From Flavipsychrobacter sp. (GTDB lineage Bacteria > Bacteroidota > Bacteroidia > Chitinophagales > Chitinophagaceae): DNA of 64,000 nt. This document shows positions 1 through 64,000 of the stretch, piece by piece. Position 1 is the stretch's first letter, and every line of letters starts with the position of its first letter. The position numbers and the translations under genes were made by a program. The DNA is taken from NCBI GenBank assembly GCA_016786565.1, contig JAEUVY010000072.1, forward strand, positions 1 to 64,000. The letters are read 5' to 3'. The notes beneath the pieces are model-generated. The model worked only from the letters and a program-made list of their open reading frames with translations, was not told the DNA's origin and did no database searches.

Positions 1-1
1 C

Positions 2-82
2 AGTATCACTGGCTTTCTACAACCCAACCAGAATCCGGACCGAATTATTAATATCAATGTTCAGACACGGCCTTACAGATGA
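2..82 (+). CDS. possible 3' end of an upstream gene (partial)
   Basis: An open frame runs from the window edge to a TGA at 80-82 and encodes about 26 residues ending in VQTRPYR. It may be the C-terminus of a gene that starts outside the window. The stretch is too short to recognise, and a second frame is also open to position 51, so this is only a weak call. From 83 to 339 I see no convincing gene; the small open frame starting at 57 has no recognisable features. Confidence 0.25.
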   Translation, partial: SITGFLQPNQNPDRIININVQTRPYR

Positions 83-339
83 CGTATGCAAGTTATTCCC
101 TGCTTTCAATATTTTGCTATATCGCTTAATCCGGAACAACGAGTTGTCAACTAGTTATACATTTTGTATTATGTTGTGTAATTTGATGTATGGTGTATTT
201 GTATTTTATGGTAGGTGGTCATTGGATCGTGGCTGCAGAATGAATAGTGCACTTTTTAAATAATTCCCTGTTGGTTCAATGGGTAGCATTGGTGTTGGTT
301 GGACGACGGTTTAATTTCGCTTTTTTCTTAAATTGTGGT

Positions 340-1464
340 ATGAAATACAGTTGGCGGGTTATTTTATTCGTGTGGTGCATTGTGTTATTTGGGGCATGCA
401 AGAATGAGGTGAGAGAAAAGAAGGAGTTTGACATTTTTGATCAGGAACAGATATCAGAAAGGGTAACAGGGGATAAAAAAATGCAACAAGCGGCACTGAA
501 TGAGTATGAGTTGGGAATTAAGAAGTTGCGAAAAGAAAAGGATGCAATTGCAGCTATTGAGTATTTTGTTGCATCCATAAAGAAGTACCCGAAACCAAAC
601 ACTTATTTTGAACTGGGTAACTCGTATGCAAGCAGTAAACAATACGACTATGCGATAGCATGTTATCAGATAGCGGAGCAAATGGGATTCTCCCCGGTGT
701 CGAAATTGTTTTACAATATGGCTTGCGCCTATTCTCTTCTTGACAAGATACCGGAGGCGCAGGATCATTTGGAGCTAGCCGTGGAGGCAGGGTATCTGAA
801 CAAAGGGCAGATAGCGAACGACTCTGATCTGGTGAATTTGAGAAAGAACGGACTGATTTGGGAACGACTGGAAGAGGAGCTTGCCGGTGTTGAGAATCCC
901 GATCAGGTGGTGTGGGAGAGTTTTAACCAGGCATTCGCGTTGGTAGTGCTGCCAATTACATTAGATCTGCAGACGGCACATAATTTGGTAGAAGACCGGT
1001 ACCTGACCTATTCATATGAACGGTACATATCGGAGATGCACGACAGAGCAGTATTTTCGAGAGGAACCGGACGGAATTATTATGCAGTAGGGGCGATAGA
1101 ACGAAACAGCAATTTTCTGGCAGTGGTGTATGCGGAGACAAATGATCCGGGTATGGGTGAGTTGCTGCCTGCCCGCTATTACATGGCCTCATACGATATG
1201 ACGGGTAAGCTGATCGAGAAGATCTTGATAGGAGGTCAGCGTAGCCTGGACGACTCTTTTAGAGTGTGCACCATTAATCCAAACCTTACAATGGAACTCA
1301 GGCATTATGCAAATACATATAAAGTGGTTGCGGCTAACGACTACGGCGAAGGCGAGCTGGAGTTGGTGCAGTCGGTGCCTGCAAGTGTGAAGTACTATTC
1401 GATAACTGAGACCGGCAAGGTGATAGAAACGGGCCCACCAATGGGTAGCGTAGAAACAAAGTAG
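340..1464 (+). CDS. TPR-repeat lipoprotein
   Basis: A 374-residue protein, probably an outer- or inner-membrane lipoprotein. The ATG at 340 is chosen over an upstream ATG at 247 because it gives a hydrophobic signal sequence ending in LFGAC, a lipobox with Cys20. Residues of about 60-160 contain tetratricopeptide-like helices, with the typical spacing of AIEYF, YFELGNSYASSKQYDYAIACY and YNMACAYSLL. The C-terminal half is not recognised. It converges on the DUF2306 gene with one base between the stops. TPR lipoproteins usually scaffold protein complexes; no specific role can be assigned. Confidence 0.75.
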   Translation: MKYSWRVILFVWCIVLFGACKNEVREKKEFDIFDQEQISERVTGDKKMQQAALNEYELGIKKLRKEKDAIAAIEYFVASIKKYPKPNTYFELGNSYASSKQYDYAIACYQIAEQMGFSPVSKLFYNMACAYSLLDKIPEAQDHLELAVEAGYLNKGQIANDSDLVNLRKNGLIWERLEEELAGVENPDQVVWESFNQAFALVVLPITLDLQTAHNLVEDRYLTYSYERYISEMHDRAVFSRGTGRNYYAVGAIERNSNFLAVVYAETNDPGMGELLPARYYMASYDMTGKLIEKILIGGQRSLDDSFRVCTINPNLTMELRHYANTYKVVAANDYGEGELELVQSVPASVKYYSITETGKVIETGPPMGSVETK

Positions 1465-1465
1465 G

Positions 1466-2110
1466 TCATTGGTGCCTGCTGTCTATCAACTTTCCCGGGC
1501 CGCCTGTGCGTATCCATATCTCCGCTATTACAAGATTAACTGTCCAGCTAAGCCATGATATGAGTATGTATGCATGAATAGGGCGGATCTCGAGGTGTAG
1601 CAGACCGATCCCGAGGGCGTAGGTACGTAATGTGACGGCCGAAAGAGTTAGTGCATAGCTGCGTGCCATCCAGGCAACATGATCCATCCATTTTTTATGT
1701 CTTGCCAGTTGCAGTGCCCGCGCGGTAGTAAACCACCAAAGCAGAGATAATATTATGAAGCTGATGCGCGCAGAAGTGCCGCCATTAGCGTAAAAGGCCA
1801 TCACTACCCCTGAGGGGCCGCTTATTAAAAGAATTCCTGCGCAATAAGTGTAGCCTGCTATCCTGTGTAGCCGGGGGATGCGCTGAACGACATAGGGAAC
1901 AAACTGAATGATGCCGGCAATGAGCACAAATGAACTAGAGAAAACGTGTGTGTAAAAGCTGTAACGCCAAATTGGTACACTATAGGCAAAAGCCTTTGTT
2001 TGCAGAAAATCGGTGTGGGGAAGCAGGTGAATGTAGGGTAGAGAAAGCCTGACCATCAGGACCGCGCCGATAACAGCAAACATTATAAGCAGGTAGGCGA
2101 GTGGTTTCAA
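1466..2110 (-). CDS. DUF2306 family membrane protein
   Basis: A 214-residue integral membrane protein with about six hydrophobic segments. It matches the DUF2306 pattern: a histidine pair region (RLHRIAGYTY), an H-WMARSYALT segment and a following VTLRTYALG. The function of the family is unknown. The start is TTG at 2110, only nine bases after the upstream lipoprotein's stop and in the same frame; the first in-frame ATG would cut into the first membrane helix, so TTG is preferred. It probably forms a two-gene transcript with the upstream lipoprotein. Confidence 0.8.
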   Translation of the reverse strand: MKPLAYLLIMFAVIGAVLMVRLSLPYIHLLPHTDFLQTKAFAYSVPIWRYSFYTHVFSSSFVLIAGIIQFVPYVVQRIPRLHRIAGYTYCAGILLISGPSGVVMAFYANGGTSARISFIILSLLWWFTTARALQLARHKKWMDHVAWMARSYALTLSAVTLRTYALGIGLLHLEIRPIHAYILISWLSWTVNLVIAEIWIRTGGPGKLIDSRHQ

Positions 2111-2119
2111 TGTGTTAAG

Positions 2120-2872
2120 TTAGAATTCACTTGCGGACAGTATGCGTCCATTAAGTCTTACAACCTTAAAAAAATAGCGTTCGCCGGCGATATTGCTGTT
2201 TTCCAGAGAGTCTATGCAAATCTTATTTTCAGCCGGAATAAATGAGTTGCCTGCATCCCATTTTACGGTAAAGCAATCGTTAGCAAGTGTCCAGTATCCT
2301 GTGACGTGTGTCATTTGGCGATCCTCAATTCCATTTGAGTCCTGATTGTAGAATTGGTAGGTGCATTGCCCATCGTTAGAAAAATAGACATAGTGCAGAC
2401 TGTCTCCAAATGAATGAGGGGTCTCGTATTCGTAGTTTTCCCGGGCGAGCTTGAAAGAAAACTCAGGTTGGTTACCCGGTACCCGTGGCAGCCATTTTCC
2501 GGTCATTTCAAATGTTATCGTATCGACGAGAATGTCGAAAACACCATCGGCCGGGCAATTGCCAGGTTCTCTTAATACGAAGTGGAATTTGCTGTTGACA
2601 AGCTCCATGACACCGACAATATTCCTGCGCACTCCCTTTTTTACTGCCTGTCCGATAGCGTTACGACCAGTGACTTTTCTGAGCGTGATGTGTAGAATGC
2701 TGCTGTCTGTAATGCCGACGAAGGAGCCTTCCAGTTTAGTGTAGTCGTATGGTGTGGGGAATACTGATGACCGTGGCGCGATTGCAGGTTGATTGCCTTG
2801 AGGCCCGCATGCAACGAGCAGCAGGAGTACTGCAAGTAACGGGAGCCGCGGCATGCATGAAGGGTATCGCAT
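2120..2872 (-). CDS. hypothetical lipoprotein
   Basis: A 250-residue secreted protein with a lipobox LLVAC. Two ATG starts are possible, at 2872 and at 2854; both give a signal sequence, and the second has a more usual length. The body contains predicted beta-strand-rich segments without a recognised domain. Phrases such as KLEGSFVGITDSS and GYWTLANDCFTVKW resemble small beta-barrel lipoproteins, but that is only an impression. First gene of a likely two-gene operon with the DUF2306 protein. Confidence 0.7.
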   Translation of the reverse strand: MRYPSCMPRLPLLAVLLLLVACGPQGNQPAIAPRSSVFPTPYDYTKLEGSFVGITDSSILHITLRKVTGRNAIGQAVKKGVRRNIVGVMELVNSKFHFVLREPGNCPADGVFDILVDTITFEMTGKWLPRVPGNQPEFSFKLARENYEYETPHSFGDSLHYVYFSNDGQCTYQFYNQDSNGIEDRQMTHVTGYWTLANDCFTVKWDAGNSFIPAENKICIDSLENSNIAGERYFFKVVRLNGRILSASEF

Positions 2873-3019
2873 GTTTAAAGATAAAAAGAAAAGTGGAGGT
2901 TTCTTTTGTGTTGTTTGTCTGTGATCAGCTTACCGGCCTGTCGGAACTTGATCGACGAATTGTTTGGTGACCTCAATTTGTTGTCGGGATTTTCGTAATT
3001 TAATAGACAAAACGCGCAC

Positions 3020-3487
3020 ATGATTCAAAGGTTGATGTTGCTATTTATGCTGGTGTTGACTTGCACGACAATGGAAGCCAGCGGGCAAGTGCCGGATACT
3101 ACATATGATAAGAAGCTGGCGGACTCGATGGGGGCTGACGAGTATGGCATGAAGATGTATGTGCTGGTGTTGCTAAAAACGGGTCCAAATACTGTGACGG
3201 ACAATGTGGTGCGGGATAGTTTGTTTGCAGGCCATATGCGGAACATAGGGCGACTTGCTGATGCGGGCAAGCTTGTGGTGGCAGGGCCTTTAAAGAAAAA
3301 TGAAAAAGAGTACAGGGGGATCTTCATTCTTAATGCAACAGGGATTGCTGAGGCAAATAAACTATTAGACACCGACGCTGCAATAAGGGCAAAGTTGCTG
3401 GAAGCGGAGCTGTATGAATGGTATGGGTCGGCGGCGTTGCCGATGTACCTGCCGTTTTATAAAAAGCTGGAGAAGCGGAAAATGTAG
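3020..3487 (+). CDS. secreted YCII-related domain protein
   Basis: A 155-residue protein with an N-terminal signal peptide (about 1-23, ending SGQ). The remainder fits the YCII fold: after a short N-terminal strand (MYVLVLLKTGP) comes a segment with the family's conserved His and Gly-Pro (FAGHMRNIGRLADAGKLVVA then GPL) and a final strand ending AELYEWY. YCII proteins are small alpha/beta barrels of mostly unknown function; an exported version is common in Bacteroidota. A 147-bp gap separates it from the divergent lipoprotein gene. It is followed 33 bp later by the WG-repeat gene. Confidence 0.75.
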   Translation: MIQRLMLLFMLVLTCTTMEASGQVPDTTYDKKLADSMGADEYGMKMYVLVLLKTGPNTVTDNVVRDSLFAGHMRNIGRLADAGKLVVAGPLKKNEKEYRGIFILNATGIAEANKLLDTDAAIRAKLLEAELYEWYGSAALPMYLPFYKKLEKRKM

Positions 3488-3520
3488 CACATAGATAATA
3501 TTGTCTACTTTTACTATCTT

Positions 3521-5071
3521 ATGAAATGCCCTCCCCTATTCCGGCTGGTGCCGGTATTGCTCTTTTTTGTGCCTTTTCTGTGTAACGCACAGAGGAAGAA
3601 TATTGCTGCGGATATGGAGTACCTGTACACGACCAGCAGGAAATATCCGATAGAGAAATTTGAGCGGGAACACGAACAGCTGGATGGAGCCAAGGTGCCC
3701 TGCATTCCCTTCAGGGAAGATGAGTTATATGGTTTTGTAGACAAGGCCTCTAAAGAATGGGTTATAATGCCACGTTTTAAGCAGGTGTATGGGGTATATG
3801 CCGAGGGGGCAATAGTTAACGAAAGGGGGCGGTATGGACTTGTGAATTTTAAGGACAGTTTTTTGATACCACCGGTGTTTGATAACGTACTGAAGGAGGG
3901 TAATCTCTTTCATGGTGTGTTGAGTGCAGTAGACACGTCTGTGCGACCCGAGTATTGCTCGAGCTACACGCTTCATGTGTATTATAATGCAAAAGGGAAG
4001 TACTTGCTTAACGCCAGGGCCCATGATGAGCAGTCTTTCGGGGTGGGGGACACCGTTGCGTGGTTCAGGTATGCGGATACTTTTAAGGTTTATGGTAAAA
4101 GCGGCACACTGCTGAAACGTATAGCGTACGACAAAAGGCGCGTCTTCGCGGGGATGAACAATGGTTTGTATGCGTATCGGGAAATGACCAGAGACTTTGC
4201 AGGTTTCAGATGGTATGACACCAAAGGGAAACTAAAGCATCAATTATGGGCTAACGTCTCGGAGTATAAAACAGCATGGCGACTGAGCAATAATGTATAT
4301 GCTCTGGTAGGCGAGGAGGGTATAAGATTTGCAGATACCAATAAGGTATATTATCCCTGGGTGGTGGATAACGGGATGGTTTTTCCCGGGTATGCCGACA
4401 TGTACGATGGACTGCTGCATGAGTGGCTGCACGGCGATGGGCTTGTGCCTGTGATAGATTCGCGTAACGATAAAATGGGTTTCATAGACGGGAAGGGCAA
4501 ACTGGTGATACCTTGCGTATACAAGTGGCTGGGTGAATTTGAAGAAGGCAGGGCTGCATGGCTGGATACTGCTACCTACAAGGTTGGTTTCATAAACAAA
4601 ACAGGCAAGGTGGTAATGCCGCCCACGCTGGGAGCAGAGACGCTGGAACAGGCATCCCTATTTGGTAGGGCAATGCGGTATAGTGAAGGCTTGTGCGCGG
4701 TATCGTTGGGCAAGCGGCATGAGCAAGGAAGCAGGCCGGTTACAGATTATTGTGGTTACGCAGATACCACAGGAAAGGTGGTGCTGGTGATGCCTGACAG
4801 CATCATTTTTGCAGGTGATTTTTCCGATGGGCTTGCACCTGTTATTGCAAAAAGCGGCGGTCTTGGATTTATTGACAAAGAGGGGCAATTGAAAATTCCG
4901 CTTAAATATCAGGCGGCGGTAGAAGGTTCGTATCCGTTTCCCCGAATGGTCTTCCCTGTGTTTAAAAAAGGTTATGCATACATCAAGTCGTTCAAAGGCT
5001 ATATAGACTCAACGGGCTATGAGTATTTCTCCGGCAAAAGAATGCAGGACCATTACGATTTCAGTCATTAA
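3521..5071 (+). CDS. secreted WG-repeat protein
   Basis: A 516-residue protein with a signal peptide (about 1-24, ending CNAQ). It carries several WG/KWG-type repeats: ELYGFVDKASKEWVIMPRF near residue 70, RYGLVNFKDSFLIPP near 105, KMGFIDGKGKLVIPCVYKW near 320, KVGFINKTGKVVMPP near 355, and GLGFIDKEGQLKIPLKYQA near 450. Such repeats form beta-propeller-like or elongated surfaces and occur widely in Bacteroidota without known function. The gene is followed 13 bp downstream by the MORN/TonB-C gene, so the two are probably co-transcribed. Confidence 0.85.
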   Translation: MKCPPLFRLVPVLLFFVPFLCNAQRKNIAADMEYLYTTSRKYPIEKFEREHEQLDGAKVPCIPFREDELYGFVDKASKEWVIMPRFKQVYGVYAEGAIVNERGRYGLVNFKDSFLIPPVFDNVLKEGNLFHGVLSAVDTSVRPEYCSSYTLHVYYNAKGKYLLNARAHDEQSFGVGDTVAWFRYADTFKVYGKSGTLLKRIAYDKRRVFAGMNNGLYAYREMTRDFAGFRWYDTKGKLKHQLWANVSEYKTAWRLSNNVYALVGEEGIRFADTNKVYYPWVVDNGMVFPGYADMYDGLLHEWLHGDGLVPVIDSRNDKMGFIDGKGKLVIPCVYKWLGEFEEGRAAWLDTATYKVGFINKTGKVVMPPTLGAETLEQASLFGRAMRYSEGLCAVSLGKRHEQGSRPVTDYCGYADTTGKVVLVMPDSIIFAGDFSDGLAPVIAKSGGLGFIDKEGQLKIPLKYQAAVEGSYPFPRMVFPVFKKGYAYIKSFKGYIDSTGYEYFSGKRMQDHYDFSH

Positions 5072-5084
5072 CACCTGATACTTT

Positions 5085-6377
5085 ATGAAGAAAATAACCA
5101 CAGTACTTATGATGGCCTGCACGATGAGTGTATGGGCGCAGAAGAAGACAGAGTACTTCCCGAACGGGAATAAAAAGTTTGAGGGTAATTACCGGTGGGC
5201 ATGGAACTCGTTTGACGGGAGGGATCATTTGAATTTTGAATATTCCGATAAGCGTAAGGCGTATGCCTTGAAGGCAGCCGAGCAGAACAACCGTGTGAAT
5301 GCACTCCCCGCGAAACTTTACGATGGTAAGTGTACGTTCTACTACGAGAACGGAAATTTGTCGAGTACAGGTAATTACGATAACGGTGTAAAGAACGGAT
5401 TGTTCACGTACTATTATAGTGATGGCAGCAAGCAGGCTGAATGCGGCTATAAGCAAGGAATGCCGGATGGCGAATGGAAGAAGTGGATGCCTAACGGGAA
5501 GCCGGCATCGGTGATGAACTACAAGCGACTTAGTGACGCTGAACTTGACACTACATGGACACACAGGGTGTATGAGAATTTTCAGTACTCGCCGTTCAAA
5601 GTAAGGTATGCACGCCCGAAGGCAGAGCCTGATTCACTACGTGGCTTGCTGCGATACTGGACGTCGCCCAGACGAGAAGCAGAGGCGATGCTGAATCAAT
5701 ACAGTCACTGGCACGGAGATCAAATTGTTTATTACGATAATGGCGTGCCCGGTGTGGAAATGCATTTTGATAATGATGTGCCTACAGGAACATGGCACTA
5801 CAGGGACACGAGTGGTAAGGTGGTTGTGGAGGTTGTGTATACCAATGGTGTGATAACGGGAGGATTCAACGAATTGAAGCAGGAGGTAGGCAGAAGGGCG
5901 AATCCGGGATATATGGAAGCGGCTATGGGTTCAGGCGAAGGAATTGAACCGGGGACTGCTACGGCTCACGACGGTGTTGTGGAGGCACCTGTGCCGAGAG
6001 ATGCAAGGCAGAATAGTGCGACCGGGATCGATCCGGGATCCGGGCAAGCGGCGGCAGCTACGTCGGCACCAGTATTTACCTATGTTGAACAGATGCCGGT
6101 TCCCGGCTTTGATCTTACAGAGTATCTGTCGAACAATATCCGCTATCCTGACGCGGCTGCACGCAATAACATTCAGGGGCGTGTAGTGGCTAAGTTTGTT
6201 GTGAACGAGAATGGTACTTTGTCGGATGTGCAAATAGTAAGGGGTATAGGTGCGGGTTGTGATGATGAAGCCACGAGGGTTATAAAAGCGATGCCTGCAT
6301 GGAAGCCGGGCAAGCAGAACGGGAAGCCGGTAAAGGTGTATTATACGTTACCGATAACGTTTAGTTTAGCGAAATAA
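5085..6377 (+). CDS. MORN-repeat protein with C-terminal TonB domain
   Basis: A 430-residue protein with a cleavable-looking signal peptide (about 1-18, ending VWAQ). The N-terminal half holds MORN/YwqK-type repeats (YFPNGNKKFEGNY, FYYENGNLSSTGNY, YYYSDGSKQAECGY, WKKWMPNGKPASVMNY, VYYDNGVPGVEMHF). A low-complexity linker (about 270-330) leads to a TonB C-terminal domain (about 345-430) with RYPDAAARNNIQGRVVAKF and PITFSLAK. There is no proline-rich spacer or retained N-terminal membrane anchor as in energising TonB proteins. It is probably an envelope structural protein rather than a transporter energiser. Ends just before a bidirectional terminator. Confidence 0.85.
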   Translation: MKKITTVLMMACTMSVWAQKKTEYFPNGNKKFEGNYRWAWNSFDGRDHLNFEYSDKRKAYALKAAEQNNRVNALPAKLYDGKCTFYYENGNLSSTGNYDNGVKNGLFTYYYSDGSKQAECGYKQGMPDGEWKKWMPNGKPASVMNYKRLSDAELDTTWTHRVYENFQYSPFKVRYARPKAEPDSLRGLLRYWTSPRREAEAMLNQYSHWHGDQIVYYDNGVPGVEMHFDNDVPTGTWHYRDTSGKVVVEVVYTNGVITGGFNELKQEVGRRANPGYMEAAMGSGEGIEPGTATAHDGVVEAPVPRDARQNSATGIDPGSGQAAAATSAPVFTYVEQMPVPGFDLTEYLSNNIRYPDAAARNNIQGRVVAKFVVNENGTLSDVQIVRGIGAGCDDEATRVIKAMPAWKPGKQNGKPVKVYYTLPITFSLAK

Positions 6378-6380
6378 AAT

Positions 6381-6412
6381 GAAGCGGGCCTCACAGATGT
6401 AAGGCCCGCTTC
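6381..6412. terminator. bidirectional terminator hairpin
   Basis: A perfect 11-bp inverted repeat (GAAGCGGGCCT at 6381-6391 and its complement at 6402-6412, 10-base loop) lies between two convergent stops. Confidence 0.8.
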
Positions 6413-6427
6413 ATTACTATGCGTTTA

Positions 6428-7444
6428 TTACCCATTGTTTTTTTGATTGCCGAGGGCTTGCCATTGCTGGCTGCGTTTTTGTTCGAGCTCTTCTTCGCGC
6501 TCCTGGTCTTTGTCGTATGCGCGGATGATCTGTTTAACGAGTCGGTGACGCACTACGTCGGCCTCATCGAGCTGCACATGGGCGATGCCTTCTATGTTCT
6601 GAAGGATGCGGGATGCTTTGAGCAAGCCGCTCTTCTGATTCTTAGGAAGGTCGACCTGAGAAAGGTCGCCGGTGATGATGGCTTTTGCGGACGCACCAAT
6701 ACGTGTGAGGAACATCTTCAATTGCAGCTCTGTGGCATTCTGCGCCTCATCGAGAATAATGAAGGCATTGTCGAGCGTGCGACCGCGCATGTATGCGAGC
6801 GGGGCAATTTCAATAATGCGGTTCGACATGAAGTAGTTGAGCTTGTCGCTGGGAATCATGTCGTCGAGCGCATCGTATAGCGGGCGCAGATACGGATCGA
6901 TCTTTTCTTTGAGATCGCCGGGAAGGAAGCCGAGACTTTCGCCGGCCTCAACCGCAGGACGTGTGAGGATGATCTTCCGTACTGTTTTGTTCTTCAGTGC
7001 GCGAACGGCCAATGCTACTGCTGTGTATGTCTTACCGGTACCGGCAGGGCCGAGTGCAAAGATGATGTCATTCTTTTCTGACACCTGAGCCATGAGTTTC
7101 TGGTTCTGTGTTTTTGCACGAATGACTTTGCCGTTGGGGCCAAAGACCAGTATGTCGTTCTGTACGGGTTCTTCAGATTGCGCGTCCTGCTCATCATCGC
7201 CGAGAATGCGCGAGAAGTAGTTGTCGGACACATGGCCGTTACGTTCGAGGTACTGGATGACCTGGCTGATCTTTGCCTGAGCATTCGCCACTTCATCGGG
7301 TTGGCCCGTTATCTTGATCTGCGTGCCTCTGGAGAGGATCTTCAGAAGCGGGAACTTTTTTTTGAGTAGTTCAAATTTGCTGTTGTTGATCCCGAAGAAC
7401 TCTATGGGATTCACTGTTTCGAGGTTGATGATTGCTTCTGTCAA
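6428..7444 (-). CDS. phoH: PhoH family ATPase
   Basis: A 338-residue protein of the PhoH/YbeZ family, cytoplasmic P-loop ATPases linked to RNA metabolism and ribosome assembly. Walker A is GPAGTGKT at 132-139, and Walker B with the family DEAQ motif is AFIILDEAQN at 227-236. The N-terminal ~90 residues resemble the KH-like segment of bacterial PhoH. The start is TTG at 7444: an in-frame stop lies 18 bases upstream and no ATG occurs before residue 118. In many bacteria phoH is next to ybeY; here its neighbour is purE, 242 bp upstream. Confidence 0.9.
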   Translation of the reverse strand: MTEAIINLETVNPIEFFGINNSKFELLKKKFPLLKILSRGTQIKITGQPDEVANAQAKISQVIQYLERNGHVSDNYFSRILGDDEQDAQSEEPVQNDILVFGPNGKVIRAKTQNQKLMAQVSEKNDIIFALGPAGTGKTYTAVALAVRALKNKTVRKIILTRPAVEAGESLGFLPGDLKEKIDPYLRPLYDALDDMIPSDKLNYFMSNRIIEIAPLAYMRGRTLDNAFIILDEAQNATELQLKMFLTRIGASAKAIITGDLSQVDLPKNQKSGLLKASRILQNIEGIAHVQLDEADVVRHRLVKQIIRAYDKDQEREEELEQKRSQQWQALGNQKNNG

Positions 7445-7600
7445 TGTGCTACGTTTTACGGGTTAAAAATAAAACTACAAAAGGCGTACCAAACTAAGAT
7501 TATGGTACTGTTAAGTTTGCTGAAGCTGTGCAGACCAAGGGGAATGAGGTAAGTTTTACCAGGCATCAGCACATTGAGAAAATGTGTAGTGTGGAACAAG

Positions 7601-7656
7601 GATACAATGGCAGGTGTGCAGCAATGGCATCTGCAAGCGTTGCCTGCCATTGTATC
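7601..7656 (-). other. long stem-loop between purE and phoH
   Basis: A perfect 14-bp inverted repeat (GATACAATGGCAGG at 7601-7614, complement at 7643-7656) encloses a loop with an inner 5-bp hairpin (TGCAG/CTGCA). It starts about 30 bases after the purE stop on the minus strand and lacks a U-tract, so it may be an RNA processing or stabilising stem, or a small palindromic repeat. The octamer CAATGGCA occurs twice within it. Nothing else is visible in the 242-bp gap 7445-7686. Confidence 0.55.
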
Positions 7657-7686
7657 GATGTAGTTTCAAAGAACTTGATCGGACCA

Positions 7687-8142
7687 TCAGATCCTGTACT
7701 CGGCAGCCTTGAATTCTTCGAGGCGTTTTGCTACTGTGGGATTGCTGAGTGCAAATATGCGCGCACAGAGAACGGCGGCGTTGCGTGCGCCTGCTTTGCC
7801 CACCGCGAGTGTACCAACAGGGAGGCCTGCAGGCATCTGCACAATGCTGTACAGCGCGTCTATGCCACCGGGCAATCCGCCATCGAGCGGAACACCGAGC
7901 ACAGGGAGCGAAGTGTAGGCAGCACAGACACCGGGCAGCGCCGCAGCCATGCCTGCGGCAGCTATGACAGCACCGTAGCCGTTGGAGGCTGCGTTTACCA
8001 TCAGGTCTCTCACTTTGTCAGGATTGCGGTGTGCGGATGCCACCACCATGTTGTTCTCTATTCCAAACCAGGTAAGCCATTTGCTGCTTTCCTGCATTAC
8101 TGATTCATCGGTCTGCGACCCCATGATGATCATTACTTTCAT
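7687..8142 (-). CDS. purE: 5-(carboxyamino)imidazole ribonucleotide mutase
   Basis: A 151-residue PurE (class I), cytoplasmic, purine biosynthesis: converts N5-CAIR to CAIR. Motifs visible are a nucleotide-binding start (IIMGSQTDES, 5-14), the catalytic SAHR (36-39) and the C-terminal YSIVQMPAGLPVGTLAVGKAG. Two usual positions differ: GSxSDW reads GSQTDES, and the normally AAHLPG segment reads AAALPG (66-71), losing a conserved His. No purK is next to it; a PurK may lie elsewhere. Length is normal for the catalytic subunit. Confidence 0.92.
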   Translation of the reverse strand: MKVMIIMGSQTDESVMQESSKWLTWFGIENNMVVASAHRNPDKVRDLMVNAASNGYGAVIAAAGMAAALPGVCAAYTSLPVLGVPLDGGLPGGIDALYSIVQMPAGLPVGTLAVGKAGARNAAVLCARIFALSNPTVAKRLEEFKAAEYRI

Positions 8143-8246
8143 ACAATTTCGGGATTGATTGTTCGTGAAATTAACGAAGGGGCGAGGATTAGGAACGGTA
8201 GAGTTTTGCAGGGAGGTGGATAACTTTTTTGCAGCAGGGGGAAAGA

Positions 8247-8270
8247 AAAGGCCGCCTGATGGCGGCCTTT
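8247..8270 (-). terminator. msrA terminator
   Basis: A 10-bp perfect stem (AAAGGCCGCC/GGCGGCCTTT, TGAT loop) follows the msrA stop on the minus strand and is followed by a U-rich TTCTTTC tail. Confidence 0.8.
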
Positions 8271-8290
8271 CAGAATGTTGTTATTCAGGG

Positions 8291-8959
8291 TTATTTCAAC
8301 TTGCCTGCGAAGACCTTTTTGAACTTATCTACTTTTGGACCTACCACAAACTGGCAATAAGGTTGGGTTTTGTTGTCATTGTAGTAGTTCTGGTGGTAGT
8401 CTTCGGCAATGTAGAATTTGCGGAAGGGTGCTATTTCGGTGACAATAGGGTTGCCGAACGCTTTTTCTTCATTGAGGCGGCGCTTGTACATCTCCGCTTT
8501 TTCACGTTGCTCATCGTTGTGCCAGAAGACAACAGAGCGGTATTGAGTGCCCACGTCGTTTCCCTGACGGTTGAGTGTGGTAGGATCGTGACAGGTCCAG
8601 AAGGCTGCCAACAGTTCGTCGAAGGTAATGACGGCAGGGTCGTAGTATACATTGCACACCTCGGCGTGGCCTGTTGTGCCGTTGCACACTTCTTTATAGG
8701 TCGGGTTATCGACGTGACCACCGCTAAAGCCCGATTCGACATGGCTTACACCTTTCAGTAATTGGAATTGTGCCTCAGTGCACCAATAGCAGCCGGCACC
8801 AAATGTTGCTATCTCTTCTTTGTGGGTTTTTGCTGTGTTGTTAGCAGTATTCATTTGTTTGAATGATTTTGAGTTGCGAAGATTGTCTTTTTGCGCGCAT
8901 GCCTGCAGTTGCAGGAGCAGTAGCAGCAAGGGTGCGGTAAACAGGATGAAGCGTTTCAT
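8291..8959 (-). CDS. msrA: peptide-methionine (S)-S-oxide reductase, lipoprotein form
   Basis: A 222-residue MsrA that reduces methionine-S-sulfoxide in oxidised proteins. The start at 8959 (MKRFILF) is preferred to one 13 codons upstream because it begins a signal sequence with a lipobox-like LQAC (Cys21), which places the enzyme in the envelope. The catalytic motif GAGCYWCTEAQF has the nucleophilic Cys57. Later conserved segments are present (GHAEVCNVYYDP, FWTCHDPTTLNRQGNDVGTQ up to YRS). There is no fused MsrB domain. Flanked by its own terminator. Confidence 0.93.
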   Translation of the reverse strand: MKRFILFTAPLLLLLLQLQACAQKDNLRNSKSFKQMNTANNTAKTHKEEIATFGAGCYWCTEAQFQLLKGVSHVESGFSGGHVDNPTYKEVCNGTTGHAEVCNVYYDPAVITFDELLAAFWTCHDPTTLNRQGNDVGTQYRSVVFWHNDEQREKAEMYKRRLNEEKAFGNPIVTEIAPFRKFYIAEDYHQNYYNDNKTQPYCQFVVGPKVDKFKKVFAGKLK

Positions 8960-9051
8960 AAAGAACAAATTTAGGGGTAGGGTGCGTGCAAATGCCAATA
9001 TGAAAATAGAGCACGTATATATTGTGTTTGTTTTAACAGTGTATGAACGTA

Positions 9052-9077
9052 CAAAGCCACCCCTCGGGGTGGCTTTG
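9052..9077 (-). terminator. aspS terminator hairpin
   Basis: A 12-bp perfect stem (CAAAGCCACCCC and complement, 2-base gap) lies 22 bp after the aspS stop. There is no clear U-tract on the minus strand; on the plus strand it is followed by T and A runs. Confidence 0.6.
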
Positions 9078-9098
9078 TTTAAAAAAATTACTTGTTTG

Positions 9099-10877
9099 CT
9101 ATTTTAATCCAAGCTCTTTTTTCTGTGCCTCATCGATATCTGATGGTGCGTCAAGCATTACATCTCGGCCGGCATTGTTTTTAGGGAACGCGATGTAGTC
9201 GCGGATGCTTTCCTGGCCACCGAGCAATGCGCAAAGGCGATCGAAGCCAAAGGCGATGCCGCCATGTGGTGGAGCGCCGTATTCGAATGCGCCCATCAGG
9301 AAGCCGAACTTCTCCTGAGCTTCTTCCTTGCTCATGCCGAGTGCAGCGAACATTTTTTCCTGAAGGTCGCGGTGGAAGATACGGATGGAACCGCCACCGA
9401 TCTCGGTGCCGTTAAGAACGATATCGTATGCGTTTGCCTTGATAGCGCCATACTTGCTGAGGTCGTTCATCCATTCAATATGGTCGGGCTTCGGAGAGGT
9501 GAACGGATGATGGCGTGCTACCCAGCGGTTGCCGTCCTCATCGTACTCAAACAACGGGAAGTCGATGACCCAGAGTGGTTTGTACACATCGGGGTTACGG
9601 AAGCCGAGGCGGTTGCCCATTTCAAGGCGCAGTTCGCTCATCGCCTTACGGGTACGCGTTTCGTTGCCGGCCAGCATTAGTATCAGGTCTCCTGCTTTTG
9701 CATTGCAGAAGGTAGCGATAGCTTTCAGTTTGTCTTCGGTAAAGAACTTATCTACACTGCTCTTGAAAGTGCCGTCAGTATTGCATTTGATGTACACAAG
9801 GCCGCTCATGCCTATCTGAGGGCGCTTTACCCATTCAGTGAGTTCATCAAGTTGCTTGCGTGTATATTCGCTGCAGCCGGGTGCTGCGATGGCGAGTACG
9901 GTTTCAGCATTGTTGAAAACAGGGAATTCGCCCTGCCAGAGCGCTGTGGTGTCGGTAGCATCGTTGCGATCGGCAGCAATCGGCGTTTTGATGTTGCCAA
10001 TGGTCATTTCAAAACGAATGTCCGGTTTGTCGTTGCCATAAAACCACATAGACTCGTCCCAGGTCATACGTGGGAACGCTTCGGTGATCTCCACACCTTT
10101 CACATCTTTGAAGACGTGTTTGAACAGGCCTTCAAAGGTATTTAGGATATCTTCCTGCTCTACGAAACTCATTTCGCAGTCGACCTGAGTGAATTCGGGC
10201 TGACGGTCGGCACGGAGGTCTTCATCGCGGAAGCATTTTACTATCTGGTAGTAACGGTCGTAACCGCTCACCATAAGAAGTTGTTTGAACGTCTGCGGAC
10301 TTTGCGGAAGGGCATAATACTGGCCTTCGTTCATGCGGCTTGGCACCACGAAATCGCGGGCTCCTTCAGGCGTACTGCGAATTAGGAACGGTGTTTCAAT
10401 ATCCCAAAACCCTTGCGTGTCCAGGTAGTTGCGCACCGAACGATTGACGCGGTAGCGGAGCTCGAGGTTGCGGCGCAGGGTAGGGCGACGTAGGTCGAGG
10501 TAGCGGTACTTCATACGCAGTTCATCGCCACCATCGGTATCTTCTTCTATGGTGAATGGAGGTGTGGCGGCACTATTCAGAATGGTGTATTCTGTTATTT
10601 CCACTTCTATATCGCCGGTGGGGATCTTGCCGTTTTTGCTGGTACGCTCCACCACTTTCCCTTTAGCCTGTATCACAAATTCGCGACCGATAGGCTGGCG
10701 GTCGAGCGTGGGATTGAGTTGCTCGTTGAAGTAGAGCTGGGTAATGCCGTAGCGGTCGCGCAGGTCGGTAAAGGTGATGCTGCCGAATTTGCGTACTGTT
10801 TGCACCCAGCCTGCCAGTGTTACTTCGGTGCCGATATGTTGCATGCGGAGTTCGCCGCACGTATGAGAACGATACAT
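9099..10877 (-). CDS. aspS: aspartyl-tRNA synthetase
   Basis: A 592-residue class IIb aminoacyl-tRNA synthetase, close to the usual bacterial length (about 590). An N-terminal OB-fold anticodon-binding domain (about 1-110, with [20 protein letters not shown]) is followed by the catalytic core. Class II motif 2 is [18 protein letters not shown] and motif 3 is [10 protein letters not shown] near the C-terminus. The bacterial GAD insertion lies between them (about 300-420). Cytoplasmic; charges tRNA-Asp. Transcribed divergently from batB across a 183-bp gap. Confidence 0.96.
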
Positions 10878-11039
10878 ATAATATGTGTATTAGAGGAGTG
10901 CGAAGATAGTTATTAAAACGGAGTAGATGGATGGAGGATGACAACCGGGAACAGACAGGTGCTCCGTATAGTTTTCGGATTCTTGTTAAAGAAAATCAAA
11001 ATCACATTTTTTTGTCGAACAATGTATAGTTTGCCCGAT

Positions 11040-11047
11040 TAAATTTG
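11040..11047 (+). promoter_or_regulatory. -7 promoter element of batB
   Basis: TAAATTTG matches the Bacteroidota -7 consensus TAnnTTTG, 13 bases before the batB ATG. A TTTG at 11011-11014 could be the -33 element, but its 25-base spacing is slightly long. Confidence 0.5.
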
Positions 11048-11060
11048 CGGTTCTGATATT

Positions 11061-12083
11061 ATGTTCCAGTTTCAACATATCAACTACCTGTATGCGCTGG
11101 CATTGCTGCCGGTGTTGGTGGTCCTTTTCCTGAGTGTTACCTACTGGCGCAAGCGCAAGTTGCAAAAGCTGGGCAATGAGGACCTCATAGGCAGCCAGAT
11201 ACAAGGATATATTGCCGGACGCAGTACCTTCAAATTCATATTGCAGGTGTCGGCTTTCTTTTTTTTAGTGGTAGGTTGGGCTAACCTGCGCATGGGAGAC
11301 AAAACCGAGAAGACCGAGCGGAAAGGAGTGGACGTGGTGGTTGCGCTTGACGTAAGTAAGAGTATGCTGGCAAAGGACCTGCAGCCGGACAGGCTGACAC
11401 GTGCCCGTCAGCTGATCATGAGGCTTACGGACAAGATGAAGAACGATAGGGTGGCACTGATAGTTTTTGCCGGTAAGGCATATATGCAGGTGCCGCTGAC
11501 GGTGGATTATGCAGCAGTGAAGATGATCCTTCAGAATGTGGGGCCTGAGATCGTGCCAACGCAAGGCACGGTTATATCTGATGCCATAAAGATGGGTATG
11601 GAGTCATTTACCCGAAACGAGAGGAAATTTAAGTCGCTTATTGTTATTTCTGACGGTGAGGACCACGACGAGCAGGCGATAGAAGCAGCGCGGCAGGCTG
11701 CGGAGGAAGGTGTAGTGATACATACCGTGGGTGTGGGATCGCCGCAAGGAAGTACGCTGTATGACCCTGACACCAAGTCGGTGAAGTTGGATGAGAACGG
11801 TACGCCTGTGGTGAGCAAGTTGAATGAAGATGCGCTGCGTGCGATAGCCGGAGCGGGACGGGGTTCCTACAGTCTGCTGCAGAATACCGATGACGTTGCC
11901 GAGCGGCTCAATTCTTCACTCGAGAGTATGGAGCAGAAGAATCTGGGAACGATGATGTTCACTGATTTTACAAGTTATTTTCAATATTTCCTGTTTGCCG
12001 GATTTATTCTGCTGGTTGCAGAGTGGATGTTGCCCGGAGCAAAAAGGAAGAACAAAAAGAAGTTAAATGAATCGGCTGCATGA
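11061..12083 (+). CDS. batB: BatB-like von Willebrand factor A membrane protein
   Basis: A 340-residue protein with two N-terminal membrane segments (about 8-27 and 58-75), a VWA domain, and a C-terminal membrane segment (about 305-325). The MIDAS metal site is visible: DVSKS at 97-101, a TQGT loop, and SDGEDHD. This is the BatA/BatB layout; the TPR gene that overlaps it is BatC-like, which favours BatB. Bat proteins act in the envelope, often with a MoxR ATPase, in stress tolerance. Neither moxR, batA nor batD is nearby, so this is a detached pair. Confidence 0.85.
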   Translation: MFQFQHINYLYALALLPVLVVLFLSVTYWRKRKLQKLGNEDLIGSQIQGYIAGRSTFKFILQVSAFFFLVVGWANLRMGDKTEKTERKGVDVVVALDVSKSMLAKDLQPDRLTRARQLIMRLTDKMKNDRVALIVFAGKAYMQVPLTVDYAAVKMILQNVGPEIVPTQGTVISDAIKMGMESFTRNERKFKSLIVISDGEDHDEQAIEAARQAAEEGVVIHTVGVGSPQGSTLYDPDTKSVKLDENGTPVVSKLNEDALRAIAGAGRGSYSLLQNTDDVAERLNSSLESMEQKNLGTMMFTDFTSYFQYFLFAGFILLVAEWMLPGAKRKNKKKLNESAA

Positions 12084-12852
12084 TCATATGGCTATAACGG
12101 TGTACCAAACACTGCGCATACCATTGGTGCTGTGCGTGGCGTTACTTTTGATATTGACCGGGGCAGGTAAAGCCACCGGGCAGGTGAGCAGGCTGATCAA
12201 TACGGGCAATTCGCTCTATGGTCAGAAGCGGTATAAAGAGGCGGCTGCAGACTATGCAAAAGTCGTTGCCAAGAAACCCAATTATACGCCGGCGCTTTTT
12301 AATCTTGGGAATAGTCTTTACCAGCAAAAGCAATTCGATTCATCGCGCAGTGTGATGGAAAGGACTGCTAAAGTAGCATCTTCAAACGGAGATAAGGCTG
12401 CTGCAAACTACAACATAGGTAACACCTATATGTCGCAACAAAAGTGGGACGAGGCGATAGAGAGTTACAAGAAGACCCTGCGCGCTAATCCGCAGGATGC
12501 TGACGCTAAGTACAATCTATCTTATGCCGAGCAAATGAAGAAGAAGCAGGAACAGCAAGACAAGGATAAGAAAGATAAGGACAAGGATAAAGACAAGAAG
12601 GACGATAAAAACAAGCAGGACCAGGACGATAAGAACAAGGACAAAAAAGACGATAAAGACCAGCAGAAAAAGGACGAAGAGAATAAAGACAAGAAGGACG
12701 AAAAAGATCAGCGTCCGCAGGGGCAGCCCAGCAAATTATCGGAGAAGCAGGCAGAGCAATTGTTGAATGCATTGCAGCAGGAAGAGAAGAAACTGCAGGA
12801 CAAAATGAAGAAGGAAAAGGGAGCGCCGGTGCGCATGCAGAAGGACTGGTAA
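12067..12852 (+). CDS. batC: BatC-like TPR protein with Lys/Asp-rich tail
   Basis: A 261-residue exported TPR protein. The first ATG (12067) overlaps batB by 17 bases; an ATG at 12088, four bases after the batB stop, gives a cleaner signal peptide (ending KATGQ), so the true start is open. Three TPR motifs follow (NTGNSLYGQKRYKEAAADYA, FNLGNSLYQQKQFDSSRSVM, YNIGNTYMSQQKWDEAIESY). Residues of about 158-215 are a very low-complexity run of K, D, Q, E and N, then a short helical tail. The partner of BatB; ends before a strong terminator. Confidence 0.85.
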   Translation: MNRLHDHMAITVYQTLRIPLVLCVALLLILTGAGKATGQVSRLINTGNSLYGQKRYKEAAADYAKVVAKKPNYTPALFNLGNSLYQQKQFDSSRSVMERTAKVASSNGDKAAANYNIGNTYMSQQKWDEAIESYKKTLRANPQDADAKYNLSYAEQMKKKQEQQDKDKKDKDKDKDKKDDKNKQDQDDKNKDKKDDKDQQKKDEENKDKKDEKDQRPQGQPSKLSEKQAEQLLNALQQEEKKLQDKMKKEKGAPVRMQKDW

Positions 12853-12879
12853 ATCAAAGCCTATCGATCATAAAATTGA

Positions 12880-12918
12880 AACAGCAGACACGAAAATGTG
12901 TCTGCTGTTTTTGTTTTT
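12880..12918 (+). terminator. bat operon terminator
   Basis: A 12-bp perfect stem (AACAGCAGACAC, GAAAAT loop, complement) is followed by TTTGTTTTT, a classic rho-independent terminator 27 bp after batC. Confidence 0.85.
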
Positions 12919-12997
12919 CAGCGCACCGAATTGGTGCGTATTTTATGTGGGCGTTACATGCAACGATGTGATGTTGAAAATGAGATAATCACATTAT

Positions 12998-13006
12998 TGT
13001 GGATAA
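12998..13006 (-). promoter_or_regulatory. DnaA-box match
   Basis: TTATCCACA on the minus strand, identical to the strong DnaA box consensus, in an intergenic region next to an AT-rich tract. Confidence 0.45.
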
Positions 13007-13118
13007 CTTGTCAACATCTTTGAAGGTGTATTTAAAAAAAGAGATAAATAATTTTTTAGTGGAAAATTTTCTTTTTAATATTGTGTAAGGATTGTGCTTA
13101 CTAACCCATCCTTTATAG

Positions 13119-13153
13119 AGCCCGGCAGCCCACAACCTCGCCGGGCTTTTTTT
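13119..13153 (+). terminator. orphan rho-independent terminator
   Basis: AGCCCGGC (13119-13126) pairs with GCCGGGCT (13140-13147) and is followed by a run of seven T. The bat operon already ends at 12918, so this terminator implies an unannotated plus-strand transcript between about 12920 and 13153. Confidence 0.7.
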
Positions 13154-13260
13154 ATGCACCTACCTGAAAGTGCATGCTGTAGCGGTTTTCAGCCTACATA
13201 GTGTTTCTTCAACTCTCTTTGTTCGTGTGAATTTTCAGAATTGCCAATTTGTGTGAGAAC

Positions 13261-13298
13261 AAAAAAAGAGCAGCATCGGTTTGTTGATGCTGCTCTTT
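13261..13298 (-). terminator. pepA-pdxA operon terminator
   Basis: A 13-bp perfect stem (AAAGAGCAGCATC and complement, 8-base loop) is followed on the minus strand by a run of T. It lies about 80 bp after the pdxA stop. Confidence 0.8.
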
Positions 13299-13362
13299 GT
13301 TCTTGTGAAAATTGTTTGCCGATCGCGGTGTGCTGAATAATTCACTTTGTGTTTTCTGTGAG

Positions 13363-13371
13363 TTATTCACA
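13363..13371 (+). promoter_or_regulatory. second DnaA-box match
   Basis: TTATTCACA fits TTATNCACA. It also forms the right half of a TGTGA-N5-TCACA inverted repeat (13357-13371). It lies just past the pdxA stop, within its 3' untranslated region, so it may be coincidental. Confidence 0.3.
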
Positions 13372-13378
13372 AACGTCA

Positions 13379-14452
13379 CTACGCGCTTTCGGTTCGTTCT
13401 TTTTCTATCTTACCACGACGTAGCGGGTTGGCAGTATTCTCGGCATGCTGTTCGCGTTGACGCAGAAGGTCAAGTGCCTGGAAGACTGCCTCGCGGAACG
13501 ATGAAGGATCTGCGATGTCTTTACCTGCAATGTCGAAGGCAGTACCATGGTCGGGCGATGTGCGGATGATGGGAAGACCTGCGGTGTAGTTCACACCTTC
13601 GCCCTTCGCCAGTGCTTTGAATCCTACGAGTCCCTGGTCGTGATACATTGCCAGCACCGCATCGAATTGTGTATAGCTGCTGTTGGCAAAAAATGCATCA
13701 GCACTATATGGTCCGAATACTATAGCATCTTTCTGTTTAAAGCTTTCTATGAGCGGACGAATGATGGTCTGTTCTTCAGAACCTATCTGCCCCTCATCGC
13801 CTGCGTGCGGGTTGAGACCCAGGATAGCAATGCGTGGTTTGTCAATTCCAAAGTCTTTGATCAGTGACTCGCGCAGGATGCTGATCTTTCCCAGCAGCAG
13901 TTCCTTTGTTATGGATGACGCGATCTTTGAAACAGGTATGTGCTCGGTTGCCAGTGCAACGCGGAGTGAATTGCTATAAAGGATCATCAGTACATCCTTT
14001 GCCCCGAATTTGTCCTTAAAGAAAGGAGTGTGCCCCGTGTAGGGGAAGTCGGGCAGGTTGGTGTTGCTCTTATGAATGGGAGCGGTGACAATAGCATCAA
14101 GCTGACCATCTTTCAGGCACTGAGTGGCCACCATCAGAGAGCGAATGGCATATTTACCACCCGCATCTGTAAGCACACCAGGCTGCAATGGTACCTCATC
14201 TTCCCAGCAGTTGAAAACGTTTACCTGTTTTGCGTTGAGTTTAGTAAGGTCTTTTGTGCTGTTAAAGTTGATCGTTACCTCAGGAGACAATTTCCTATAG
14301 AAATTGATCACCTTGTTGGAAGAAAAGATCACGGGTGTGCAGAGTTCGAGGATGCGGTTGTCTGAAAACGTTTTGATAATGACTTCAGTTCCTATTCCGT
14401 TCAGGTCGCCGGTGGTGATGCCTATGACCGGTTTTTCGCTATTAGTTTGCAT
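13379..14452 (-). CDS. pdxA: 4-hydroxythreonine-4-phosphate dehydrogenase
   Basis: A 357-residue PdxA, the cytoplasmic NAD-dependent enzyme of DXP-dependent pyridoxal phosphate synthesis. Visible signatures are GITTGDLNGIGTEV at the N-terminus, TAPIHK, the metal-ligand regions around FPYTGHTPFF, AMYHDQGLVGFK and RTSPDHGTAFD, and the substrate loop GLNPHAGDEGQIG. The length is slightly above the E. coli enzyme. It lies 29 bp downstream of pepA on the same strand, probably in one transcript. Confidence 0.95.
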   Translation of the reverse strand: MQTNSEKPVIGITTGDLNGIGTEVIIKTFSDNRILELCTPVIFSSNKVINFYRKLSPEVTINFNSTKDLTKLNAKQVNVFNCWEDEVPLQPGVLTDAGGKYAIRSLMVATQCLKDGQLDAIVTAPIHKSNTNLPDFPYTGHTPFFKDKFGAKDVLMILYSNSLRVALATEHIPVSKIASSITKELLLGKISILRESLIKDFGIDKPRIAILGLNPHAGDEGQIGSEEQTIIRPLIESFKQKDAIVFGPYSADAFFANSSYTQFDAVLAMYHDQGLVGFKALAKGEGVNYTAGLPIIRTSPDHGTAFDIAGKDIADPSSFREAVFQALDLLRQREQHAENTANPLRRGKIEKERTESA

Positions 14453-14481
14453 GTTGGCTGTTAGTTGTGAGTGTTACGAAG

Positions 14482-15918
14482 TTATGCCTTATTATAATGG
14501 CCAAGGAAGTCGAGCAACATACGAAGGCCGAATGCGGTGCCACCGATCGGCATGTAAGCTTTCCTTGCAGTGAAGAATGATACACCGGCAATGTCGAAGT
14601 GCATCCATGGGTAGTCGGTAAAATGTTCCAGGAATTTTCCGGCTGTGATTGCCCCTCCGGTTGCACCGCCTACGTTCTTGAGGTCGGCGATATCGGATTT
14701 GATCTGATCACCATATTCGTCCCACAGCGGATATTCCACGAGGCGTTCGTATTGCCTCATGCCGCTTTCGCGGAAGGCCGAGCGCACCTCATCGGCAGCA
14801 GTACCCATACACACAATGCCATGTTCGCCCACTGCGGCAGAGGCTGCGCCCGTAAGCGTAGCGAAGTCTATCACCAATTCGGGTTTGTAGCGTTTTGCCC
14901 ACTGGAGTGCATCCGCGAGTATCATACGGCCTTCAGCGTCGGTGTTCAGCACTTCCACTGTAGATCCGCTATACATCCTGATAACGTCACCAGGGGTGTA
15001 GGCTTCCTCACCCGGACGGTTGTCAGTAGCCGGAACCAGTGCTATGATGTGCAACGGTAATTGCATTTTGGCAATAGCATACATAGAAGATGCTACCAAT
15101 GCCGCACCGCTCATGTCGCTTTTCATGCGGTCCATAGAGTTTGCAGTTGGTTTCAGGGACAGTCCGCCTGTGTCGTACACCACACCTTTACCAACCAGTA
15201 CTATCGGTTTTTTGTTGAGTGCTTTTTTGGGCACGTACTCCATTATAGTGAACGTGGGTGGTTGTTTGCTTCCGGCATTTACCGAAAGCAGGCCGCCCAT
15301 CTTTTCTTTCACTATTCTTGCTTTGTTGAGCACAGTTACTTTGAAACCGGCTTCTTTGCCCATAGCGGCTATTTCTTTGGCGAGTTGTTCTGCCGACAAG
15401 TAGTTAACCGGTTCGTTTACCAGCGTGCGTGCTTTGTATATGGCATCAACCGTTATTTTCAGTTGTGCTACATCTTTTACTGTTGCAGAATCTTTTGTTA
15501 TGGAGATACTGGTGAGTGAGTGTGTCAGTTTTTTTGCTTCAGTACGGTACTTCAGGAACTGATAGTTTGCCAATGCGAGACCTTCGGTAACGAGGAGAGC
15601 TGCATTTGCCACTTTAGTGAGGTTTGATACCGTTACTTCTTTCAGTTTGTGCCTGTTGCAGAGTAGTTGCAGTTCGGCACCCGCTTTTCTGAGCGATTCT
15701 GCAGACTGCCAGTCGGTCTTTTTTGCTCTCAGTAAAACAATGAAAGCAAAACCGCTGTAATGGTTCAGCGTTGCGATATTTTGCTCTGCGCCGAAAACAG
15801 ACTCGGCATAATGTGTCTGTTCGGTGGTCAATCCGGGTATAGAAGCCAGGTTTTTAATGTCGTCTATGATCCACGCTCTGTCGTGGGCTGATGGTCTTTG
15901 CGCTATTTTGATATCCAT
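14482..15918 (-). CDS. pepA: leucyl aminopeptidase (M17 family)
   Basis: A 478-residue M17 metallo-aminopeptidase with two active-site metal ions, releasing N-terminal residues from peptides in the cytoplasm. The catalytic C-terminal domain has GKGVVYDTGGLSLKP, DRMKSDMSGAALV and the signature NTDAEGRMILADAL, which supply the Lys, Asp and Glu ligands. The N-terminal ~170 residues are the more variable macro-like domain. First gene of a likely pepA-pdxA unit; divergent from rsmA across 154 bp. Confidence 0.95.
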   Translation of the reverse strand: MDIKIAQRPSAHDRAWIIDDIKNLASIPGLTTEQTHYAESVFGAEQNIATLNHYSGFAFIVLLRAKKTDWQSAESLRKAGAELQLLCNRHKLKEVTVSNLTKVANAALLVTEGLALANYQFLKYRTEAKKLTHSLTSISITKDSATVKDVAQLKITVDAIYKARTLVNEPVNYLSAEQLAKEIAAMGKEAGFKVTVLNKARIVKEKMGGLLSVNAGSKQPPTFTIMEYVPKKALNKKPIVLVGKGVVYDTGGLSLKPTANSMDRMKSDMSGAALVASSMYAIAKMQLPLHIIALVPATDNRPGEEAYTPGDVIRMYSGSTVEVLNTDAEGRMILADALQWAKRYKPELVIDFATLTGAASAAVGEHGIVCMGTAADEVRSAFRESGMRQYERLVEYPLWDEYGDQIKSDIADLKNVGGATGGAITAGKFLEHFTDYPWMHFDIAGVSFFTARKAYMPIGGTAFGLRMLLDFLGHYNKA

Positions 15919-16060
15919 GCTATAAAATTAGAAAAATATAGCGGCGAAGGTAAGTTAAAAGGATGCATTTACTATTTGTTATATAATCAGTGATAGCACA
16001 GGTGCCTGTTTGCCTTGCAGCGGCGCATGAAAATGGTAGCTCAGATAGGGAAGCAATCAG

Positions 16061-16068
16061 TACTTTTG
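16061..16068 (+). promoter_or_regulatory. -7 promoter element of rsmA
   Basis: TACTTTTG matches TAnnTTTG and ends four bases before the rsmA ATG, which suggests a leaderless or near-leaderless mRNA. No clear -33 TTG is seen at the usual distance. Confidence 0.45.
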
Positions 16069-16072
16069 TTGC

Positions 16073-16834
16073 ATGTACACGCTGAAGAAAAGTCTAGGGC
16101 AGCATTTTCTGCACGACGAGAATATGTGCAAGAAGATAGTAGGGTTTGTAACCCGCACCGAAGGCATGCAATTGCTGGAGGTGGGACCCGGAGGCGGCGC
16201 GCTCACCAAGTATCTGCTGGATTGGGAAGGCGTGCAATACAAGGCCATAGAGGTAGATCAAGAAAAGGTTGAGTACCTGAACAAGACTTACCCTGCTATA
16301 AACGGCAAGATCATACTGAAAGACATTCTGAAGGCGGACGTGCCTTTTGAGGGGCAATTCTCTGTGATCGGCAACTTCCCTTACAACATCTCGTCGCCCA
16401 TTTTGTTCAAGGTGCTGGAATGGGAGCCGCAGGTAGATGAGGTCATTGGAATGTTTCAGAAAGAGGTGGCACTAAGGGTGGCTTGTGGCCCCGGTAGCAA
16501 GGTATACGGTATCCTGAGCGTGTTGATGCAGGCGTTTTTTAAAGTAGAATACCTGGTGGATGTGCACGAGAACTGCTTTACGCCCCCGCCAAAGGTGAAG
16601 AGTGGCGTGCTGCGCTTTACTAATCAGAAAAACCCCTTCGGGATTGAAAATAAGAGGCGTTTTATTGTACTGGTGAAGGCTGCCTTCAATCAACGCAGGA
16701 AGACGCTCCGCAACGCTTTGAAGGGAACAATCCCAACAGAGAGAATGACGGATGATCCGGTATTTGATAAACGCGCTGAACAATTATCTGTAGCTGATTT
16801 TGTGACTCTATACAAGAACTATGGACAAAACTGA
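16073..16834 (+). CDS. rsmA: 16S rRNA (adenine1518/1519-N6) dimethyltransferase
   Basis: A 253-residue KsgA/RsmA that dimethylates two adenines in the 3' hairpin of 16S rRNA during small-subunit maturation. It begins with the family's SLGQHFLHDE, then SAM-binding motif I LEVGPGGGALTKYL, and the catalytic motif IV NFPYNISSPILF. The C-terminal domain carries the typical FTPPPKVKSGV and NQRRKTLRNAL. It overlaps the next gene by 14 bases, indicating translational coupling. Confidence 0.96.
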   Translation: MYTLKKSLGQHFLHDENMCKKIVGFVTRTEGMQLLEVGPGGGALTKYLLDWEGVQYKAIEVDQEKVEYLNKTYPAINGKIILKDILKADVPFEGQFSVIGNFPYNISSPILFKVLEWEPQVDEVIGMFQKEVALRVACGPGSKVYGILSVLMQAFFKVEYLVDVHENCFTPPPKVKSGVLRFTNQKNPFGIENKRRFIVLVKAAFNQRRKTLRNALKGTIPTERMTDDPVFDKRAEQLSVADFVTLYKNYGQN

Positions 16835-17792
16835 CAACAAAAAGAAAGTACTGATCGCAGCACCGGTTCATAAGGTGTTGACCGAAGGGCTGACGGCGAT
16901 GGGTTATGAGTGTGTGATAGATGAAAAGATAGACCAGAAGCGGGCCTATGAGCTTATAGGCGACTGTGAAGGAGTGATCACGTCTACAAGGTTGCAGCTG
17001 GACCGGGCTTTGCTTGATGCGGCACCCGTGTTGAAATGGATCGGCAGAATGGGGTCGGGCATGGAGGTCATAGACATGGAGTATGCTGCGGCAAAGGGAA
17101 TTGCGTGTTATGGTAGTCCGGAGGGCAACTGTAATGCAGTGGGGGAGCATGCTGTGGGCATGTTGCTGGCACTCATCAGGCGCATTACCTGGAGCCATTC
17201 GGAGATAGGCGCTAATATCTGGAAGCGCGATGAGAACCGAGGTATAGAGCTGGAGGGGCGCACCCTGGGAATAATTGGTTTCGGGCATGCGGGAGCAGCG
17301 TTTGCAAAGAAACTACAGGGGTTTGACATGCGCATACTAGCCTACGACCGCAGAGAAATAAAGGACGTGCCACCTTATGTGGAAGTGTGTGACCTGGCTA
17401 CCATCCAGCGGGAGGCGGACATTTTGAGTATTCATGTGTCCCTGCAACCCGATACGCTGAATTATTTCAACGACGATTTTCTCGCTGCCATGAAAAAGCC
17501 GTTCATTCTGGTCAATACATCGCGCGGTGTTGTGGTGAACACACATACTTTGTATAAAGGAATCAAGTCGGGCAAGGTGTTGGGGGCATGTCTTGACGTT
17601 TTTGAGACCGAGCCACTCACTCATGCGGACCAGGAACTTCGGGATATCATCAATGAGCTGATATTCAGTCCGGTAGTAATAGCCACACCGCATATTGCCG
17701 GTTACACCCACGAAGCGTTGTTTAAAATGAGTAATGTGCTCCTGGAGAAGTTGTCTGTCGACCGTAAGCGTCAAAAAGCGACATTTGCATAG
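16821..17792 (+). CDS. D-isomer-specific 2-hydroxyacid dehydrogenase (SerA-like)
   Basis: A 323-residue NAD-dependent dehydrogenase of the D-2-hydroxyacid family, close to phosphoglycerate dehydrogenases without the regulatory ACT domain. The Rossmann motif is GRTLGIIGFGHAGAAFA (about 146-162). Catalytic residues can be placed: Arg in VNTSRGVVV, Glu in DVFETEP and His in TPHIAGYTHEA. It may make 3-phosphohydroxypyruvate for serine synthesis, but glyoxylate or other 2-oxoacid reduction cannot be excluded. Coupled to rsmA by a 14-base overlap. Confidence 0.85.
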   Translation: MDKTDNKKKVLIAAPVHKVLTEGLTAMGYECVIDEKIDQKRAYELIGDCEGVITSTRLQLDRALLDAAPVLKWIGRMGSGMEVIDMEYAAAKGIACYGSPEGNCNAVGEHAVGMLLALIRRITWSHSEIGANIWKRDENRGIELEGRTLGIIGFGHAGAAFAKKLQGFDMRILAYDRREIKDVPPYVEVCDLATIQREADILSIHVSLQPDTLNYFNDDFLAAMKKPFILVNTSRGVVVNTHTLYKGIKSGKVLGACLDVFETEPLTHADQELRDIINELIFSPVVIATPHIAGYTHEALFKMSNVLLEKLSVDRKRQKATFA

Positions 17793-18045
17793 GTTATTAA
17801 TTTAATATTATAGCGATCTTAACTCTCGAAATCTGTTAATCGGGGAAAAAAGCCAAAATTTTTAAGAAAAAACCCAAGGTTGGACCAATGTGTTTCGTCT
17901 TTTAATGCAGGACGGATTGATTTTATTCTCGTTATGAAGAGAAAAAGTGTTTAAAAGTGTAAAGAAAATATGTGTTTTGACGATGGTTTTTAACAGATTT
18001 TTTTATCTTTACGCCTCATTTGCTAATAATTTATTAATGTTGGAT

Positions 18046-21000
18046 ATGACACGTACACTACGTTATCTGCTTTTGATTCTATTTACAGGACTATCCGGAT
18101 TTGTGTTTGCCCAGGGCGAAATAGCCGGTAAAGTGTTGGACGAGAAGAAAGAACCCCTTCTGAGTGCGACTGTCCAGGTTTATCAGGGCGGTATATTGAA
18201 GGGAGGAAATGTGACCGATTTTGACGGTATTTACTCTGTAAAACCGCTTGAGCCGGGTTATTACGATGTAGTTGTATCATTTACGGGATACGACTCTATC
18301 ATGGTTACCAGGGTGATCGTTGAGCCGGGTCACAGGACAACGCAGAACTTCACAATGGCAAGGGCTTCCAAGGAACTTACAGTTATGACGGTTGTAGGGT
18401 ACAAGAAGCCACTTATCAAAGAGGGTAGCGGTGGTACCACAGTATTCACCAGCGATGACATCAAAGTGTTGCCTACTACGGACGTGACAGGTATGGTTGG
18501 TCTTGCACCAAACATTTATCAGAGCAGGCGTGGTGAGGGTGTTAGCATAGGTGGTGCGCGTGGTTCGGGTACATTGTACATCATCGATGGTGTGCAGGTT
18601 CAGAACATAGGTGAAGATGCAAACACCGGTATCAATATGGCGCAGAATGCCGTGGAGCAAATGGAGGTTATGACCTCAGGTATCCCTGCGAAGTATGGTG
18701 ACGTATCCGGTGGTGTGGTGAACATCACATCTCGTGGTGTTGCAAGGAAAACTACAGGTAACGTACGTGTTCAGCGTTCAATTGACGGATACAACAACAA
18801 CCTGGCTTCGTTCTCAGTTGCCGGTCCTTTGTATAAGAAAAGGATCAAGGGCGATAGCATCAACAAAAAACCTGTACTCGGTTTCGCTTTGAGCGGTGAC
18901 TATTATAATGACCATAACAGGTTCCCTGCATACGACAAGCAGTGGGTGGTAAAAGAAGACAAGCAAGCTGCAATGGAGAAAAATCCATTGAGGATACTTT
19001 CTGACAACAGCGGCGCCAAGATCTATAACTACGAATCTAACTATGTCACTTTCGCTGACATGGAGCAAAGAAAAGTTCAGCCACGTAACCAAACTGAAGA
19101 ATATCGTTTGAACGGTAAGTTGGATTATCAGTTGACAGATAACCTGCGTGTGATTACCGGCGGTATGGTGAACTACGTTCGTGACGACGCTTACTCTCGT
19201 ACTTTCAGCCTTATGTCTCCACAAGGTACTGTAAAGAATAACTCATTCACAGGTCGTGGTTTCATCCGCTTCACTCAGAAGTTTGGCAAGATGAATGATA
19301 CGAGCTCACGTAACAGTATTATCTCAAACGCTTTCTATAGTGTTCAGGCTGACTTCCAGAGAACAACAACCTGGAGCAATGACCCACGTTTCAAGAAAGA
19401 CTTCTTTAAATATGCATACGTAGGTAAGTTTCAGGAATTGCCGAGGACAAACCGCTACATTGCGGGAGGTACTGACTCTGTGAGCACTCGTACAGGTGTT
19501 GTACTTGCAGGTAGTACTTCAAACGGATATACTTTCGATCGTTCTGAAACAAACCCGATCCTCGCAAACTATACACAGCAGTATTACAACTCTCTTGAGG
19601 GCGGACTGCCAACAAGCATCCTGCAGATCCAGGCCAACAACGGTATGGCGAATGGTGACATGCCACGCAGCACGTATTCATTCAACGGTGGCGGCCTTTT
19701 TGCAACACCAGGTACTTCAATCACTGGTTACACAAACTTCCTGTCAGACCAGTACGCTCTTGATGTGAACGCATCATTCGACCTGATGGCCGGTAAAACG
19801 AAACACGCAATTGAGTTTGGTCTTTATTACCAGCAGCGTGTGATCAAGTCTTATTCTGCGGCTGCTAACCTTGGTGGTACACAGTCTATATGGACACAGA
19901 TGAGGAACCTCGTGAGCAATCTGGATAACCAGAACCTCAGGTTGGATACTAAAAATCCTATCTTCAGGGTTAACGGCAAAGACTACACATATGTGGCTGA
20001 TCCTACTGCTCCGGGTAAAGGAACTTTCTACGACAAGACGACAAATACAATTGCAAACATATTGCCTGGTCCAACCGATACCATTTATTACGATCTGAAG
20101 AACATCAAGCAGTCAAACTTTGACAAGCAATTGAGGAAGACACTTGGTGTGTCTGACAACGCGCTGATCAACATTGATGAAGTTGATCCTTCAAAACTGT
20201 CTATGAACATGTTCTCTGCAGATGAGCTGTTGAACCTGAGCGGTAACGCGTTTGTTGGTTACTTCGGTTACACATACACAGGACAAAGGCAGACAGGTGC
20301 TGTGAACTTCAATGACTTCTGGACAGCTAAAGACAAAGACGGAAACTTCACTCGTCCGATAGGCGCGTTCACTCCTACATACATTGCAGGTTACATCCAG
20401 GACAGGTTCGATTACAAAGACCTTCATTTCAACATTGGTGTTCGTGTTGATCGTTACTCTGCAAACACTAAAGTTCTTAAAGATCCTTACTCTCTGTACC
20501 CTGTTACTACTCTGGGTCAGGTGGCAGGTACTACCAACTACACCAACGGTGGTCTGCACCCGTCTAATCTTCCAAGCGACGCGGTGGTATACGTGAGCGA
20601 CAACCAGTCAACATCTCCTTCTATCATTGGTTACCGTACAGGCAACACATGGTACGATCCGAACGGTAACGTTGTTGAAGACCCGGCAGTTCTGAAGCAA
20701 TACTCTGACGGTCGCGACCCTCAGCCGCTTATTCAGACACAGTATAAGGATATGAAGATGACGGATACAAACTACAATCCGAACCTTTCATTCACTGACT
20801 ACTCTCCGCAGGTAACTGTGATGCCACGTATCCAGTTCTCATTCCCTATTTCAGACGTTGCTAACTTCTATGCACACTATGATATCTATGCACAGAGGCC
20901 TTATCCGAATACTATCGGTAATGCAACTGCATGGGACTACTACCAGCTGTCAGCTTCACCGCCAACAGGTGTATTGCCAAATGCAAACCTGAGGTCTCAG

Positions 21001-21885
21001 CAGACATTTGACTATGAAGTTGGTTTCCAGCAAAAGCTCACCAATTCATCAGCTATCACTATTACGGCGTTCTACAAAGAGCGTAAGAACATGGTGACCA
21101 TTGTGCCTTACCTGTACGCATATCCATACAGCTATCAGACTTATGGAAACAGGGACTTCTCGTCTACAAAAGGTTCTACTGTGATGTATGACCTTCGCGC
21201 TACGAATCACCTGAAGATGACACTTTCGTACACACTTCAGTTTGCTGAGGGTACAGGTTCGTCTTATGCAAGTGGTCGTGGTCTGTTGAACACGCTGATC
21301 ACAGAAGGTCTTCCTAACCTCCGTTATGTAACTTTCCTTGGTGTTGACTCACGTCACAACATAGCTGTGAACGCTGACTACAGGTTTGGTGATGGCGAAG
21401 GCCCAACCATTGCAGGTAACAAAGTTCTTCAGAATGCCGGTGCCAACTTCATCGTAAGGACAAGGAGCGGTGAGCCATACACAAGGTACACAGACGCCCT
21501 TGCACAAACAGTGGTAGGTGGTGTAAATGGTGCGAGGTTGCCATGGCACTTCGGAACTGACGTTCGTGTGGACAAGGATTTCGCACTGAAATTCGGTAAG
21601 AGGAATAAAGAAGCTATCGAAGGTGTGAAGCCAAAACGTCCTAACTATGTGAAGGCTATCGTGATGATCAACAACCTTTTCAATACAAGGGAGATCATGG
21701 GCGTTCACGGTTTCACTGGCCGTACAGACGACAACGGTTACCTGGTGTCTTCATTCGGACAGCAGTTCGTTCCACAGCAGATCAATCCACAGTCTTACAT
21801 CGATCTGTATAAGATCTATCAGAATAATCCTGGATTCCTGAACTACGCACGTACAGTCAATTTTTCACTCGAGTTTAACTTTTAA
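18046..21885 (+). CDS. TonB-dependent receptor with carboxypeptidase-regulatory-like domain
   Basis: A 1279-residue outer-membrane receptor. The ATG at 18046 is chosen because it starts a normal signal peptide (MTRTLRYLLL to VFAQ); a further ATG lies nine bases upstream at 18037. After the signal comes a CarboxypepD_reg-like domain (about 24-105, GEIAGKVLDEKKEPLLSATV). The plug follows (about 110-245), with SIGGARGSGTLYIIDGVQVQ and YGDVSGGVVNITSRG. The rest is a large beta-barrel ending in the aromatic NFSLEFNF. It lacks a SusD partner, unlike SusC receptors. Instead a T9SS cargo and a PorV-like gene follow at 28 and 62 bp. Codon choice (GGT, CGT/AGG, AAC, GAC) looks biased as in strongly expressed genes. 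Confidence 0.92.
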   Translation: MTRTLRYLLLILFTGLSGFVFAQGEIAGKVLDEKKEPLLSATVQVYQGGILKGGNVTDFDGIYSVKPLEPGYYDVVVSFTGYDSIMVTRVIVEPGHRTTQNFTMARASKELTVMTVVGYKKPLIKEGSGGTTVFTSDDIKVLPTTDVTGMVGLAPNIYQSRRGEGVSIGGARGSGTLYIIDGVQVQNIGEDANTGINMAQNAVEQMEVMTSGIPAKYGDVSGGVVNITSRGVARKTTGNVRVQRSIDGYNNNLASFSVAGPLYKKRIKGDSINKKPVLGFALSGDYYNDHNRFPAYDKQWVVKEDKQAAMEKNPLRILSDNSGAKIYNYESNYVTFADMEQRKVQPRNQTEEYRLNGKLDYQLTDNLRVITGGMVNYVRDDAYSRTFSLMSPQGTVKNNSFTGRGFIRFTQKFGKMNDTSSRNSIISNAFYSVQADFQRTTTWSNDPRFKKDFFKYAYVGKFQELPRTNRYIAGGTDSVSTRTGVVLAGSTSNGYTFDRSETNPILANYTQQYYNSLEGGLPTSILQIQANNGMANGDMPRSTYSFNGGGLFATPGTSITGYTNFLSDQYALDVNASFDLMAGKTKHAIEFGLYYQQRVIKSYSAAANLGGTQSIWTQMRNLVSNLDNQNLRLDTKNPIFRVNGKDYTYVADPTAPGKGTFYDKTTNTIANILPGPTDTIYYDLKNIKQSNFDKQLRKTLGVSDNALINIDEVDPSKLSMNMFSADELLNLSGNAFVGYFGYTYTGQRQTGAVNFNDFWTAKDKDGNFTRPIGAFTPTYIAGYIQDRFDYKDLHFNIGVRVDRYSANTKVLKDPYSLYPVTTLGQVAGTTNYTNGGLHPSNLPSDAVVYVSDNQSTSPSIIGYRTGNTWYDPNGNVVEDPAVLKQYSDGRDPQPLIQTQYKDMKMTDTNYNPNLSFTDYSPQVTVMPRIQFSFPISDVANFYAHYDIYAQRPYPNTIGNATAWDYYQLSASPPTGVLPNANLRSQQTFDYEVGFQQKLTNSSAITITAFYKERKNMVTIVPYLYAYPYSYQTYGNRDFSSTKGSTVMYDLRATNHLKMTLSYTLQFAEGTGSSYASGRGLLNTLITEGLPNLRYVTFLGVDSRHNIAVNADYRFGDGEGPTIAGNKVLQNAGANFIVRTRSGEPYTRYTDALAQTVVGGVNGARLPWHFGTDVRVDKDFALKFGKRNKEAIEGVKPKRPNYVKAIVMINNLFNTREIMGVHGFTGRTDDNGYLVSSFGQQFVPQQINPQSYIDLYKIYQNNPGFLNYARTVNFSLEFNF

Positions 21886-21913
21886 TAATTTACCAATATA
21901 ACTATAACAGGTT

Positions 21914-24900
21914 ATGATATTCAGAAATAAATCGAAGTTTATCGGCGCGGTTGTGCTAATGGGGCTGTTGGGCGCAGGTAGTACGGTGACCGCACGCGAG
22001 AACGTTGGTGCAAAAAGACCCTCAACCCAGTTAAAGTCGACAGCTGCAGGATGCCAACCTGCGAATACATCTATCGACCTTGACGTGAACAACGTTCGTG
22101 CCCGCCTGATGACAGGTGGTGATATGTGGTGGAATCAGGGTGGCGCCAGTAACGCTGCCTACGAGATACCCAAAGGATCGGGTAAACACTCACAGTTTGC
22201 GGCCTCTTGCTGGATAGGTGGTTATGACCAGCAGGGTCAGTTGAAAGTTGCAGCTCAGACTTATCGTCAGGATGGTAACGACTACTGGCCTGGTGCTTTG
22301 GATAACGATGGAAAGATCACATCGGACCAATGTGCTGCATGGGATAAATTCTGGAAAGTTGACCGTTCGACCATCAAAAGGTTCATACAGGCATATAAGA
22401 CCGGTGGTGATCTGAAGTCATCTGATTACGATGTGATCAATGAGTGGCCTGCGGTAGGTAATGTCAATGTAAAGGGACAACAGTCGGTGAAGCTTTCATT
22501 GAATCCTAACAATACTTACGCACCATTCGTAGATGTCAATGGTGATGGTAAATATCAGCCTGAACAGGGTGAATATCCTGATATCAGGGGCGACCAGTAT
22601 ATCTGGTGGGTGTTCAATGATGCCGGTAACGTTAAGCAGCAGTCTTTGACGGCAGCAATGGGTATCGAGGTTCAAACAAGCGCATTCGCATTCGCTACGC
22701 AGGACTTCCTTAACAACGCAACGTTCTGCAACTACCGCGTTATCAATCGCGGTCCGTTGACGATCGACAGTACATACATTGCTGTATGGGATGACTGTGA
22801 CCTCGGATATTATCTGGATGACTTCATTGGTTGCGACACATCTCGTGGTCTTGGTATCATGTACAATGCTACCAACAATGATGGTCAGTCTGGCGGTAGC
22901 CCTAAAAACAGCTATGGTTTGAATCCACCGCAGATCGGTCTTGACTATTTCCAGGGGCCAAAGCGTACGGTGAAATTGCCAAGCGGTAAGGATACTATCC
23001 AGCAGTTGAAGATGACGAATTTTACGTACTACAACAATGACCCGAGTATCATTGGTAACCCTAACAACGGTATCCAGATCTATTACTACATGACCGGTTC
23101 TATCAGGAATGGTGAGCGTTTCTCTTACGACTTCACTGCAGCTGGTGTTCCATCAAAAGGTTATGGTTCTGGTCCTGTTTCTCCGTTTGTGTTCTGGGGC
23201 GATCCTTCTGAAAACAATCAGTGGTCTGAGTGTGCATGTGGTAACAACCCGGGTGACAGGCGCTTTATATTCTCTTCTGGTCCGTTCCAGCTGAAACCGG
23301 GTGCCGTTAATGACATCACTTTTGGTTGTGTGTGGGCATCAGGCACTGGTGGTTGTCCTTCAACAAGCTTCAAGACAATAAAAAATATTGATGACGGTGC
23401 GCAGGCGCTGTTTGATAATAACTTTAAAACAGTAGAGGGTCCTGAGGCTCCACGTCTGGTAGTGAGGGAGCTTGATCGCAAACTTGCATTCTACCTGGTG
23501 AATGACTACGGTAGCAATAACTTCGGTGAGAATTACGGTCGCTCTGACGGACCATACAATGACTCACTGCTGTATCACCAAATCGTAGTTAAGTCTAAAG
23601 GTGTAAGCGATGACTCGTTGTATAAATTCCAGGGTTACCGTGTGTTCCAGTTGGCTAACAGCCAGGTTTCTACCGCGGAGATATTTGACCCTATTACCGG
23701 TGAAGTTGACCCAAGTAAAGCGGTAGAGGTGTTCCAGTGTGACATCGCAGACAGCGTTACTCAGATCGTAAACTACACCAAGAATCTGCCTGTAAGTGAT
23801 ACTACGCACATTGCGCAGATCAAAGTGAAAGGTAGGGATAGTGGAATTGTTCACAGTTTTGTTTTGACTCAGGACCAGTTTGCTACAGGTAACGATAAGC
23901 GTTTTGTGAACTACAGGAACTATTATTTTACTGCGATCGCCTATGCTTATAACAACTTCAGGCCATTCGATCCGAAGAATACAGTAAGCACACAGGACGT
24001 TCCGTACCTGGGTAGTGCGCACTCTGCGGGAGGTAACGAGATCAAGATCGTTGCTGCACTTCCTAATCCGTCTAACGGCGCAATGGGTACCACTTTGAAC
24101 TCTGATTACGGTGATGGTGTTATCATCAAGAGGATACAGGGTACAGGTAACGGTGGCCTTGAGGTACAAATGGATGAAGAGTCTGAGAATACCGCTGTAA
24201 ACAACGGCAGCGTATCACAGCCATCATATCTTCAGGGCCTCGGACCGGTGAATGTTAAGGTTATCGATCCGGTGAAAGTACCTGCTATGGATTGGGTGCT
24301 TCAGATACACGGTGCAAATGAACTGACAGGTACAGGTGTAAATGCTGCTTATGTTGAAGGTATTGTTGACTCAGGTTCATGGACCCTCACTGGCTATGGC
24401 GATGGCGGTGCAACAGTTACTATCTATGGTGAAAAGTCTATCGGAACACCAAATGAGCAGATTCTTGCTGACTATGGTTTGTCAGTAAGCATCAAGCAAG
24501 TTGCTCCTCCTGGATCACAAGCTAAGGGTTCTAAAAATGGATACATCCACTCGAATGTTGTATTTGAGGATCCGTCACAGCCATGGTTGTGGGGCGTGAA
24601 CGATGAGTCTGACAGTAGCTTCGCTAACTGGCTGAGGTCTGGTTCAAATTCAGCATTCGGTGCTACAAGTGCAACGAACCCATGTAACTTCAACGACATT
24701 AAGTTGGGTGGAGACTTCCTCGATCCTAAGTCTGCGTTTGGTTCGATGATGTCGAACTTCTCTCCAACCAAAGCTTCATGGGGTCCTTACGGTCTTGCTG
24801 CCGGTTATTTCCCTCCGGGATCAGCATCTAATACAGCTGTATGCGGACATCATCCTGCTGCATTCTTCTTCACAAGGCTCAATGAGTTCAAAGTGTTGCC

Positions 24901-25963
24901 TGATGTGGATCTTGTGTTCACCAGCGATAAGTCTAAATGGACTCGTTGCGCAGTATTGGAACTGCAGGAAGATGAAAATCTGGCTGAGAATAAAGGCAAG
25001 AAGTTCTTCCTCAGGAAGCATAAAGGGTGGAACAAAGATGTTAACGCAGATGGTAGTCCTAAGTATTCAGAGTCAGCTGATGACGAAGGTATGTCCTGGT
25101 TCCCGGGTTATGCTATCGATCAGAATACCGGTGAGCGTCTGAACATCGTGTTTGGCGAAGACTCTTACCTGTCTAGCGATAATGGTAATGATATGATCTG
25201 GAACCCAACGAGCCCTGCGGGATTCAACGGTTTCAACCCATACGACAATACTATTGTATTCGGGGGTAAGCACTATGTGTATATCCAGGGTACCAAGTAC
25301 GACAGCGGTAAAACCTTTGTCAAGAATCTGAAGGCTGTAGGTTCAAGCATTCCATTGCACAGGGCAGCTTATTCAAACTTCCAGTGGGTTGGTCTTCCTA
25401 TGCTGAATCCAAACAGCAAGTTGCTTTCTCTGAAAGACGGTTTGATCCCAACTACAACAAGGTTGAGGTTCCGTGTGGATAGGCCATATATGCCATATGC
25501 GGCTACCGACACAACAACTGCGTTCAACAAGCCTGGAACTACCATTAAGACCGGTGAGGCATCTAACCCTTACTACACTTTCAGTACGAAGGAGTTGGCA
25601 CCATCTAAGCTTTCTGACACTACCGACAGGAACAGGTTTACATCTCGTATCCAGGCTGTACCTAATCCATACTACGGATACTCAGGATACGAAAGGCCAG
25701 GTAGCCGTTTTGACACTAAAGTGAGGATCATAAACCTGCCGGCAAAAGCAGAGATACGCATCTACTCTCTTGACGGTACACTTGTTCGTACGTTGTCTAA
25801 GAGCGATCCGGGAACATCTTACATTGATTGGGATATCCGTAACTCTGTAGGTCTGCCTATTGCTAGTGGAATGTACCTGATGCATGTAAAAGCGGAAGGA
25901 CTTGGTGAAACAGTGATCAAGTGGTTTGGTTCATTGCGCCCACTCGACGTAACTCAATATTAA
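21914..25963 (+). CDS. large T9SS type A-sorted surface protein
   Basis: A 1349-residue exported protein with a signal peptide (about 1-28, ending TVTAR). Residues of about 55-480 form a region shared with the 537-residue protein at 49277-50890: GGDMWW, AAQTYRQDGNDYWPGALD, a DxNxDG-type possible Ca site (DVNGDGKYQPEQGEYPD), WWVFNDAG and TYYNNDPSIIGNP. The middle is unrecognised. The C-terminus has AVPNPYYGYSGYE and a FlgD/T9SS-like Ig fold (IRIYSLDGTLVRTLSKSDPG, ASGMYLMHVKAEG) with an extra tail (LRPLDVTQY). Function unknown; likely exported through T9SS. It sits between its receptor-like and PorV-like partners. Confidence 0.88.
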   Translation: MIFRNKSKFIGAVVLMGLLGAGSTVTARENVGAKRPSTQLKSTAAGCQPANTSIDLDVNNVRARLMTGGDMWWNQGGASNAAYEIPKGSGKHSQFAASCWIGGYDQQGQLKVAAQTYRQDGNDYWPGALDNDGKITSDQCAAWDKFWKVDRSTIKRFIQAYKTGGDLKSSDYDVINEWPAVGNVNVKGQQSVKLSLNPNNTYAPFVDVNGDGKYQPEQGEYPDIRGDQYIWWVFNDAGNVKQQSLTAAMGIEVQTSAFAFATQDFLNNATFCNYRVINRGPLTIDSTYIAVWDDCDLGYYLDDFIGCDTSRGLGIMYNATNNDGQSGGSPKNSYGLNPPQIGLDYFQGPKRTVKLPSGKDTIQQLKMTNFTYYNNDPSIIGNPNNGIQIYYYMTGSIRNGERFSYDFTAAGVPSKGYGSGPVSPFVFWGDPSENNQWSECACGNNPGDRRFIFSSGPFQLKPGAVNDITFGCVWASGTGGCPSTSFKTIKNIDDGAQALFDNNFKTVEGPEAPRLVVRELDRKLAFYLVNDYGSNNFGENYGRSDGPYNDSLLYHQIVVKSKGVSDDSLYKFQGYRVFQLANSQVSTAEIFDPITGEVDPSKAVEVFQCDIADSVTQIVNYTKNLPVSDTTHIAQIKVKGRDSGIVHSFVLTQDQFATGNDKRFVNYRNYYFTAIAYAYNNFRPFDPKNTVSTQDVPYLGSAHSAGGNEIKIVAALPNPSNGAMGTTLNSDYGDGVIIKRIQGTGNGGLEVQMDEESENTAVNNGSVSQPSYLQGLGPVNVKVIDPVKVPAMDWVLQIHGANELTGTGVNAAYVEGIVDSGSWTLTGYGDGGATVTIYGEKSIGTPNEQILADYGLSVSIKQVAPPGSQAKGSKNGYIHSNVVFEDPSQPWLWGVNDESDSSFANWLRSGSNSAFGATSATNPCNFNDIKLGGDFLDPKSAFGSMMSNFSPTKASWGPYGLAAGYFPPGSASNTAVCGHHPAAFFFTRLNEFKVLPDVDLVFTSDKSKWTRCAVLELQEDENLAENKGKKFFLRKHKGWNKDVNADGSPKYSESADDEGMSWFPGYAIDQNTGERLNIVFGEDSYLSSDNGNDMIWNPTSPAGFNGFNPYDNTIVFGGKHYVYIQGTKYDSGKTFVKNLKAVGSSIPLHRAAYSNFQWVGLPMLNPNSKLLSLKDGLIPTTTRLRFRVDRPYMPYAATDTTTAFNKPGTTIKTGEASNPYYTFSTKELAPSKLSDTTDRNRFTSRIQAVPNPYYGYSGYERPGSRFDTKVRIINLPAKAEIRIYSLDGTLVRTLSKSDPGTSYIDWDIRNSVGLPIASGMYLMHVKAEGLGETVIKWFGSLRPLDVTQY

Positions 25964-25975
25964 TCTCGATCTCAG

Positions 25976-25999
25976 TTCCGGGCGGTACGCCGCCCGGAA
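25976..25999 (+). terminator. intercistronic hairpin
   Basis: A perfect 10-bp GC-rich stem (TTCCGGGCGG, TACG loop, complement) lies 12 bp after the cargo gene and is followed by an AT-rich stretch without a long T run. It may partly terminate transcription or stabilise the upstream mRNA, separating the level of cargo from that of the PorV-like protein. Confidence 0.6.
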
Positions 26000-26025
26000 T
26001 AATAAATATTTTATAGTTTATAATT

Positions 26026-27108
26026 ATGAAAAAACTTTCGATAAAATCATTTGTTGCGTTGTGTGCGATAGCGGCTTCTTATTCGGCTATGGCCGGAAAC
26101 AAGGACCGTTCTGGTCAGGCAGGAGCTCCTGAAATGATGATCAATCCATGGGCGCGAACAACAGGTGTTTTTGGCCTGAACGTGTCGCACATTACCGGTA
26201 TGGAGGCGATGAAGTCGAATGTGGCCGGTCTGGCATCGACTAATTCAACAGAGGCGGGTGTGTCGCGCGGACAGTACCTTGCTAATACCAACATTAACAT
26301 CAACAACCTTGCTATTGCGCAGAAGCTGGGCGAAGCGGGCGTTATCGGTGTAAACCTGATGTCGATGAACTTCGGCGATATCACAACAACGGATTATTTC
26401 AATCCGGAAGGTGTGGGTAGTTATCGCCCTCAGTTCCTCAACATTCAACTTGCTTATGCCAAGCAGTTCTCTTCTCACGTTAACGCAGGTGCGTCAATGA
26501 CGTATGTGTCTGAACAGGTGGGAAATATCGGCGCGCTGGGTGTAGCATTTGAAGGTGGTATCCAGTACGTGACCGGTAAGAAGGATAACTTCCATTTCGG
26601 TATCACGCTCCGTAACCTGGGTAGTAACATGCGTTTCACCGGTACCGGTTTTGCGGTTAATGCTGATAAGCCACAGAGCAACCCTTCTTTCGCTGTGTCT
26701 CAGCAATATCCTGCTGACAAATTCTCAATGCCTACGTATCTGAACTTTGGTGCAGCATATGATTTTTATCTGGATGAACATCACCTGAGCAGCAAGGACA
26801 GCACGCCTAAACACAGGCTGACTGCAATGGCAAACTTCCAGTCGAACTCATTCAACAATGATTACCTCGGGGTAGGTGTTGAATATGGCTTCAGGAATAT
26901 GGTCATGTTCAGGACTGGATATCGCTACGAAAAAGGTATCATGAGTGCAGACAAGTCAACTACTATGTATTCCGGCGTAGCTGTAGGTGCAACAGTGCAG
27001 AAGAAATTGGGTGAAGATGGTCCTACGGTATCTCTTGATTACTCTTTCCGTCCTACTCAGCGTCCTGCGAACGGTGTACACATGATGTCCATCCGTTTTA
27101 CACGCTAA
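26026..27108 (+). CDS. PorV/PorQ family outer-membrane protein
   Basis: A 360-residue FadL-like beta-barrel protein. The signal peptide covers about 1-23 (ending AMAG). The mature N-terminus shows the PorV/PorQ pattern with an early Gly-rich phrase (INPWARTTGVFGLNVSHITG) and Asn-rich strands (NTNININNLAIAQKLG). It ends in the barrel-type strand MMSIRFTR. PorV shuttles T9SS cargo from the translocon to the attachment complex; PorQ-like paralogues may serve specific cargo. The position just after a T9SS cargo suggests a dedicated partner (inference). Confidence 0.85.
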   Translation: MKKLSIKSFVALCAIAASYSAMAGNKDRSGQAGAPEMMINPWARTTGVFGLNVSHITGMEAMKSNVAGLASTNSTEAGVSRGQYLANTNININNLAIAQKLGEAGVIGVNLMSMNFGDITTTDYFNPEGVGSYRPQFLNIQLAYAKQFSSHVNAGASMTYVSEQVGNIGALGVAFEGGIQYVTGKKDNFHFGITLRNLGSNMRFTGTGFAVNADKPQSNPSFAVSQQYPADKFSMPTYLNFGAAYDFYLDEHHLSSKDSTPKHRLTAMANFQSNSFNNDYLGVGVEYGFRNMVMFRTGYRYEKGIMSADKSTTMYSGVAVGATVQKKLGEDGPTVSLDYSFRPTQRPANGVHMMSIRFTR

Positions 27109-27134
27109 TTCTAAAATTTAGTATTTTTACATCG

Positions 27135-27170
27135 CAACGCTTCTGTCAAACAGGGGCGTTGTGTTTTTTT
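27135..27170 (+). terminator. terminator after the PorV-like gene
   Basis: CAACGCTTCTG pairs with CAGGGGCGTTG (two G-U pairs) and is followed by TGTTTTTTTT. It closes the TonB receptor/cargo/PorV unit. Confidence 0.8.
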
Positions 27171-27198
27171 TCAGTACAAATCAAAAAATTACAGAACA

Positions 27199-27672
27199 AT
27201 GTCTGAATTGAATTATCTGACTAAGGAAACGCTGGCCCAGATGAAGGAGGAGCTGAATAAGTTGAAAACTGTGGGTCGTGCAGAGATAGCCAGGCAGATA
27301 GCCGAGGCAAGAGAGAAAGGTGACCTGAAAGAAAATGCAGAGTATGATGCAGCAAAGGAAGCACAAGGACATCATGAGGCGAAGATAGCGCAGCTTGAAA
27401 GTGCAATTGTAACTGCAAGGGTAATTGACGCGAAGGATATTGATACAAGTAAGGTTTCTATACTCAGTAAAGTGACAGTTACTCATCTGGGTAATAAAAA
27501 GACTTTTGTTTATCAGATAGTTTCTGAAAAGGAGGCTGATCTGAAGCTGGGCAAGATATCTGTAACCTCTCCGATAGGTAAGGGATTATTGGGCAAACAC
27601 GTAGGAGATATAGCTGAGGTAACAGCACCAAGTGGTAAATTCAGTTTCAAGGTTGAAAGTATTACCATCTGA
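27199..27672 (+). CDS. greA: transcription elongation factor GreA
   Basis: A 157-residue GreA, the usual length. The N-terminal coiled coil (about 8-75) carries the acidic tip signature REKGDLKENAEYDAAKEAQG, with the D and E residues that coordinate the metal in the RNA polymerase secondary channel. The C-terminal FKBP-like domain ends with SPIGKGLLGKHVGD. It rescues backtracked RNA polymerase by stimulating transcript cleavage. It is followed two bases later by the HIT gene. Confidence 0.96.
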   Translation: MSELNYLTKETLAQMKEELNKLKTVGRAEIARQIAEAREKGDLKENAEYDAAKEAQGHHEAKIAQLESAIVTARVIDAKDIDTSKVSILSKVTVTHLGNKKTFVYQIVSEKEADLKLGKISVTSPIGKGLLGKHVGDIAEVTAPSGKFSFKVESITI

Positions 27673-27674
27673 TA

Positions 27675-28073
27675 ATGGCAACGATTTTTTCTAAGATCAT
27701 CTCTGGAGAGATACCGAGTTATTCGATAGCTGAGGACGAACGGTTCTTCGCCTTTCTAGACATAGCACCCATGCGTGAAGGGCACGTATTGGTAGTACCT
27801 AAAACGGAAACGGACAAGATCTTCGATGTTGCTGACGATCTGTTGAGGGAGTGGCTTGTGTTTGCAAAACCCATTGCCAAGGCAATAGAAAGTACATTTC
27901 CCTGCAACCGCTGCGGAATCAGCGTTGTGGGTCTGGAGGTGCCGCATGCACATATGCATTTGATCCCGATCGATTCGGCCGATGATCTCAATTTCACGCG
28001 TCCCAAGTTGAAGGTGTCGCCGGAAAGAATGAAAGAAATTCAGGAAATGCTTCTGGTCAAACTGAATGGATAG
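27675..28073 (+). CDS. HIT family hydrolase
   Basis: A 132-residue histidine-triad protein. The active-site triad is HAHMHLIPI with His91, His93 and His95. The N-terminal SKIISGEIPSYSIAEDERF and a LDIAPMREGHVLVVPK strand pair fit the Hint/HinT-like branch, which hydrolyses nucleoside phosphoramidates and similar nucleotides. Cytoplasmic. Its two-base spacing from greA indicates one transcript. It converges with the S1/P1 nuclease gene, five bases apart, with no visible terminator between them. Confidence 0.93.
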   Translation: MATIFSKIISGEIPSYSIAEDERFFAFLDIAPMREGHVLVVPKTETDKIFDVADDLLREWLVFAKPIAKAIESTFPCNRCGISVVGLEVPHAHMHLIPIDSADDLNFTRPKLKVSPERMKEIQEMLLVKLNG

Positions 28074-28078
28074 AACAA

Positions 28079-29098
28079 TTATCTGCCTACAGTAGGATAT
28101 TCTTTTTCACTACTACATCCACGGATCTTCCCCTTTTTCCACGATGCTTTATCGGCCGTGTAAAAAGGGGAATTTCTTTCTGTAGTAGCTTCACTATCCA
28201 GGTCTGACAGATCCGGGCGGCCGGCGTCAACCCAAGCTGTGTACCATATATCAGCGGTGAAACGTATAGCTCGCTTTAATTGCATTTCTACCATGCCGTT
28301 AAGCAGTTCATGGTACACATGCGAGAATTCATAGGTATGCACTTTCTGCCCGAATTTATTCAAGGTTGGCGTACCATCTTTCGATAGAACAAATTGCAGG
28401 TCTTGCGGTTTGTCCTTCCTCATTTTGCGGTGGTTGAGCAGAAGGTTCGTAAGTAGTGAGTAGCTGGTGTCCAATAGCGACCATGTGGCTTTTGACACGT
28501 CATCAATGTACTTTGCCTCTCTGGTGTTGAGCTTATAGGTGCGCCCAAATATTTCCGGCAATTGCGACTCCCAGAATGAATGGATGCCCGGTTGCCCGGT
28601 AAGTTGTCCGTTGTGGTTGATGGTGGTGTGCAACGGCACATGTGCATCGCCAATGTAGTGACCGAGGTCGGCGGCAAGAAATAAGATTTCCGTTTTCCGC
28701 TTCTTGCGAAAAGCCTCAGTGAGTTTCGCTTTCATGTCCACGATATACCATGGCAGTATGCCATATCGGTCCACACTGTCTTTGCCATATTTTGCGATGG
28801 CCTCTTTTATGGATGCCGGTAGTTGTTCATTCAGGTATCCATAGCTTTCGAGGTTGATGTAATGGCGCGGGTTTTCTGAACGGTCACCAAGTGTGTATTT
28901 CCTGAGATCGGGAACGGTGGATTCTTCAACAATAAAATCGGCATGATTGTAGAAGAACATACCCATCTCTGTCGGGAGTGCCATGATGGCACCCTTATTG
29001 ATGTGGTTGTGTCCCCATGTACCCCATGCTGACGCGTTGTGAACCTGACAAAGTACAATGCAGAGTGCTATAAAAGTGCGGCATTTCATTAGAGCCAT
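28079..29098 (-). CDS. S1/P1-type nuclease
   Basis: A 339-residue exported zinc-dependent nuclease of the S1/P1 (phospholipase C-like) family. ATG at 29098 or 29089 gives a signal peptide ending ASA; an upstream start in the track would break this. Cleavage would place Trp25 (WGTWGHNHINKGAI) at the mature N-terminus, as the family requires for Zn binding. Further ligands are visible in the NPRHYINLE region and in LAADLGHYIGDAHVPLHTT followed by a final HSFWES. Likely degrades single-stranded nucleic acid or removes 3'-phosphates in the periplasm or outside. Confidence 0.9.
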   Translation of the reverse strand: MALMKCRTFIALCIVLCQVHNASAWGTWGHNHINKGAIMALPTEMGMFFYNHADFIVEESTVPDLRKYTLGDRSENPRHYINLESYGYLNEQLPASIKEAIAKYGKDSVDRYGILPWYIVDMKAKLTEAFRKKRKTEILFLAADLGHYIGDAHVPLHTTINHNGQLTGQPGIHSFWESQLPEIFGRTYKLNTREAKYIDDVSKATWSLLDTSYSLLTNLLLNHRKMRKDKPQDLQFVLSKDGTPTLNKFGQKVHTYEFSHVYHELLNGMVEMQLKRAIRFTADIWYTAWVDAGRPDLSDLDSEATTERNSPFYTADKASWKKGKIRGCSSEKEYPTVGR

Positions 29099-29157
29099 CT
29101 TCCGTCGGTTTGAAGATGTAAGATAGGGTATGAAATAAAACAAAGGAAATTATGTTT

Positions 29158-30231
29158 TTACTTGCGCAGGGCCGATGCTCGTTTCCTTGCAATGAGGAGC
29201 ATTACCGCAGACATTGTTACTGCCAGAATAGCGAATGTCAGTAATGGCGATAGGTCCTGAGTAAGCCATGCCAATGCTACAAGCAGTATGTTTACAAACA
29301 CAATAACAATGACTGCAGCGGTGTGTGAAAAGCCGGCATCAAGCAGGTAGTAGTGAATGTGTGTACGATCGGCGAGGAATGGAGAAACGCCTCTTTTCAA
29401 CCTCAGCGCAAAAACACGAAGGGCATCAAAAACGGGAAGGAACATCAGCGCGACGATGATAGACATCATGCCCTGAGATGAATGGATAAGCGTGACGTTA
29501 TGCGTATTCTGTCCGGTACCGTATAGATTCAGCAAAGCAGTGCAGAGCGTGAATATGGTCAGCCCGAGTACCATGGAGCCGGTGTCGCCCATGTAGATGC
29601 GTGCAGGTGCCACGTTGTAGTACAACAGGCCGGCAGTTGCACCTAAAAGACTAAGCGAAATGCCGGCCATGTTCTGGTCGCCCAAAATAGCGAACAGAGC
29701 CGCGGTAATACCGGTGTAGAGGATGCCAAGCGAGCAAGCCAACCCATCTATGCCATCCATGAAATTAAAGACGTTGATAAAGAACGTGCCGCCGATTATT
29801 GTCAGGACCGCACTGGCGTAGTAGGGCAACTCCCAAATGCCGCCGATACCATAAAGAGAAGTGATGCGTATGTCGGCAAGCAAAACTGTGATAGAGGCGG
29901 CAACCAGTTGAGCGATGAGCTTTTTTGATGGCCGCATATTCATGATGTCATCGTACACACCGGTAAAAAAGAGGATCACTGAAGCTGCTACAACATAATA
30001 CCATTCCAGATACATGAAGAACGCCGATGCGACCATGTAGCCGGCGAAAATGCCGATACCTCCCAGGCTGGCGATCTGATCTCCGTGAAATTTCCGCACA
30101 TTATCCGGTATGTCAAATATCTTTCGGGAGCGGGTAATGAAAATGATCTTCCGTACCGCATACAGGCTGATGACAACTGATATGATAGCAGCAGCCAGAT
30201 ACAACAGGTATGGGGGGAGTGGAGTGGTCAT
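29158..30231 (-). CDS. undecaprenyl-phosphate sugar-phosphate transferase (MraY/WecA family)
   Basis: A 357-residue polytopic membrane enzyme with about ten hydrophobic segments. The ATG at 30231 is preferred to an earlier start 13 codons upstream since it directly precedes the first membrane helix. Family motifs are present: LGGIGIFAGY, the catalytic Asp region FNFMDGIDGLACS, YMGDTGSMVLG, and the cytoplasmic His loop DRTHIHYYLLDAG. WecA-type enzymes start O-antigen or capsule repeat synthesis on undecaprenyl phosphate. The O-antigen ligase-like gene nearby suits this. Sugar specificity is unknown. Confidence 0.9.
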   Translation of the reverse strand: MTTPLPPYLLYLAAAIISVVISLYAVRKIIFITRSRKIFDIPDNVRKFHGDQIASLGGIGIFAGYMVASAFFMYLEWYYVVAASVILFFTGVYDDIMNMRPSKKLIAQLVAASITVLLADIRITSLYGIGGIWELPYYASAVLTIIGGTFFINVFNFMDGIDGLACSLGILYTGITAALFAILGDQNMAGISLSLLGATAGLLYYNVAPARIYMGDTGSMVLGLTIFTLCTALLNLYGTGQNTHNVTLIHSSQGMMSIIVALMFLPVFDALRVFALRLKRGVSPFLADRTHIHYYLLDAGFSHTAAVIVIVFVNILLVALAWLTQDLSPLLTFAILAVTMSAVMLLIARKRASALRK

Positions 30232-30314
30232 GTAGTGCGCAAAAGTAGCCTGTGATGCTGCAATATCCAATGTCTTGTTATGACATCAAAGGCTAAACGG
30301 TTACCTTATCGTAA

Positions 30315-31232
30315 TTATTTTGTGAGATATTGTGCGGTAAAAGAATACAGGTTAAAATGAGGGTCTGATAGAGCTGTTTTAAGACGCGCCTGCAACTGTT
30401 GGTGGTCTATGTCGCGCATGCGGTGTGCCTGTATCAGCTGCCAGCATTTTTCAGTAAGCAGGTGCAGGCGTTTTTCCGGAAGTGAATTCTGTTCTTTAAG
30501 AAATGCTTCAATAGCACCGGCAAGTTCTTCAATGCCGGTGCCGTTGGTGGCCACTGTTTTCAGTACCGGAACTTCTTTGTCGCCATTAGCTTTTTCGTGG
30601 GTAAGTATTCTCAGGTTACGATACAGTCCTTCAGCCCCATCCCTATCCGCTTTGTTCACCGCGAAAATGTTAGCGATCTCCATGATACCTGCTTTAAGGG
30701 TCTGCACTTCATCGCCTGCCTCAGGTACCAGTGTCACGACTGTACAGTCGGCAAGACCGGCTATTTCCACCTCGCTTTGTCCTACGCCTACCGTCTCCAC
30801 CAGAATGAGGTCGAACGGGGCTTCCTTCACAATGTCGGTGATCTCAATGATGCGGGCATTCAGTCCGCCAAGTGCTCCACGACTGGCCAATGATCTGATG
30901 AAAATGTTCGGATTGGTATAATACTCGCTCATGCGGATCCTGTCGCCAAGTATCGCACCATAGTTGAACGGAGAAGAAGGGTCGATGGCAAGGACAGCTA
31001 TCTTCATATTCTTTTGCAGCCAATGCGCCAGTAGTGCATTGACGAGTGTACTCTTACCTGCACCGGGTGGGCCGGTAATACCCACCACCCGCGCATTGTG
31101 GTTGCGGCGAAGCATGAGCAACAGGTCCCGGGAGCCCGCAAGCTGGTTCTCAACAATTGTGATGCCACGGGCTATTGCTGCAAAACTGCCCTCGTGAATC
31201 TGCTGATATAATGTATTAATATTGCTCTGCAC
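30315..31232 (-). CDS. meaB: MeaB-like G-protein chaperone of methylmalonyl-CoA mutase
   Basis: A 305-residue SIMIBI-class GTPase. Walker A is GPPGAGKST (54-62), followed by DPSSPFNYGAILGDRIRM, the VETVGVGQSEVEI switch region, and the base-specificity motif NKADRDGAEG. MeaB protects and reactivates B12-dependent methylmalonyl-CoA mutase. No mutase gene lies in the window. The start codon is GTG at 31232. The next gene on this strand is the WecA-like gene 84 bp away; a functional link is not obvious. Confidence 0.92.
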   Translation of the reverse strand: MQSNINTLYQQIHEGSFAAIARGITIVENQLAGSRDLLLMLRRNHNARVVGITGPPGAGKSTLVNALLAHWLQKNMKIAVLAIDPSSPFNYGAILGDRIRMSEYYTNPNIFIRSLASRGALGGLNARIIEITDIVKEAPFDLILVETVGVGQSEVEIAGLADCTVVTLVPEAGDEVQTLKAGIMEIANIFAVNKADRDGAEGLYRNLRILTHEKANGDKEVPVLKTVATNGTGIEELAGAIEAFLKEQNSLPEKRLHLLTEKCWQLIQAHRMRDIDHQQLQARLKTALSDPHFNLYSFTAQYLTK

Positions 31233-31306
31233 TAAAAACTGTTTTTCTACGTTTTAGAAGAACGAGTGGTCAAACTGTGAGCAAAAGTAGCTTTCTAAAC
31301 GATAAA

Positions 31307-32527
31307 ATGGCAGACAAATCCAATGTGGCGTTGGTTTGTATCCTTGGCATGTTTGCCGGCTTCCTGTTTTCGAGGGCGGCATTGTCTATATCGATGTTTT
31401 TGTTTGGTATCAATGCTATCAGGGATGTGCCGCCCCGCGAATGGCTGCGACAAAAGTGGTGGTTGCTTGGGCTTGCCTGGGTGGCAGTGTTTGCCATTTC
31501 AGGGTTATGGAGCGCAGATAAAGGCCAGTGGAACGACCATCTGCAAACAAAATTGCCATTCCTGCTGCTACCGCTGGCTTTTTCTTATCAGCCACGTTTT
31601 TCGGGCGGGCAACTAAGGTTTTTTACCATGTCAGTTGCCGTGATGCTACTTATCTCGGCTGGCTACACCATCTCCATATTCCTGAGCGATCCTGTTTATT
31701 ATATAAACGAGTATAAGGTGTCGCACATGTTGCCCACACTGCCTAAGAAGGATCACATAAGGAGCAGCATGGCGGCGGCTTTGTTTGTAATATGGTGTGT
31801 GTATGCATGGCCACAGATGACGGGGAAAAGGATGAAGCTGATAGTGGGGAGTTGTGTGGCTTTGTTGGTAGTGTACATACACGTGCTCGCGGCAAAGACA
31901 GGGTTATTGTCCTTCTATTTGTTTCTTGCGGCATGGGGCATATACTTGTCTTTCGGACGCCGGAAATTGTTGGGGATAGCGGTGATAGCAGCGATGCCCG
32001 TGGTCCTGTTTATTGCAATGCGTAGTTTGCCTACGCTACGCGAGCGTTTTGTGTACATTGGTTACACCATCTTCATGTATCAGCATAATGAGCGTACCGA
32101 TAATCTGGGCGATGTGGCAAGGCTGGTATCCTATCAACTGTCAGGTAAACTCATTGCCGACCACCCCATGACGGGAGTAGGCGCAGGTGACATGAAGCAG
32201 GAAATGGACGCAATGTATGAGCGCTATTATCCGCAGACAGATGAACATGGGCGGCTATTGCCCCACAACCAGTTTCTTGTGGTGGCACTTGGCTGCGGCA
32301 TTCCCGCAATGTTGTTATTCGCTGCCTGGGTATTCTGGCCGCTGACGAAAATGAAACGTAACAGGCAGAGTTTTTTCTTTTTCGTAGTGTGGTTCATACT
32401 CTTTATTCAATTGATGATAGAGCCTGTCCTTGAGGTGCAATTCGGGGTATTTGTGTATCTGTTTTTCCTGTTACTTATGCTTCAGGAATTGGGTGAACGC
32501 GCCGAGAATAAATTGTTGTCTGAGTGA
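31307..32527 (+). CDS. O-antigen ligase-like (Wzy/WaaL) membrane protein
   Basis: A 406-residue protein with about ten to twelve hydrophobic segments. The ATG at 31307 is favoured over a GTG ten codons upstream. The Wzy_C pattern is visible in the large periplasmic loop: DHPMTGVGAGDMKQEMDAMY followed by the conserved PHNQFLVVALG. Such proteins either ligate O-polysaccharide to lipid A core or polymerise repeat units. It is divergent from meaB and converges with yidC on a palindromic terminator. Substrate unknown. Confidence 0.8.
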   Translation: MADKSNVALVCILGMFAGFLFSRAALSISMFLFGINAIRDVPPREWLRQKWWLLGLAWVAVFAISGLWSADKGQWNDHLQTKLPFLLLPLAFSYQPRFSGGQLRFFTMSVAVMLLISAGYTISIFLSDPVYYINEYKVSHMLPTLPKKDHIRSSMAAALFVIWCVYAWPQMTGKRMKLIVGSCVALLVVYIHVLAAKTGLLSFYLFLAAWGIYLSFGRRKLLGIAVIAAMPVVLFIAMRSLPTLRERFVYIGYTIFMYQHNERTDNLGDVARLVSYQLSGKLIADHPMTGVGAGDMKQEMDAMYERYYPQTDEHGRLLPHNQFLVVALGCGIPAMLLFAAWVFWPLTKMKRNRQSFFFFVVWFILFIQLMIEPVLEVQFGVFVYLFFLLLMLQELGERAENKLLSE

Positions 32528-32548
32528 TCGTAAACAGTAAATGGGCAT

Positions 32549-32584
32549 AAAAAAAACAGCCGCGATATCGCGGCTGTTTTTTTT
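32549..32584. terminator. 36-bp palindromic bidirectional terminator
   Basis: A perfect palindrome: eight A, CAGCCGCGAT, its complement and eight T (centre 32566/32567). It serves both the O-antigen ligase-like gene and yidC. The yidC stop codon (32583-32585) lies in its T/A tail. Confidence 0.9.
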
Positions 32585-34421
32585 ATTTCTTACGAGGTTG
32601 TGCTTTCGCTTTGTCTGCCTGCATTTTCTGCATTTCTTCCAGCTTCATCGCCCATTTCGATTGGGCCGGTGGTTTGTTTTTATTTTCCTGCAACTGAGCG
32701 TGAATTGCCTGCTCGTTGATGAAGTATTTCTGAATGATGAATTGTTGTGCGATACTCAGAAGGTTTGAGAAAGTGTAGTAGAATGTAAGCGCTGCCGCCA
32801 TACGGTTGAATACACCCATCAGGATGATAGGGAAGATGTATGGCATATACTTCAGCATAGGGTTATTTGGGTCTTGTGGCGTCATGTTGCGGTTATACAA
32901 CGCAAGGAAGAGGCTCGATGCAGTCATGAGCAACGTGAAGAGACTCACGTGATCGCCATAGAACGGTATGTTGAAACCAAAGTTCAAGATACTATCGTAG
33001 GTAGACAGGTCATCGGCCCACAGGAAGCTCTTCTGACGGAACTCGATGAACGACGGGAAGATGTAGTATATCGAGAGAAGTATCGGCAGCTGGAACAACA
33101 TCGGCAAACATCCACCCAATGGGTTGACACCGGCGGAGCGGAAAAGTTTCATTTGCTCCATACCGAACTTCTGTTGGTCGTCACCACATTTCTCACGCAG
33201 CTCGTCCAGTTCCGGCTTCAGCACGCGCATCTTGGCGCTGGACAGATAGCTCTTGTAAGTAAAGAACGAGAGTATGAGCCTGATGAATATGGTCATGAGC
33301 AGGATGATAACAGCATAGTTGCTCACAAAACCTGCGAGGAAATAGAAGATGGGGATAATGGCAAACTGATTGATGTACTTTACGAATGCCATAATACCAA
33401 CGCCCAGCGGCACCATTTCGTCCAGATCAATGTTGTATGATTTGAGGGTCTTGTAATCGTTCGGTCCTATGTACCATTTCATGGCTGCCGTGTTGACATT
33501 GCCGGCAGGTTTCATGGGCAGCATCATAGTCGCGTTGTTATACGCCACTACACCTTTTGTACCGTCCTTGTACCAGAACTTGGAATCCATTTTACTGAAT
33601 CCATCGTCGGCTATAAGAGCTGTACTGAAGTATTGTTTACGGAGTCCGAGCCAATGGGGCGCATTGCTTTTGTTGTCGATGGTTTTTTCTTCTGCGGCAA
33701 CGGTGAAATAGTCGTGGTCTTCATCCTTATTGCGGTAGTAGACCTGGGTGTTCATGCGTTCATTCGCAAGATCTTTTTCTGTTGGCAGCAGTGACGCGTT
33801 CCATGTGAGCGGAAGCGATGAAGCCTGAATGCCGGTAAGCACTAGGTTGCAACGCATCATGTAGTCATCGGCAGGGAGTGTGTATATTAACTCCACTTTT
33901 TTGCCATTTCCAAGGTCGGCCACAAAATCTATGGTCTTGTCTCCATTTGGTTCTGTGCGTGTCACCGGTGAGAAATACAGGTCGGCGGTGGCACGGTTGT
34001 TATCGATCGGGAGGGTAGCACTGAGTACATTGCCACTACCATTGAAGAGAAAGAGATCTTTCTTTTGGTAGGTCTTGTATTGTTTCAGAGCCGCAGCAGT
34101 AGGGTAGGCACCTTTTGTGGTGAATTCTACTGAAACTTTACCATTCTCAAGAGTAACTTTCTGAGCGGTACCGTTGAAGGCGGGCGGCTGCAATGCGCGC
34201 AGCGCCAGCGTAGCTGAGTCGGCGGTAGCTGAGTCAACACCCGCAGTTGCGCTCATCAGCTTGCTGCTGTCAACGATAGGACGTGGATGCGCCTTGGCGT
34301 AAGCTATGCTGTCAGCCTGTTTTTTTTCATAAAATACTTTTTGTTCGTGCTGACTGTACATTACATACCCTATCAGCAACGCGGCTAAAAGAGAAAAGCC
34401 GATAACCTGGTTACGATCCAT
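32583..34421 (-). CDS. yidC: membrane protein insertase YidC
   Basis: A 612-residue Oxa1/YidC insertase, the usual length in Bacteroidota. The ATG at 34421 starts MDRNQVIGFSLLAALLIGY, the typical N-terminal membrane segment; the longer frame to 34466 is discarded. A periplasmic beta-domain (about 60-345) is followed by the five-helix core (about 350-560) with GVNPLGGCLPMLFQLPILLS and the family's cytoplasmic Arg-containing groove region. The tail is Lys-rich. It inserts membrane proteins alone or with SecYEG. Confidence 0.96.
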   Translation of the reverse strand: MDRNQVIGFSLLAALLIGYVMYSQHEQKVFYEKKQADSIAYAKAHPRPIVDSSKLMSATAGVDSATADSATLALRALQPPAFNGTAQKVTLENGKVSVEFTTKGAYPTAAALKQYKTYQKKDLFLFNGSGNVLSATLPIDNNRATADLYFSPVTRTEPNGDKTIDFVADLGNGKKVELIYTLPADDYMMRCNLVLTGIQASSLPLTWNASLLPTEKDLANERMNTQVYYRNKDEDHDYFTVAAEEKTIDNKSNAPHWLGLRKQYFSTALIADDGFSKMDSKFWYKDGTKGVVAYNNATMMLPMKPAGNVNTAAMKWYIGPNDYKTLKSYNIDLDEMVPLGVGIMAFVKYINQFAIIPIFYFLAGFVSNYAVIILLMTIFIRLILSFFTYKSYLSSAKMRVLKPELDELREKCGDDQQKFGMEQMKLFRSAGVNPLGGCLPMLFQLPILLSIYYIFPSFIEFRQKSFLWADDLSTYDSILNFGFNIPFYGDHVSLFTLLMTASSLFLALYNRNMTPQDPNNPMLKYMPYIFPIILMGVFNRMAAALTFYYTFSNLLSIAQQFIIQKYFINEQAIHAQLQENKNKPPAQSKWAMKLEEMQKMQADKAKAQPRKK

Positions 34422-34600
34422 GAAGAGGAAAATGAGGCGCAAAGGTAATAGATTTAGAACTACCATCGGTGCAGGCTTTCCGGTGTGGTGCTGAAATAGT
34501 GTTAATTATTCTATATTTTGCCGGTTGGCGGCATTTCACCGGGTCAGGTAACGAAATTGAGGGGCTTGGGCAAAGTGTGCTATCTTGCATCAGATATTGC

Positions 34601-35989
34601 ATGATTCGTTTCTTTATATCATATCTCTTTTTCCTTACAAGTGCTTCTGTAGTTTATGGGCAACAGATGGGCAACGGAGCCGGTAGTCGTGTCATCAAGG
34701 AAATAAGGGTAGAAGGAAACAATGTCACAAAATCAAGGATCATACTCAGGGAGCTGAGTGTTGCCGTTGGTCAGCGGATACCGGCAGATTCTATAACTGC
34801 ATTGGTGCAGCAAAACAAGCTTCGACTTTTTAATTTGCAGTTGTTCAATGAAGTGGATCAGGAAACAGTACCCTCCGGAGACGATAGTCTGATCTGGCAC
34901 ATACATGTAAAGGAAAGATGGTATGTTATCCCGACTGCAATTTTGCAGTTTGCCGACAGGAACATCAATACCTGGTGGGTCGATCAGAACCACGACCTGG
35001 AAAGGGTATCGGCAGGCCTCACCGTCACTAACCGTAATTTCAGGGGCAATCTGGAGGCGCTCTCAGTTACAATTCAGGCCGGATATACACAGAAGTTGGG
35101 CGTGAGTTATATGCTGCCTTACCTGAACAAGGGCCAGACCCATGGTTTGGGCATTGTGGCAGCCGTGGCGAGAAGCAACCAGACCTACTATGCAACCGAA
35201 AACAATAAACTTCAGTTTGCCGGTCTGTATTCAGGGCCGGTTGTGTGGCGGCAGGCCGAAGGCGGGATATCTTATGTGTACCGTCCGGCCTATGCCAGGC
35301 GCCATGTTCTGCAACTTATGTATCGGGAAATGAGTGTGGGTGACACGATCTTGCACCTAAACAATGATTTTTTTGCTGATTCGTCGACCAGGGCACAGTT
35401 TGCCGAAATCAATTACAGGTACGAATATAATGGTGTAGACAACTGGAGTTACTCGCTTACCGGCGAGAAACTGGTGGCTACAGCAGTGGCCCGGGCCGGT
35501 TGGCGGGGGCTGAATACACAATTATTTACTACAGTTGAAGCAGGTATCTTTCGAAGGCCATTGCCGCACTGGTATGTGTCGGCGGTGGTGCGGGGCAGGT
35601 TGATGTTGCCGCAGTCGTTGCCTTATTATTTTCGCAATGGTTTGGGGACACAAACAGATTATGTGCGGGGATATGAGTACTATGTTACCGATGGATATCA
35701 TTATGGGCTCGTGAGGTTGAGCCTGAAAAGAGAATTGTATAACAACACTTATTCCCTGCCGGTAAGGTATTTTACAGCTGTGCCGGTGCGCATATACCCA
35801 AAGGTATTTTTTGATGCCGGTTATATAAACAACCCCACGCCACGCACCAATACGCTTGTGAATACGTGGCAATACAGTGTGGGTGTGGGTTTGGACCTTG
35901 TTACCTTTTACGATATGAAGGTGAGGGTTGAGTATGCCAGAAACCATCTGGGGCAAAATGGACTATATTTACACTTCAATAGCGAATAG
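34601..35989 (+). CDS. BamA/TamA-like outer-membrane protein with one POTRA domain
   Basis: A 462-residue protein. The ATG at 34601 begins a signal peptide (MIRFFISYLFFLT to VYGQ); 44 codons upstream are discarded. One POTRA-like domain follows (about 35-115: IKEIRVEGNNVTKSRIILRE with LRLFNLQLFNEVD). The rest has the alternating pattern of an Omp85-type barrel, with RGYEYYVTDGYHYGLVRLS resembling the VRGY loop. Full BamA has five POTRA domains, so this is a minor Omp85 relative of unknown substrate. It is followed by nadK 51 bp later. Confidence 0.8.
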   Translation: MIRFFISYLFFLTSASVVYGQQMGNGAGSRVIKEIRVEGNNVTKSRIILRELSVAVGQRIPADSITALVQQNKLRLFNLQLFNEVDQETVPSGDDSLIWHIHVKERWYVIPTAILQFADRNINTWWVDQNHDLERVSAGLTVTNRNFRGNLEALSVTIQAGYTQKLGVSYMLPYLNKGQTHGLGIVAAVARSNQTYYATENNKLQFAGLYSGPVVWRQAEGGISYVYRPAYARRHVLQLMYREMSVGDTILHLNNDFFADSSTRAQFAEINYRYEYNGVDNWSYSLTGEKLVATAVARAGWRGLNTQLFTTVEAGIFRRPLPHWYVSAVVRGRLMLPQSLPYYFRNGLGTQTDYVRGYEYYVTDGYHYGLVRLSLKRELYNNTYSLPVRYFTAVPVRIYPKVFFDAGYINNPTPRTNTLVNTWQYSVGVGLDLVTFYDMKVRVEYARNHLGQNGLYLHFNSE

Positions 35990-36040
35990 TGGTCATGTAT
36001 TGTGTGATCGTGACACTTTTCTACTTAAAGCCACTGCAAG

Positions 36041-36919
36041 ATGTTATTAGCATTATACAACAGGACATTTAACGAACAAGACGTACCCTTCCTGAAAAGT
36101 GTTTTGCAGCTTTTGGAAGCGCACAAGTTGCAGTTGGTATTTTACAATGAATTCTATGATCGCCTTCAGGCACACGTGCAGCTGCCCGAGAATACGAAAG
36201 TATTCACCGGCAAACGCGATCTGCCGCCGGGTACAGACATGCTCATCAGCCTGGGGGGCGATGGTACCATGCTGGACGCGGTGTGTTTTGTGGGCAATAC
36301 CAACATTCCGCTCATAGGCGTAAACCTTGGCAGGCTTGGCTTTCTTGCTGCCATACCCGAGGAAGAGGTGGAGGCAGCGATACTGTCGCTGGTCAGAGGG
36401 TCTTACACACTGGAAAAGAGGTCATTACTGCATCTGGACTCAAGTGTTCCGTTGTTTGACGGTTCACCTTTTGCGCTTAATGAGTTCACTATCCACCGTC
36501 AGGATACATCTTCAATGATCAAGATACACACTTACCTGAACGGTGAATTCCTGAATACTTATTGGGCCGATGGACTCATTGTGGCCACCCCTACCGGTTC
36601 TACAGGATATTCGCTGAGTTGCGGAGGGCCGGTCGTGTTTCCGCAGGCGTCCAGTTTTGTTATCACCCCCGTTGCGCCTCACAACCTGAATACCCGCCCA
36701 ATAGTGGTGCCGGACGATAACGTGATCTCGTTCGAGATAGAAGGAAGAACGGAGCAATTTCTTTGCACCATGGACGCACGCACCGAGACGATCAGGAGTA
36801 ACGTGCAGCTTGCAGTAAAAAAAGAGCAGTTTATGGTATCGTTGGTGCGGCCCGATGAACATAATTTCCTTAAAACGATCCGGCAGAAACTCTACTGGGG
36901 TATAGATAAGAGGAATTAG
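36041..36919 (+). CDS. nadK: NAD kinase
   Basis: A 292-residue cytoplasmic NAD kinase that makes NADP. Motifs are GGDGT at 72-76 (LISLGGDGTMLDA), GVNLGRLGFLAAIP, LNEFTIHR, and the Gly-rich TPTGSTGYSLSCGGPV. The length is typical. Its usual role needs no partner in the neighbourhood. The 148-bp gap after it (36920-37067) is AT-rich and probably carries the promoter of the next gene, though I cannot fix an exact TAnnTTTG element. Confidence 0.96.
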   Translation: MLLALYNRTFNEQDVPFLKSVLQLLEAHKLQLVFYNEFYDRLQAHVQLPENTKVFTGKRDLPPGTDMLISLGGDGTMLDAVCFVGNTNIPLIGVNLGRLGFLAAIPEEEVEAAILSLVRGSYTLEKRSLLHLDSSVPLFDGSPFALNEFTIHRQDTSSMIKIHTYLNGEFLNTYWADGLIVATPTGSTGYSLSCGGPVVFPQASSFVITPVAPHNLNTRPIVVPDDNVISFEIEGRTEQFLCTMDARTETIRSNVQLAVKKEQFMVSLVRPDEHNFLKTIRQKLYWGIDKRN

Positions 36920-37067
36920 CATGTGATTGTTTTCTATGCGGGTTATTGCCGCCCACTTGCTCGTCTTAAAATATTGCTCTATTTTTATATTTTTATAATT
37001 GTTTTCTTCCTGCGACCAAACGTTTGGGAGATTTTTTTCGTCTGATAATAGCAGCTATTGATCGCCC

Positions 37068-40000
37068 ATGCATATATATAATATTGTTAACCCTATCAAA
37101 AGATCATTTAATCTGGTAACAGCGCTGCTTGCCTGTGTACTGGTTCCTGTTTTTTCATTTGGTCAGATCACGGTAACACCCGGTTCAACGGCATTCGGCC
37201 TCGCTTCTGCGCTGTCGGGTAGCGGTGTGCTCATCCTGTCGCCTGTACTTACCTGTAATACAGCAGCCAATGGTACGTTCACGACCGGTGTAACCGACCC
37301 TGTGGGTGTGTCTTCAGGTATCACCCTTATGAGTGGAGATGTATCGCTTATGGCAGCAGCAGCCTCGGTAGGACCGGAGTCTTCATTTTTTACACCATCC
37401 CTTTCTGATGCCGATCTGGCTACGTTGGCCGGCGGTACAACGAACGATGCCTGTGTATTGGAGTTCGACTTCAAGGCGGCCGGTGATACTATCAAATTTG
37501 ACTACGTTTTCGCATCAGAGGAATACCCCGAATTTGCCTGTTCCGGCTTTAATGATGTATTCGGCTTTCTTATTTCGGGCGGGGTTACGGCAGCGGCCAC
37601 AACCTATGCCACTCCCTACAATATTGCAAGGGTGCCCGGAACAAACATTCCTGTGTGTATCAATAGCGTAAACTCTGCGCCTACAGGTACATCATACGCA
37701 ATATCAGGATGTAGTTCACTCGGTCCCGGTTCGCCGTTTGGCATGTACTACATAGACAATTCGGCAAGTACTTTTTTGGTGTTTGATGGTAAAACAACCG
37801 TGTTGCAGGCAGTTGCGGCCGTGAGCCCCTGCGATACTTACCACCTGAAGCTGGGTATTGCCGATGTAGGTGATAACGCCTACAACTCAGCCGTGTTCAT
37901 TAAGGGGGGAAGCCTTACATCGACCACAACTACATTGGTTTCTGCCACCGGTACCAGCGGGCTGCCATACTGTATCAGGGGGTGTGGTCCGGGAAACTTC
38001 GTATTCACAATTCCAACCCGTCATACAACTCCTTATGTCGTTCACTACAACATCCTGGGTACTGCCGTTAACGGATATGACTATACAACTATTCCTGATA
38101 GTGTGATCATTCCGGTAACCGATACTTTCGCCATTCTGAATATCAATACGACATTAGTGCCTGCTGCGGGGCCCAAAGTGGTGACACTTGAGATCCTTAA
38201 TGAAGACCCTTGTCACCCGGGCGTTTTCACACCCGGCGGTACTGCGAGCCTTACCATTCTTGACTCTTTCAATTTCAGGATACTGACACCCGATACTTCG
38301 ATCTGTGCCGGTCAATATGTGCACCTCGTAGCAACCGGAGATACAGTTTTCGACGACATATTGACTTACACCTGGACACCTTCCACCACCATAAGTGACG
38401 ATACTTTGCTGATAACGGATGCTACGCCTGTGGTGACCACAACCTATACGCTTACGGCTACAGCGCCGGCTGTTCTTGGTTGTATTCCGCAGTCGAAAGC
38501 AGTTACAATTTCCATTTATCCCAATCCCGTTATCACGGTTGATTCTCACTTCGTGAAAACGTGTCTGGGTATACCTGTTGCAATGAATGTGTACACAACC
38601 CCGCCTCCGGGTGTGGGCTATACGTACAACTGGTCTCCGGGGTTGGGACTCAGCAGTACTTCCACACCGTCCACCATTGTGACGCCAACCTTGCTGGGCG
38701 ATATTACGTACACAGTTACGGTATATCCTACGTTGTTGCCCGCGTGCGCGTCGGAGGAGACCATCACGGTTCATACACTGCCGAATGATTTTGTGCTGAA
38801 CAACCACGATACGGCGATCTGTATCGGAGATTTTATTCAGACCAGTATCAGCGGAAGTGCTGAGTTCAACTGGCGCTGGCGGCCACCCACAGGTGTGTCT
38901 GATACCACTATTATGGAACCGGTGATCACGCCTACTGTAAGCGGAGGCTATACAGTTACAGCCTCCTACGCACACTGTCCTGATATGGTGCATGATTTCT
39001 ACATTGAGGTCGATCATCCGGCGCCATTGATATTGGTGAAGGATACGATCTGCATTCCCATGAACTACACCATCGATCTTACAGTTCCCGGAAGCACAGG
39101 TATTGGCGAGGGGTACTATTCTTATAAGTGGATACCGTCCACTTATGTAAGTAACGATACCATACCGAATCCTGTGATAACACCTACGCTGCCGGGTGCC
39201 TATTCTTATACGGTTACGGTGCAGCCTCATGCAGTTTCTTGTGCAGTGAATGATGTCATAGACCTCTACGTCCTTCCGAATACGATCAATATAGTAACGC
39301 CGGATACGGCCATATGCCGTGGCATGCCGGTGCAGGTTATCGCATACGGTAACTCACTCTTCAACTACCAGTGGTTGCCAACGTCGGGTATCGCTATATC
39401 AAACGTAGTAAGTCCATTCATTACGCCTGATACATCGGCATGGTACAAGGTGGGAGTGTCCTTCCATCTTTGCCCCACTTTCTACGATTCCATTCGCATA
39501 GATGTGCAGCCGGTGCCGGAGGTACACGTAGGGAACAACCGATTTGTATGCGAGGCCGATACCATACGCCTGACGGCTAATGTGATACCGGGGTGGTACA
39601 ACTCTTATTCTTATTCCTGGGCACCTGCAGCCAATCTCAATTCATCTACCGACAGGTCAGTGATCCTGACAGGCGTTGATACCGGAATGGTCGTTGTTAC
39701 TGTAACGACACCTGCCGGATGTAAAGGCTCAGATTCTGTGGATATTGTTGTGCTGCCTGCCAATTTCGCGGCAATTGAGCCCGAAATGAATTTCTGTCCG
39801 CACGATAGCGCCATACTCATGCCTACCGGAGGTGTATCTTACCATTGGACACCGGCCATGTACCTGAGCAGCGACAAGGCGGCGCAGCCGGTAATAAAGC
39901 CTATAACCGATCAGTCGTACACCATTGTAGCAACTAATAATTACGGATGCAGGGATACAATATATTTTGATGCGAATGTATATCCGGGGGCGGTTTTTAA

Positions 40001-40493
40001 TCTTGCCGATTCGGTGCGTTTGTTCCCCGGCGAGAGTTATCAGATCGATCCGCAAACGAATTGCACGCGGTTTTCATGGACGCCATCGGGCGGACTGAGC
40101 GGGAAATTTATAGCCAATCCGGTGGCGACACCCGAAGTGAGCACCTGGTACGTGGTGAGCGGGGTTACAGAATACGGCTGTCAGACCAAGGACTCGATCA
40201 TGATCTTTGTGGATGAGGGGGCGATAGTAGGGGTTCCAAACGCATTTGCGCCGGGTGGCGGAGCAAATAATGAATTTAAAATTATAAAGCGAGGTATTGC
40301 TACATTGAATTATTTCCGTATTTTCAACCGTTGGGGAAATCTGATATTTGAGACGACCGACGCTGAAAAGGGCTGGAATGGTGAATACAACGGCATTCCG
40401 CAACCTATCGGGGTGTATGTGTATGAGGTAGAGGTGGTCGCCAAATCAGGAAAAACAATCAGAAAACAAGGAAACGTAACTTTATTACGGTAA
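37068..40493 (+). CDS. choice-of-anchor L / CHU_C gliding-type T9SS adhesin
   Basis: A 1141-residue secreted surface protein. The signal peptide covers about 1-32 (ending FSFGQ). Residues of about 35-290 match the choice-of-anchor L domain (DACVLEFDFKAAGDTIKFDY, FASEEYPEF, FNDVFGFLISGG). About seven PKD/Ig-like modules follow, recognisable by repeated TYTWTP, YNWSPG, YKWIPS and YSWAPA strands. The C-terminal ~85 residues are a CHU_C (T9SS type B) domain with VPNAFAPGGG, IFNRWGNLIFET and GWNGEYNGIPQPIGVYVYEV. It precedes a PorP/SprF gene, the usual partner of type B cargo. Confidence 0.92.
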   Translation: MHIYNIVNPIKRSFNLVTALLACVLVPVFSFGQITVTPGSTAFGLASALSGSGVLILSPVLTCNTAANGTFTTGVTDPVGVSSGITLMSGDVSLMAAAASVGPESSFFTPSLSDADLATLAGGTTNDACVLEFDFKAAGDTIKFDYVFASEEYPEFACSGFNDVFGFLISGGVTAAATTYATPYNIARVPGTNIPVCINSVNSAPTGTSYAISGCSSLGPGSPFGMYYIDNSASTFLVFDGKTTVLQAVAAVSPCDTYHLKLGIADVGDNAYNSAVFIKGGSLTSTTTTLVSATGTSGLPYCIRGCGPGNFVFTIPTRHTTPYVVHYNILGTAVNGYDYTTIPDSVIIPVTDTFAILNINTTLVPAAGPKVVTLEILNEDPCHPGVFTPGGTASLTILDSFNFRILTPDTSICAGQYVHLVATGDTVFDDILTYTWTPSTTISDDTLLITDATPVVTTTYTLTATAPAVLGCIPQSKAVTISIYPNPVITVDSHFVKTCLGIPVAMNVYTTPPPGVGYTYNWSPGLGLSSTSTPSTIVTPTLLGDITYTVTVYPTLLPACASEETITVHTLPNDFVLNNHDTAICIGDFIQTSISGSAEFNWRWRPPTGVSDTTIMEPVITPTVSGGYTVTASYAHCPDMVHDFYIEVDHPAPLILVKDTICIPMNYTIDLTVPGSTGIGEGYYSYKWIPSTYVSNDTIPNPVITPTLPGAYSYTVTVQPHAVSCAVNDVIDLYVLPNTINIVTPDTAICRGMPVQVIAYGNSLFNYQWLPTSGIAISNVVSPFITPDTSAWYKVGVSFHLCPTFYDSIRIDVQPVPEVHVGNNRFVCEADTIRLTANVIPGWYNSYSYSWAPAANLNSSTDRSVILTGVDTGMVVVTVTTPAGCKGSDSVDIVVLPANFAAIEPEMNFCPHDSAILMPTGGVSYHWTPAMYLSSDKAAQPVIKPITDQSYTIVATNNYGCRDTIYFDANVYPGAVFNLADSVRLFPGESYQIDPQTNCTRFSWTPSGGLSGKFIANPVATPEVSTWYVVSGVTEYGCQTKDSIMIFVDEGAIVGVPNAFAPGGGANNEFKIIKRGIATLNYFRIFNRWGNLIFETTDAEKGWNGEYNGIPQPIGVYVYEVEVVAKSGKTIRKQGNVTLLR

Positions 40494-40517
40494 TTTTACA
40501 ACGATAATACAAAGACG

Positions 40518-41558
40518 ATGAATACAAAAAGTATCATAACCCGGTTCAGTATTGCAGCAGCATTAACGCTGGGCTCACCTGCTGTTTTCGCGCAGGATAT
40601 TCACTTTTCACAGTTTGATATGCAGCCGTTGGTGGTAAATCCTGCCTTTACCGGCATGTTTGATGGTCAGGCTCGTGTGGGTGCTATCTACCGCAATCAG
40701 TGGAAAAGCGTAACAATTCCTTACGTTACGACCGGTGCTTATGCGGACATGCCACTTTACGTTGACGGAAGTGGCGGTTATCTGGCCGGTGGTCTTCAGG
40801 TATTCAACGACAAAGCAGGAGATGGTAACCTTCAGAACTTTACAGGAGCTCTCTCTCTTGCCTATCACAAAACACTCGGAAGGAACAGCGACCTTGCGGT
40901 TGGTCTTCAGGGTGGTTATGCCAACAAGAGCATCGATCTTTCCCGTCTTTATTTCGGCGACGAGTCTATCAATGGCACATTCTCTCCGGGTACATCTCAG
41001 GAATATGCGCTGGGTATAGGAAATTCAGTGAGTTATTATGTAGTGAATGCCGGTGTATCACTGTCAGGTGGTAGCACACGTTTCAACTATGTATTGGGTC
41101 TGGGTGCCAACAACATCAACCAGCCAAATGACGCCCTGTTGAAAAAGCAGACCAGCACTGTAGGTCTGGATATGCGTTACACAGGTCAGTTAGGGCTTTC
41201 TATAATGACCAGCGATCGTCTTCATTTCCGCCCTGCTGTTATCTACCAGAATCAGGCTTCAGCCAGCGAGATCGTGGGTGGTACTGAATTTTTGTATTAC
41301 GTAGGTAACTACATCAACTACACAAACTTCTCTACAGGGGTATTCCTGGGTGCATGGTATCGTACGTCTGATGCCGCTATCCTGAATGCCGGTATCGAAT
41401 TCAAAGGATTCCGCATAGGTCTTGCCTATGACTACAATATCTCGAAACTTAACTCTGCCAGCAATGGTAACGGAGGCTTTGAGATCGCGGTTCGCTACAT
41501 AGCGCCGTATCCAATGAAATTCGCAGGGAAACGTGTTATTCCTTGCACACGCTTCTAA
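40518..41558 (+). CDS. PorP/SprF family T9SS outer-membrane protein
   Basis: A 346-residue beta-barrel protein with a signal peptide (about 1-25, ending VFAQ). The mature start DIHFSQFDMQPLVVNPAFTG is diagnostic of the PorP/SprF family. SprF-like proteins are needed for export or attachment of specific CHU_C cargo, and this gene is 24 bp after such a cargo. The same transcript probably ends at the strong terminator that follows. Confidence 0.93.
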   Translation: MNTKSIITRFSIAAALTLGSPAVFAQDIHFSQFDMQPLVVNPAFTGMFDGQARVGAIYRNQWKSVTIPYVTTGAYADMPLYVDGSGGYLAGGLQVFNDKAGDGNLQNFTGALSLAYHKTLGRNSDLAVGLQGGYANKSIDLSRLYFGDESINGTFSPGTSQEYALGIGNSVSYYVVNAGVSLSGGSTRFNYVLGLGANNINQPNDALLKKQTSTVGLDMRYTGQLGLSIMTSDRLHFRPAVIYQNQASASEIVGGTEFLYYVGNYINYTNFSTGVFLGAWYRTSDAAILNAGIEFKGFRIGLAYDYNISKLNSASNGNGGFEIAVRYIAPYPMKFAGKRVIPCTRF

Positions 41559-41577
41559 TAAAAACACTAATTAATAT

Positions 41578-41620
41578 AGAAGGGCTAAAAAAGTTTTTTT
41601 TCAAAGCCCTTCTTTTTTTT
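41578..41620 (+). terminator. terminator after the PorP/SprF gene
   Basis: AGAAGGGCT (41578-41586) pairs with AGCCCTTCT (41605-41613) and is followed by a run of T. The loop holds complementary A and T runs that can extend the stem. Confidence 0.8.
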
Positions 41621-41664
41621 CAAAGCAATTTATACTTTTATATCCTTTAACAATGCTCACGCAC

Positions 41665-43908
41665 ATGAGAAAAAATTGGCTGTACCTGTTTTTAGCTTCG
41701 TTTATTGCGATAGTTCCATTTGATGCTGGTGCTCAGAAAAGGAATGTAGAAAAGTACCGCAATAAGGCAAACGATCCTATTTCAGGTTCCAACTACTCTG
41801 ATAAATTAAATTACGCTGATCTCCTCTTTGCACAAGGTAGCTATTTCAATGCGATAGACTATTACCAGCAGTTAAAACAGATCGACGAGCGTAACCCGTA
41901 TATTACTTTCCAGCTCGCCGAATGTTATCGTGCCACAAGGGATTACGTACCTGCAGCACACTACTACACTGAGGTGAAAAATATGGCGAAAAAGGTTTAT
42001 CCTTATTCTGCTTACTATGCCGGTCTCATGCTGAAACAACAGTGTGAATATCAGCTCGCTATTCAGTCATTTAACGAATTCCTCGAGGACAACAAGAAGA
42101 ACGCTATAAAGCTGGCTCCGAATGACAACCCTTTGATAGAGAACACACCCGACAGGACTGTGGATCCGAAAACAATGAAGGTGATCAAGAAGATCGTTAA
42201 AAAAGAGATCGAGGGTTGCGAAATGGCTATCAAGTCTGTAAAAGACCCTCAGCCTGTAACTCTTGTGAATGCCGGTCCTAACGTGAACAGCGCATACACT
42301 GAACTTTCTCCTTATCCGCTTGGCGACTCATCCCTCCTTTTTGGTACCATCGGCCGTAACGATGTGATCGAAACTTCCAACAGGAAGGGTACTGCAACGA
42401 ACACGCAGTATAAGGAGAAGTTCATGATCTCGCACAAGCAATCCGGTTTCATCGATTCTTTCCAGTGGCCGATGCCGTTCTATGATGGCGCGTTCAATGA
42501 CAGGAACTATCATACAGCTAACGGTTGCTGGGCACCTGGTGGAAAAGCTTTCTATTTCTCTAAGTGTTTTGTAGATGAGAACGACTCAAACAAAATGAAG
42601 TGTGACATCTACAAGTCTGAGTTCGGTGTAAGGGGCTGGGGACCTGCAGTTAAGATCCCTATCGGCGACGAGGGAACAAACACCATGCCGTTTGTAGCAA
42701 AAGTTGGTAAGAAAGAAATACTTTTCTTCGCCTCAAATCGTACACTGCAGAGCCGTGGTAAATATGATATCTGGTATTCTATCATTGACCCAAGGGACGG
42801 TCGTTACGGTCGCCCGCAGAACTGTGGCAAAGTGGTGAATACTAATCAGGATGAATTGACTCCTTACTACGACTCACGTACCAAAACACTTTACTTCGCT
42901 TCAAGTGGTCAGGTGTCTATGGGTGGTTTCGATATTTATGCAGCAGAGGGTGGTCCATCACGTTACAAGAACCTGCACAACATGGGTTACCCTATCAATA
43001 CTTGTGCTGATGAACTGTACTATATCCTCGATCCGGTTGGAAAACCAGATGGTTATCTCGTGTCAAACCGCATAGGATCTTACGCACTGAAAAATCCAAC
43101 CTGCTGTAACGACATTTGGCGTGTTCAGTACGAGCCAAGGCTGGTTGTAATGGGTAAAGTGGTGAGCAAGAAGACCAACGAACTCATGACAGAATCTGTT
43201 GTGAAGATGGTAGATCAGAAAGGCGATCTGCGCACTTATAACTCAGAAGACGGTAAGTTCCTGTTCAATATGTCTCGTACACATAGCTATGTGATCACTG
43301 CTGACAAGCCGGGCTACACATCAAGCCGTGCATCTGTAAGCACTATGGAGATCAAGCGTGCTGATCCGGATGACACAGTGGTAGTTACTATTTTCCTCGA
43401 TACTATCAAGACAAGTTTTGCTGTAAACAATATCTATTACGATTATGACAAGGCAAATCTGCGTCCTGAATCAGTAGCGTCACTTGACTCTGTACTGCAC
43501 TTCCTCACAGACAACCCGTCAATATCCGTAGAGATCTATTCTTACACCGATTCTAAAGGTAAGGACGAATACAACCTGGCGCTGTCTCAGCGCCGCGCGC
43601 AGGCTGTTCTCGACTACCTTGAAAAGAACGGAATTGACCGTGCCAGGATGACTGCACGTGGTTTCGGTAACAAAAATTCAGTTGCGCCTAATGCCATTAA
43701 CGGTAAAGACAATCCGGAAGGACGTCAGGCTAACCGTCGTACAGAATTCAGGATCGTAACTGACGTGCCTACACGCCGTGTATTGTACAACAGCGCACTG
43801 CCGGGTACAATGGATCAACAGGAGAAAAATCTCCAGGTTGAGCCACAAGGTGAAGATGAGCCGGGTCAGCCAGGCAAAAAAGCACCGGCAACTGACGACG
43901 AAGAATAA
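41665..43908 (+). CDS. PorE-like OmpA family protein with TPR and PD40 regions
   Basis: A 747-residue envelope protein. Of two ATGs (41653, 41665) the second starts a tidy signal peptide (MRKNWLYL to AGAQ). A TPR part follows (about 35-140: YADLLFAQGSYFNAIDYYQQ). Then come PD40/WD40-like beta-propeller blades (about 200-480) and a CarboxypepD_reg segment (about 490-570). The OmpA peptidoglycan-binding domain (about 585-700) has NNIYYDYDKANLRPESVASL and RRAQAVLDYL, with the RQANRRTEFRIV end. The C-terminus is acidic and low in complexity. This is the architecture of PorE of T9SS, which fits the preceding PorP/SprF gene. Confidence 0.88.
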   Translation: MRKNWLYLFLASFIAIVPFDAGAQKRNVEKYRNKANDPISGSNYSDKLNYADLLFAQGSYFNAIDYYQQLKQIDERNPYITFQLAECYRATRDYVPAAHYYTEVKNMAKKVYPYSAYYAGLMLKQQCEYQLAIQSFNEFLEDNKKNAIKLAPNDNPLIENTPDRTVDPKTMKVIKKIVKKEIEGCEMAIKSVKDPQPVTLVNAGPNVNSAYTELSPYPLGDSSLLFGTIGRNDVIETSNRKGTATNTQYKEKFMISHKQSGFIDSFQWPMPFYDGAFNDRNYHTANGCWAPGGKAFYFSKCFVDENDSNKMKCDIYKSEFGVRGWGPAVKIPIGDEGTNTMPFVAKVGKKEILFFASNRTLQSRGKYDIWYSIIDPRDGRYGRPQNCGKVVNTNQDELTPYYDSRTKTLYFASSGQVSMGGFDIYAAEGGPSRYKNLHNMGYPINTCADELYYILDPVGKPDGYLVSNRIGSYALKNPTCCNDIWRVQYEPRLVVMGKVVSKKTNELMTESVVKMVDQKGDLRTYNSEDGKFLFNMSRTHSYVITADKPGYTSSRASVSTMEIKRADPDDTVVVTIFLDTIKTSFAVNNIYYDYDKANLRPESVASLDSVLHFLTDNPSISVEIYSYTDSKGKDEYNLALSQRRAQAVLDYLEKNGIDRARMTARGFGNKNSVAPNAINGKDNPEGRQANRRTEFRIVTDVPTRRVLYNSALPGTMDQQEKNLQVEPQGEDEPGQPGKKAPATDDEE

Positions 43909-43933
43909 TTCTTCTTTTACAAAACTGTTTCAG

Positions 43934-43966
43934 GGAAGGTTGCATCATATGCAACCTTCCTCTTTT
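43934..43966 (+). terminator. terminator after the PorE-like gene
   Basis: A 12-bp perfect stem (GGAAGGTTGCAT, CAT loop, complement) is followed by TCTTTTT. Confidence 0.85.
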
Positions 43967-44021
43967 TCAGGATGTCTGATAAGAAGCGTTGCTGTAAAGC
44001 GATACCTTAAAAAGCGTAAAA

Positions 44022-44840
44022 ATGAGCCATATAAAAGTTACAATCCCTGCTGCCACGGAAGAACAGAGGGAGATACTGATAGCCGTATTATCGGAGGAAG
44101 GATTTGATGGATTTGAAGAAGACGATGCCAACGTATACGCGTTCAGGGAAGAAGCCGGTTTTGACATGAGTGTCCTTGATGCATTGGCTGAAGCAATGGA
44201 TTTCGGTTATGAACTGGAGACGATAGCTCCGAAGAACTGGAACGAGATATGGGAAGCCGGCTTTGAGCCCGTGGTCGTCGAAGGTTTCTGCACAGTCAGG
44301 GCGCATTTTCATAATATGCCTGTAACCACACTATACGACATCATCATCACACCCAAAATGTCGTTCGGTACCGGTCACCATGCAACGACACAGTTGATGA
44401 TGATAGGTATGGAACACCTGGATCTCAACGGCAAGAGCGTACTTGATTTCGGGACGGGAACAGGGGTGTTGGCCATATTGGCCAACATGCTGGGCGCAAC
44501 GGATGTTACGGGCATAGACAATGATGAATGGGCTGTAGAAAATGCCATAGAGAACGTGCAGCGAAACAACAAAGATGGTATTGCCATTCTCCGGGCCACA
44601 TTGGAGGAGTTGGCCGAACGTCAATATGATGTGATACTCGCCAACATTAACAGACATATTTTAATACAGTGTATGGGAGGACTTTTTGCACGCTTGTTTG
44701 CCGGTGGCTATCTGTTGATGAGCGGCCTGCTTGCTGAGGATGAAATGATAATAAGAACTGAGGCAGAGGCAGCAGGATTCACTGTTTCAGGCGTTTCGCA
44801 CAGGAACGGATGGATATCTGTATTGTGCAGGAAGCAGTAA
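44022..44840 (+). CDS. prmA: ribosomal protein L11 methyltransferase
   Basis: A 272-residue SAM-dependent methyltransferase that trimethylates ribosomal protein L11. The family hallmark FGTGHHATTQLMM lies before motif I (VLDFGTGTGVLAILANMLG), and the NPPY-like catalytic motif reads VILANINRHIL. The N-terminal ~90 residues form the L11-binding domain. Length and order of parts are normal for PrmA. Confidence 0.94.
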   Translation: MSHIKVTIPAATEEQREILIAVLSEEGFDGFEEDDANVYAFREEAGFDMSVLDALAEAMDFGYELETIAPKNWNEIWEAGFEPVVVEGFCTVRAHFHNMPVTTLYDIIITPKMSFGTGHHATTQLMMIGMEHLDLNGKSVLDFGTGTGVLAILANMLGATDVTGIDNDEWAVENAIENVQRNNKDGIAILRATLEELAERQYDVILANINRHILIQCMGGLFARLFAGGYLLMSGLLAEDEMIIRTEAEAAGFTVSGVSHRNGWISVLCRKQ

Positions 44841-44926
44841 TTTGTCTCAATATGTTGTGTTTTTAGAAACGTTAAATACAATTGTTTGAATAGTCTCATG
44901 TGTTAGGATTTTTAAAACACTTCCTC

Positions 44927-44934
44927 TATATTTG
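44927..44934 (+). promoter_or_regulatory. -7 promoter element of plsY
   Basis: TATATTTG matches TAnnTTTG, 26 bases before the plsY ATG. No clear -33 TTG lies at 17-23 bases. Confidence 0.5.
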
Positions 44935-44960
44935 TTTCACTTAGTAATACAAATACAGTA

Positions 44961-45602
44961 ATGACATTAGCGATCTTAATAATCATAGCATATTTGTTAG
45001 GTTCCATTCCTTCAGCAGTTTGGGTGAGTAAGTGGGTATATGGTATTGATATCAGGGAGCATGGTAGTGGCAACGCAGGTGCTACAAACACATTCAGGAT
45101 ACTGGGTACCAAGGCCGGATCGGGTGTGATGATAGCCGACATGATGAAGGGTTTTATAGCAGTGAAACTGTCTATTTTCTCTTCTTATGCATGGACCAGT
45201 GAACCGTTTGTGAATCTTCAGATCTTTTTGGGTCTTGCCGCAGTTCTCGGACACATATTTCCTATATGGGCCGAATTCCGTGGAGGGAAAGGGATAGCCA
45301 CCTTGTTCGGCATGATCTTGTCAATACACCCGATCGTTGCAGTTAGTCTCGTGCTGGTGTTTTTGATGATGCTGTTGCTGACCCGTTATGTTTCGCTTAG
45401 CTCTATAGCTGCAAGCATCGCGTTTCCGGTGCTTATCTTGTTCATTTTCAATGCACAGGCTCAGGAGTTGAGTTATCGGTTGTTTGCGATCGCAACAGCC
45501 TTCCTTGTAGTGCTGACCCATCACAAGAACATAAGCCGCCTCATCAGCGGCAACGAGAGCAAGGTGCCTATCTTCCGCCGGAAGAAGAACAACCGCTCGT
45601 AA
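44961..45602 (+). CDS. plsY: acyl-phosphate glycerol-3-phosphate acyltransferase
   Basis: A 213-residue inner-membrane enzyme with five or so membrane segments. It transfers the acyl group from acyl-phosphate to glycerol-3-phosphate, the first step of phospholipid synthesis. The three family motifs are visible: LGSIPSAVWVSK with the following DIREHGSGNAGATNTFR, and GHIFPIWAEFRGGKGIATLFG. The C-terminal tail is basic. A TAnnTTTG element precedes it. Confidence 0.94.
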   Translation: MTLAILIIIAYLLGSIPSAVWVSKWVYGIDIREHGSGNAGATNTFRILGTKAGSGVMIADMMKGFIAVKLSIFSSYAWTSEPFVNLQIFLGLAAVLGHIFPIWAEFRGGKGIATLFGMILSIHPIVAVSLVLVFLMMLLLTRYVSLSSIAASIAFPVLILFIFNAQAQELSYRLFAIATAFLVVLTHHKNISRLISGNESKVPIFRRKKNNRS

Positions 45603-45631
45603 CCGGAAATTTCTGAGTTATCGATATACCT

Positions 45632-46258
45632 ATTCAAAAGAAGGTTCTGAGTTTTTTAGCTCCTGTATCGCTGCGGCGGGAAAACAGGGAGCGGGGCGAT
45701 TATATAGAACTATTTCTCTACCAGGGGCGCTTGCAGTTGGCAACCCGCGATGCACTTTACTCTGATGGAACTGCCTATCTTCCCGCCAGAGAATTGTACA
45801 GGCATTTTAATGCAGATCTGCCCTTATTCGAGAACGTTCTGGTGCTGGGAACCGGTCTGGCCAGTATTGTGCATGTTTTTGCAGAAAAAGGGTACAAGCC
45901 TCATTTTACATTGGTTGAGGCAGACAAGCAGATATTAAAATGGGCAATGGAGTTTGCGCCCGAAGGGATTCAACTTGACCCCGTCTGTACCGATGCTGCC
46001 AGTTATGTAGAATCCTGCAACCGGAAATTTGACCTCATTTTCATAGATGTATTCAACGGCCGGTTTGTACCACCATTCGTCTTCGGAGAGCCGTTCCTGA
46101 GTGGCTGTAAAAAACTGCTGGAGCCGAACGGGCACATAGCTATGAATTACATGGTGAACGAATGGCATGAATGGTTGTTGGTGCAGCGGATGTTCGCAAG
46201 AGTGTTTCCTGGTTTTGAGGTGGTGGAACGCGGCGAGAACAGATTGCTGGCATGTTGA
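45632..46258 (+). CDS. spermidine synthase-like methyltransferase-fold protein
   Basis: A protein of about 175-208 residues with the spermidine synthase/SAM Rossmann pattern: VLVLGTGLASIVHVF (motif I), TLVEADKQILKWA (acidic end of strand 2), FDLIFIDVFNGRFVPPF. The first ATG/GTG/TTG codon in frame is TTG at 45731, but the frame is open back to 45617 and the residues before TTG (KKVLSFLAPVSLRRENRERG) look coding. ATT at 45632 would give an N-terminus of the usual type; the start here is a guess. No polyamine genes are nearby, so the substrate is unknown. Confidence 0.65.
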   Translation: MQKKVLSFLAPVSLRRENRERGDYIELFLYQGRLQLATRDALYSDGTAYLPARELYRHFNADLPLFENVLVLGTGLASIVHVFAEKGYKPHFTLVEADKQILKWAMEFAPEGIQLDPVCTDAASYVESCNRKFDLIFIDVFNGRFVPPFVFGEPFLSGCKKLLEPNGHIAMNYMVNEWHEWLLVQRMFARVFPGFEVVERGENRLLAC

Positions 46259-46322
46259 TCTGTAATATGATCTCCCTATCCGGTAAGTGGTACACGTGAT
46301 AGGCAGGTTGCGGCATTACACG

Positions 46323-46330
46323 TACCTTTG
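46323..46330 (+). promoter_or_regulatory. -7 promoter element of prfB
   Basis: TACCTTTG matches TAnnTTTG and ends seven bases before the prfB ATG at 46337, which would make the mRNA leaderless. The nearest TTG (46308-46310) is too close to be a normal -33 element. Confidence 0.45.
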
Positions 46331-46336
46331 CGCCCT

Positions 46337-47425
46337 ATGACACAGGAAAACCTGAAGGAGATGCGGGAACGCATCCAACATCTGCATCGCTTTCTGCGAA
46401 TCGACGACAGGCTGGCCAAAATTGAAAACGATAGGCAATTGACCCTGTCGCCCGGATTTTGGGATGATAACGCCCGTGCCACAGCAATCCTGAAGGAGAT
46501 AAAAATTGATAAATACTGGACTGAATTTTACGATAGGGTAAAAGCATCGGTGGAGGATTTCGCGGTGCTTTTTGAGTTTTGGAAAGAAGGTGAAGCCAAA
46601 GAAGAAGAAGTGCAGGAGGCCTACAATAAGGCTATCAAGGATATAGACGAGCTTGAATTCAAGAGTACCCTAAACGCGCCGGAAGATGAAATGCCTGCAA
46701 TGGTGGTGATCAATAGCGGTGCGGGAGGAACAGAAAGTCAGGATTGGGCTGAAATGCTCATGCGTATGTACCGGATGTATGGCGAAAAGCAGGGCTGGAA
46801 GGTGAGTGAGGTAGACGTGCAGTATGGTGATGGGGCCGGTATCAAACAGGCTACTCTGGAATTTGATGGCGCGTTTGCATACGGATTGTTGAAAGCCGAG
46901 AGTGGCGTACACCGCCTGGTGCGTATCTCGCCGTTCGACTCCAACGCGCGCAGGCATACCTCTTTCGCGTCGGTATTTGTGTATCCGCTTATTGATGATA
47001 CAATAGACATTCAGGTGAGCCCTTCAGATCTGGAGTGGGCATTCTTCAGGTCGGGTGGATCGGGCGGACAGAACGTGAACAAAGTGGAAACGGCCGTTCG
47101 ATTGAAACACATTCCTACCGGTATTATAGTAGAGTGTCAGCAGGCACGTACACAGGGCGAGAACAGAGAGAAGGCCTTGACCATGCTGAAAAGTCGCCTC
47201 TATGAAGAAGAACTGAGGAAGCGTCAGGAGATACTGAACGCCACAAATTCGAACAAGAAGAAAATAGAGTGGGGGTCGCAGATACGCAGTTATGTGTTCC
47301 ACCCATACAAGATGATCAAAGACCACCGCACAGATTTTGAGGTGGGAAATGTGCAGCCGGTAATGGACGGCGAATTGGATGACTTTATCAAAGCTTATCT
47401 GATGGCCGAGAAAGAAGAACAATAG
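46337..47425 (+). CDS. prfB: peptide chain release factor 2
   Basis: A 362-residue class I release factor recognising UAA and UGA. The RF2-type stop-codon motif SPF is in [17 protein letters not shown], and the catalytic GGQ is in [20 protein letters not shown]. The ATG at 46337 is preferred to a TTG three codons upstream. The frame is continuous: the programmed +1 frameshift (CTT TGA) that many prfB genes carry near codon 25 is absent, the matching place reading HRFLRIDD. It is followed by the ABC exporter gene seven bases later. Confidence 0.95.
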
Positions 47426-47432
47426 ACAGTAG

Positions 47433-49205
47433 GTGAGCGGACAACAAAATAAGAAGAAGGGTTTCGACCTCGGTTTATTGAAGCGTATATTTTCGTTTAC
47501 GCGACCATATAGCCGGACATTGTATCTGGTGATGACGTTGGGTGTGGTGCTGGCTCTTTTAGCGCCGCTCAGGCCCTATCTCATCAAGATGTCGGTTGAT
47601 AAGTACATCAGCAACAATCTGATGCAGGGGCTTATATGGATCAGTGTTATTCAGTTTGGATTGCTGATAGTGGAAAGCGCCCTCAGGTTTCTTTTCAGCT
47701 ACCGGGCAAACTGGTTGGGGCAAACGGTTGTGAATGACATGCGCAATTCCGTTTTCAAGAAGGTGCTGTTTCAGAATATCTCCTTTTACGACCGCACGCC
47801 CATAGGGACACTCACCACACGTACCATAAACGACATTGAGTCGATCAATGATATCTTTTCAGAGGGTATCATCAGTATAGTAGCCGATATACTTACCATA
47901 GTGGCCATCATCACTGTGATGATGGTTACCGACTGGCGCCTCACATTGGTGTGCCTGGCTACCTTTCCGCTTCTCATTATAGCTACCTGGTGGTTTAAAG
48001 AGGCCGTGAACAAATCTTTTCAGCGTGTACGCAATGCGGTGGCTGCTCTGAATGCGTTTGCACAGGAACATCTTACCGGTATGTACATTGTGCAGGCTTT
48101 TGCTGCCGAAGATGGAGAGATGAAGAAATTCACCGACATCAACACGGAGCATAGAAATGCCAATATAAAAGGCATATTTGCCTACTCGGTGTTCTTCCCG
48201 ATGGTGGAGATCATATTGGCTATGTCGCTGGGCCTGTTGGTGTGGTATGGTGCATCAAGGATCATGAATTACGGGGCCACACCTGGGGATATCATTTCTT
48301 TTGTTCTGTACCTCAATTTGCTCTTCAGACCACTCCGCATGATGGCCGATAAGTTCAATGTGCTGCAAATGGGTGTTATCGCAGGGGAGCGTGTTTTTGC
48401 CGTCATGGACAGTGAAGAAAATCTGCCCAACAACGGCACGTTATCAGCAACAGATCTGCGTGGGCAGGTCGAGTTCAGGGATGTTCATTTCAGCTACAAA
48501 CCAGGTGTGCCTGTGCTGAGGGGAGTTTCTTTCAGGTTGGATGCCGGAAGGACAATGGCTGTCGTGGGGCATACCGGGGCCGGAAAGACATCGTTGATAA
48601 GTATCCTGAACAGACTGTACGAGATAGAGACCGGAGAGATATTCATAGACGGTAGGAGCCTTACGGAATACGATATTTATAGTTTGCGCGGGCGCATAGG
48701 CATTGTGTTGCAGGACGTGTTCCTTTTCTCGGGCACCATTACAGATAATATCACACTACGCAATGCAGACATATCCCGCGATAAGGTAGAGCACGTTGCG
48801 AAAATGCTGGGTATACACGACTTCATTATGAAGTTGCCCGGTGGCTACGATTTCAACATCATGGAGCGCGGCAATAGCCTGTCTCAGGGACAGCGGCAAC
48901 TTATATCGTTTGCACGGGCTTTGTTGTACGACCCCGCAATACTCATCCTGGATGAGGCCACATCGTCGGTTGACAGCGAAAGCGAACAACTGATACAGAA
49001 CGCCATAGATACGCTCATCAAGGGGCGCACGTCTATTGTGATCGCGCACAGACTATCCACTATCCGCAAGGCCGATGAGATCCTTGTGATGGATAAAGGG
49101 ATAGTAAAGGAAAGAGGCAATCACAACGAGCTTATTGCGGCTCAAGGTGCCTACTTCGATCTGTATACTGCGGTAGAACAGAAGAAGGAAAAAGAAGTGT
49201 TCTAA
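47433..49205 (+). CDS. ABC transporter, fused permease and ATPase (exporter type)
   Basis: A 590-residue half-transporter with six membrane helices (about 20-310) and a C-terminal ATPase. Walker A is GHTGAGKT (about 378-385), the signature is LSQGQRQLIS, Walker B is AILILDEATSSVD and the switch His is in IAHRLST. It resembles the MsbA/lipid-multidrug exporter group and works as a dimer. The start is GTG at 47433. Translation is probably coupled to prfB, an arrangement without clear functional meaning. Substrate unknown. Confidence 0.92.
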   Translation: MSGQQNKKKGFDLGLLKRIFSFTRPYSRTLYLVMTLGVVLALLAPLRPYLIKMSVDKYISNNLMQGLIWISVIQFGLLIVESALRFLFSYRANWLGQTVVNDMRNSVFKKVLFQNISFYDRTPIGTLTTRTINDIESINDIFSEGIISIVADILTIVAIITVMMVTDWRLTLVCLATFPLLIIATWWFKEAVNKSFQRVRNAVAALNAFAQEHLTGMYIVQAFAAEDGEMKKFTDINTEHRNANIKGIFAYSVFFPMVEIILAMSLGLLVWYGASRIMNYGATPGDIISFVLYLNLLFRPLRMMADKFNVLQMGVIAGERVFAVMDSEENLPNNGTLSATDLRGQVEFRDVHFSYKPGVPVLRGVSFRLDAGRTMAVVGHTGAGKTSLISILNRLYEIETGEIFIDGRSLTEYDIYSLRGRIGIVLQDVFLFSGTITDNITLRNADISRDKVEHVAKMLGIHDFIMKLPGGYDFNIMERGNSLSQGQRQLISFARALLYDPAILILDEATSSVDSESEQLIQNAIDTLIKGRTSIVIAHRLSTIRKADEILVMDKGIVKERGNHNELIAAQGAYFDLYTAVEQKKEKEVF

Positions 49206-49276
49206 AAATAATAGTCCCGTATCCCAAGTTTGCAGGTGTTTTCCTCGTCTTTACGGGTACAACCAAATTTTGGAAC

Positions 49277-50890
49277 ATGAGACACCTGTACACTACTATC
49301 CTTTTGTTTGCTGCTGCACACACCCATGCGCAAACGCCTTTTCCTGATGGTGATTCTTTGTGTGTAAACAACCTGAACGTGATGTCGCTCGCGCACGGTG
49401 ACATGTGGCATACAACAACACCGTTCAGGCAACATTGCAGGTTCTCTGAGGGTAGCCGGCAAGGAATGTATCTGGCTGGAGCAGTGTGGCTTAGTGCCGT
49501 TGACGCGTCGGGGAATTTGCACGTTTCGGCACAGACCTACCGTCAAAATGGAAACGATTTTTGGCCTGGTCCACTTGATGCATCGGGAGGTCTCGATTAT
49601 ACCACATCGGCCAAGTGGGCTAAAGTCTGGAAGGTGAGCAGGGGTGAAGTGAATACACATAGGGCGATAGTATTTCATAATCTCTCGAATACACCTCCGT
49701 CAATTCTCTCATGGCCTGGTAAAGGCAATGTGTATGCAAAGGGCCGTGGTGATGTTCCGCTTGATGTGATCGGCGACATGGCACCATTTGTTGATAGGAA
49801 TGGTGACGGCATCTATCAGCCGTTGTCAGGTGAGTATCCCGACTTTAAAGGAGATGGTGCATTGTGGTGGGTGTTCAGCGATAACGGACCTGCTCATAAC
49901 GAGACAAATGGTGCCCCGCTGAAAGTGGAGATCCATGCTATGGCCTATGGTTACAAGAGATCAACTCCTATAGATAACGTAGTGTATTACGACTATGAGA
50001 TCATCAATCGATCGGGGAAAGACTATACTGACATGCGATTCGCGATATGGAGCGATCCGGAATTGCGTGCATATGAAGACACGTATATAGCGTTTGATTC
50101 GGCCCGCAGATTGGGTATCATTTATAGTGCCGTCGATTCGGGTAGCGGACCATCAGGCACTCCGTCCGGCGCATACGGAACACATCCCCCGGCGGCCGGA
50201 ATTTCCTTTTTAAAGGTGCCGGGCGATGGAGGTGTGGGGTATGTGCCGGTAGGAAGTTATACTTACTATAACAACGATCCATCTGTTATCGGTAATCCAT
50301 CCTCTCCTGCAGAGTACGACGGATATATGAGGGCGCGGATGAGAAATGGAGATCACATAAAGAAGAATGGCGTTGATGTGGACTATATAGTAGGAGGAGA
50401 TCCATTTGATACGTCCGAGATAATGGGTTGTGTGTATGGCGGTGCTGCAGGCGACATGCGGACTGTTATGGCTACGCGTGGGTTTGCTCTGGATGATAAA
50501 AGAAGGGAACATATTGTTTTCGCATTAGTTGCGGATTCCGCTGCCGGCGGCTGTCCTTCACTTGATCTATCCGGGTTGAATAGAGTAGCCGATACCGCAT
50601 GGGGTGTCTATCATAACCCGCCACCCGAATTGGGCGTAAATGACCACCTGGCACGTTCAGGATCTATCAGTGTCTATCCCAATCCCGTGTATGATGTTTT
50701 GATTGTAGACGGAACACAGCAAGGGGCTGTGGTTATTGTGTCAAATATGCTTGGCGCTACAGTCGCGTCCGCAGCTTATTCCGGCACAAGCACAATTAAG
50801 GTGCCGCTGCATGAATTACCAGTTGGGTTGTATGTTGTTCGTTATACCGATTCCGTAGGGACAGTTGCAAACACGGTCATGAAGCAATAG
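49277..50890 (+). CDS. T9SS type A-sorted protein, short relative of the 1349-residue cargo
   Basis: A 537-residue exported protein (signal peptide about 1-18, ending THAQ). Residues of about 25-450 align with the N-terminal third of the protein at 21914-25963: HGDMWH, SAQTYRQNGNDFWPGPLD, DRNGDGIYQPLSGEYPDF, WWVFSDNG, TYYNNDPSVIGNP and GGCPS. The C-terminal ~75 residues are a T9SS type A sorting domain (VYPNPVYDVLIV, VGLYVVRYTD). It has no PorV- or receptor-like neighbour. Function unknown; it probably is the minimal form of the shared domain plus a sorting tail. Confidence 0.87.
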   Translation: MRHLYTTILLFAAAHTHAQTPFPDGDSLCVNNLNVMSLAHGDMWHTTTPFRQHCRFSEGSRQGMYLAGAVWLSAVDASGNLHVSAQTYRQNGNDFWPGPLDASGGLDYTTSAKWAKVWKVSRGEVNTHRAIVFHNLSNTPPSILSWPGKGNVYAKGRGDVPLDVIGDMAPFVDRNGDGIYQPLSGEYPDFKGDGALWWVFSDNGPAHNETNGAPLKVEIHAMAYGYKRSTPIDNVVYYDYEIINRSGKDYTDMRFAIWSDPELRAYEDTYIAFDSARRLGIIYSAVDSGSGPSGTPSGAYGTHPPAAGISFLKVPGDGGVGYVPVGSYTYYNNDPSVIGNPSSPAEYDGYMRARMRNGDHIKKNGVDVDYIVGGDPFDTSEIMGCVYGGAAGDMRTVMATRGFALDDKRREHIVFALVADSAAGGCPSLDLSGLNRVADTAWGVYHNPPPELGVNDHLARSGSISVYPNPVYDVLIVDGTQQGAVVIVSNMLGATVASAAYSGTSTIKVPLHELPVGLYVVRYTDSVGTVANTVMKQ

Positions 50891-50893
50891 TGG

Positions 50894-52138
50894 TTACAGC
50901 TTTTGTTCTTTGAGCACGTCTTTCTCCATTGCAGAGACACGGAAAAGCATATACATACTCAGGACAGAGATGCCTACAATTATGTAGCCAAGAGTATTGT
51001 AGTGTTGCAGCGGACTTGTTTTATCCGTTTGTACGACAATTATGCCTGCAAATGCTGCAGCAATACCACCGGCGATCTGTTGCAGAGATGCATTGATACT
51101 CATAAAAGCACCACGGTCGGCCATGGCCGGTACTGCCGATACCAATGCGGAAGATGGTATGATGCGAGCCATAACTCCCGACATCATCAATACGTTGAAC
51201 AGTATCACCATCCACAGTGCCGATGGGCCCAGATTTGTGTATATCACTACCATTACACACATCCACACGGTTGCTATGGTGAACACTCTGAACTTATCGA
51301 TCTTGTCGCTCACTTTCCCTATCAACGGCATTATGACCAGAGACGCGATGCCTGATACCATAAACAGCATGGGCAGTTGTTCGTTAGTTAGTTTCAGGTT
51401 GTTGATAGCGAAGGCACTACCGAATGGCATCATCATAAAGCCTCCTATAGACAGCAACGCCGTGGTGAGAAACGCGATGCGGTATTTGCGCTTAGCTACG
51501 GTATGCCAGAGGTGCAGAAAGGCGTTCTTGTCCGTCTGCAATGATAGGTGATGTGATACCGGTTTCATTTTAGCAAGAATGAGAACTGCAATCACAATGC
51601 CCAGTGCTCCAACCATGATAAACGGCGATTGCCAGCCCCAGTGGTTTGCTACATAAAGGCTTATGGGAATGCCCAGTACCTGACTGGCCCCGAAGCCCAT
51701 TTGTATGAAGCCCATTACGCGCCCGCGGTGGTGCAGGTCGAAGAGGTCGGTGATAATTGCCATAGCGATGGATCCTATGACGCCACCGAAAATGCCTGTA
51801 AAAATTCTGGCAGCAATCAATTGTCGATAGGTGTGTACCATTCCGCAGAGGAAGGTGCCTATGATGAAGCCCACATAAAAAAAGAGATACAGTTTCTTTC
51901 GGTCGTACCGGTCAGCAAAGCCGGCCGTAAACAAACCCGATAGGCCCGCGCTGATGGCATATGCGGAAACCGCAAGGCCGAACTGCGATGGGGTAAGGTT
52001 CATAGACTTCATCATCATATCGCCGAGGGGCGACATGACCATAAAATCCAGCACGACTGAGAATTGTGTAAGTGCGATGATCAGAATAGCAAACTTCTGA
52101 TAGGAGGAGAATGGGATAGAGGAGGTGTCTTTTTTCAT
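50894..52138 (-). CDS. MFS transporter
   Basis: A 414-residue major facilitator with about twelve hydrophobic helices. The ATG at 52138 is preferred to a TTG three codons upstream. The loop 2-3 motif is visible as GFADRYDRKKLYLF and its mirror in the second half as GKVSDKIDKFRVF. The first helix carries the drug/sugar exporter-like LDFMVMSPLGDMMM. Likely a proton-coupled exporter (sugar or drug efflux subgroup); substrate unknown. It converges on the T9SS gene with three bases between and is divergent from the GT4 gene. Confidence 0.88.
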   Translation of the reverse strand: MKKDTSSIPFSSYQKFAILIIALTQFSVVLDFMVMSPLGDMMMKSMNLTPSQFGLAVSAYAISAGLSGLFTAGFADRYDRKKLYLFFYVGFIIGTFLCGMVHTYRQLIAARIFTGIFGGVIGSIAMAIITDLFDLHHRGRVMGFIQMGFGASQVLGIPISLYVANHWGWQSPFIMVGALGIVIAVLILAKMKPVSHHLSLQTDKNAFLHLWHTVAKRKYRIAFLTTALLSIGGFMMMPFGSAFAINNLKLTNEQLPMLFMVSGIASLVIMPLIGKVSDKIDKFRVFTIATVWMCVMVVIYTNLGPSALWMVILFNVLMMSGVMARIIPSSALVSAVPAMADRGAFMSINASLQQIAGGIAAAFAGIIVVQTDKTSPLQHYNTLGYIIVGISVLSMYMLFRVSAMEKDVLKEQKL

Positions 52139-52241
52139 TTGCGGCAAAACTAAGCATGCACAAGCAATTTTCGTTCTTCTTGTCGGGTACTGCCTGCTTT
52201 TTGTCGGAAAGCAGACGCAAAACCGCTAAATTGCACAGCAA

Positions 52242-53375
52242 ATGAAGGTGGCTTTTGTTCAGGACTGGTTTAACGCCAACGGTGGTGCCGAAAAGGTGGC
52301 CGGTGAGATCCTGGAGGTTTACCGCAATGACGATGTAGATGTCTATGCCTTGTTCAACAAATTTGGACCGGGACCTACTCAGTCCATACTGAAGGGGCGA
52401 AAGGTGAAAACATCTCTGCTACAGTTTGTTCCCGGCGTCACAAAGTTCTATCGTTATTTTCTGCCGGTTATGCCGTGGCTCATGGGCCGCTTCCGTCTTC
52501 GCGGGTACGATGTAGTGATCTCCACATCACATGCAGTGGCGAAAGGATTTCACAGCGACCCTTCGATCCCCAACATATGCTACTGCCACACACCTCTTCG
52601 TCCCATCTGGGATATGTATGACGATTATGCAGAAGGACACCCTATGGGCAGATCGTGGCTGTACAGGAAGTTTGTGGAATGGTTGCGCCGGTGGGACGTT
52701 GCTACAGCGTCAAGGGTTCATTTCTTCATAGCCAACTCAAAACACATTCAGCAACGCATACAGCGCAGCTATGGCCGCGAGTCGGTGGTTATCTATCCTC
52801 CGGTACGCACAGGGCGGTTCGAGTTGCACAGTGGTTCGCGTAAAGACTACTACATGTGTCCCGGCAGGTTTGTACCCTACAAAAAGATCGACATGGTCAT
52901 CAGGGCTTTTCAGCAGATGCCCGATAAGAAACTTGTATTGATAGGCGAAGGTTGGGGCGCATCTGGTTTTGATGAGATGCTGAAAGGTCACCCCAATATA
53001 GAATGGCTGGGGTACAAGGACGATGGGGAGATGATACGCTACATGCAGGAGGCAAGGGCATGCATTTTTGCTGCCAAGGAAGATTTTGGCATCATGTGTG
53101 TGGAAGCGCAGGCCTGTGGCACCCCCGTGCTTGCGCTTGATTATGGCGGGTATCGCGAAACGGTAGTGGACGGAGTGAGCGGCTACCTGTTTGCCGAACA
53201 GACCGAACAGTCGGTGATAGACGCGGTAACTCGTCTTGAAGCCCATCCGCTCACGGACAGCACCCGCATCAGGGAAAATGCACTCAGATTCTCAGACGAT
53301 CGTTTCAGGCAAGAGATCAGCGAATTCGTTCTCCGCTCCATGCAGGAACATAAATCGGGTTCCGCTACCCGCTAA
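52242..53375 (+). CDS. glycosyltransferase family 4
   Basis: A 377-residue GT-B enzyme. The N-terminal half has the nucleotide-sugar family start (VAFVQDWFNANGGAEKV) and the CYCHTPLRPIWDMY segment typical of polysaccharide GT4 enzymes. The C-terminal half has CPGRFVPYKKIDMVIRAF and the EX7E motif in KEDFGIMCVEAQACGTPVLA. It probably adds a sugar to a lipid-linked or surface glycan on the cytoplasmic face. No other biosynthetic genes stand directly beside it. Confidence 0.92.
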   Translation: MKVAFVQDWFNANGGAEKVAGEILEVYRNDDVDVYALFNKFGPGPTQSILKGRKVKTSLLQFVPGVTKFYRYFLPVMPWLMGRFRLRGYDVVISTSHAVAKGFHSDPSIPNICYCHTPLRPIWDMYDDYAEGHPMGRSWLYRKFVEWLRRWDVATASRVHFFIANSKHIQQRIQRSYGRESVVIYPPVRTGRFELHSGSRKDYYMCPGRFVPYKKIDMVIRAFQQMPDKKLVLIGEGWGASGFDEMLKGHPNIEWLGYKDDGEMIRYMQEARACIFAAKEDFGIMCVEAQACGTPVLALDYGGYRETVVDGVSGYLFAEQTEQSVIDAVTRLEAHPLTDSTRIRENALRFSDDRFRQEISEFVLRSMQEHKSGSATR

Positions 53376-53414
53376 AAGCCGTTAAAGCAATTATCTTTAC
53401 AGAAACATCCCTCT

Positions 53415-53822
53415 ATGGCAATTTTCGGAAAATTGGGGCGCTATCAGAATTTTGGTCTTTTGGTCCTGCGTATCGGCCTCGGCGCCATGATGATACTGCA
53501 TGGCAAAGACAAGCTGATCGGCGGTCCTCAGGTATGGACCGAATTGGGAGGTGCAATGGGCAAGTTGCATATTCACTTTTGGCCGGCTTTCTGGGGATTC
53601 ATGTGTGCTGTTACCGAGACCATTGGCGGATTGTTTTGCATATTAGGACTTTGGTTTCGTCTCGTATCAGCGCTTTTTGTAATAAACTTCATTGTAGCCG
53701 CCCTGTCGCAGTACACAAATATCTATCGTATTGCAGAGATCAACCATGCTGTGGAGCTAGCATCGGTCTTTTTCGGCCTCATGTTCATAGGTGCCGGGGC
53801 CTATTCGGTAGATAAAAGTTAG
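53415..53822 (+). CDS. DoxX family membrane protein
   Basis: A 135-residue protein with four hydrophobic helices. It matches DoxX/DoxD-like proteins: a first helix with LVLRIGLGAMMILHGKDKL, then ITETIGG-type ETIGGLFCILGLWFR and the final LMFIGAGAYSVDK. Members are poorly characterised inner-membrane proteins linked to redox or sulfur metabolism. A TATCTTTA (53392-53399) before the ATG is a near match to the -7 consensus. Confidence 0.88.
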   Translation: MAIFGKLGRYQNFGLLVLRIGLGAMMILHGKDKLIGGPQVWTELGGAMGKLHIHFWPAFWGFMCAVTETIGGLFCILGLWFRLVSALFVINFIVAALSQYTNIYRIAEINHAVELASVFFGLMFIGAGAYSVDKS

Positions 53823-53849
53823 ACTGGGGAAAACTAACCCTTACTTATT

Positions 53850-53879
53850 TTGGATTTGGCTATGCAAAACTTAAATTTG
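53850..53879 (+). promoter_or_regulatory. promoter of the UPF0173 gene
   Basis: TTG (53850-53852), a 19-base spacer, then TAAATTTG (53872-53879) fit the Bacteroidota promoter TTG-N17-23-TAnnTTTG. The start codon lies 26 bases downstream. Confidence 0.65.
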
Positions 53880-53905
53880 CATAGGTATTTCTTAATTTAC
53901 ATTAC

Positions 53906-54586
53906 ATGAAATTTACATACTTTGGTCATTCTTGTTTCTTGATCAAAACAGGTGGTAAGAAATTTTTATTCGACCCCTTCATTTCGGGCAACGAACTGAC
54001 AAAAGGGATTGTTGACGCCTCAACCATAACTGCTGATTACATCATGGTTTCGCACGGGCATGCCGATCATGTGGCAGACCTCGTTGATATTGCAAAACGT
54101 ACTGGAGCGAAAGTGATCAGCTCGTGGGAAGTGATTGCCTGGGCGCAAAAGAATGGCGTGGAAAACGTTCATCCTATGAACTTCGGACCTGCTCGTTTCG
54201 AGTTTGGCAAGATACACTACACACCTGCACAACACAGCAGCAGTATGCCCGATGGGTCATATGGCGGCAATCCCGGCGGGTTCCTGTTTCACGATACCGA
54301 AAAGAAGTTCTACTACAGCGGCGATACGGCACTGACGAAGGATATGGAGTTGATTCCGATGTACGCGGTTCCTGATGTAGCTATTCTGCCTGTTGGTGGC
54401 AATTTCACTATGGATGTGGACGATGCGCTGATAGCTGCGAATATGATCAAGTGTAAAAAGGTGATCGGAGTTCATTTCGATACTTTTGGTTACATCAAAA
54501 TAGACCACGATAAAGCGAAGGAGGCATTCCGAAATGCAGGAAAAGAGCTGATTTTGCCTGCTATCGGGGAAACAATTGAATTATAA
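53906..54586 (+). CDS. UPF0173 metal-dependent hydrolase
   Basis: A 226-residue metallo-beta-lactamase-fold protein. The metal motif HxHxDH is SHGHADHVADLVDI (about 50-63), with more ligands in YTPAQHSSSMPDG and GDTALTKDMELI. It fits the UPF0173 family (YtkL/YddR-like), whose substrates are not known. Cytoplasmic. Preceded by a good TTG-N19-TAAATTTG promoter. Confidence 0.92.
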   Translation: MKFTYFGHSCFLIKTGGKKFLFDPFISGNELTKGIVDASTITADYIMVSHGHADHVADLVDIAKRTGAKVISSWEVIAWAQKNGVENVHPMNFGPARFEFGKIHYTPAQHSSSMPDGSYGGNPGGFLFHDTEKKFYYSGDTALTKDMELIPMYAVPDVAILPVGGNFTMDVDDALIAANMIKCKKVIGVHFDTFGYIKIDHDKAKEAFRNAGKELILPAIGETIEL

Positions 54587-54587
54587 G

Positions 54588-54610
54588 GCCCTGCGGACCT
54601 TAGTCAGGGC
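54588..54610 (+). terminator. weak hairpin before parA
   Basis: GCCCTG (54588-54593) pairs with CAGGGC (54605-54610), a six-base-pair stem just after the upstream stop. A short T run follows only after ten bases, so this is a weak candidate. Confidence 0.3.
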
Positions 54611-54662
54611 GGAGCCGGTTTTTACCTGTTGAACCAATACCCAAAAAACGATCAAAGAGAAA

Positions 54663-55469
54663 ATGGCAAAAGTAATAGCAATAGCAAATCAGAAGGGTGG
54701 TGTAGGGAAAACTACTACTGCCATCAACCTCGCTGCAAGCCTCGCAGTGCTGGAATATAAAACCCTGCTTGTAGATGCCGATCCGCAGGCGAACAGTACT
54801 ACCGGCAACGGTTTTGACCTTAAGAATATTCAGATAAGCCTGTACGATTGCATGGTGAATGAAACACCTGCAGCACAAGTTATATTAGAGACCGAAACCC
54901 CCAATCTTCATTTACTGCCCAGCCATCTCGATCTCGTAGGTGCAGAGATAGAACTCATAAACCAGCCCAACAGGGAACACGTGATGCGCAAGTCGCTGGA
55001 GGGTGTAATTGCCAACTACGACTTCATCATCATAGACTGTTCACCATCACTGGGCCTTATCACGGTTAACGCTCTCTCTGCTGCCGACAGTGTGGTAATT
55101 CCGGTGCAGTGCGAATACTTCGCCCTTGAGGGACTGGGGAAATTGCTGAACACGATCAAGATCGTTCAGACAAGGATCAATTCAAAACTGAAGATCGAGG
55201 GAATCCTTATGACCATGTACGATGGTCGTTTGCGTCTTTCTAACCAGGTGGTTGAGGAGATCAAGAATCACTTCGGTGATCTGGTATTCAATACCATACT
55301 TCACAGGAACACCCGTTTGGGCGAGGCACCGAGTTTCGGAATGCCTGCATTGCTTTATGATGCGGAAAGTACCGGTGCGGTTAACTATCTGAATCTGGCC
55401 AAAGAGATCTTGCAGAAGAATAACATGACCAAGATAAAGAACGAGGACAAAATTTTTGAAACGGAATAA
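54663..55469 (+). CDS. parA: chromosome-partitioning ATPase ParA
   Basis: A 268-residue ParA/Soj ATPase. The deviant Walker A motif is NQKGGVGKTTTAINLA (Lys11 and Lys16), the A' motif is LVDADPQANST and Walker B is FIIIDCSPSLGLIT. It binds DNA non-specifically and moves ParB-parS complexes after replication. It is followed by parB with 94 bases between the stop and the chosen parB start. No parS site (TGTTTCACGTGAAACA type) was seen nearby. Confidence 0.95.
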   Translation: MAKVIAIANQKGGVGKTTTAINLAASLAVLEYKTLLVDADPQANSTTGNGFDLKNIQISLYDCMVNETPAAQVILETETPNLHLLPSHLDLVGAEIELINQPNREHVMRKSLEGVIANYDFIIIDCSPSLGLITVNALSAADSVVIPVQCEYFALEGLGKLLNTIKIVQTRINSKLKIEGILMTMYDGRLRLSNQVVEEIKNHFGDLVFNTILHRNTRLGEAPSFGMPALLYDAESTGAVNYLNLAKEILQKNNMTKIKNEDKIFETE

Positions 55470-55563
55470 GATCGGATAGTCGGGTATCGTAGGTTTTTTG
55501 CCGCTGCACTCGTTATTCGGTTCATTCATACACAAGATCATTTACGCTGCCTACAACATAAAA

Positions 55564-56475
55564 ATGTCGCAGATCAACAAAAAACAAGGGCTGGGAAAGG
55601 GTATCAGAGCGTTGCTCGATACCATTGATGAGGAGATACAAGCCCCTAAAGAAGGAGTGCCTGCGGTTTCGGGGCAGAATGCCAATACGATCGCGCGCAT
55701 CCCGCTCGATCAGATCTCGCTGAACCCCAAGCAGCCAAGGAAAGATTTTGAGGAACAGCCCTTGCAGGAACTTGCGGCAAGTATCAAATTGCACGATGTT
55801 ATCCAGCCGGTCACTGTCATCAAGACCGGACCATCGTCTTACCAGCTTATCAGCGGTGAGCGTAGGTTGCGCGCATCAAAGATCGCCGGACTCACCGATA
55901 TCCCCGCATACATCCGCACGGCAGATAGCCAGGGCATCCTGGAAATGGCGTTGTTGGAGAACCTACAGCGCGAGGACCTGAACGCGATAGAGATCGCGCT
56001 CAGTTACCGCCAACTTATGGATGAATGCGGCCTTACACAAGAACAGGTGTCTGAGCGCATGAAAAAAGAGCGCAGCACTGTAGCCAACTACCTTCGCCTG
56101 CTGAAGTTGCCACCGGATATTCAAAGGGCCGTTCGCGATGGCCAGATCACAATGGGTCATGCGCGTGCCATCATTGGTCTCGACCATGTGGAGCAGCAGT
56201 TGTACGTTTACCGCGAGATAGTTCAGCGTGGCCTGTCAGTAAGGCAGGTAGAGCAAATGGTGAAGGAGCTGTCTTCAAACGATGCGGCACCGATCGCACC
56301 CAAGGGGTCTGCCGCAAAGCTACCTGTAGCCTACAAACGTATTGAAGACAATATGGCATCGCACCTCTCTACAAGGGTGAAACTGGACCGTAAAAAAAGC
56401 GGGAAAGGTAAGATCGTCATTGAGTTCTATAATGACGAGGACCTGGAGCGTATCATGAGCAAAATGAACCTCTGA
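55564..56475 (+). CDS. parB: chromosome-partitioning protein ParB
   Basis: A 303-residue ParB/Spo0J. The ATG at 55564 (MSQINKKQGLGKGIRALL) gives the family's N-terminal ParA-stimulating stretch; a TTG start 22 codons earlier is discarded. The CTP-binding/N-terminal domain holds the motifs NPKQPRKDF and SGERRLRASKIAG, with LLENLQREDLNAIE. An HTH region follows (LTQEQVSERMKKERSTVANYLRLLKLP) and a C-terminal dimerisation tail (KGKIVIEFYNDEDLERIMSK). It binds parS and spreads. Confidence 0.95.
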   Translation: MSQINKKQGLGKGIRALLDTIDEEIQAPKEGVPAVSGQNANTIARIPLDQISLNPKQPRKDFEEQPLQELAASIKLHDVIQPVTVIKTGPSSYQLISGERRLRASKIAGLTDIPAYIRTADSQGILEMALLENLQREDLNAIEIALSYRQLMDECGLTQEQVSERMKKERSTVANYLRLLKLPPDIQRAVRDGQITMGHARAIIGLDHVEQQLYVYREIVQRGLSVRQVEQMVKELSSNDAAPIAPKGSAAKLPVAYKRIEDNMASHLSTRVKLDRKKSGKGKIVIEFYNDEDLERIMSKMNL

Positions 56476-56477
56476 TC

Positions 56478-57200
56478 ATGAGAATTGCACTGATCGGATA
56501 CGGCAAGATGGGTAAGGCGATCGAAGAGATCGCCATTGGTCGCGGGCACGAGGTGGTATTGAAGATCACAAGTGCCAACCGTGGCGATATGACTGCGGCT
56601 AACCTGGCGCAGGCCGATGTGGCCATAGAATTCACAGGTCCGCATGCTGCATGGGCAAACGTAAAAGACTGTCTCGAGGCCGGCGTGAATGTGGTAAGTG
56701 GTTCCACGGGCTGGAATGATCACTTTGCTGATGCGAACAAATTGGCACTTGCGCAAAACAGAGGTTTCCTCCATGCATCTAATTTCAGCGTGGGTGTCAA
56801 CATTTTCTTTGAGGTAAATAAGCTTCTGGCATCTCTTATGCAGGGGCGCGACGATTATGCTGTAAAAGTGGAAGAGACACACCACGTTCATAAAAAGGAT
56901 GCACCCGGTGGTACGGCAATTACTATTGCAGAGCAGATCATTGCTCGCTTGGGCAATAAAAACTCATGGCAGTTGGATGGTGCAGACACACCCGATGCAC
57001 TTCCTGTTTTTGCCCATAGGGTAGGCGAGGTGCCGGGCACACACATGGTCAGTTATAGCTCGCCTATAGACACTATTGATATTATTCATACCGCGCACAG
57101 CCGCAAAGGGTTTGCGCATGGAGCCGTACTGGCTGCCGAGTTTCTGGCCGGCAAAACAGGAGTTTTCACGATGAAAGACGTTCTGGGGATCGCCGGTTAG
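56478..57200 (+). CDS. dapB: 4-hydroxy-tetrahydrodipicolinate reductase
   Basis: A 240-residue DapB, lysine and meso-diaminopimelate synthesis. The dinucleotide-binding N-terminus is IALIGYGKMGKAIEE, and the signature with the catalytic His-Lys is EETHHVHKKDAPGGTA. Start is two bases after the parB stop, a link found in many Bacteroidota. It supplies a peptidoglycan precursor, so it may be co-ordinated with cell growth and partitioning (inference). Confidence 0.95.
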   Translation: MRIALIGYGKMGKAIEEIAIGRGHEVVLKITSANRGDMTAANLAQADVAIEFTGPHAAWANVKDCLEAGVNVVSGSTGWNDHFADANKLALAQNRGFLHASNFSVGVNIFFEVNKLLASLMQGRDDYAVKVEETHHVHKKDAPGGTAITIAEQIIARLGNKNSWQLDGADTPDALPVFAHRVGEVPGTHMVSYSSPIDTIDIIHTAHSRKGFAHGAVLAAEFLAGKTGVFTMKDVLGIAG

Positions 57201-57236
57201 CGATTATTTCGTATATTTAGTTCCGTAAAAATTTAT

Positions 57237-57638
57237 ATGAATAAGACTGCGATTTACTTAGCGGCAATGGCCGTTGTTGTTTCTTTTGCTTCCTGCCGCG
57301 GAGACTCTGACATGGCCCACATGCAGCAGTTGCAGGACAGTGTTTTTGCCGCATACCCCGGAAAGGTAGGGGCAGTACACATCAACCCCGAGGGGAGGGA
57401 AAACCTGATCGTGGTACTTGGTGCGCCGGGCATGTATGACCTGCCCGAGGAGCAACGCCAAAAAGAGGCTGTGGCAGTAGGCGCAATGGCACTTCGGATA
57501 TTCGGAGAAGGAAATTTCCTCAAAACAGGCAGGCTTGTATTTACAAAAGACGTGCGTAATACCCTCGATGCCCCGGCCGATGGATTGACAAGCGATATGA
57601 AAATCGACAGTCTGAAAACGGCCGCCGGTACCAAATAA
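57237..57638 (+). CDS. hypothetical small lipoprotein
   Basis: A 133-residue protein with a signal sequence and lipobox SFASC (Cys20). The body is not recognised; it contains a beta-alpha pattern (GKVGAVHINPEGRENLIVVL). It sits 36 bp after dapB. A TATATTTA at about 57211-57220 is a near match to the -7 element, so it may have its own promoter. Confidence 0.65.
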   Translation: MNKTAIYLAAMAVVVSFASCRGDSDMAHMQQLQDSVFAAYPGKVGAVHINPEGRENLIVVLGAPGMYDLPEEQRQKEAVAVGAMALRIFGEGNFLKTGRLVFTKDVRNTLDAPADGLTSDMKIDSLKTAAGTK

Positions 57639-57706
57639 GTACCTGTCTGAGATGTATTTGTATTTCGCATAATTGAACAAATTATATGAATATTACAATA
57701 CAGGCA

Positions 57707-57739
57707 TTGTTAAAATTTGATTTGAAATGATTAGATTTG
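57707..57739 (+). promoter_or_regulatory. promoter of the Ig-repeat T9SS gene
   Basis: TTG (57707-57709), a 22-base spacer and TAGATTTG (57732-57739) fit TTG-N17-23-TAnnTTTG. It would give a 5' untranslated region of about 90 bases before the ATG at 57835. Confidence 0.65.
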
Positions 57740-57834
57740 CCTGATTATTGTTATCTGAACAAGAACCCGGTTTGTTAATTCTATAACAATTGGGTGATGA
57801 TTACTTAATACATAGGAAAAATAAAATAACGAAC

Positions 57835-59868
57835 ATGAAAAAAAGTGTTTACTTATCCAGTCTGCTGGCGTTCTGTCTCAGTCTTTTCGCTGCAAAAGCT
57901 AATGCACAGGCTCCGGTGGTAACTACAGACCCTGCAAACAGCACCATTTGTGCGCACGACACTACTTATTTCCACGTTGTAGCAACCGGTGCAACGCCTC
58001 TTTCGTTTATGTGGCAGTACTCTGATGATGCAGGTACATCATGGGACACTGTGGTTAATGGTGCCTCTTACTTCTGGGCTACAAACGACACGCTTGCTGT
58101 GATTCCATCTGTAGCAAAGAACGGATATCTGTACCGCGCTATCGTTTCAAACGGTAGCGGTATGGACACTTCAGCTTCTGCTACACTCACTGTAGACACT
58201 GCTTTCGCTGGCGTTATCAGTGGCATGGTTCCTGTGTGTGTGGGTAGCTCCATCACGCTCACCAGCTCTGTAGCAGGTGGTTCATGGAGCAATGTAAATC
58301 ACGCCATAGACACAGTTAGCCCGTTGGGTGTTCTGGAAGGTCGCGCCTTCGGTGTTGATACCATCAAATATTCGGTAACGAACACGTGTGGTCTTTCTAC
58401 CTCTACTGCAAATTCAAGGGTAGATACACTGGTTACTTTTTCTGTTACAACAGGTCCTACTCACGTGTGTGTAGGCAATGTGATCACCTTGGTTAACAAC
58501 AATACTATCGGAACAACTACCTGGTCTACAGCTGTAGGCAATGTAATGGTTGCTGCAAGTGGAGCTACTACAGGTGTTTCTGCAGGTTCTGATGTTGTGA
58601 CGCATACTTTCTCAAACGCATGCGGTTCTATCGTTTCTACTAAATCAGTATTTGTTGAGGTGTTGCCCTCTACAGGTACTATCACAGGTGCTACAGCTCT
58701 TTGCTCGGGTTCATGGATACACCTTACTTCTTCTGTAGGTGGTGGTGTATGGCTGAGCGGATCACCGGCAGTAGCCCCTATCGATGCAGCTGGTTTTGTT
58801 ACCGGTACTGCACAGGGCACTTCTGTTATCTCTTACTACAGGTCAAACAGTTGCGGTGCTGCATATGCAACACACACCATCACTGTTGAGGTTCCTGCAG
58901 CAGCAATAGGCGGAAACGATAGCGTTGGTATCGATTCATTCCTTGTTCTCTCTAATACTACTCCGGGTGGTGCATGGGCATCTGCCGATACAATGATCGC
59001 TAAGTTCACAACAGGTAGCACTATCAAAGGAATTGATACAGGTGTGACAACTGTTACTTACACGGTAAGCAATACTTGCGGCACTACTTCTGCTACTTCC
59101 CCTATGCACGTTGGTCCGTTACCTAACGCTGGTGTTATCACTGGTCCGGATACAGTATGTGTAGGTTCTACAATTTCTCTTGATGCTTCGGTTGCCGGTG
59201 GTACATGGGTTAGCCTGCATGACACCCTTGCTACAATCGTGTTGTTCAATGACACAACCGGAAGGGTTACAGGTGTAGAACTGGGTAAAGACACAGTTGT
59301 TTATTATGTTACTACAGCATTCGGAAGGTCTTCTATCAAGAAGCCTGTTTACGTAAATGATCGCCCTGATGTAACTATCACAGGCCCTGCCTCAGTTGCA
59401 CTCAGTGGTTCTTACTCTCTCGTTGGTTCTCCGGCCGGTGGCGCATGGTCTACCAGCAACATGGCAATGACTCCACTCATCGGTTATGGCTTCTTCGTTG
59501 TGATCGATACAGGTACTTCTGTATTCACTTATGTTGCAACCAATACTTGCGGATCAACTACGAAAACATTCACTGTTGAGCTTCACGGTTCAAGTTCAGG
59601 TGTGAATGGTGTAGCTGCTGAGGGTTCTTCTCTTAATGTGTTCCCTAACCCATCTCAGGGTACTCTCACTGTGAATATCTCTGGTGTTGCAAATGAGCAG
59701 GCTAAAGTGGTTATCACTAACATAGCCGGACAAACAGTAAAAGAATTTACTGCTGTTAACAACACAAATGTAAATGTGTCTCTGAATGAGCCTGCCGGTG
59801 TATACCTGCTGACAGCAATTGCTGCTGACGGTAGCAGGCACACTGCAAGGATCACGATAGCAGACTAA
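57835..59868 (+). CDS. Ig-like repeat T9SS type A surface protein
   Basis: A 677-residue secreted protein. The ATG at 57835 starts a signal peptide (MKKSVYLSS to ANAQ); 15 codons upstream are discarded. An N-terminal Ig-like domain (about 27-115) is followed by about six similar modules of about 80 residues (GVISGMVPVCVGSSITL, GTITGATALCSGSWIHL, GVITGPDTVCVGSTISL), each ending in a Thr/Ser-rich NTCG strand. The last ~75 residues are a T9SS type A sorting domain (VFPNPSQGTLTVNISG and PAGVYLLTAIAADG). It has codon use like the other surface genes and is probably strongly expressed. Confidence 0.9.
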   Translation: MKKSVYLSSLLAFCLSLFAAKANAQAPVVTTDPANSTICAHDTTYFHVVATGATPLSFMWQYSDDAGTSWDTVVNGASYFWATNDTLAVIPSVAKNGYLYRAIVSNGSGMDTSASATLTVDTAFAGVISGMVPVCVGSSITLTSSVAGGSWSNVNHAIDTVSPLGVLEGRAFGVDTIKYSVTNTCGLSTSTANSRVDTLVTFSVTTGPTHVCVGNVITLVNNNTIGTTTWSTAVGNVMVAASGATTGVSAGSDVVTHTFSNACGSIVSTKSVFVEVLPSTGTITGATALCSGSWIHLTSSVGGGVWLSGSPAVAPIDAAGFVTGTAQGTSVISYYRSNSCGAAYATHTITVEVPAAAIGGNDSVGIDSFLVLSNTTPGGAWASADTMIAKFTTGSTIKGIDTGVTTVTYTVSNTCGTTSATSPMHVGPLPNAGVITGPDTVCVGSTISLDASVAGGTWVSLHDTLATIVLFNDTTGRVTGVELGKDTVVYYVTTAFGRSSIKKPVYVNDRPDVTITGPASVALSGSYSLVGSPAGGAWSTSNMAMTPLIGYGFFVVIDTGTSVFTYVATNTCGSTTKTFTVELHGSSSGVNGVAAEGSSLNVFPNPSQGTLTVNISGVANEQAKVVITNIAGQTVKEFTAVNNTNVNVSLNEPAGVYLLTAIAADGSRHTARITIAD

Positions 59869-59886
59869 TTGAAATAAGTCTTTGGT

Positions 59887-59918
59887 AAAAGCCGGCAACA
59901 ACCTTGCCGGCTTTTTTT
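59887..59918 (+). terminator. terminator of the Ig-repeat T9SS gene
   Basis: A 12-bp perfect stem (AAAAGCCGGCAA, CAACC loop, complement) is followed by more T. It overlaps the extreme 5' end of the next open frame, which shows that frame does not start there. Confidence 0.85.
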
Positions 59919-59933
59919 ATGCACAGAAGGGTG

Positions 59934-59964
59934 TTGCGGGTGTCACCACCGTTTAATACATTTG
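59934..59964 (+). promoter_or_regulatory. promoter of the TMTC-like gene
   Basis: TTG (59934-59936), a 20-base spacer and TACATTTG (59957-59964) fit the Bacteroidota promoter. Transcription would begin near 59971, which points to the GTG at 59982 as start codon. Confidence 0.65.
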
Positions 59965-59981
59965 TTTGTATAGCTTTCGAC

Positions 59982-61694
59982 GTGAGCAAGAATAGAAATA
60001 AACAGCCGGGGGGCATTGACCAAAATACCCAACGCACAGCTACTGCTGATGCAGGTGGAGGATTTCGTATTCCATACCCTGTTTTTCTGCTTGTGGCTGC
60101 TGTCTTGCTGGTATATCTGCCCTCATTGTCGCTGGGTTTTACCGAGTTGGATGATACCATATTCATTAAAGAATTCAGAGCGTTTAATGAGGATACCTCC
60201 AATCTGATTGCGGCATTTTCACGGGGATTATTCGACGCGGTGAAAGATCCCTACTATCGTCCGCTTTTCTCCGATGCGATGATCCTCAATTACCAGGTGA
60301 GTGGTGAGGAGCCTTTCGGATATCACCTGGTGAATGTATTGCTGCATATGGGCGTAGTCGTAATGCTATACAGACTACTGCTGCGTCTCGGAGTAACGGT
60401 TACCAATTCATTTTATCTCTCTGTCATCTTCGCGGTTCACCCGGTACTTACTCAGGCAGTAACGTGGATACCTGGACGAAATGATACACTGCTGGCGCTA
60501 TTTGTTGTGCCGTTCTTGTCTCAGTCACTTATGTATGCTGAATCGGGCAAAGCGAAGTCGCTGCTGCTGTCGGGACTCTTGCTTTTGCTGGCTTTCTTCA
60601 CCAAGGAGACAGCTGTATTTGCTGCACCTGCCGCTTTCTTCTTGTTGGTGCTTTACAAAGGTGTGCGCTGGAATGATAAGAATATGCTGGTTCAGTATGG
60701 TGTGTGGGCCTGTTGTTTTCTGGTGTGGTATGCGGCAAGGTCGGCCGCAACTATTCAGGCGTCGGGCATAGGTTCTGCTGCCGGTTTCAGCGACATGCTG
60801 CATCGTTTACCGGTTATCATCCAGTATATAGGAAAGATCATGTTGCCGGTAAATCAAAGCGTGTTTCCCACTCAGGAAGATACCGTTGTGTATTTTGGTT
60901 TGATGGGTATCGCTCTGCTGGGGGCTCTTATTGCACTTTCTTCAAATCGTAGTACTGATTCATTCAAGGCACTGGCGGGAGCGTTTGGTATCTTCTTGTT
61001 GTTCCTGATGCCTGCATTGCTGGTGCCAGCTGCACTCAACCAACAGACGTTCGAACACAGGCTCTATCTGCCGGCTATCGGCATTGTGTTGGCATTGCCG
61101 CATACCGCCTTGCTCAATAACAGATTTTCTGAGAAGCAGCGCGCCATGGTGATAGGTGTGTTGTGTGGTGTTTTGGCGCTGCTGAATGTGCGGCACCAGC
61201 ACAATTTCTCCGACCCCCTCACATTCTGGACGAGTGCCGCAGAGACATCGCCCAATTCGGCCTATGCCAATATGATGCTGGCAGCACGTCTTGACAAGAC
61301 GGAGCACGTTCGTTCAGAGCAGTTGTTCCGCAAGGCATATAAGCTGAATCCCAAAGAGAAATACCTCAACTTCTACATGGCTGAGATGTTGCAACGAAAG
61401 GATTCTGTGATGGCATCTGAAGCCTATTTGCTGGAGGAGAAAAAGATATCAGACTATGTTCAGTGCGATTTTCTGCTTGCCCGTGTAGCGATGGAGAAAA
61501 AGGATCTGAAGGCATCAATAGGTTATCTGGAACGCTACCTGCAGCGCGATCCCTACAATCCAATGGCACACAACAATCTGTTGCTTTTGTATGTGGACAC
61601 CCAACAACCCGACAAAGCAAGGAATCTGATAAGAAGTATGCAGCAGAAAGGCATGGAGGTGCCCGCGCCACTTAGGGCTAAGTTGGGTATGTGA
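59982..61694 (+). CDS. TMTC-like polytopic membrane protein with C-terminal TPRs
   Basis: A protein of about 570 residues. Start GTG at 59982 is favoured because the longer frame begins inside the previous terminator and before a good promoter. About ten hydrophobic segments (residues of about 35-420) include GFTELDDTIFI, PYYRPLFSDAMIL and the phrase HPVLTQAVTWIPGRNDTLLA, which resembles the HPxxxExVxxIxGR-type motif of eukaryotic TMTC O-mannosyltransferases. The C-terminal ~150 residues are TPR-like helices. It may be a GT-C glycosyltransferase acting on exported proteins; this is inferred from the resemblance only. Confidence 0.75.
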   Translation: MSKNRNKQPGGIDQNTQRTATADAGGGFRIPYPVFLLVAAVLLVYLPSLSLGFTELDDTIFIKEFRAFNEDTSNLIAAFSRGLFDAVKDPYYRPLFSDAMILNYQVSGEEPFGYHLVNVLLHMGVVVMLYRLLLRLGVTVTNSFYLSVIFAVHPVLTQAVTWIPGRNDTLLALFVVPFLSQSLMYAESGKAKSLLLSGLLLLLAFFTKETAVFAAPAAFFLLVLYKGVRWNDKNMLVQYGVWACCFLVWYAARSAATIQASGIGSAAGFSDMLHRLPVIIQYIGKIMLPVNQSVFPTQEDTVVYFGLMGIALLGALIALSSNRSTDSFKALAGAFGIFLLFLMPALLVPAALNQQTFEHRLYLPAIGIVLALPHTALLNNRFSEKQRAMVIGVLCGVLALLNVRHQHNFSDPLTFWTSAAETSPNSAYANMMLAARLDKTEHVRSEQLFRKAYKLNPKEKYLNFYMAEMLQRKDSVMASEAYLLEEKKISDYVQCDFLLARVAMEKKDLKASIGYLERYLQRDPYNPMAHNNLLLLYVDTQQPDKARNLIRSMQQKGMEVPAPLRAKLGM

Positions 61695-61704
61695 TATACA
61701 GCGG

Positions 61705-62418
61705 TCAAATAACTAAAGTTGCCTTAACTGGCATGTGGTCGCTGATCTTGATCCAGGTCTCTGTTTCCCCGATCTCTATCGTTGAGTCACTTGCTGAAAG
61801 AATTGACTCGTTGGCAAAAATATAGTCAATGTGGTATGGCTTGAGCAGGTTTTTCTGAAGAAAGAACGTGGGGCTCAATTCTTTGCCAGGCACTTCATTC
61901 CGAATGTGGTGATAGGCGCTCACAATACCCATCTCACGCAATTCACGAGTGACGTCACTATGGTTCCAGTTTCGTGCTCGTGTGTCCCAGATAGGGTTGC
62001 TGTTAAGGTCGCCGGCTATTATTGAATCCGACAACTTGCCTTTATGGCGCAGCAGAAATTGCCATAGTTGTCCGATATAACTGTAGGTGGGCATCTTCGC
62101 TCCATGACACCAGGCTGCAACAAAGTTTCTTCTGTTTGAGAATTTGAATGGAATAAAATACTCTAGCCCTGTTACATCCCAATCTAGAAGCTCGATAGAA
62201 TGACCTGCAGGACTAAAAACTCCAAGCCCCTTGTGGTGATTTGTACCTATCCATAAATGGTTTTGGCCCCACTCCTTATAACCTTCATTTTTTGTCGTCA
62301 GTGGATTCTCACATTCCTGAATTATGTAGAGGTCGGCGTCAAGTTTGGTGATCTCTTCATATTTCTCTCTGAACTTTCCATTGCAATTCCAGGTAACAAT
62401 TTTGAGTTTTTGAGACAT
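61705..62418 (-). CDS. endonuclease/exonuclease/phosphatase (EEP) family protein
   Basis: A 237-residue EEP-fold hydrolase without signal peptide. Conserved sites are visible: KIVTWNCNGKF (Asn), LYIIQECENP (metal Glu), IIAGDLNSNPIWD (Asp and Asn), and the final SDHMPVKATL (Asp-His). Such enzymes cut phosphodiester bonds in DNA or lipid head groups; the substrate is unknown. It is the last gene of a three-gene minus-strand unit, ten bases after the ABM gene, and converges with the TMTC-like gene. Confidence 0.85.
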   Translation of the reverse strand: MSQKLKIVTWNCNGKFREKYEEITKLDADLYIIQECENPLTTKNEGYKEWGQNHLWIGTNHHKGLGVFSPAGHSIELLDWDVTGLEYFIPFKFSNRRNFVAAWCHGAKMPTYSYIGQLWQFLLRHKGKLSDSIIAGDLNSNPIWDTRARNWNHSDVTRELREMGIVSAYHHIRNEVPGKELSPTFFLQKNLLKPYHIDYIFANESILSASDSTIEIGETETWIKISDHMPVKATLVI

Positions 62419-62428
62419 AGTGAATGAT

Positions 62429-62725
62429 TTACGCTACATCATATCGCTGTTCTACACTCCATGCCTGAGGCGGAGCTGCAAACATAGCCTTCGTGAGCCC
62501 CCAGGTTTCTTTGAAGAATTCCGAAAAACGGTAATGGTCCAATGCGCTCTCAGACTCCCAATGGCTGTACGTGAAGAAAATCTCAGGTTGCTTTTTGTCC
62601 TGCCATAACTCCAGGTGGGTGCAACCATCAAAATGACGGATACGATCCTTTCGTTCGTTGAACATCGCTACAAATTCATCTGTTTTGTCGGCCCTGAAGG
62701 TCATTTGGACTATACGTACTATCAT
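62429..62725 (-). CDS. antibiotic biosynthesis monooxygenase-like (ABM) protein
   Basis: A 98-residue dimeric alpha+beta-barrel protein of the ABM/YgiN type. It has the N-terminal strand IVRIVQMTFRADKTDEF, the DGCTHLELWQDK turn and the FFTYSHWESESALDHYRFSE hairpin. Members include quinol monooxygenases and haem-degrading enzymes, but most are uncharacterised. It overlaps the DUF62 gene by four bases (ATGA), so translation is coupled. Confidence 0.85.
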   Translation of the reverse strand: MIVRIVQMTFRADKTDEFVAMFNERKDRIRHFDGCTHLELWQDKKQPEIFFTYSHWESESALDHYRFSEFFKETWGLTKAMFAAPPQAWSVEQRYDVA

Positions 62726-63501
62726 TCAAATCTTATTTTAAGGTAATTATTCTGGCCTCCCGTTCTTAGTCCGAAGAGGCTGGCGGCGCTGCCCTGATTC
62801 ACGCATATCTCCAGCAGACCGTTTCTGTTGAACCGGCACAATAGCTCTCCGGGCGGAACATCGTTATAACTGTCAGAAATGGTATTCAATTCCGTTACGT
62901 GCATTATATCCAGCCGGAATCGGTTTCCTGGGCTCATTTTTTCGAGGTATCCACGGTGCAAATTGGTAACTGCATTTCCAAAGTGATCTACATACTGCAC
63001 CTCCACATCATATTCCCCCGGCGTCTCTTCTTTCCATTTTTCGGTCTTTTCCAGAACCGAAAGGCGAATGGAAGGCAGTTGGTCAACGCTACCGTCTGCG
63101 ATCATAGAAACACACCTTGCTGCTGCCGACAGCCAGTCTGCAAATGAATTCCCGGCCTGCAATTCAAAAGAAAGCCTGCCGTCAAGCTCTTCCGTCAACA
63201 AGGCCGCTGGAAGGATCCCATTGTCGGGTGCAATAAAATAATGCCCGTCGTGATAGGCGCATACCAATCGCGGAACTGAGTCGTGATACACATCTACCAG
63301 AACAAGATGCGCCGTGCCCGGCGCGAAATGCTGATACGAAGACCGCAGCACATAGCTTGCCACGTCCTTTCGGAAGGGTTGTATCTCATGGCTCACATCA
63401 ATAATTCGGGTGTCAGGCAGTGCCGACAGAAGAACGCCTCGGGTCATGCCGGCCGAAGCGTCATGCGCTCCGAAATCTGATATAATTGTTACGATCGCCA
63501 A
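62722..63501 (-). CDS. SAM hydroxide adenosyltransferase family (DUF62) protein
   Basis: A 259-residue protein of the DUF62/fluorinase fold. The N-terminus TIISDFGAHDASAGMTRGVL, the SHEIQPF segment, the VLVDVYHDSVPR region (possible catalytic Asp and Arg) and APDNGIL fit the family. The usual FHGRDxFAPAA block appears as SFADWLSAAA, so the catalytic His is not evident. Active members hydrolyse SAM to adenosine and methionine. The start is TTG at 63501; no ATG lies before residue 19, and a TACTTTTG -7 element on this strand precedes it. Confidence 0.82.
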   Translation of the reverse strand: MAIVTIISDFGAHDASAGMTRGVLLSALPDTRIIDVSHEIQPFRKDVASYVLRSSYQHFAPGTAHLVLVDVYHDSVPRLVCAYHDGHYFIAPDNGILPAALLTEELDGRLSFELQAGNSFADWLSAAARCVSMIADGSVDQLPSIRLSVLEKTEKWKEETPGEYDVEVQYVDHFGNAVTNLHRGYLEKMSPGNRFRLDIMHVTELNTISDSYNDVPPGELLCRFNRNGLLEICVNQGSAASLFGLRTGGQNNYLKIRFE

Positions 63502-63518
63502 TACAAATGAGTCTGTAA

Positions 63519-63526
63519 CAAAAGTA
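63519..63526 (-). promoter_or_regulatory. -7 promoter element of the DUF62 operon
   Basis: TACTTTTG on the minus strand matches TAnnTTTG, 17 bases before the TTG start at 63501, and supports that start. No -33 TTG is obvious. Confidence 0.45.
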
Positions 63527-63597
63527 CGATACAGCCGGTGTATTTATTAGTGAATACAGGCGTAAGTTTGCTGTGCGGCAACGACCGCTACTTTACT

Positions 63598-64000
63598 ATG
63601 GAATTGGTGATCGCATCAAACAATAAGGGAAAGATCCGCGAGATAAAGGAAATGTTGCACCAGGTGCAGTTACTTTCTCTTCAGGACATCGGCTTTACAG
63701 ACGATACACCCGAGCCATGGCACACATTTGAAGAAAATGCGCACGCCAAGGCAAAGGCAGTATATGATTTCTGCGGTAAGAGTGTATTTGCCGATGACAG
63801 CGGCATTTGTGTGCCCCACCTTGGAGGTGCGCCCGGTATAGACAGCGCTCACTATTCTGGTACGCGCGACGATGAGGCCAACCTGCAGCATCTGTTGCAT
63901 AACATGAACGGCGTTACAGACAGGGCGGCTTACTACAAGGCTGTGATCTGCCTGATATGGAATGGCGAGGTCCATTATTTCGAGGGCATTTGCGAGGGTG
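63598..64000 (+). CDS. rdgB: RdgB/HAM1 non-canonical purine NTP pyrophosphatase (partial)
   Basis: The first 134 residues of an inosine/xanthosine triphosphate pyrophosphatase; the frame runs off the window end. The ATG is at 63598. Family motifs are ELVIASNNKGKIREIKEML (N-terminal SNNxGK), TFEENAHAKAKAVYD, FADDSGICVPHLGGAPGIDSA and HYSG. It removes dITP and XTP from the nucleotide pool to prevent mis-incorporation. Divergent from the DUF62 gene across 96 bases. Confidence 0.93.
   Translation, partial: MELVIASNNKGKIREIKEMLHQVQLLSLQDIGFTDDTPEPWHTFEENAHAKAKAVYDFCGKSVFADDSGICVPHLGGAPGIDSAHYSGTRDDEANLQHLLHNMNGVTDRAAYYKAVICLIWNGEVHYFEGICEG

Follow-up and report, generated by a model that had tools for sequence, protein, structure and literature searches.

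A conserved three-gene module linking a TonB-dependent receptor, a T9SS cargo and a PorV-family barrel in Bacteroidota

Three adjacent genes in a 64,000-nucleotide stretch of Flavipsychrobacter DNA (hereafter, the window) form one operon-like unit. They encode a TonB-dependent receptor (18046..21885, 1279 aa), a cargo of the type IX secretion system (T9SS; 21914..25963, 1349 aa) and an outer-membrane barrel of the PorV/PorQ family (26026..27108, 360 aa), all on the forward strand. We hold it very probable that these genes are a conserved functional unit. Our main reading, with a probability of about 0.5, is that they specify a surface complex coupled to TonB, whose purpose is probably nutrient uptake. 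Its lid or capture subunit would be exported by the T9SS and kept by a PorV-type carrier of its own, with the C-terminal domain (CTD) left uncleaved.

An earlier note on this DNA had described the genes as co-oriented and 28 and 62 nt apart, and open reading frames, order, strand and spacing are all as it claimed. It had also proposed a strong shared codon bias. Nc is indeed low in all three genes (receptor 44.5, cargo 46.9, barrel 46.0; median 52.8), which rank 3, 9 and 5, respectively, among 45 genes; the bias is thus shared, but its degree is moderate. A strong intrinsic-terminator-like hairpin with a T run does follow the barrel gene (27133..27163, forward strand). The view that the genes end at one terminator is nevertheless an incomplete account, since a second, GC-rich hairpin of 11 pairs lies inside the unit, between cargo and barrel (25975..26000, forward strand). 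Stems with 7 or more pairs and 4 or more GC were found in 46 of 74 related cargo-barrel gaps versus 12 of 365 shuffles, and their sequence differs between relatives. Possible roles for such a hairpin are to lower barrel expression or to shield the cargo mRNA. No site matched the Bacteroidota promoter consensus in positions 17001-28000. A 2-hydroxyacid (phosphoglycerate) dehydrogenase gene is located upstream of the module at 16821-17792.

The receptor frame opens at a GTG at 17947, and the ATG at 18046 yields a clean signal peptide (...GFVFA, followed by Q). The protein carries a signal peptide, a CarboxypepD_reg-like domain, a plug and a barrel. The N-terminal domain, correctly recognized in the earlier note, matches Pfam CarboxypepD_reg at 52.5 bits (cut-off 32.3; residues 26-116), and the plug matches PF07715 at 33.7 bits (cut-off 23.9; residues 128-224), which identifies a TonB-dependent receptor; receptors of distant members have the barrel domain of ordinary TonB receptors. 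The SusC/RagA model TIGR04056 gave no match for the window receptor among hits at E values up to 10, and a distant homologue scored 70.6 bits against this model (cut-off 368). The receptor had been presented as lacking a SusD partner. This stands in that the adjacent cargo belongs to no SusD family, but the receptor itself is not SusC/RagA by the curated model, so there was never a SusC-SusD pair from which SusD could vanish.

The neighbourhood of the three genes was compared in close and distant relatives, and its conservation, which had been put forward as a check, was strongly confirmed. All three genes occur in order in 70 of 79 close-relative loci, and the remaining 9 are cut by contig ends. 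In these loci, receptor-cargo gaps range from -1 to 64 nt (76 loci) and cargo-barrel gaps from 30 to 130 nt (73 loci). Close-locus synteny is weak evidence, because the flanks are conserved as well (greA in 70, HIT in 69, the dehydrogenase in 59 and ksgA in 58 of the 79 loci). Of 296 genomes from this phylum, 100 were matched by a cargo profile; weaker matches often span the C-terminal domain only, so fewer than 100 genomes have the full tailed type. From 60 of these 100 genomes, belonging to other families and classes, we took 60 loci, picked among the better matches. Receptor, cargo and barrel follow one another in the same order and on the same strand in 51 of the 60; four loci are cut by contig ends, and five (L133, L140, L155, L175 and L181) are real exceptions without a partner. 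Among these distant loci greA and HIT are kept in only 6 and the dehydrogenase in 15. The three genes have thus stayed together longer than they have kept their neighbours, though the dehydrogenase, too, is an old neighbour. One distant locus (L132) contains two copies of the module in tandem. The module also occurs in Flavipsychrobacter stenotrophus (L032).

Unrelated functions often share bacterial operons, and the three genes might be merely co-transcribed envelope genes with separate roles. The housekeeping genes conserved around the close loci would fit such an arrangement. We consider it very improbable, as order and strand persist in the distant loci where the other neighbours are mostly different, and as several divergent copies within one genome keep the same composition.

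The product of the second gene had been called a giant T9SS cargo. With a Sec signal peptide and an Ig-like CTD of T9SS fold, it is a T9SS cargo in the wide sense; "giant" is generous for 1349 residues. Its body matches no Pfam family, SusD included, and its signal peptide has no lipobox. A sequence search of the PDB with all three proteins returned no matches. The cargo was folded with AlphaFold2 as two overlapping halves, using 69 aligned relatives as input; the models reached pLDDT 85.3 and pTM 0.82 for residues 25-760 and pLDDT 83.8 for residues 700-1349. In the model, an N-terminal domain (residues ~47-507; 22052..23434, forward strand) resembles, by VIA-align, the beta-supersandwich N-domains of GH15, GH65, GH94 and GH116 enzymes, and the best match is 9ju0_CCC (Z 18.9, 253 aligned residues, 3.2 A). 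These matches fall mainly on the N-terminal domains of the enzymes, and their (alpha/alpha)6 catalytic barrel was not seen in the cargo, which was modelled in halves. Foldseek TM-scores for the same enzyme chains are at most 0.26, as only one domain matches. For the middle of the protein (approximately residues 730-1230), which the fold matches barely cover, there was no convincing fold, and this should not be taken as evidence for a new one.

At its C-terminus the cargo carries a T9SS domain that resembles that of PorZ and is not recognised as a type A signal. The top fold match of the modelled domain (residues ~1240-1341; 25631..25936, forward strand) is the PorZ structure 5m11 (Z 10.4, 86 aligned residues, 2.1 A, 22% identity), followed by a next match at Z 7.7; 8gl6_D, a RemA-CTD complex, and 8gl8_D, a translocon with RemZ, matched at Z 7.0 and 6.9. 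By sequence, the domain and the PorZ CTD match at 27.8 bits. It scores below the curated cut-offs of TIGR04183 (18.6 of 23) and FlgD_ig (19 of 27), and PF18962, the type A CTD family, is not among the Pfam matches of the cargo. Among the matches listed for cargo and barrel there was no type B CTD (TIGR04131-type) or PorP model. The organism's own genome has 150 PF18962 matches.

The cargo differs further in its last residues. In ordinary type A CTDs, of which a sample was taken from this genome, the chain ends with the last strand or a few residues later, and module cargos extend eight residues past the canonical CTD end, here as RPLDVTQY (25937..25960, forward strand). The motif [KR]WFG..RP.[DE]...[YF], placed at the very end of the protein, is present in all 74 close cargos with a complete end. 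Of 63 distant cargo frames, 52 end exactly 13 residues after the last-strand Lys and 55 have F, Y or L as the final residue; L133 and L140 account for four of the misses, with frames that do not belong to the module. The tail is absent from 16 of 16 cargos of other operon types in five genomes. Its residues 1342-1349 have pLDDT below 50 in the monomer model, and R1342, P1343 and D1345 are invariant in a 29-row alignment. Conservation together with low pLDDT is as expected if the segment folds on a partner.

A candidate for that partner is encoded by the third gene. As had been stated from the sequence, the barrel is of PorV/PorQ type, scoring 128.1 bits against the family model NF033709 (cut-off 90). 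It lies well below the equivalog cut-offs of PorV (NF033710, 54.7 of 250) and PorQ (NF033711, 54.0 of 220), and its score against PorV2 (27.3 bits) is also far under the cut-off. The genome itself encodes PorU followed by PorV (419.8 bits), as well as PorQ (316.8 bits) and SprA, so the module barrel, its third PorV-family gene, is an extra member in a T9SS-bearing genome. In a quick tree, from which some multi-copy loci were left out, barrels accompanying tailed cargos group in a single clade of 55 rows (SH-aLRT 100), separate from that of canonical PorV (20 rows, SH-aLRT 98). SprA is found in all 100 cargo-positive genomes and in 227 of the 296 overall, in a co-occurrence test (Fisher) that ignores the species tree.

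How such barrels may act is suggested by better known systems. Excerpts of PMC10202324, PMC10994853, PMC11285876 and PMC11969387 describe PorV as taking type A cargo from SprA and binding its CTD, and report that the CTD of PorU is retained on PorV and that of PorZ on PorQ. Protection of CTDs from cleavage by cognate PorV-like barrels is a proposal made in the excerpted part of PMC10202324. By analogy, all three module proteins would reach the periplasm via Sec, and the T9SS translocon would export the cargo, its link to SprA being one of co-occurrence. The PorV-type barrel of the operon, and not the general PorV/PorU route, would then receive the PorZ-like CTD with its 8-residue tail; off that route, we propose, the CTD would stay uncut and the cargo would remain anchored to the barrel in the outer membrane. 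Tail and CTD would thus serve as the address and the barrel as carrier and anchor, the two proteins forming a cognate pair. That the barrel is a dedicated carrier with a retained cargo CTD is, we infer, fairly likely.

The barrel might instead be a shuttle only, with the cargo cleaved and either released or glycan-linked, acting as a haemophore-like binding protein, free or cell-bound, whose ligand the receptor imports. Canonical PorV, in the excerpted literature, shuttles cargo to PorU in this manner. In addition, a 597-aa frame elsewhere in the window (49352-50866) encodes a domain paralogous to the N-terminal one of the cargo, at 35% identity, joined to a type A CTD of the ordinary kind and with no pair of receptor and barrel genes next to it, so this domain can work outside the module. 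We judge a shuttle-only barrel unlikely because the cargo CTD is PorZ-like, and the CTD of PorZ is uncleaved according to the excerpted text of PMC11285876; the conserved tail and the dedicated barrel clade also favour retention.

The tailed module appears to belong to a wider set of operons. Searched genomes of other classes have 6-19 PorV-family genes each, and we surveyed 39 further PorV-family places in five other genomes, with genes called by strand-and-distance rules. Seventeen of these places have the order receptor, cargo, barrel, with CTD-bearing cargo frames of 715-1287 aa; three (L219, L227 and L245) have receptor and barrel with no cargo between them; five have a PorU-sized gene (1310-1373 aa) ahead of the barrel gene; two have a cargo and a barrel but no called receptor; and the other 12 fit none of these arrangements. 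One genome (G030) has nine operons of the receptor-cargo-barrel type. Across 22 operons of five genomes, distances are correlated between cargo body and receptor (r 0.86), barrel and receptor (0.75) and barrel and CTD (0.62), all with p 0.0001 when labels were shuffled only within genomes. These correlations indicate units that duplicated and diverged whole; they are evidence of linkage and do not imply contact, since joint divergence follows from whole-operon duplication. Together with the family scores, the separate clade and the repeated operons, this joint divergence supports the earlier suggestion that the PorV-family barrel is dedicated to its module. A broader generalization, to which we give somewhat less than an even chance, is a class of TonB uptake complexes that spans the phylum as a counterpart to SusCD and has a T9SS-exported surface subunit. 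In this class, PorV-family barrels would have diversified into cargo-specific carrier-anchors, and the kind of CTD, fixed 8-residue tail included, would address the cargo to its own barrel and receptor, away from PorU.

With respect to the receptor, the cargo body, with its sugar-enzyme-like beta-supersandwich and further domains, may sit over the neighbouring receptor as a lid or capture subunit, the job that SusD does for SusC. It is plausible that the cargo takes SusD's place as receptor lid, and we put the odds of such a lid serving uptake at about even. Uptake is the most likely purpose given a receptor in the same operon. We also considered that, instead of importing, the receptor may use TonB power to help assemble, gate or anchor a surface adhesin or a structural layer. 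The scan for recurrent neighbours of the module in distant loci took in 40 upstream genes (of 50 called) and 40 downstream genes (of 47 called). Upstream, 2-hydroxyacid dehydrogenases recur (9 of 40), and downstream a GWxTD-domain protein (PF20094, function unknown) is the gene next to the barrel in 13 of 40 loci; the genome studied here has one such protein, away from the module. No catabolic, metal or siderophore genes recurred in these flanks, and no substrate could be inferred. The GWxTD neighbour, the lack of recurring catabolic or siderophore genes in the scanned flanks and an operon number of one to several per genome could all be accommodated by a non-importing receptor. Its plug domain, the ordinary receptor barrel of distant members and the sugar-active enzyme domains that best match the cargo fold argue against it, and we regard this possibility as quite unlikely, somewhat more so than a shuttle-only barrel.

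That the module excludes SusD was examined and rejected as an argument. Among the 227 SprA-positive genomes, PF07980 is present in 44 of the 100 that have the cargo and in 106 of the 127 that lack it; the odds ratio of 0.16 was obtained by a Fisher test ignoring the species tree, is confounded by phylogeny and depends on a model that misses some SusD proteins, and it was therefore not used as proof. The genome studied here has no SusD by PF07980 and one SusD-like gene by PF14322 (28.5 bits of 27), as compared with 22 plug domains. Ten other genomes of the family were checked, and all have SusD by PF07980 and lack the cargo.

Returning to the TonB-coupled uptake complex, it shares features with several known systems and coincides with none of them. 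As in SusC-SusD and BtuB-BtuG, a TonB receptor, here with a CarboxypepD-like N-terminal domain, lies beside a large surface protein that is its proposed cover. Unlike in those systems, the curated model does not class the receptor as SusC, the partner is a T9SS cargo rather than a lipoprotein, and a PorV-family barrel is added as a third gene. With a receptor under the SusC cut-off and a cargo that is no SusD-type lipoprotein, the best reading is a module that is SusCD-like in its working, yet not SusCD. PorZ-PorQ and PorU-PorV likewise pair a CTD-bearing surface protein with a PorV-family barrel; the module CTD is nearest to PorZ in fold, and porU directly precedes porV as the cargo gene precedes the barrel gene. 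However, equivalog scores place the module barrel with neither PorV nor PorQ, the cargo body was unrelated to PorZ and PorU in the searches run, and the 8-residue tail and the receptor gene within the operon are additional. Type B CTD proteins with PorP/SprF, with or without PorE, similarly have a cargo gene followed by its own barrel gene, in several copies per genome; according to excerpts of PMC12618676 and PMC9143113, each type B cargo has its own PorP/SprF carrier, which sets its destination. The module differs from these in a CTD that is PorZ/type A-like by fold, a barrel of the PorV family and a receptor in place of PorE. Finally, canonical type A cargos share the seven-stranded Ig-like CTD family and a SprA dependence judged, for the module, by co-occurrence, but the module CTD is below the TIGR04183 and PF18962 thresholds and has an extra tail and a dedicated barrel. 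No description of the operon was found in open-licence full-text literature, which leaves its absence from the literature unproven; the BAM papers PMC12578637 and PMC12611786 concern other complexes.

We would describe the TonB-T9SS module as known parts newly combined, with a T9SS carrier-cargo pair joined to TonB uptake. In the literature consulted, PorV is treated as the sole carrier of type A cargo, and cognate carriers are described for type B (PMC12618676). If PorV-family barrels are cargo-specific and tied to TonB receptors, T9SS would also be an assembly route for uptake complexes, SusCD would gain a counterpart made of other parts, and many genes annotated as "PorV/PorQ family" or "hypothetical" would acquire a testable role. 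The module likewise makes the escape of some CTDs from PorU cleavage testable. Overall, the retention of the trio across the phylum suggests an uptake complex whose outer part is exported by a non-textbook route.
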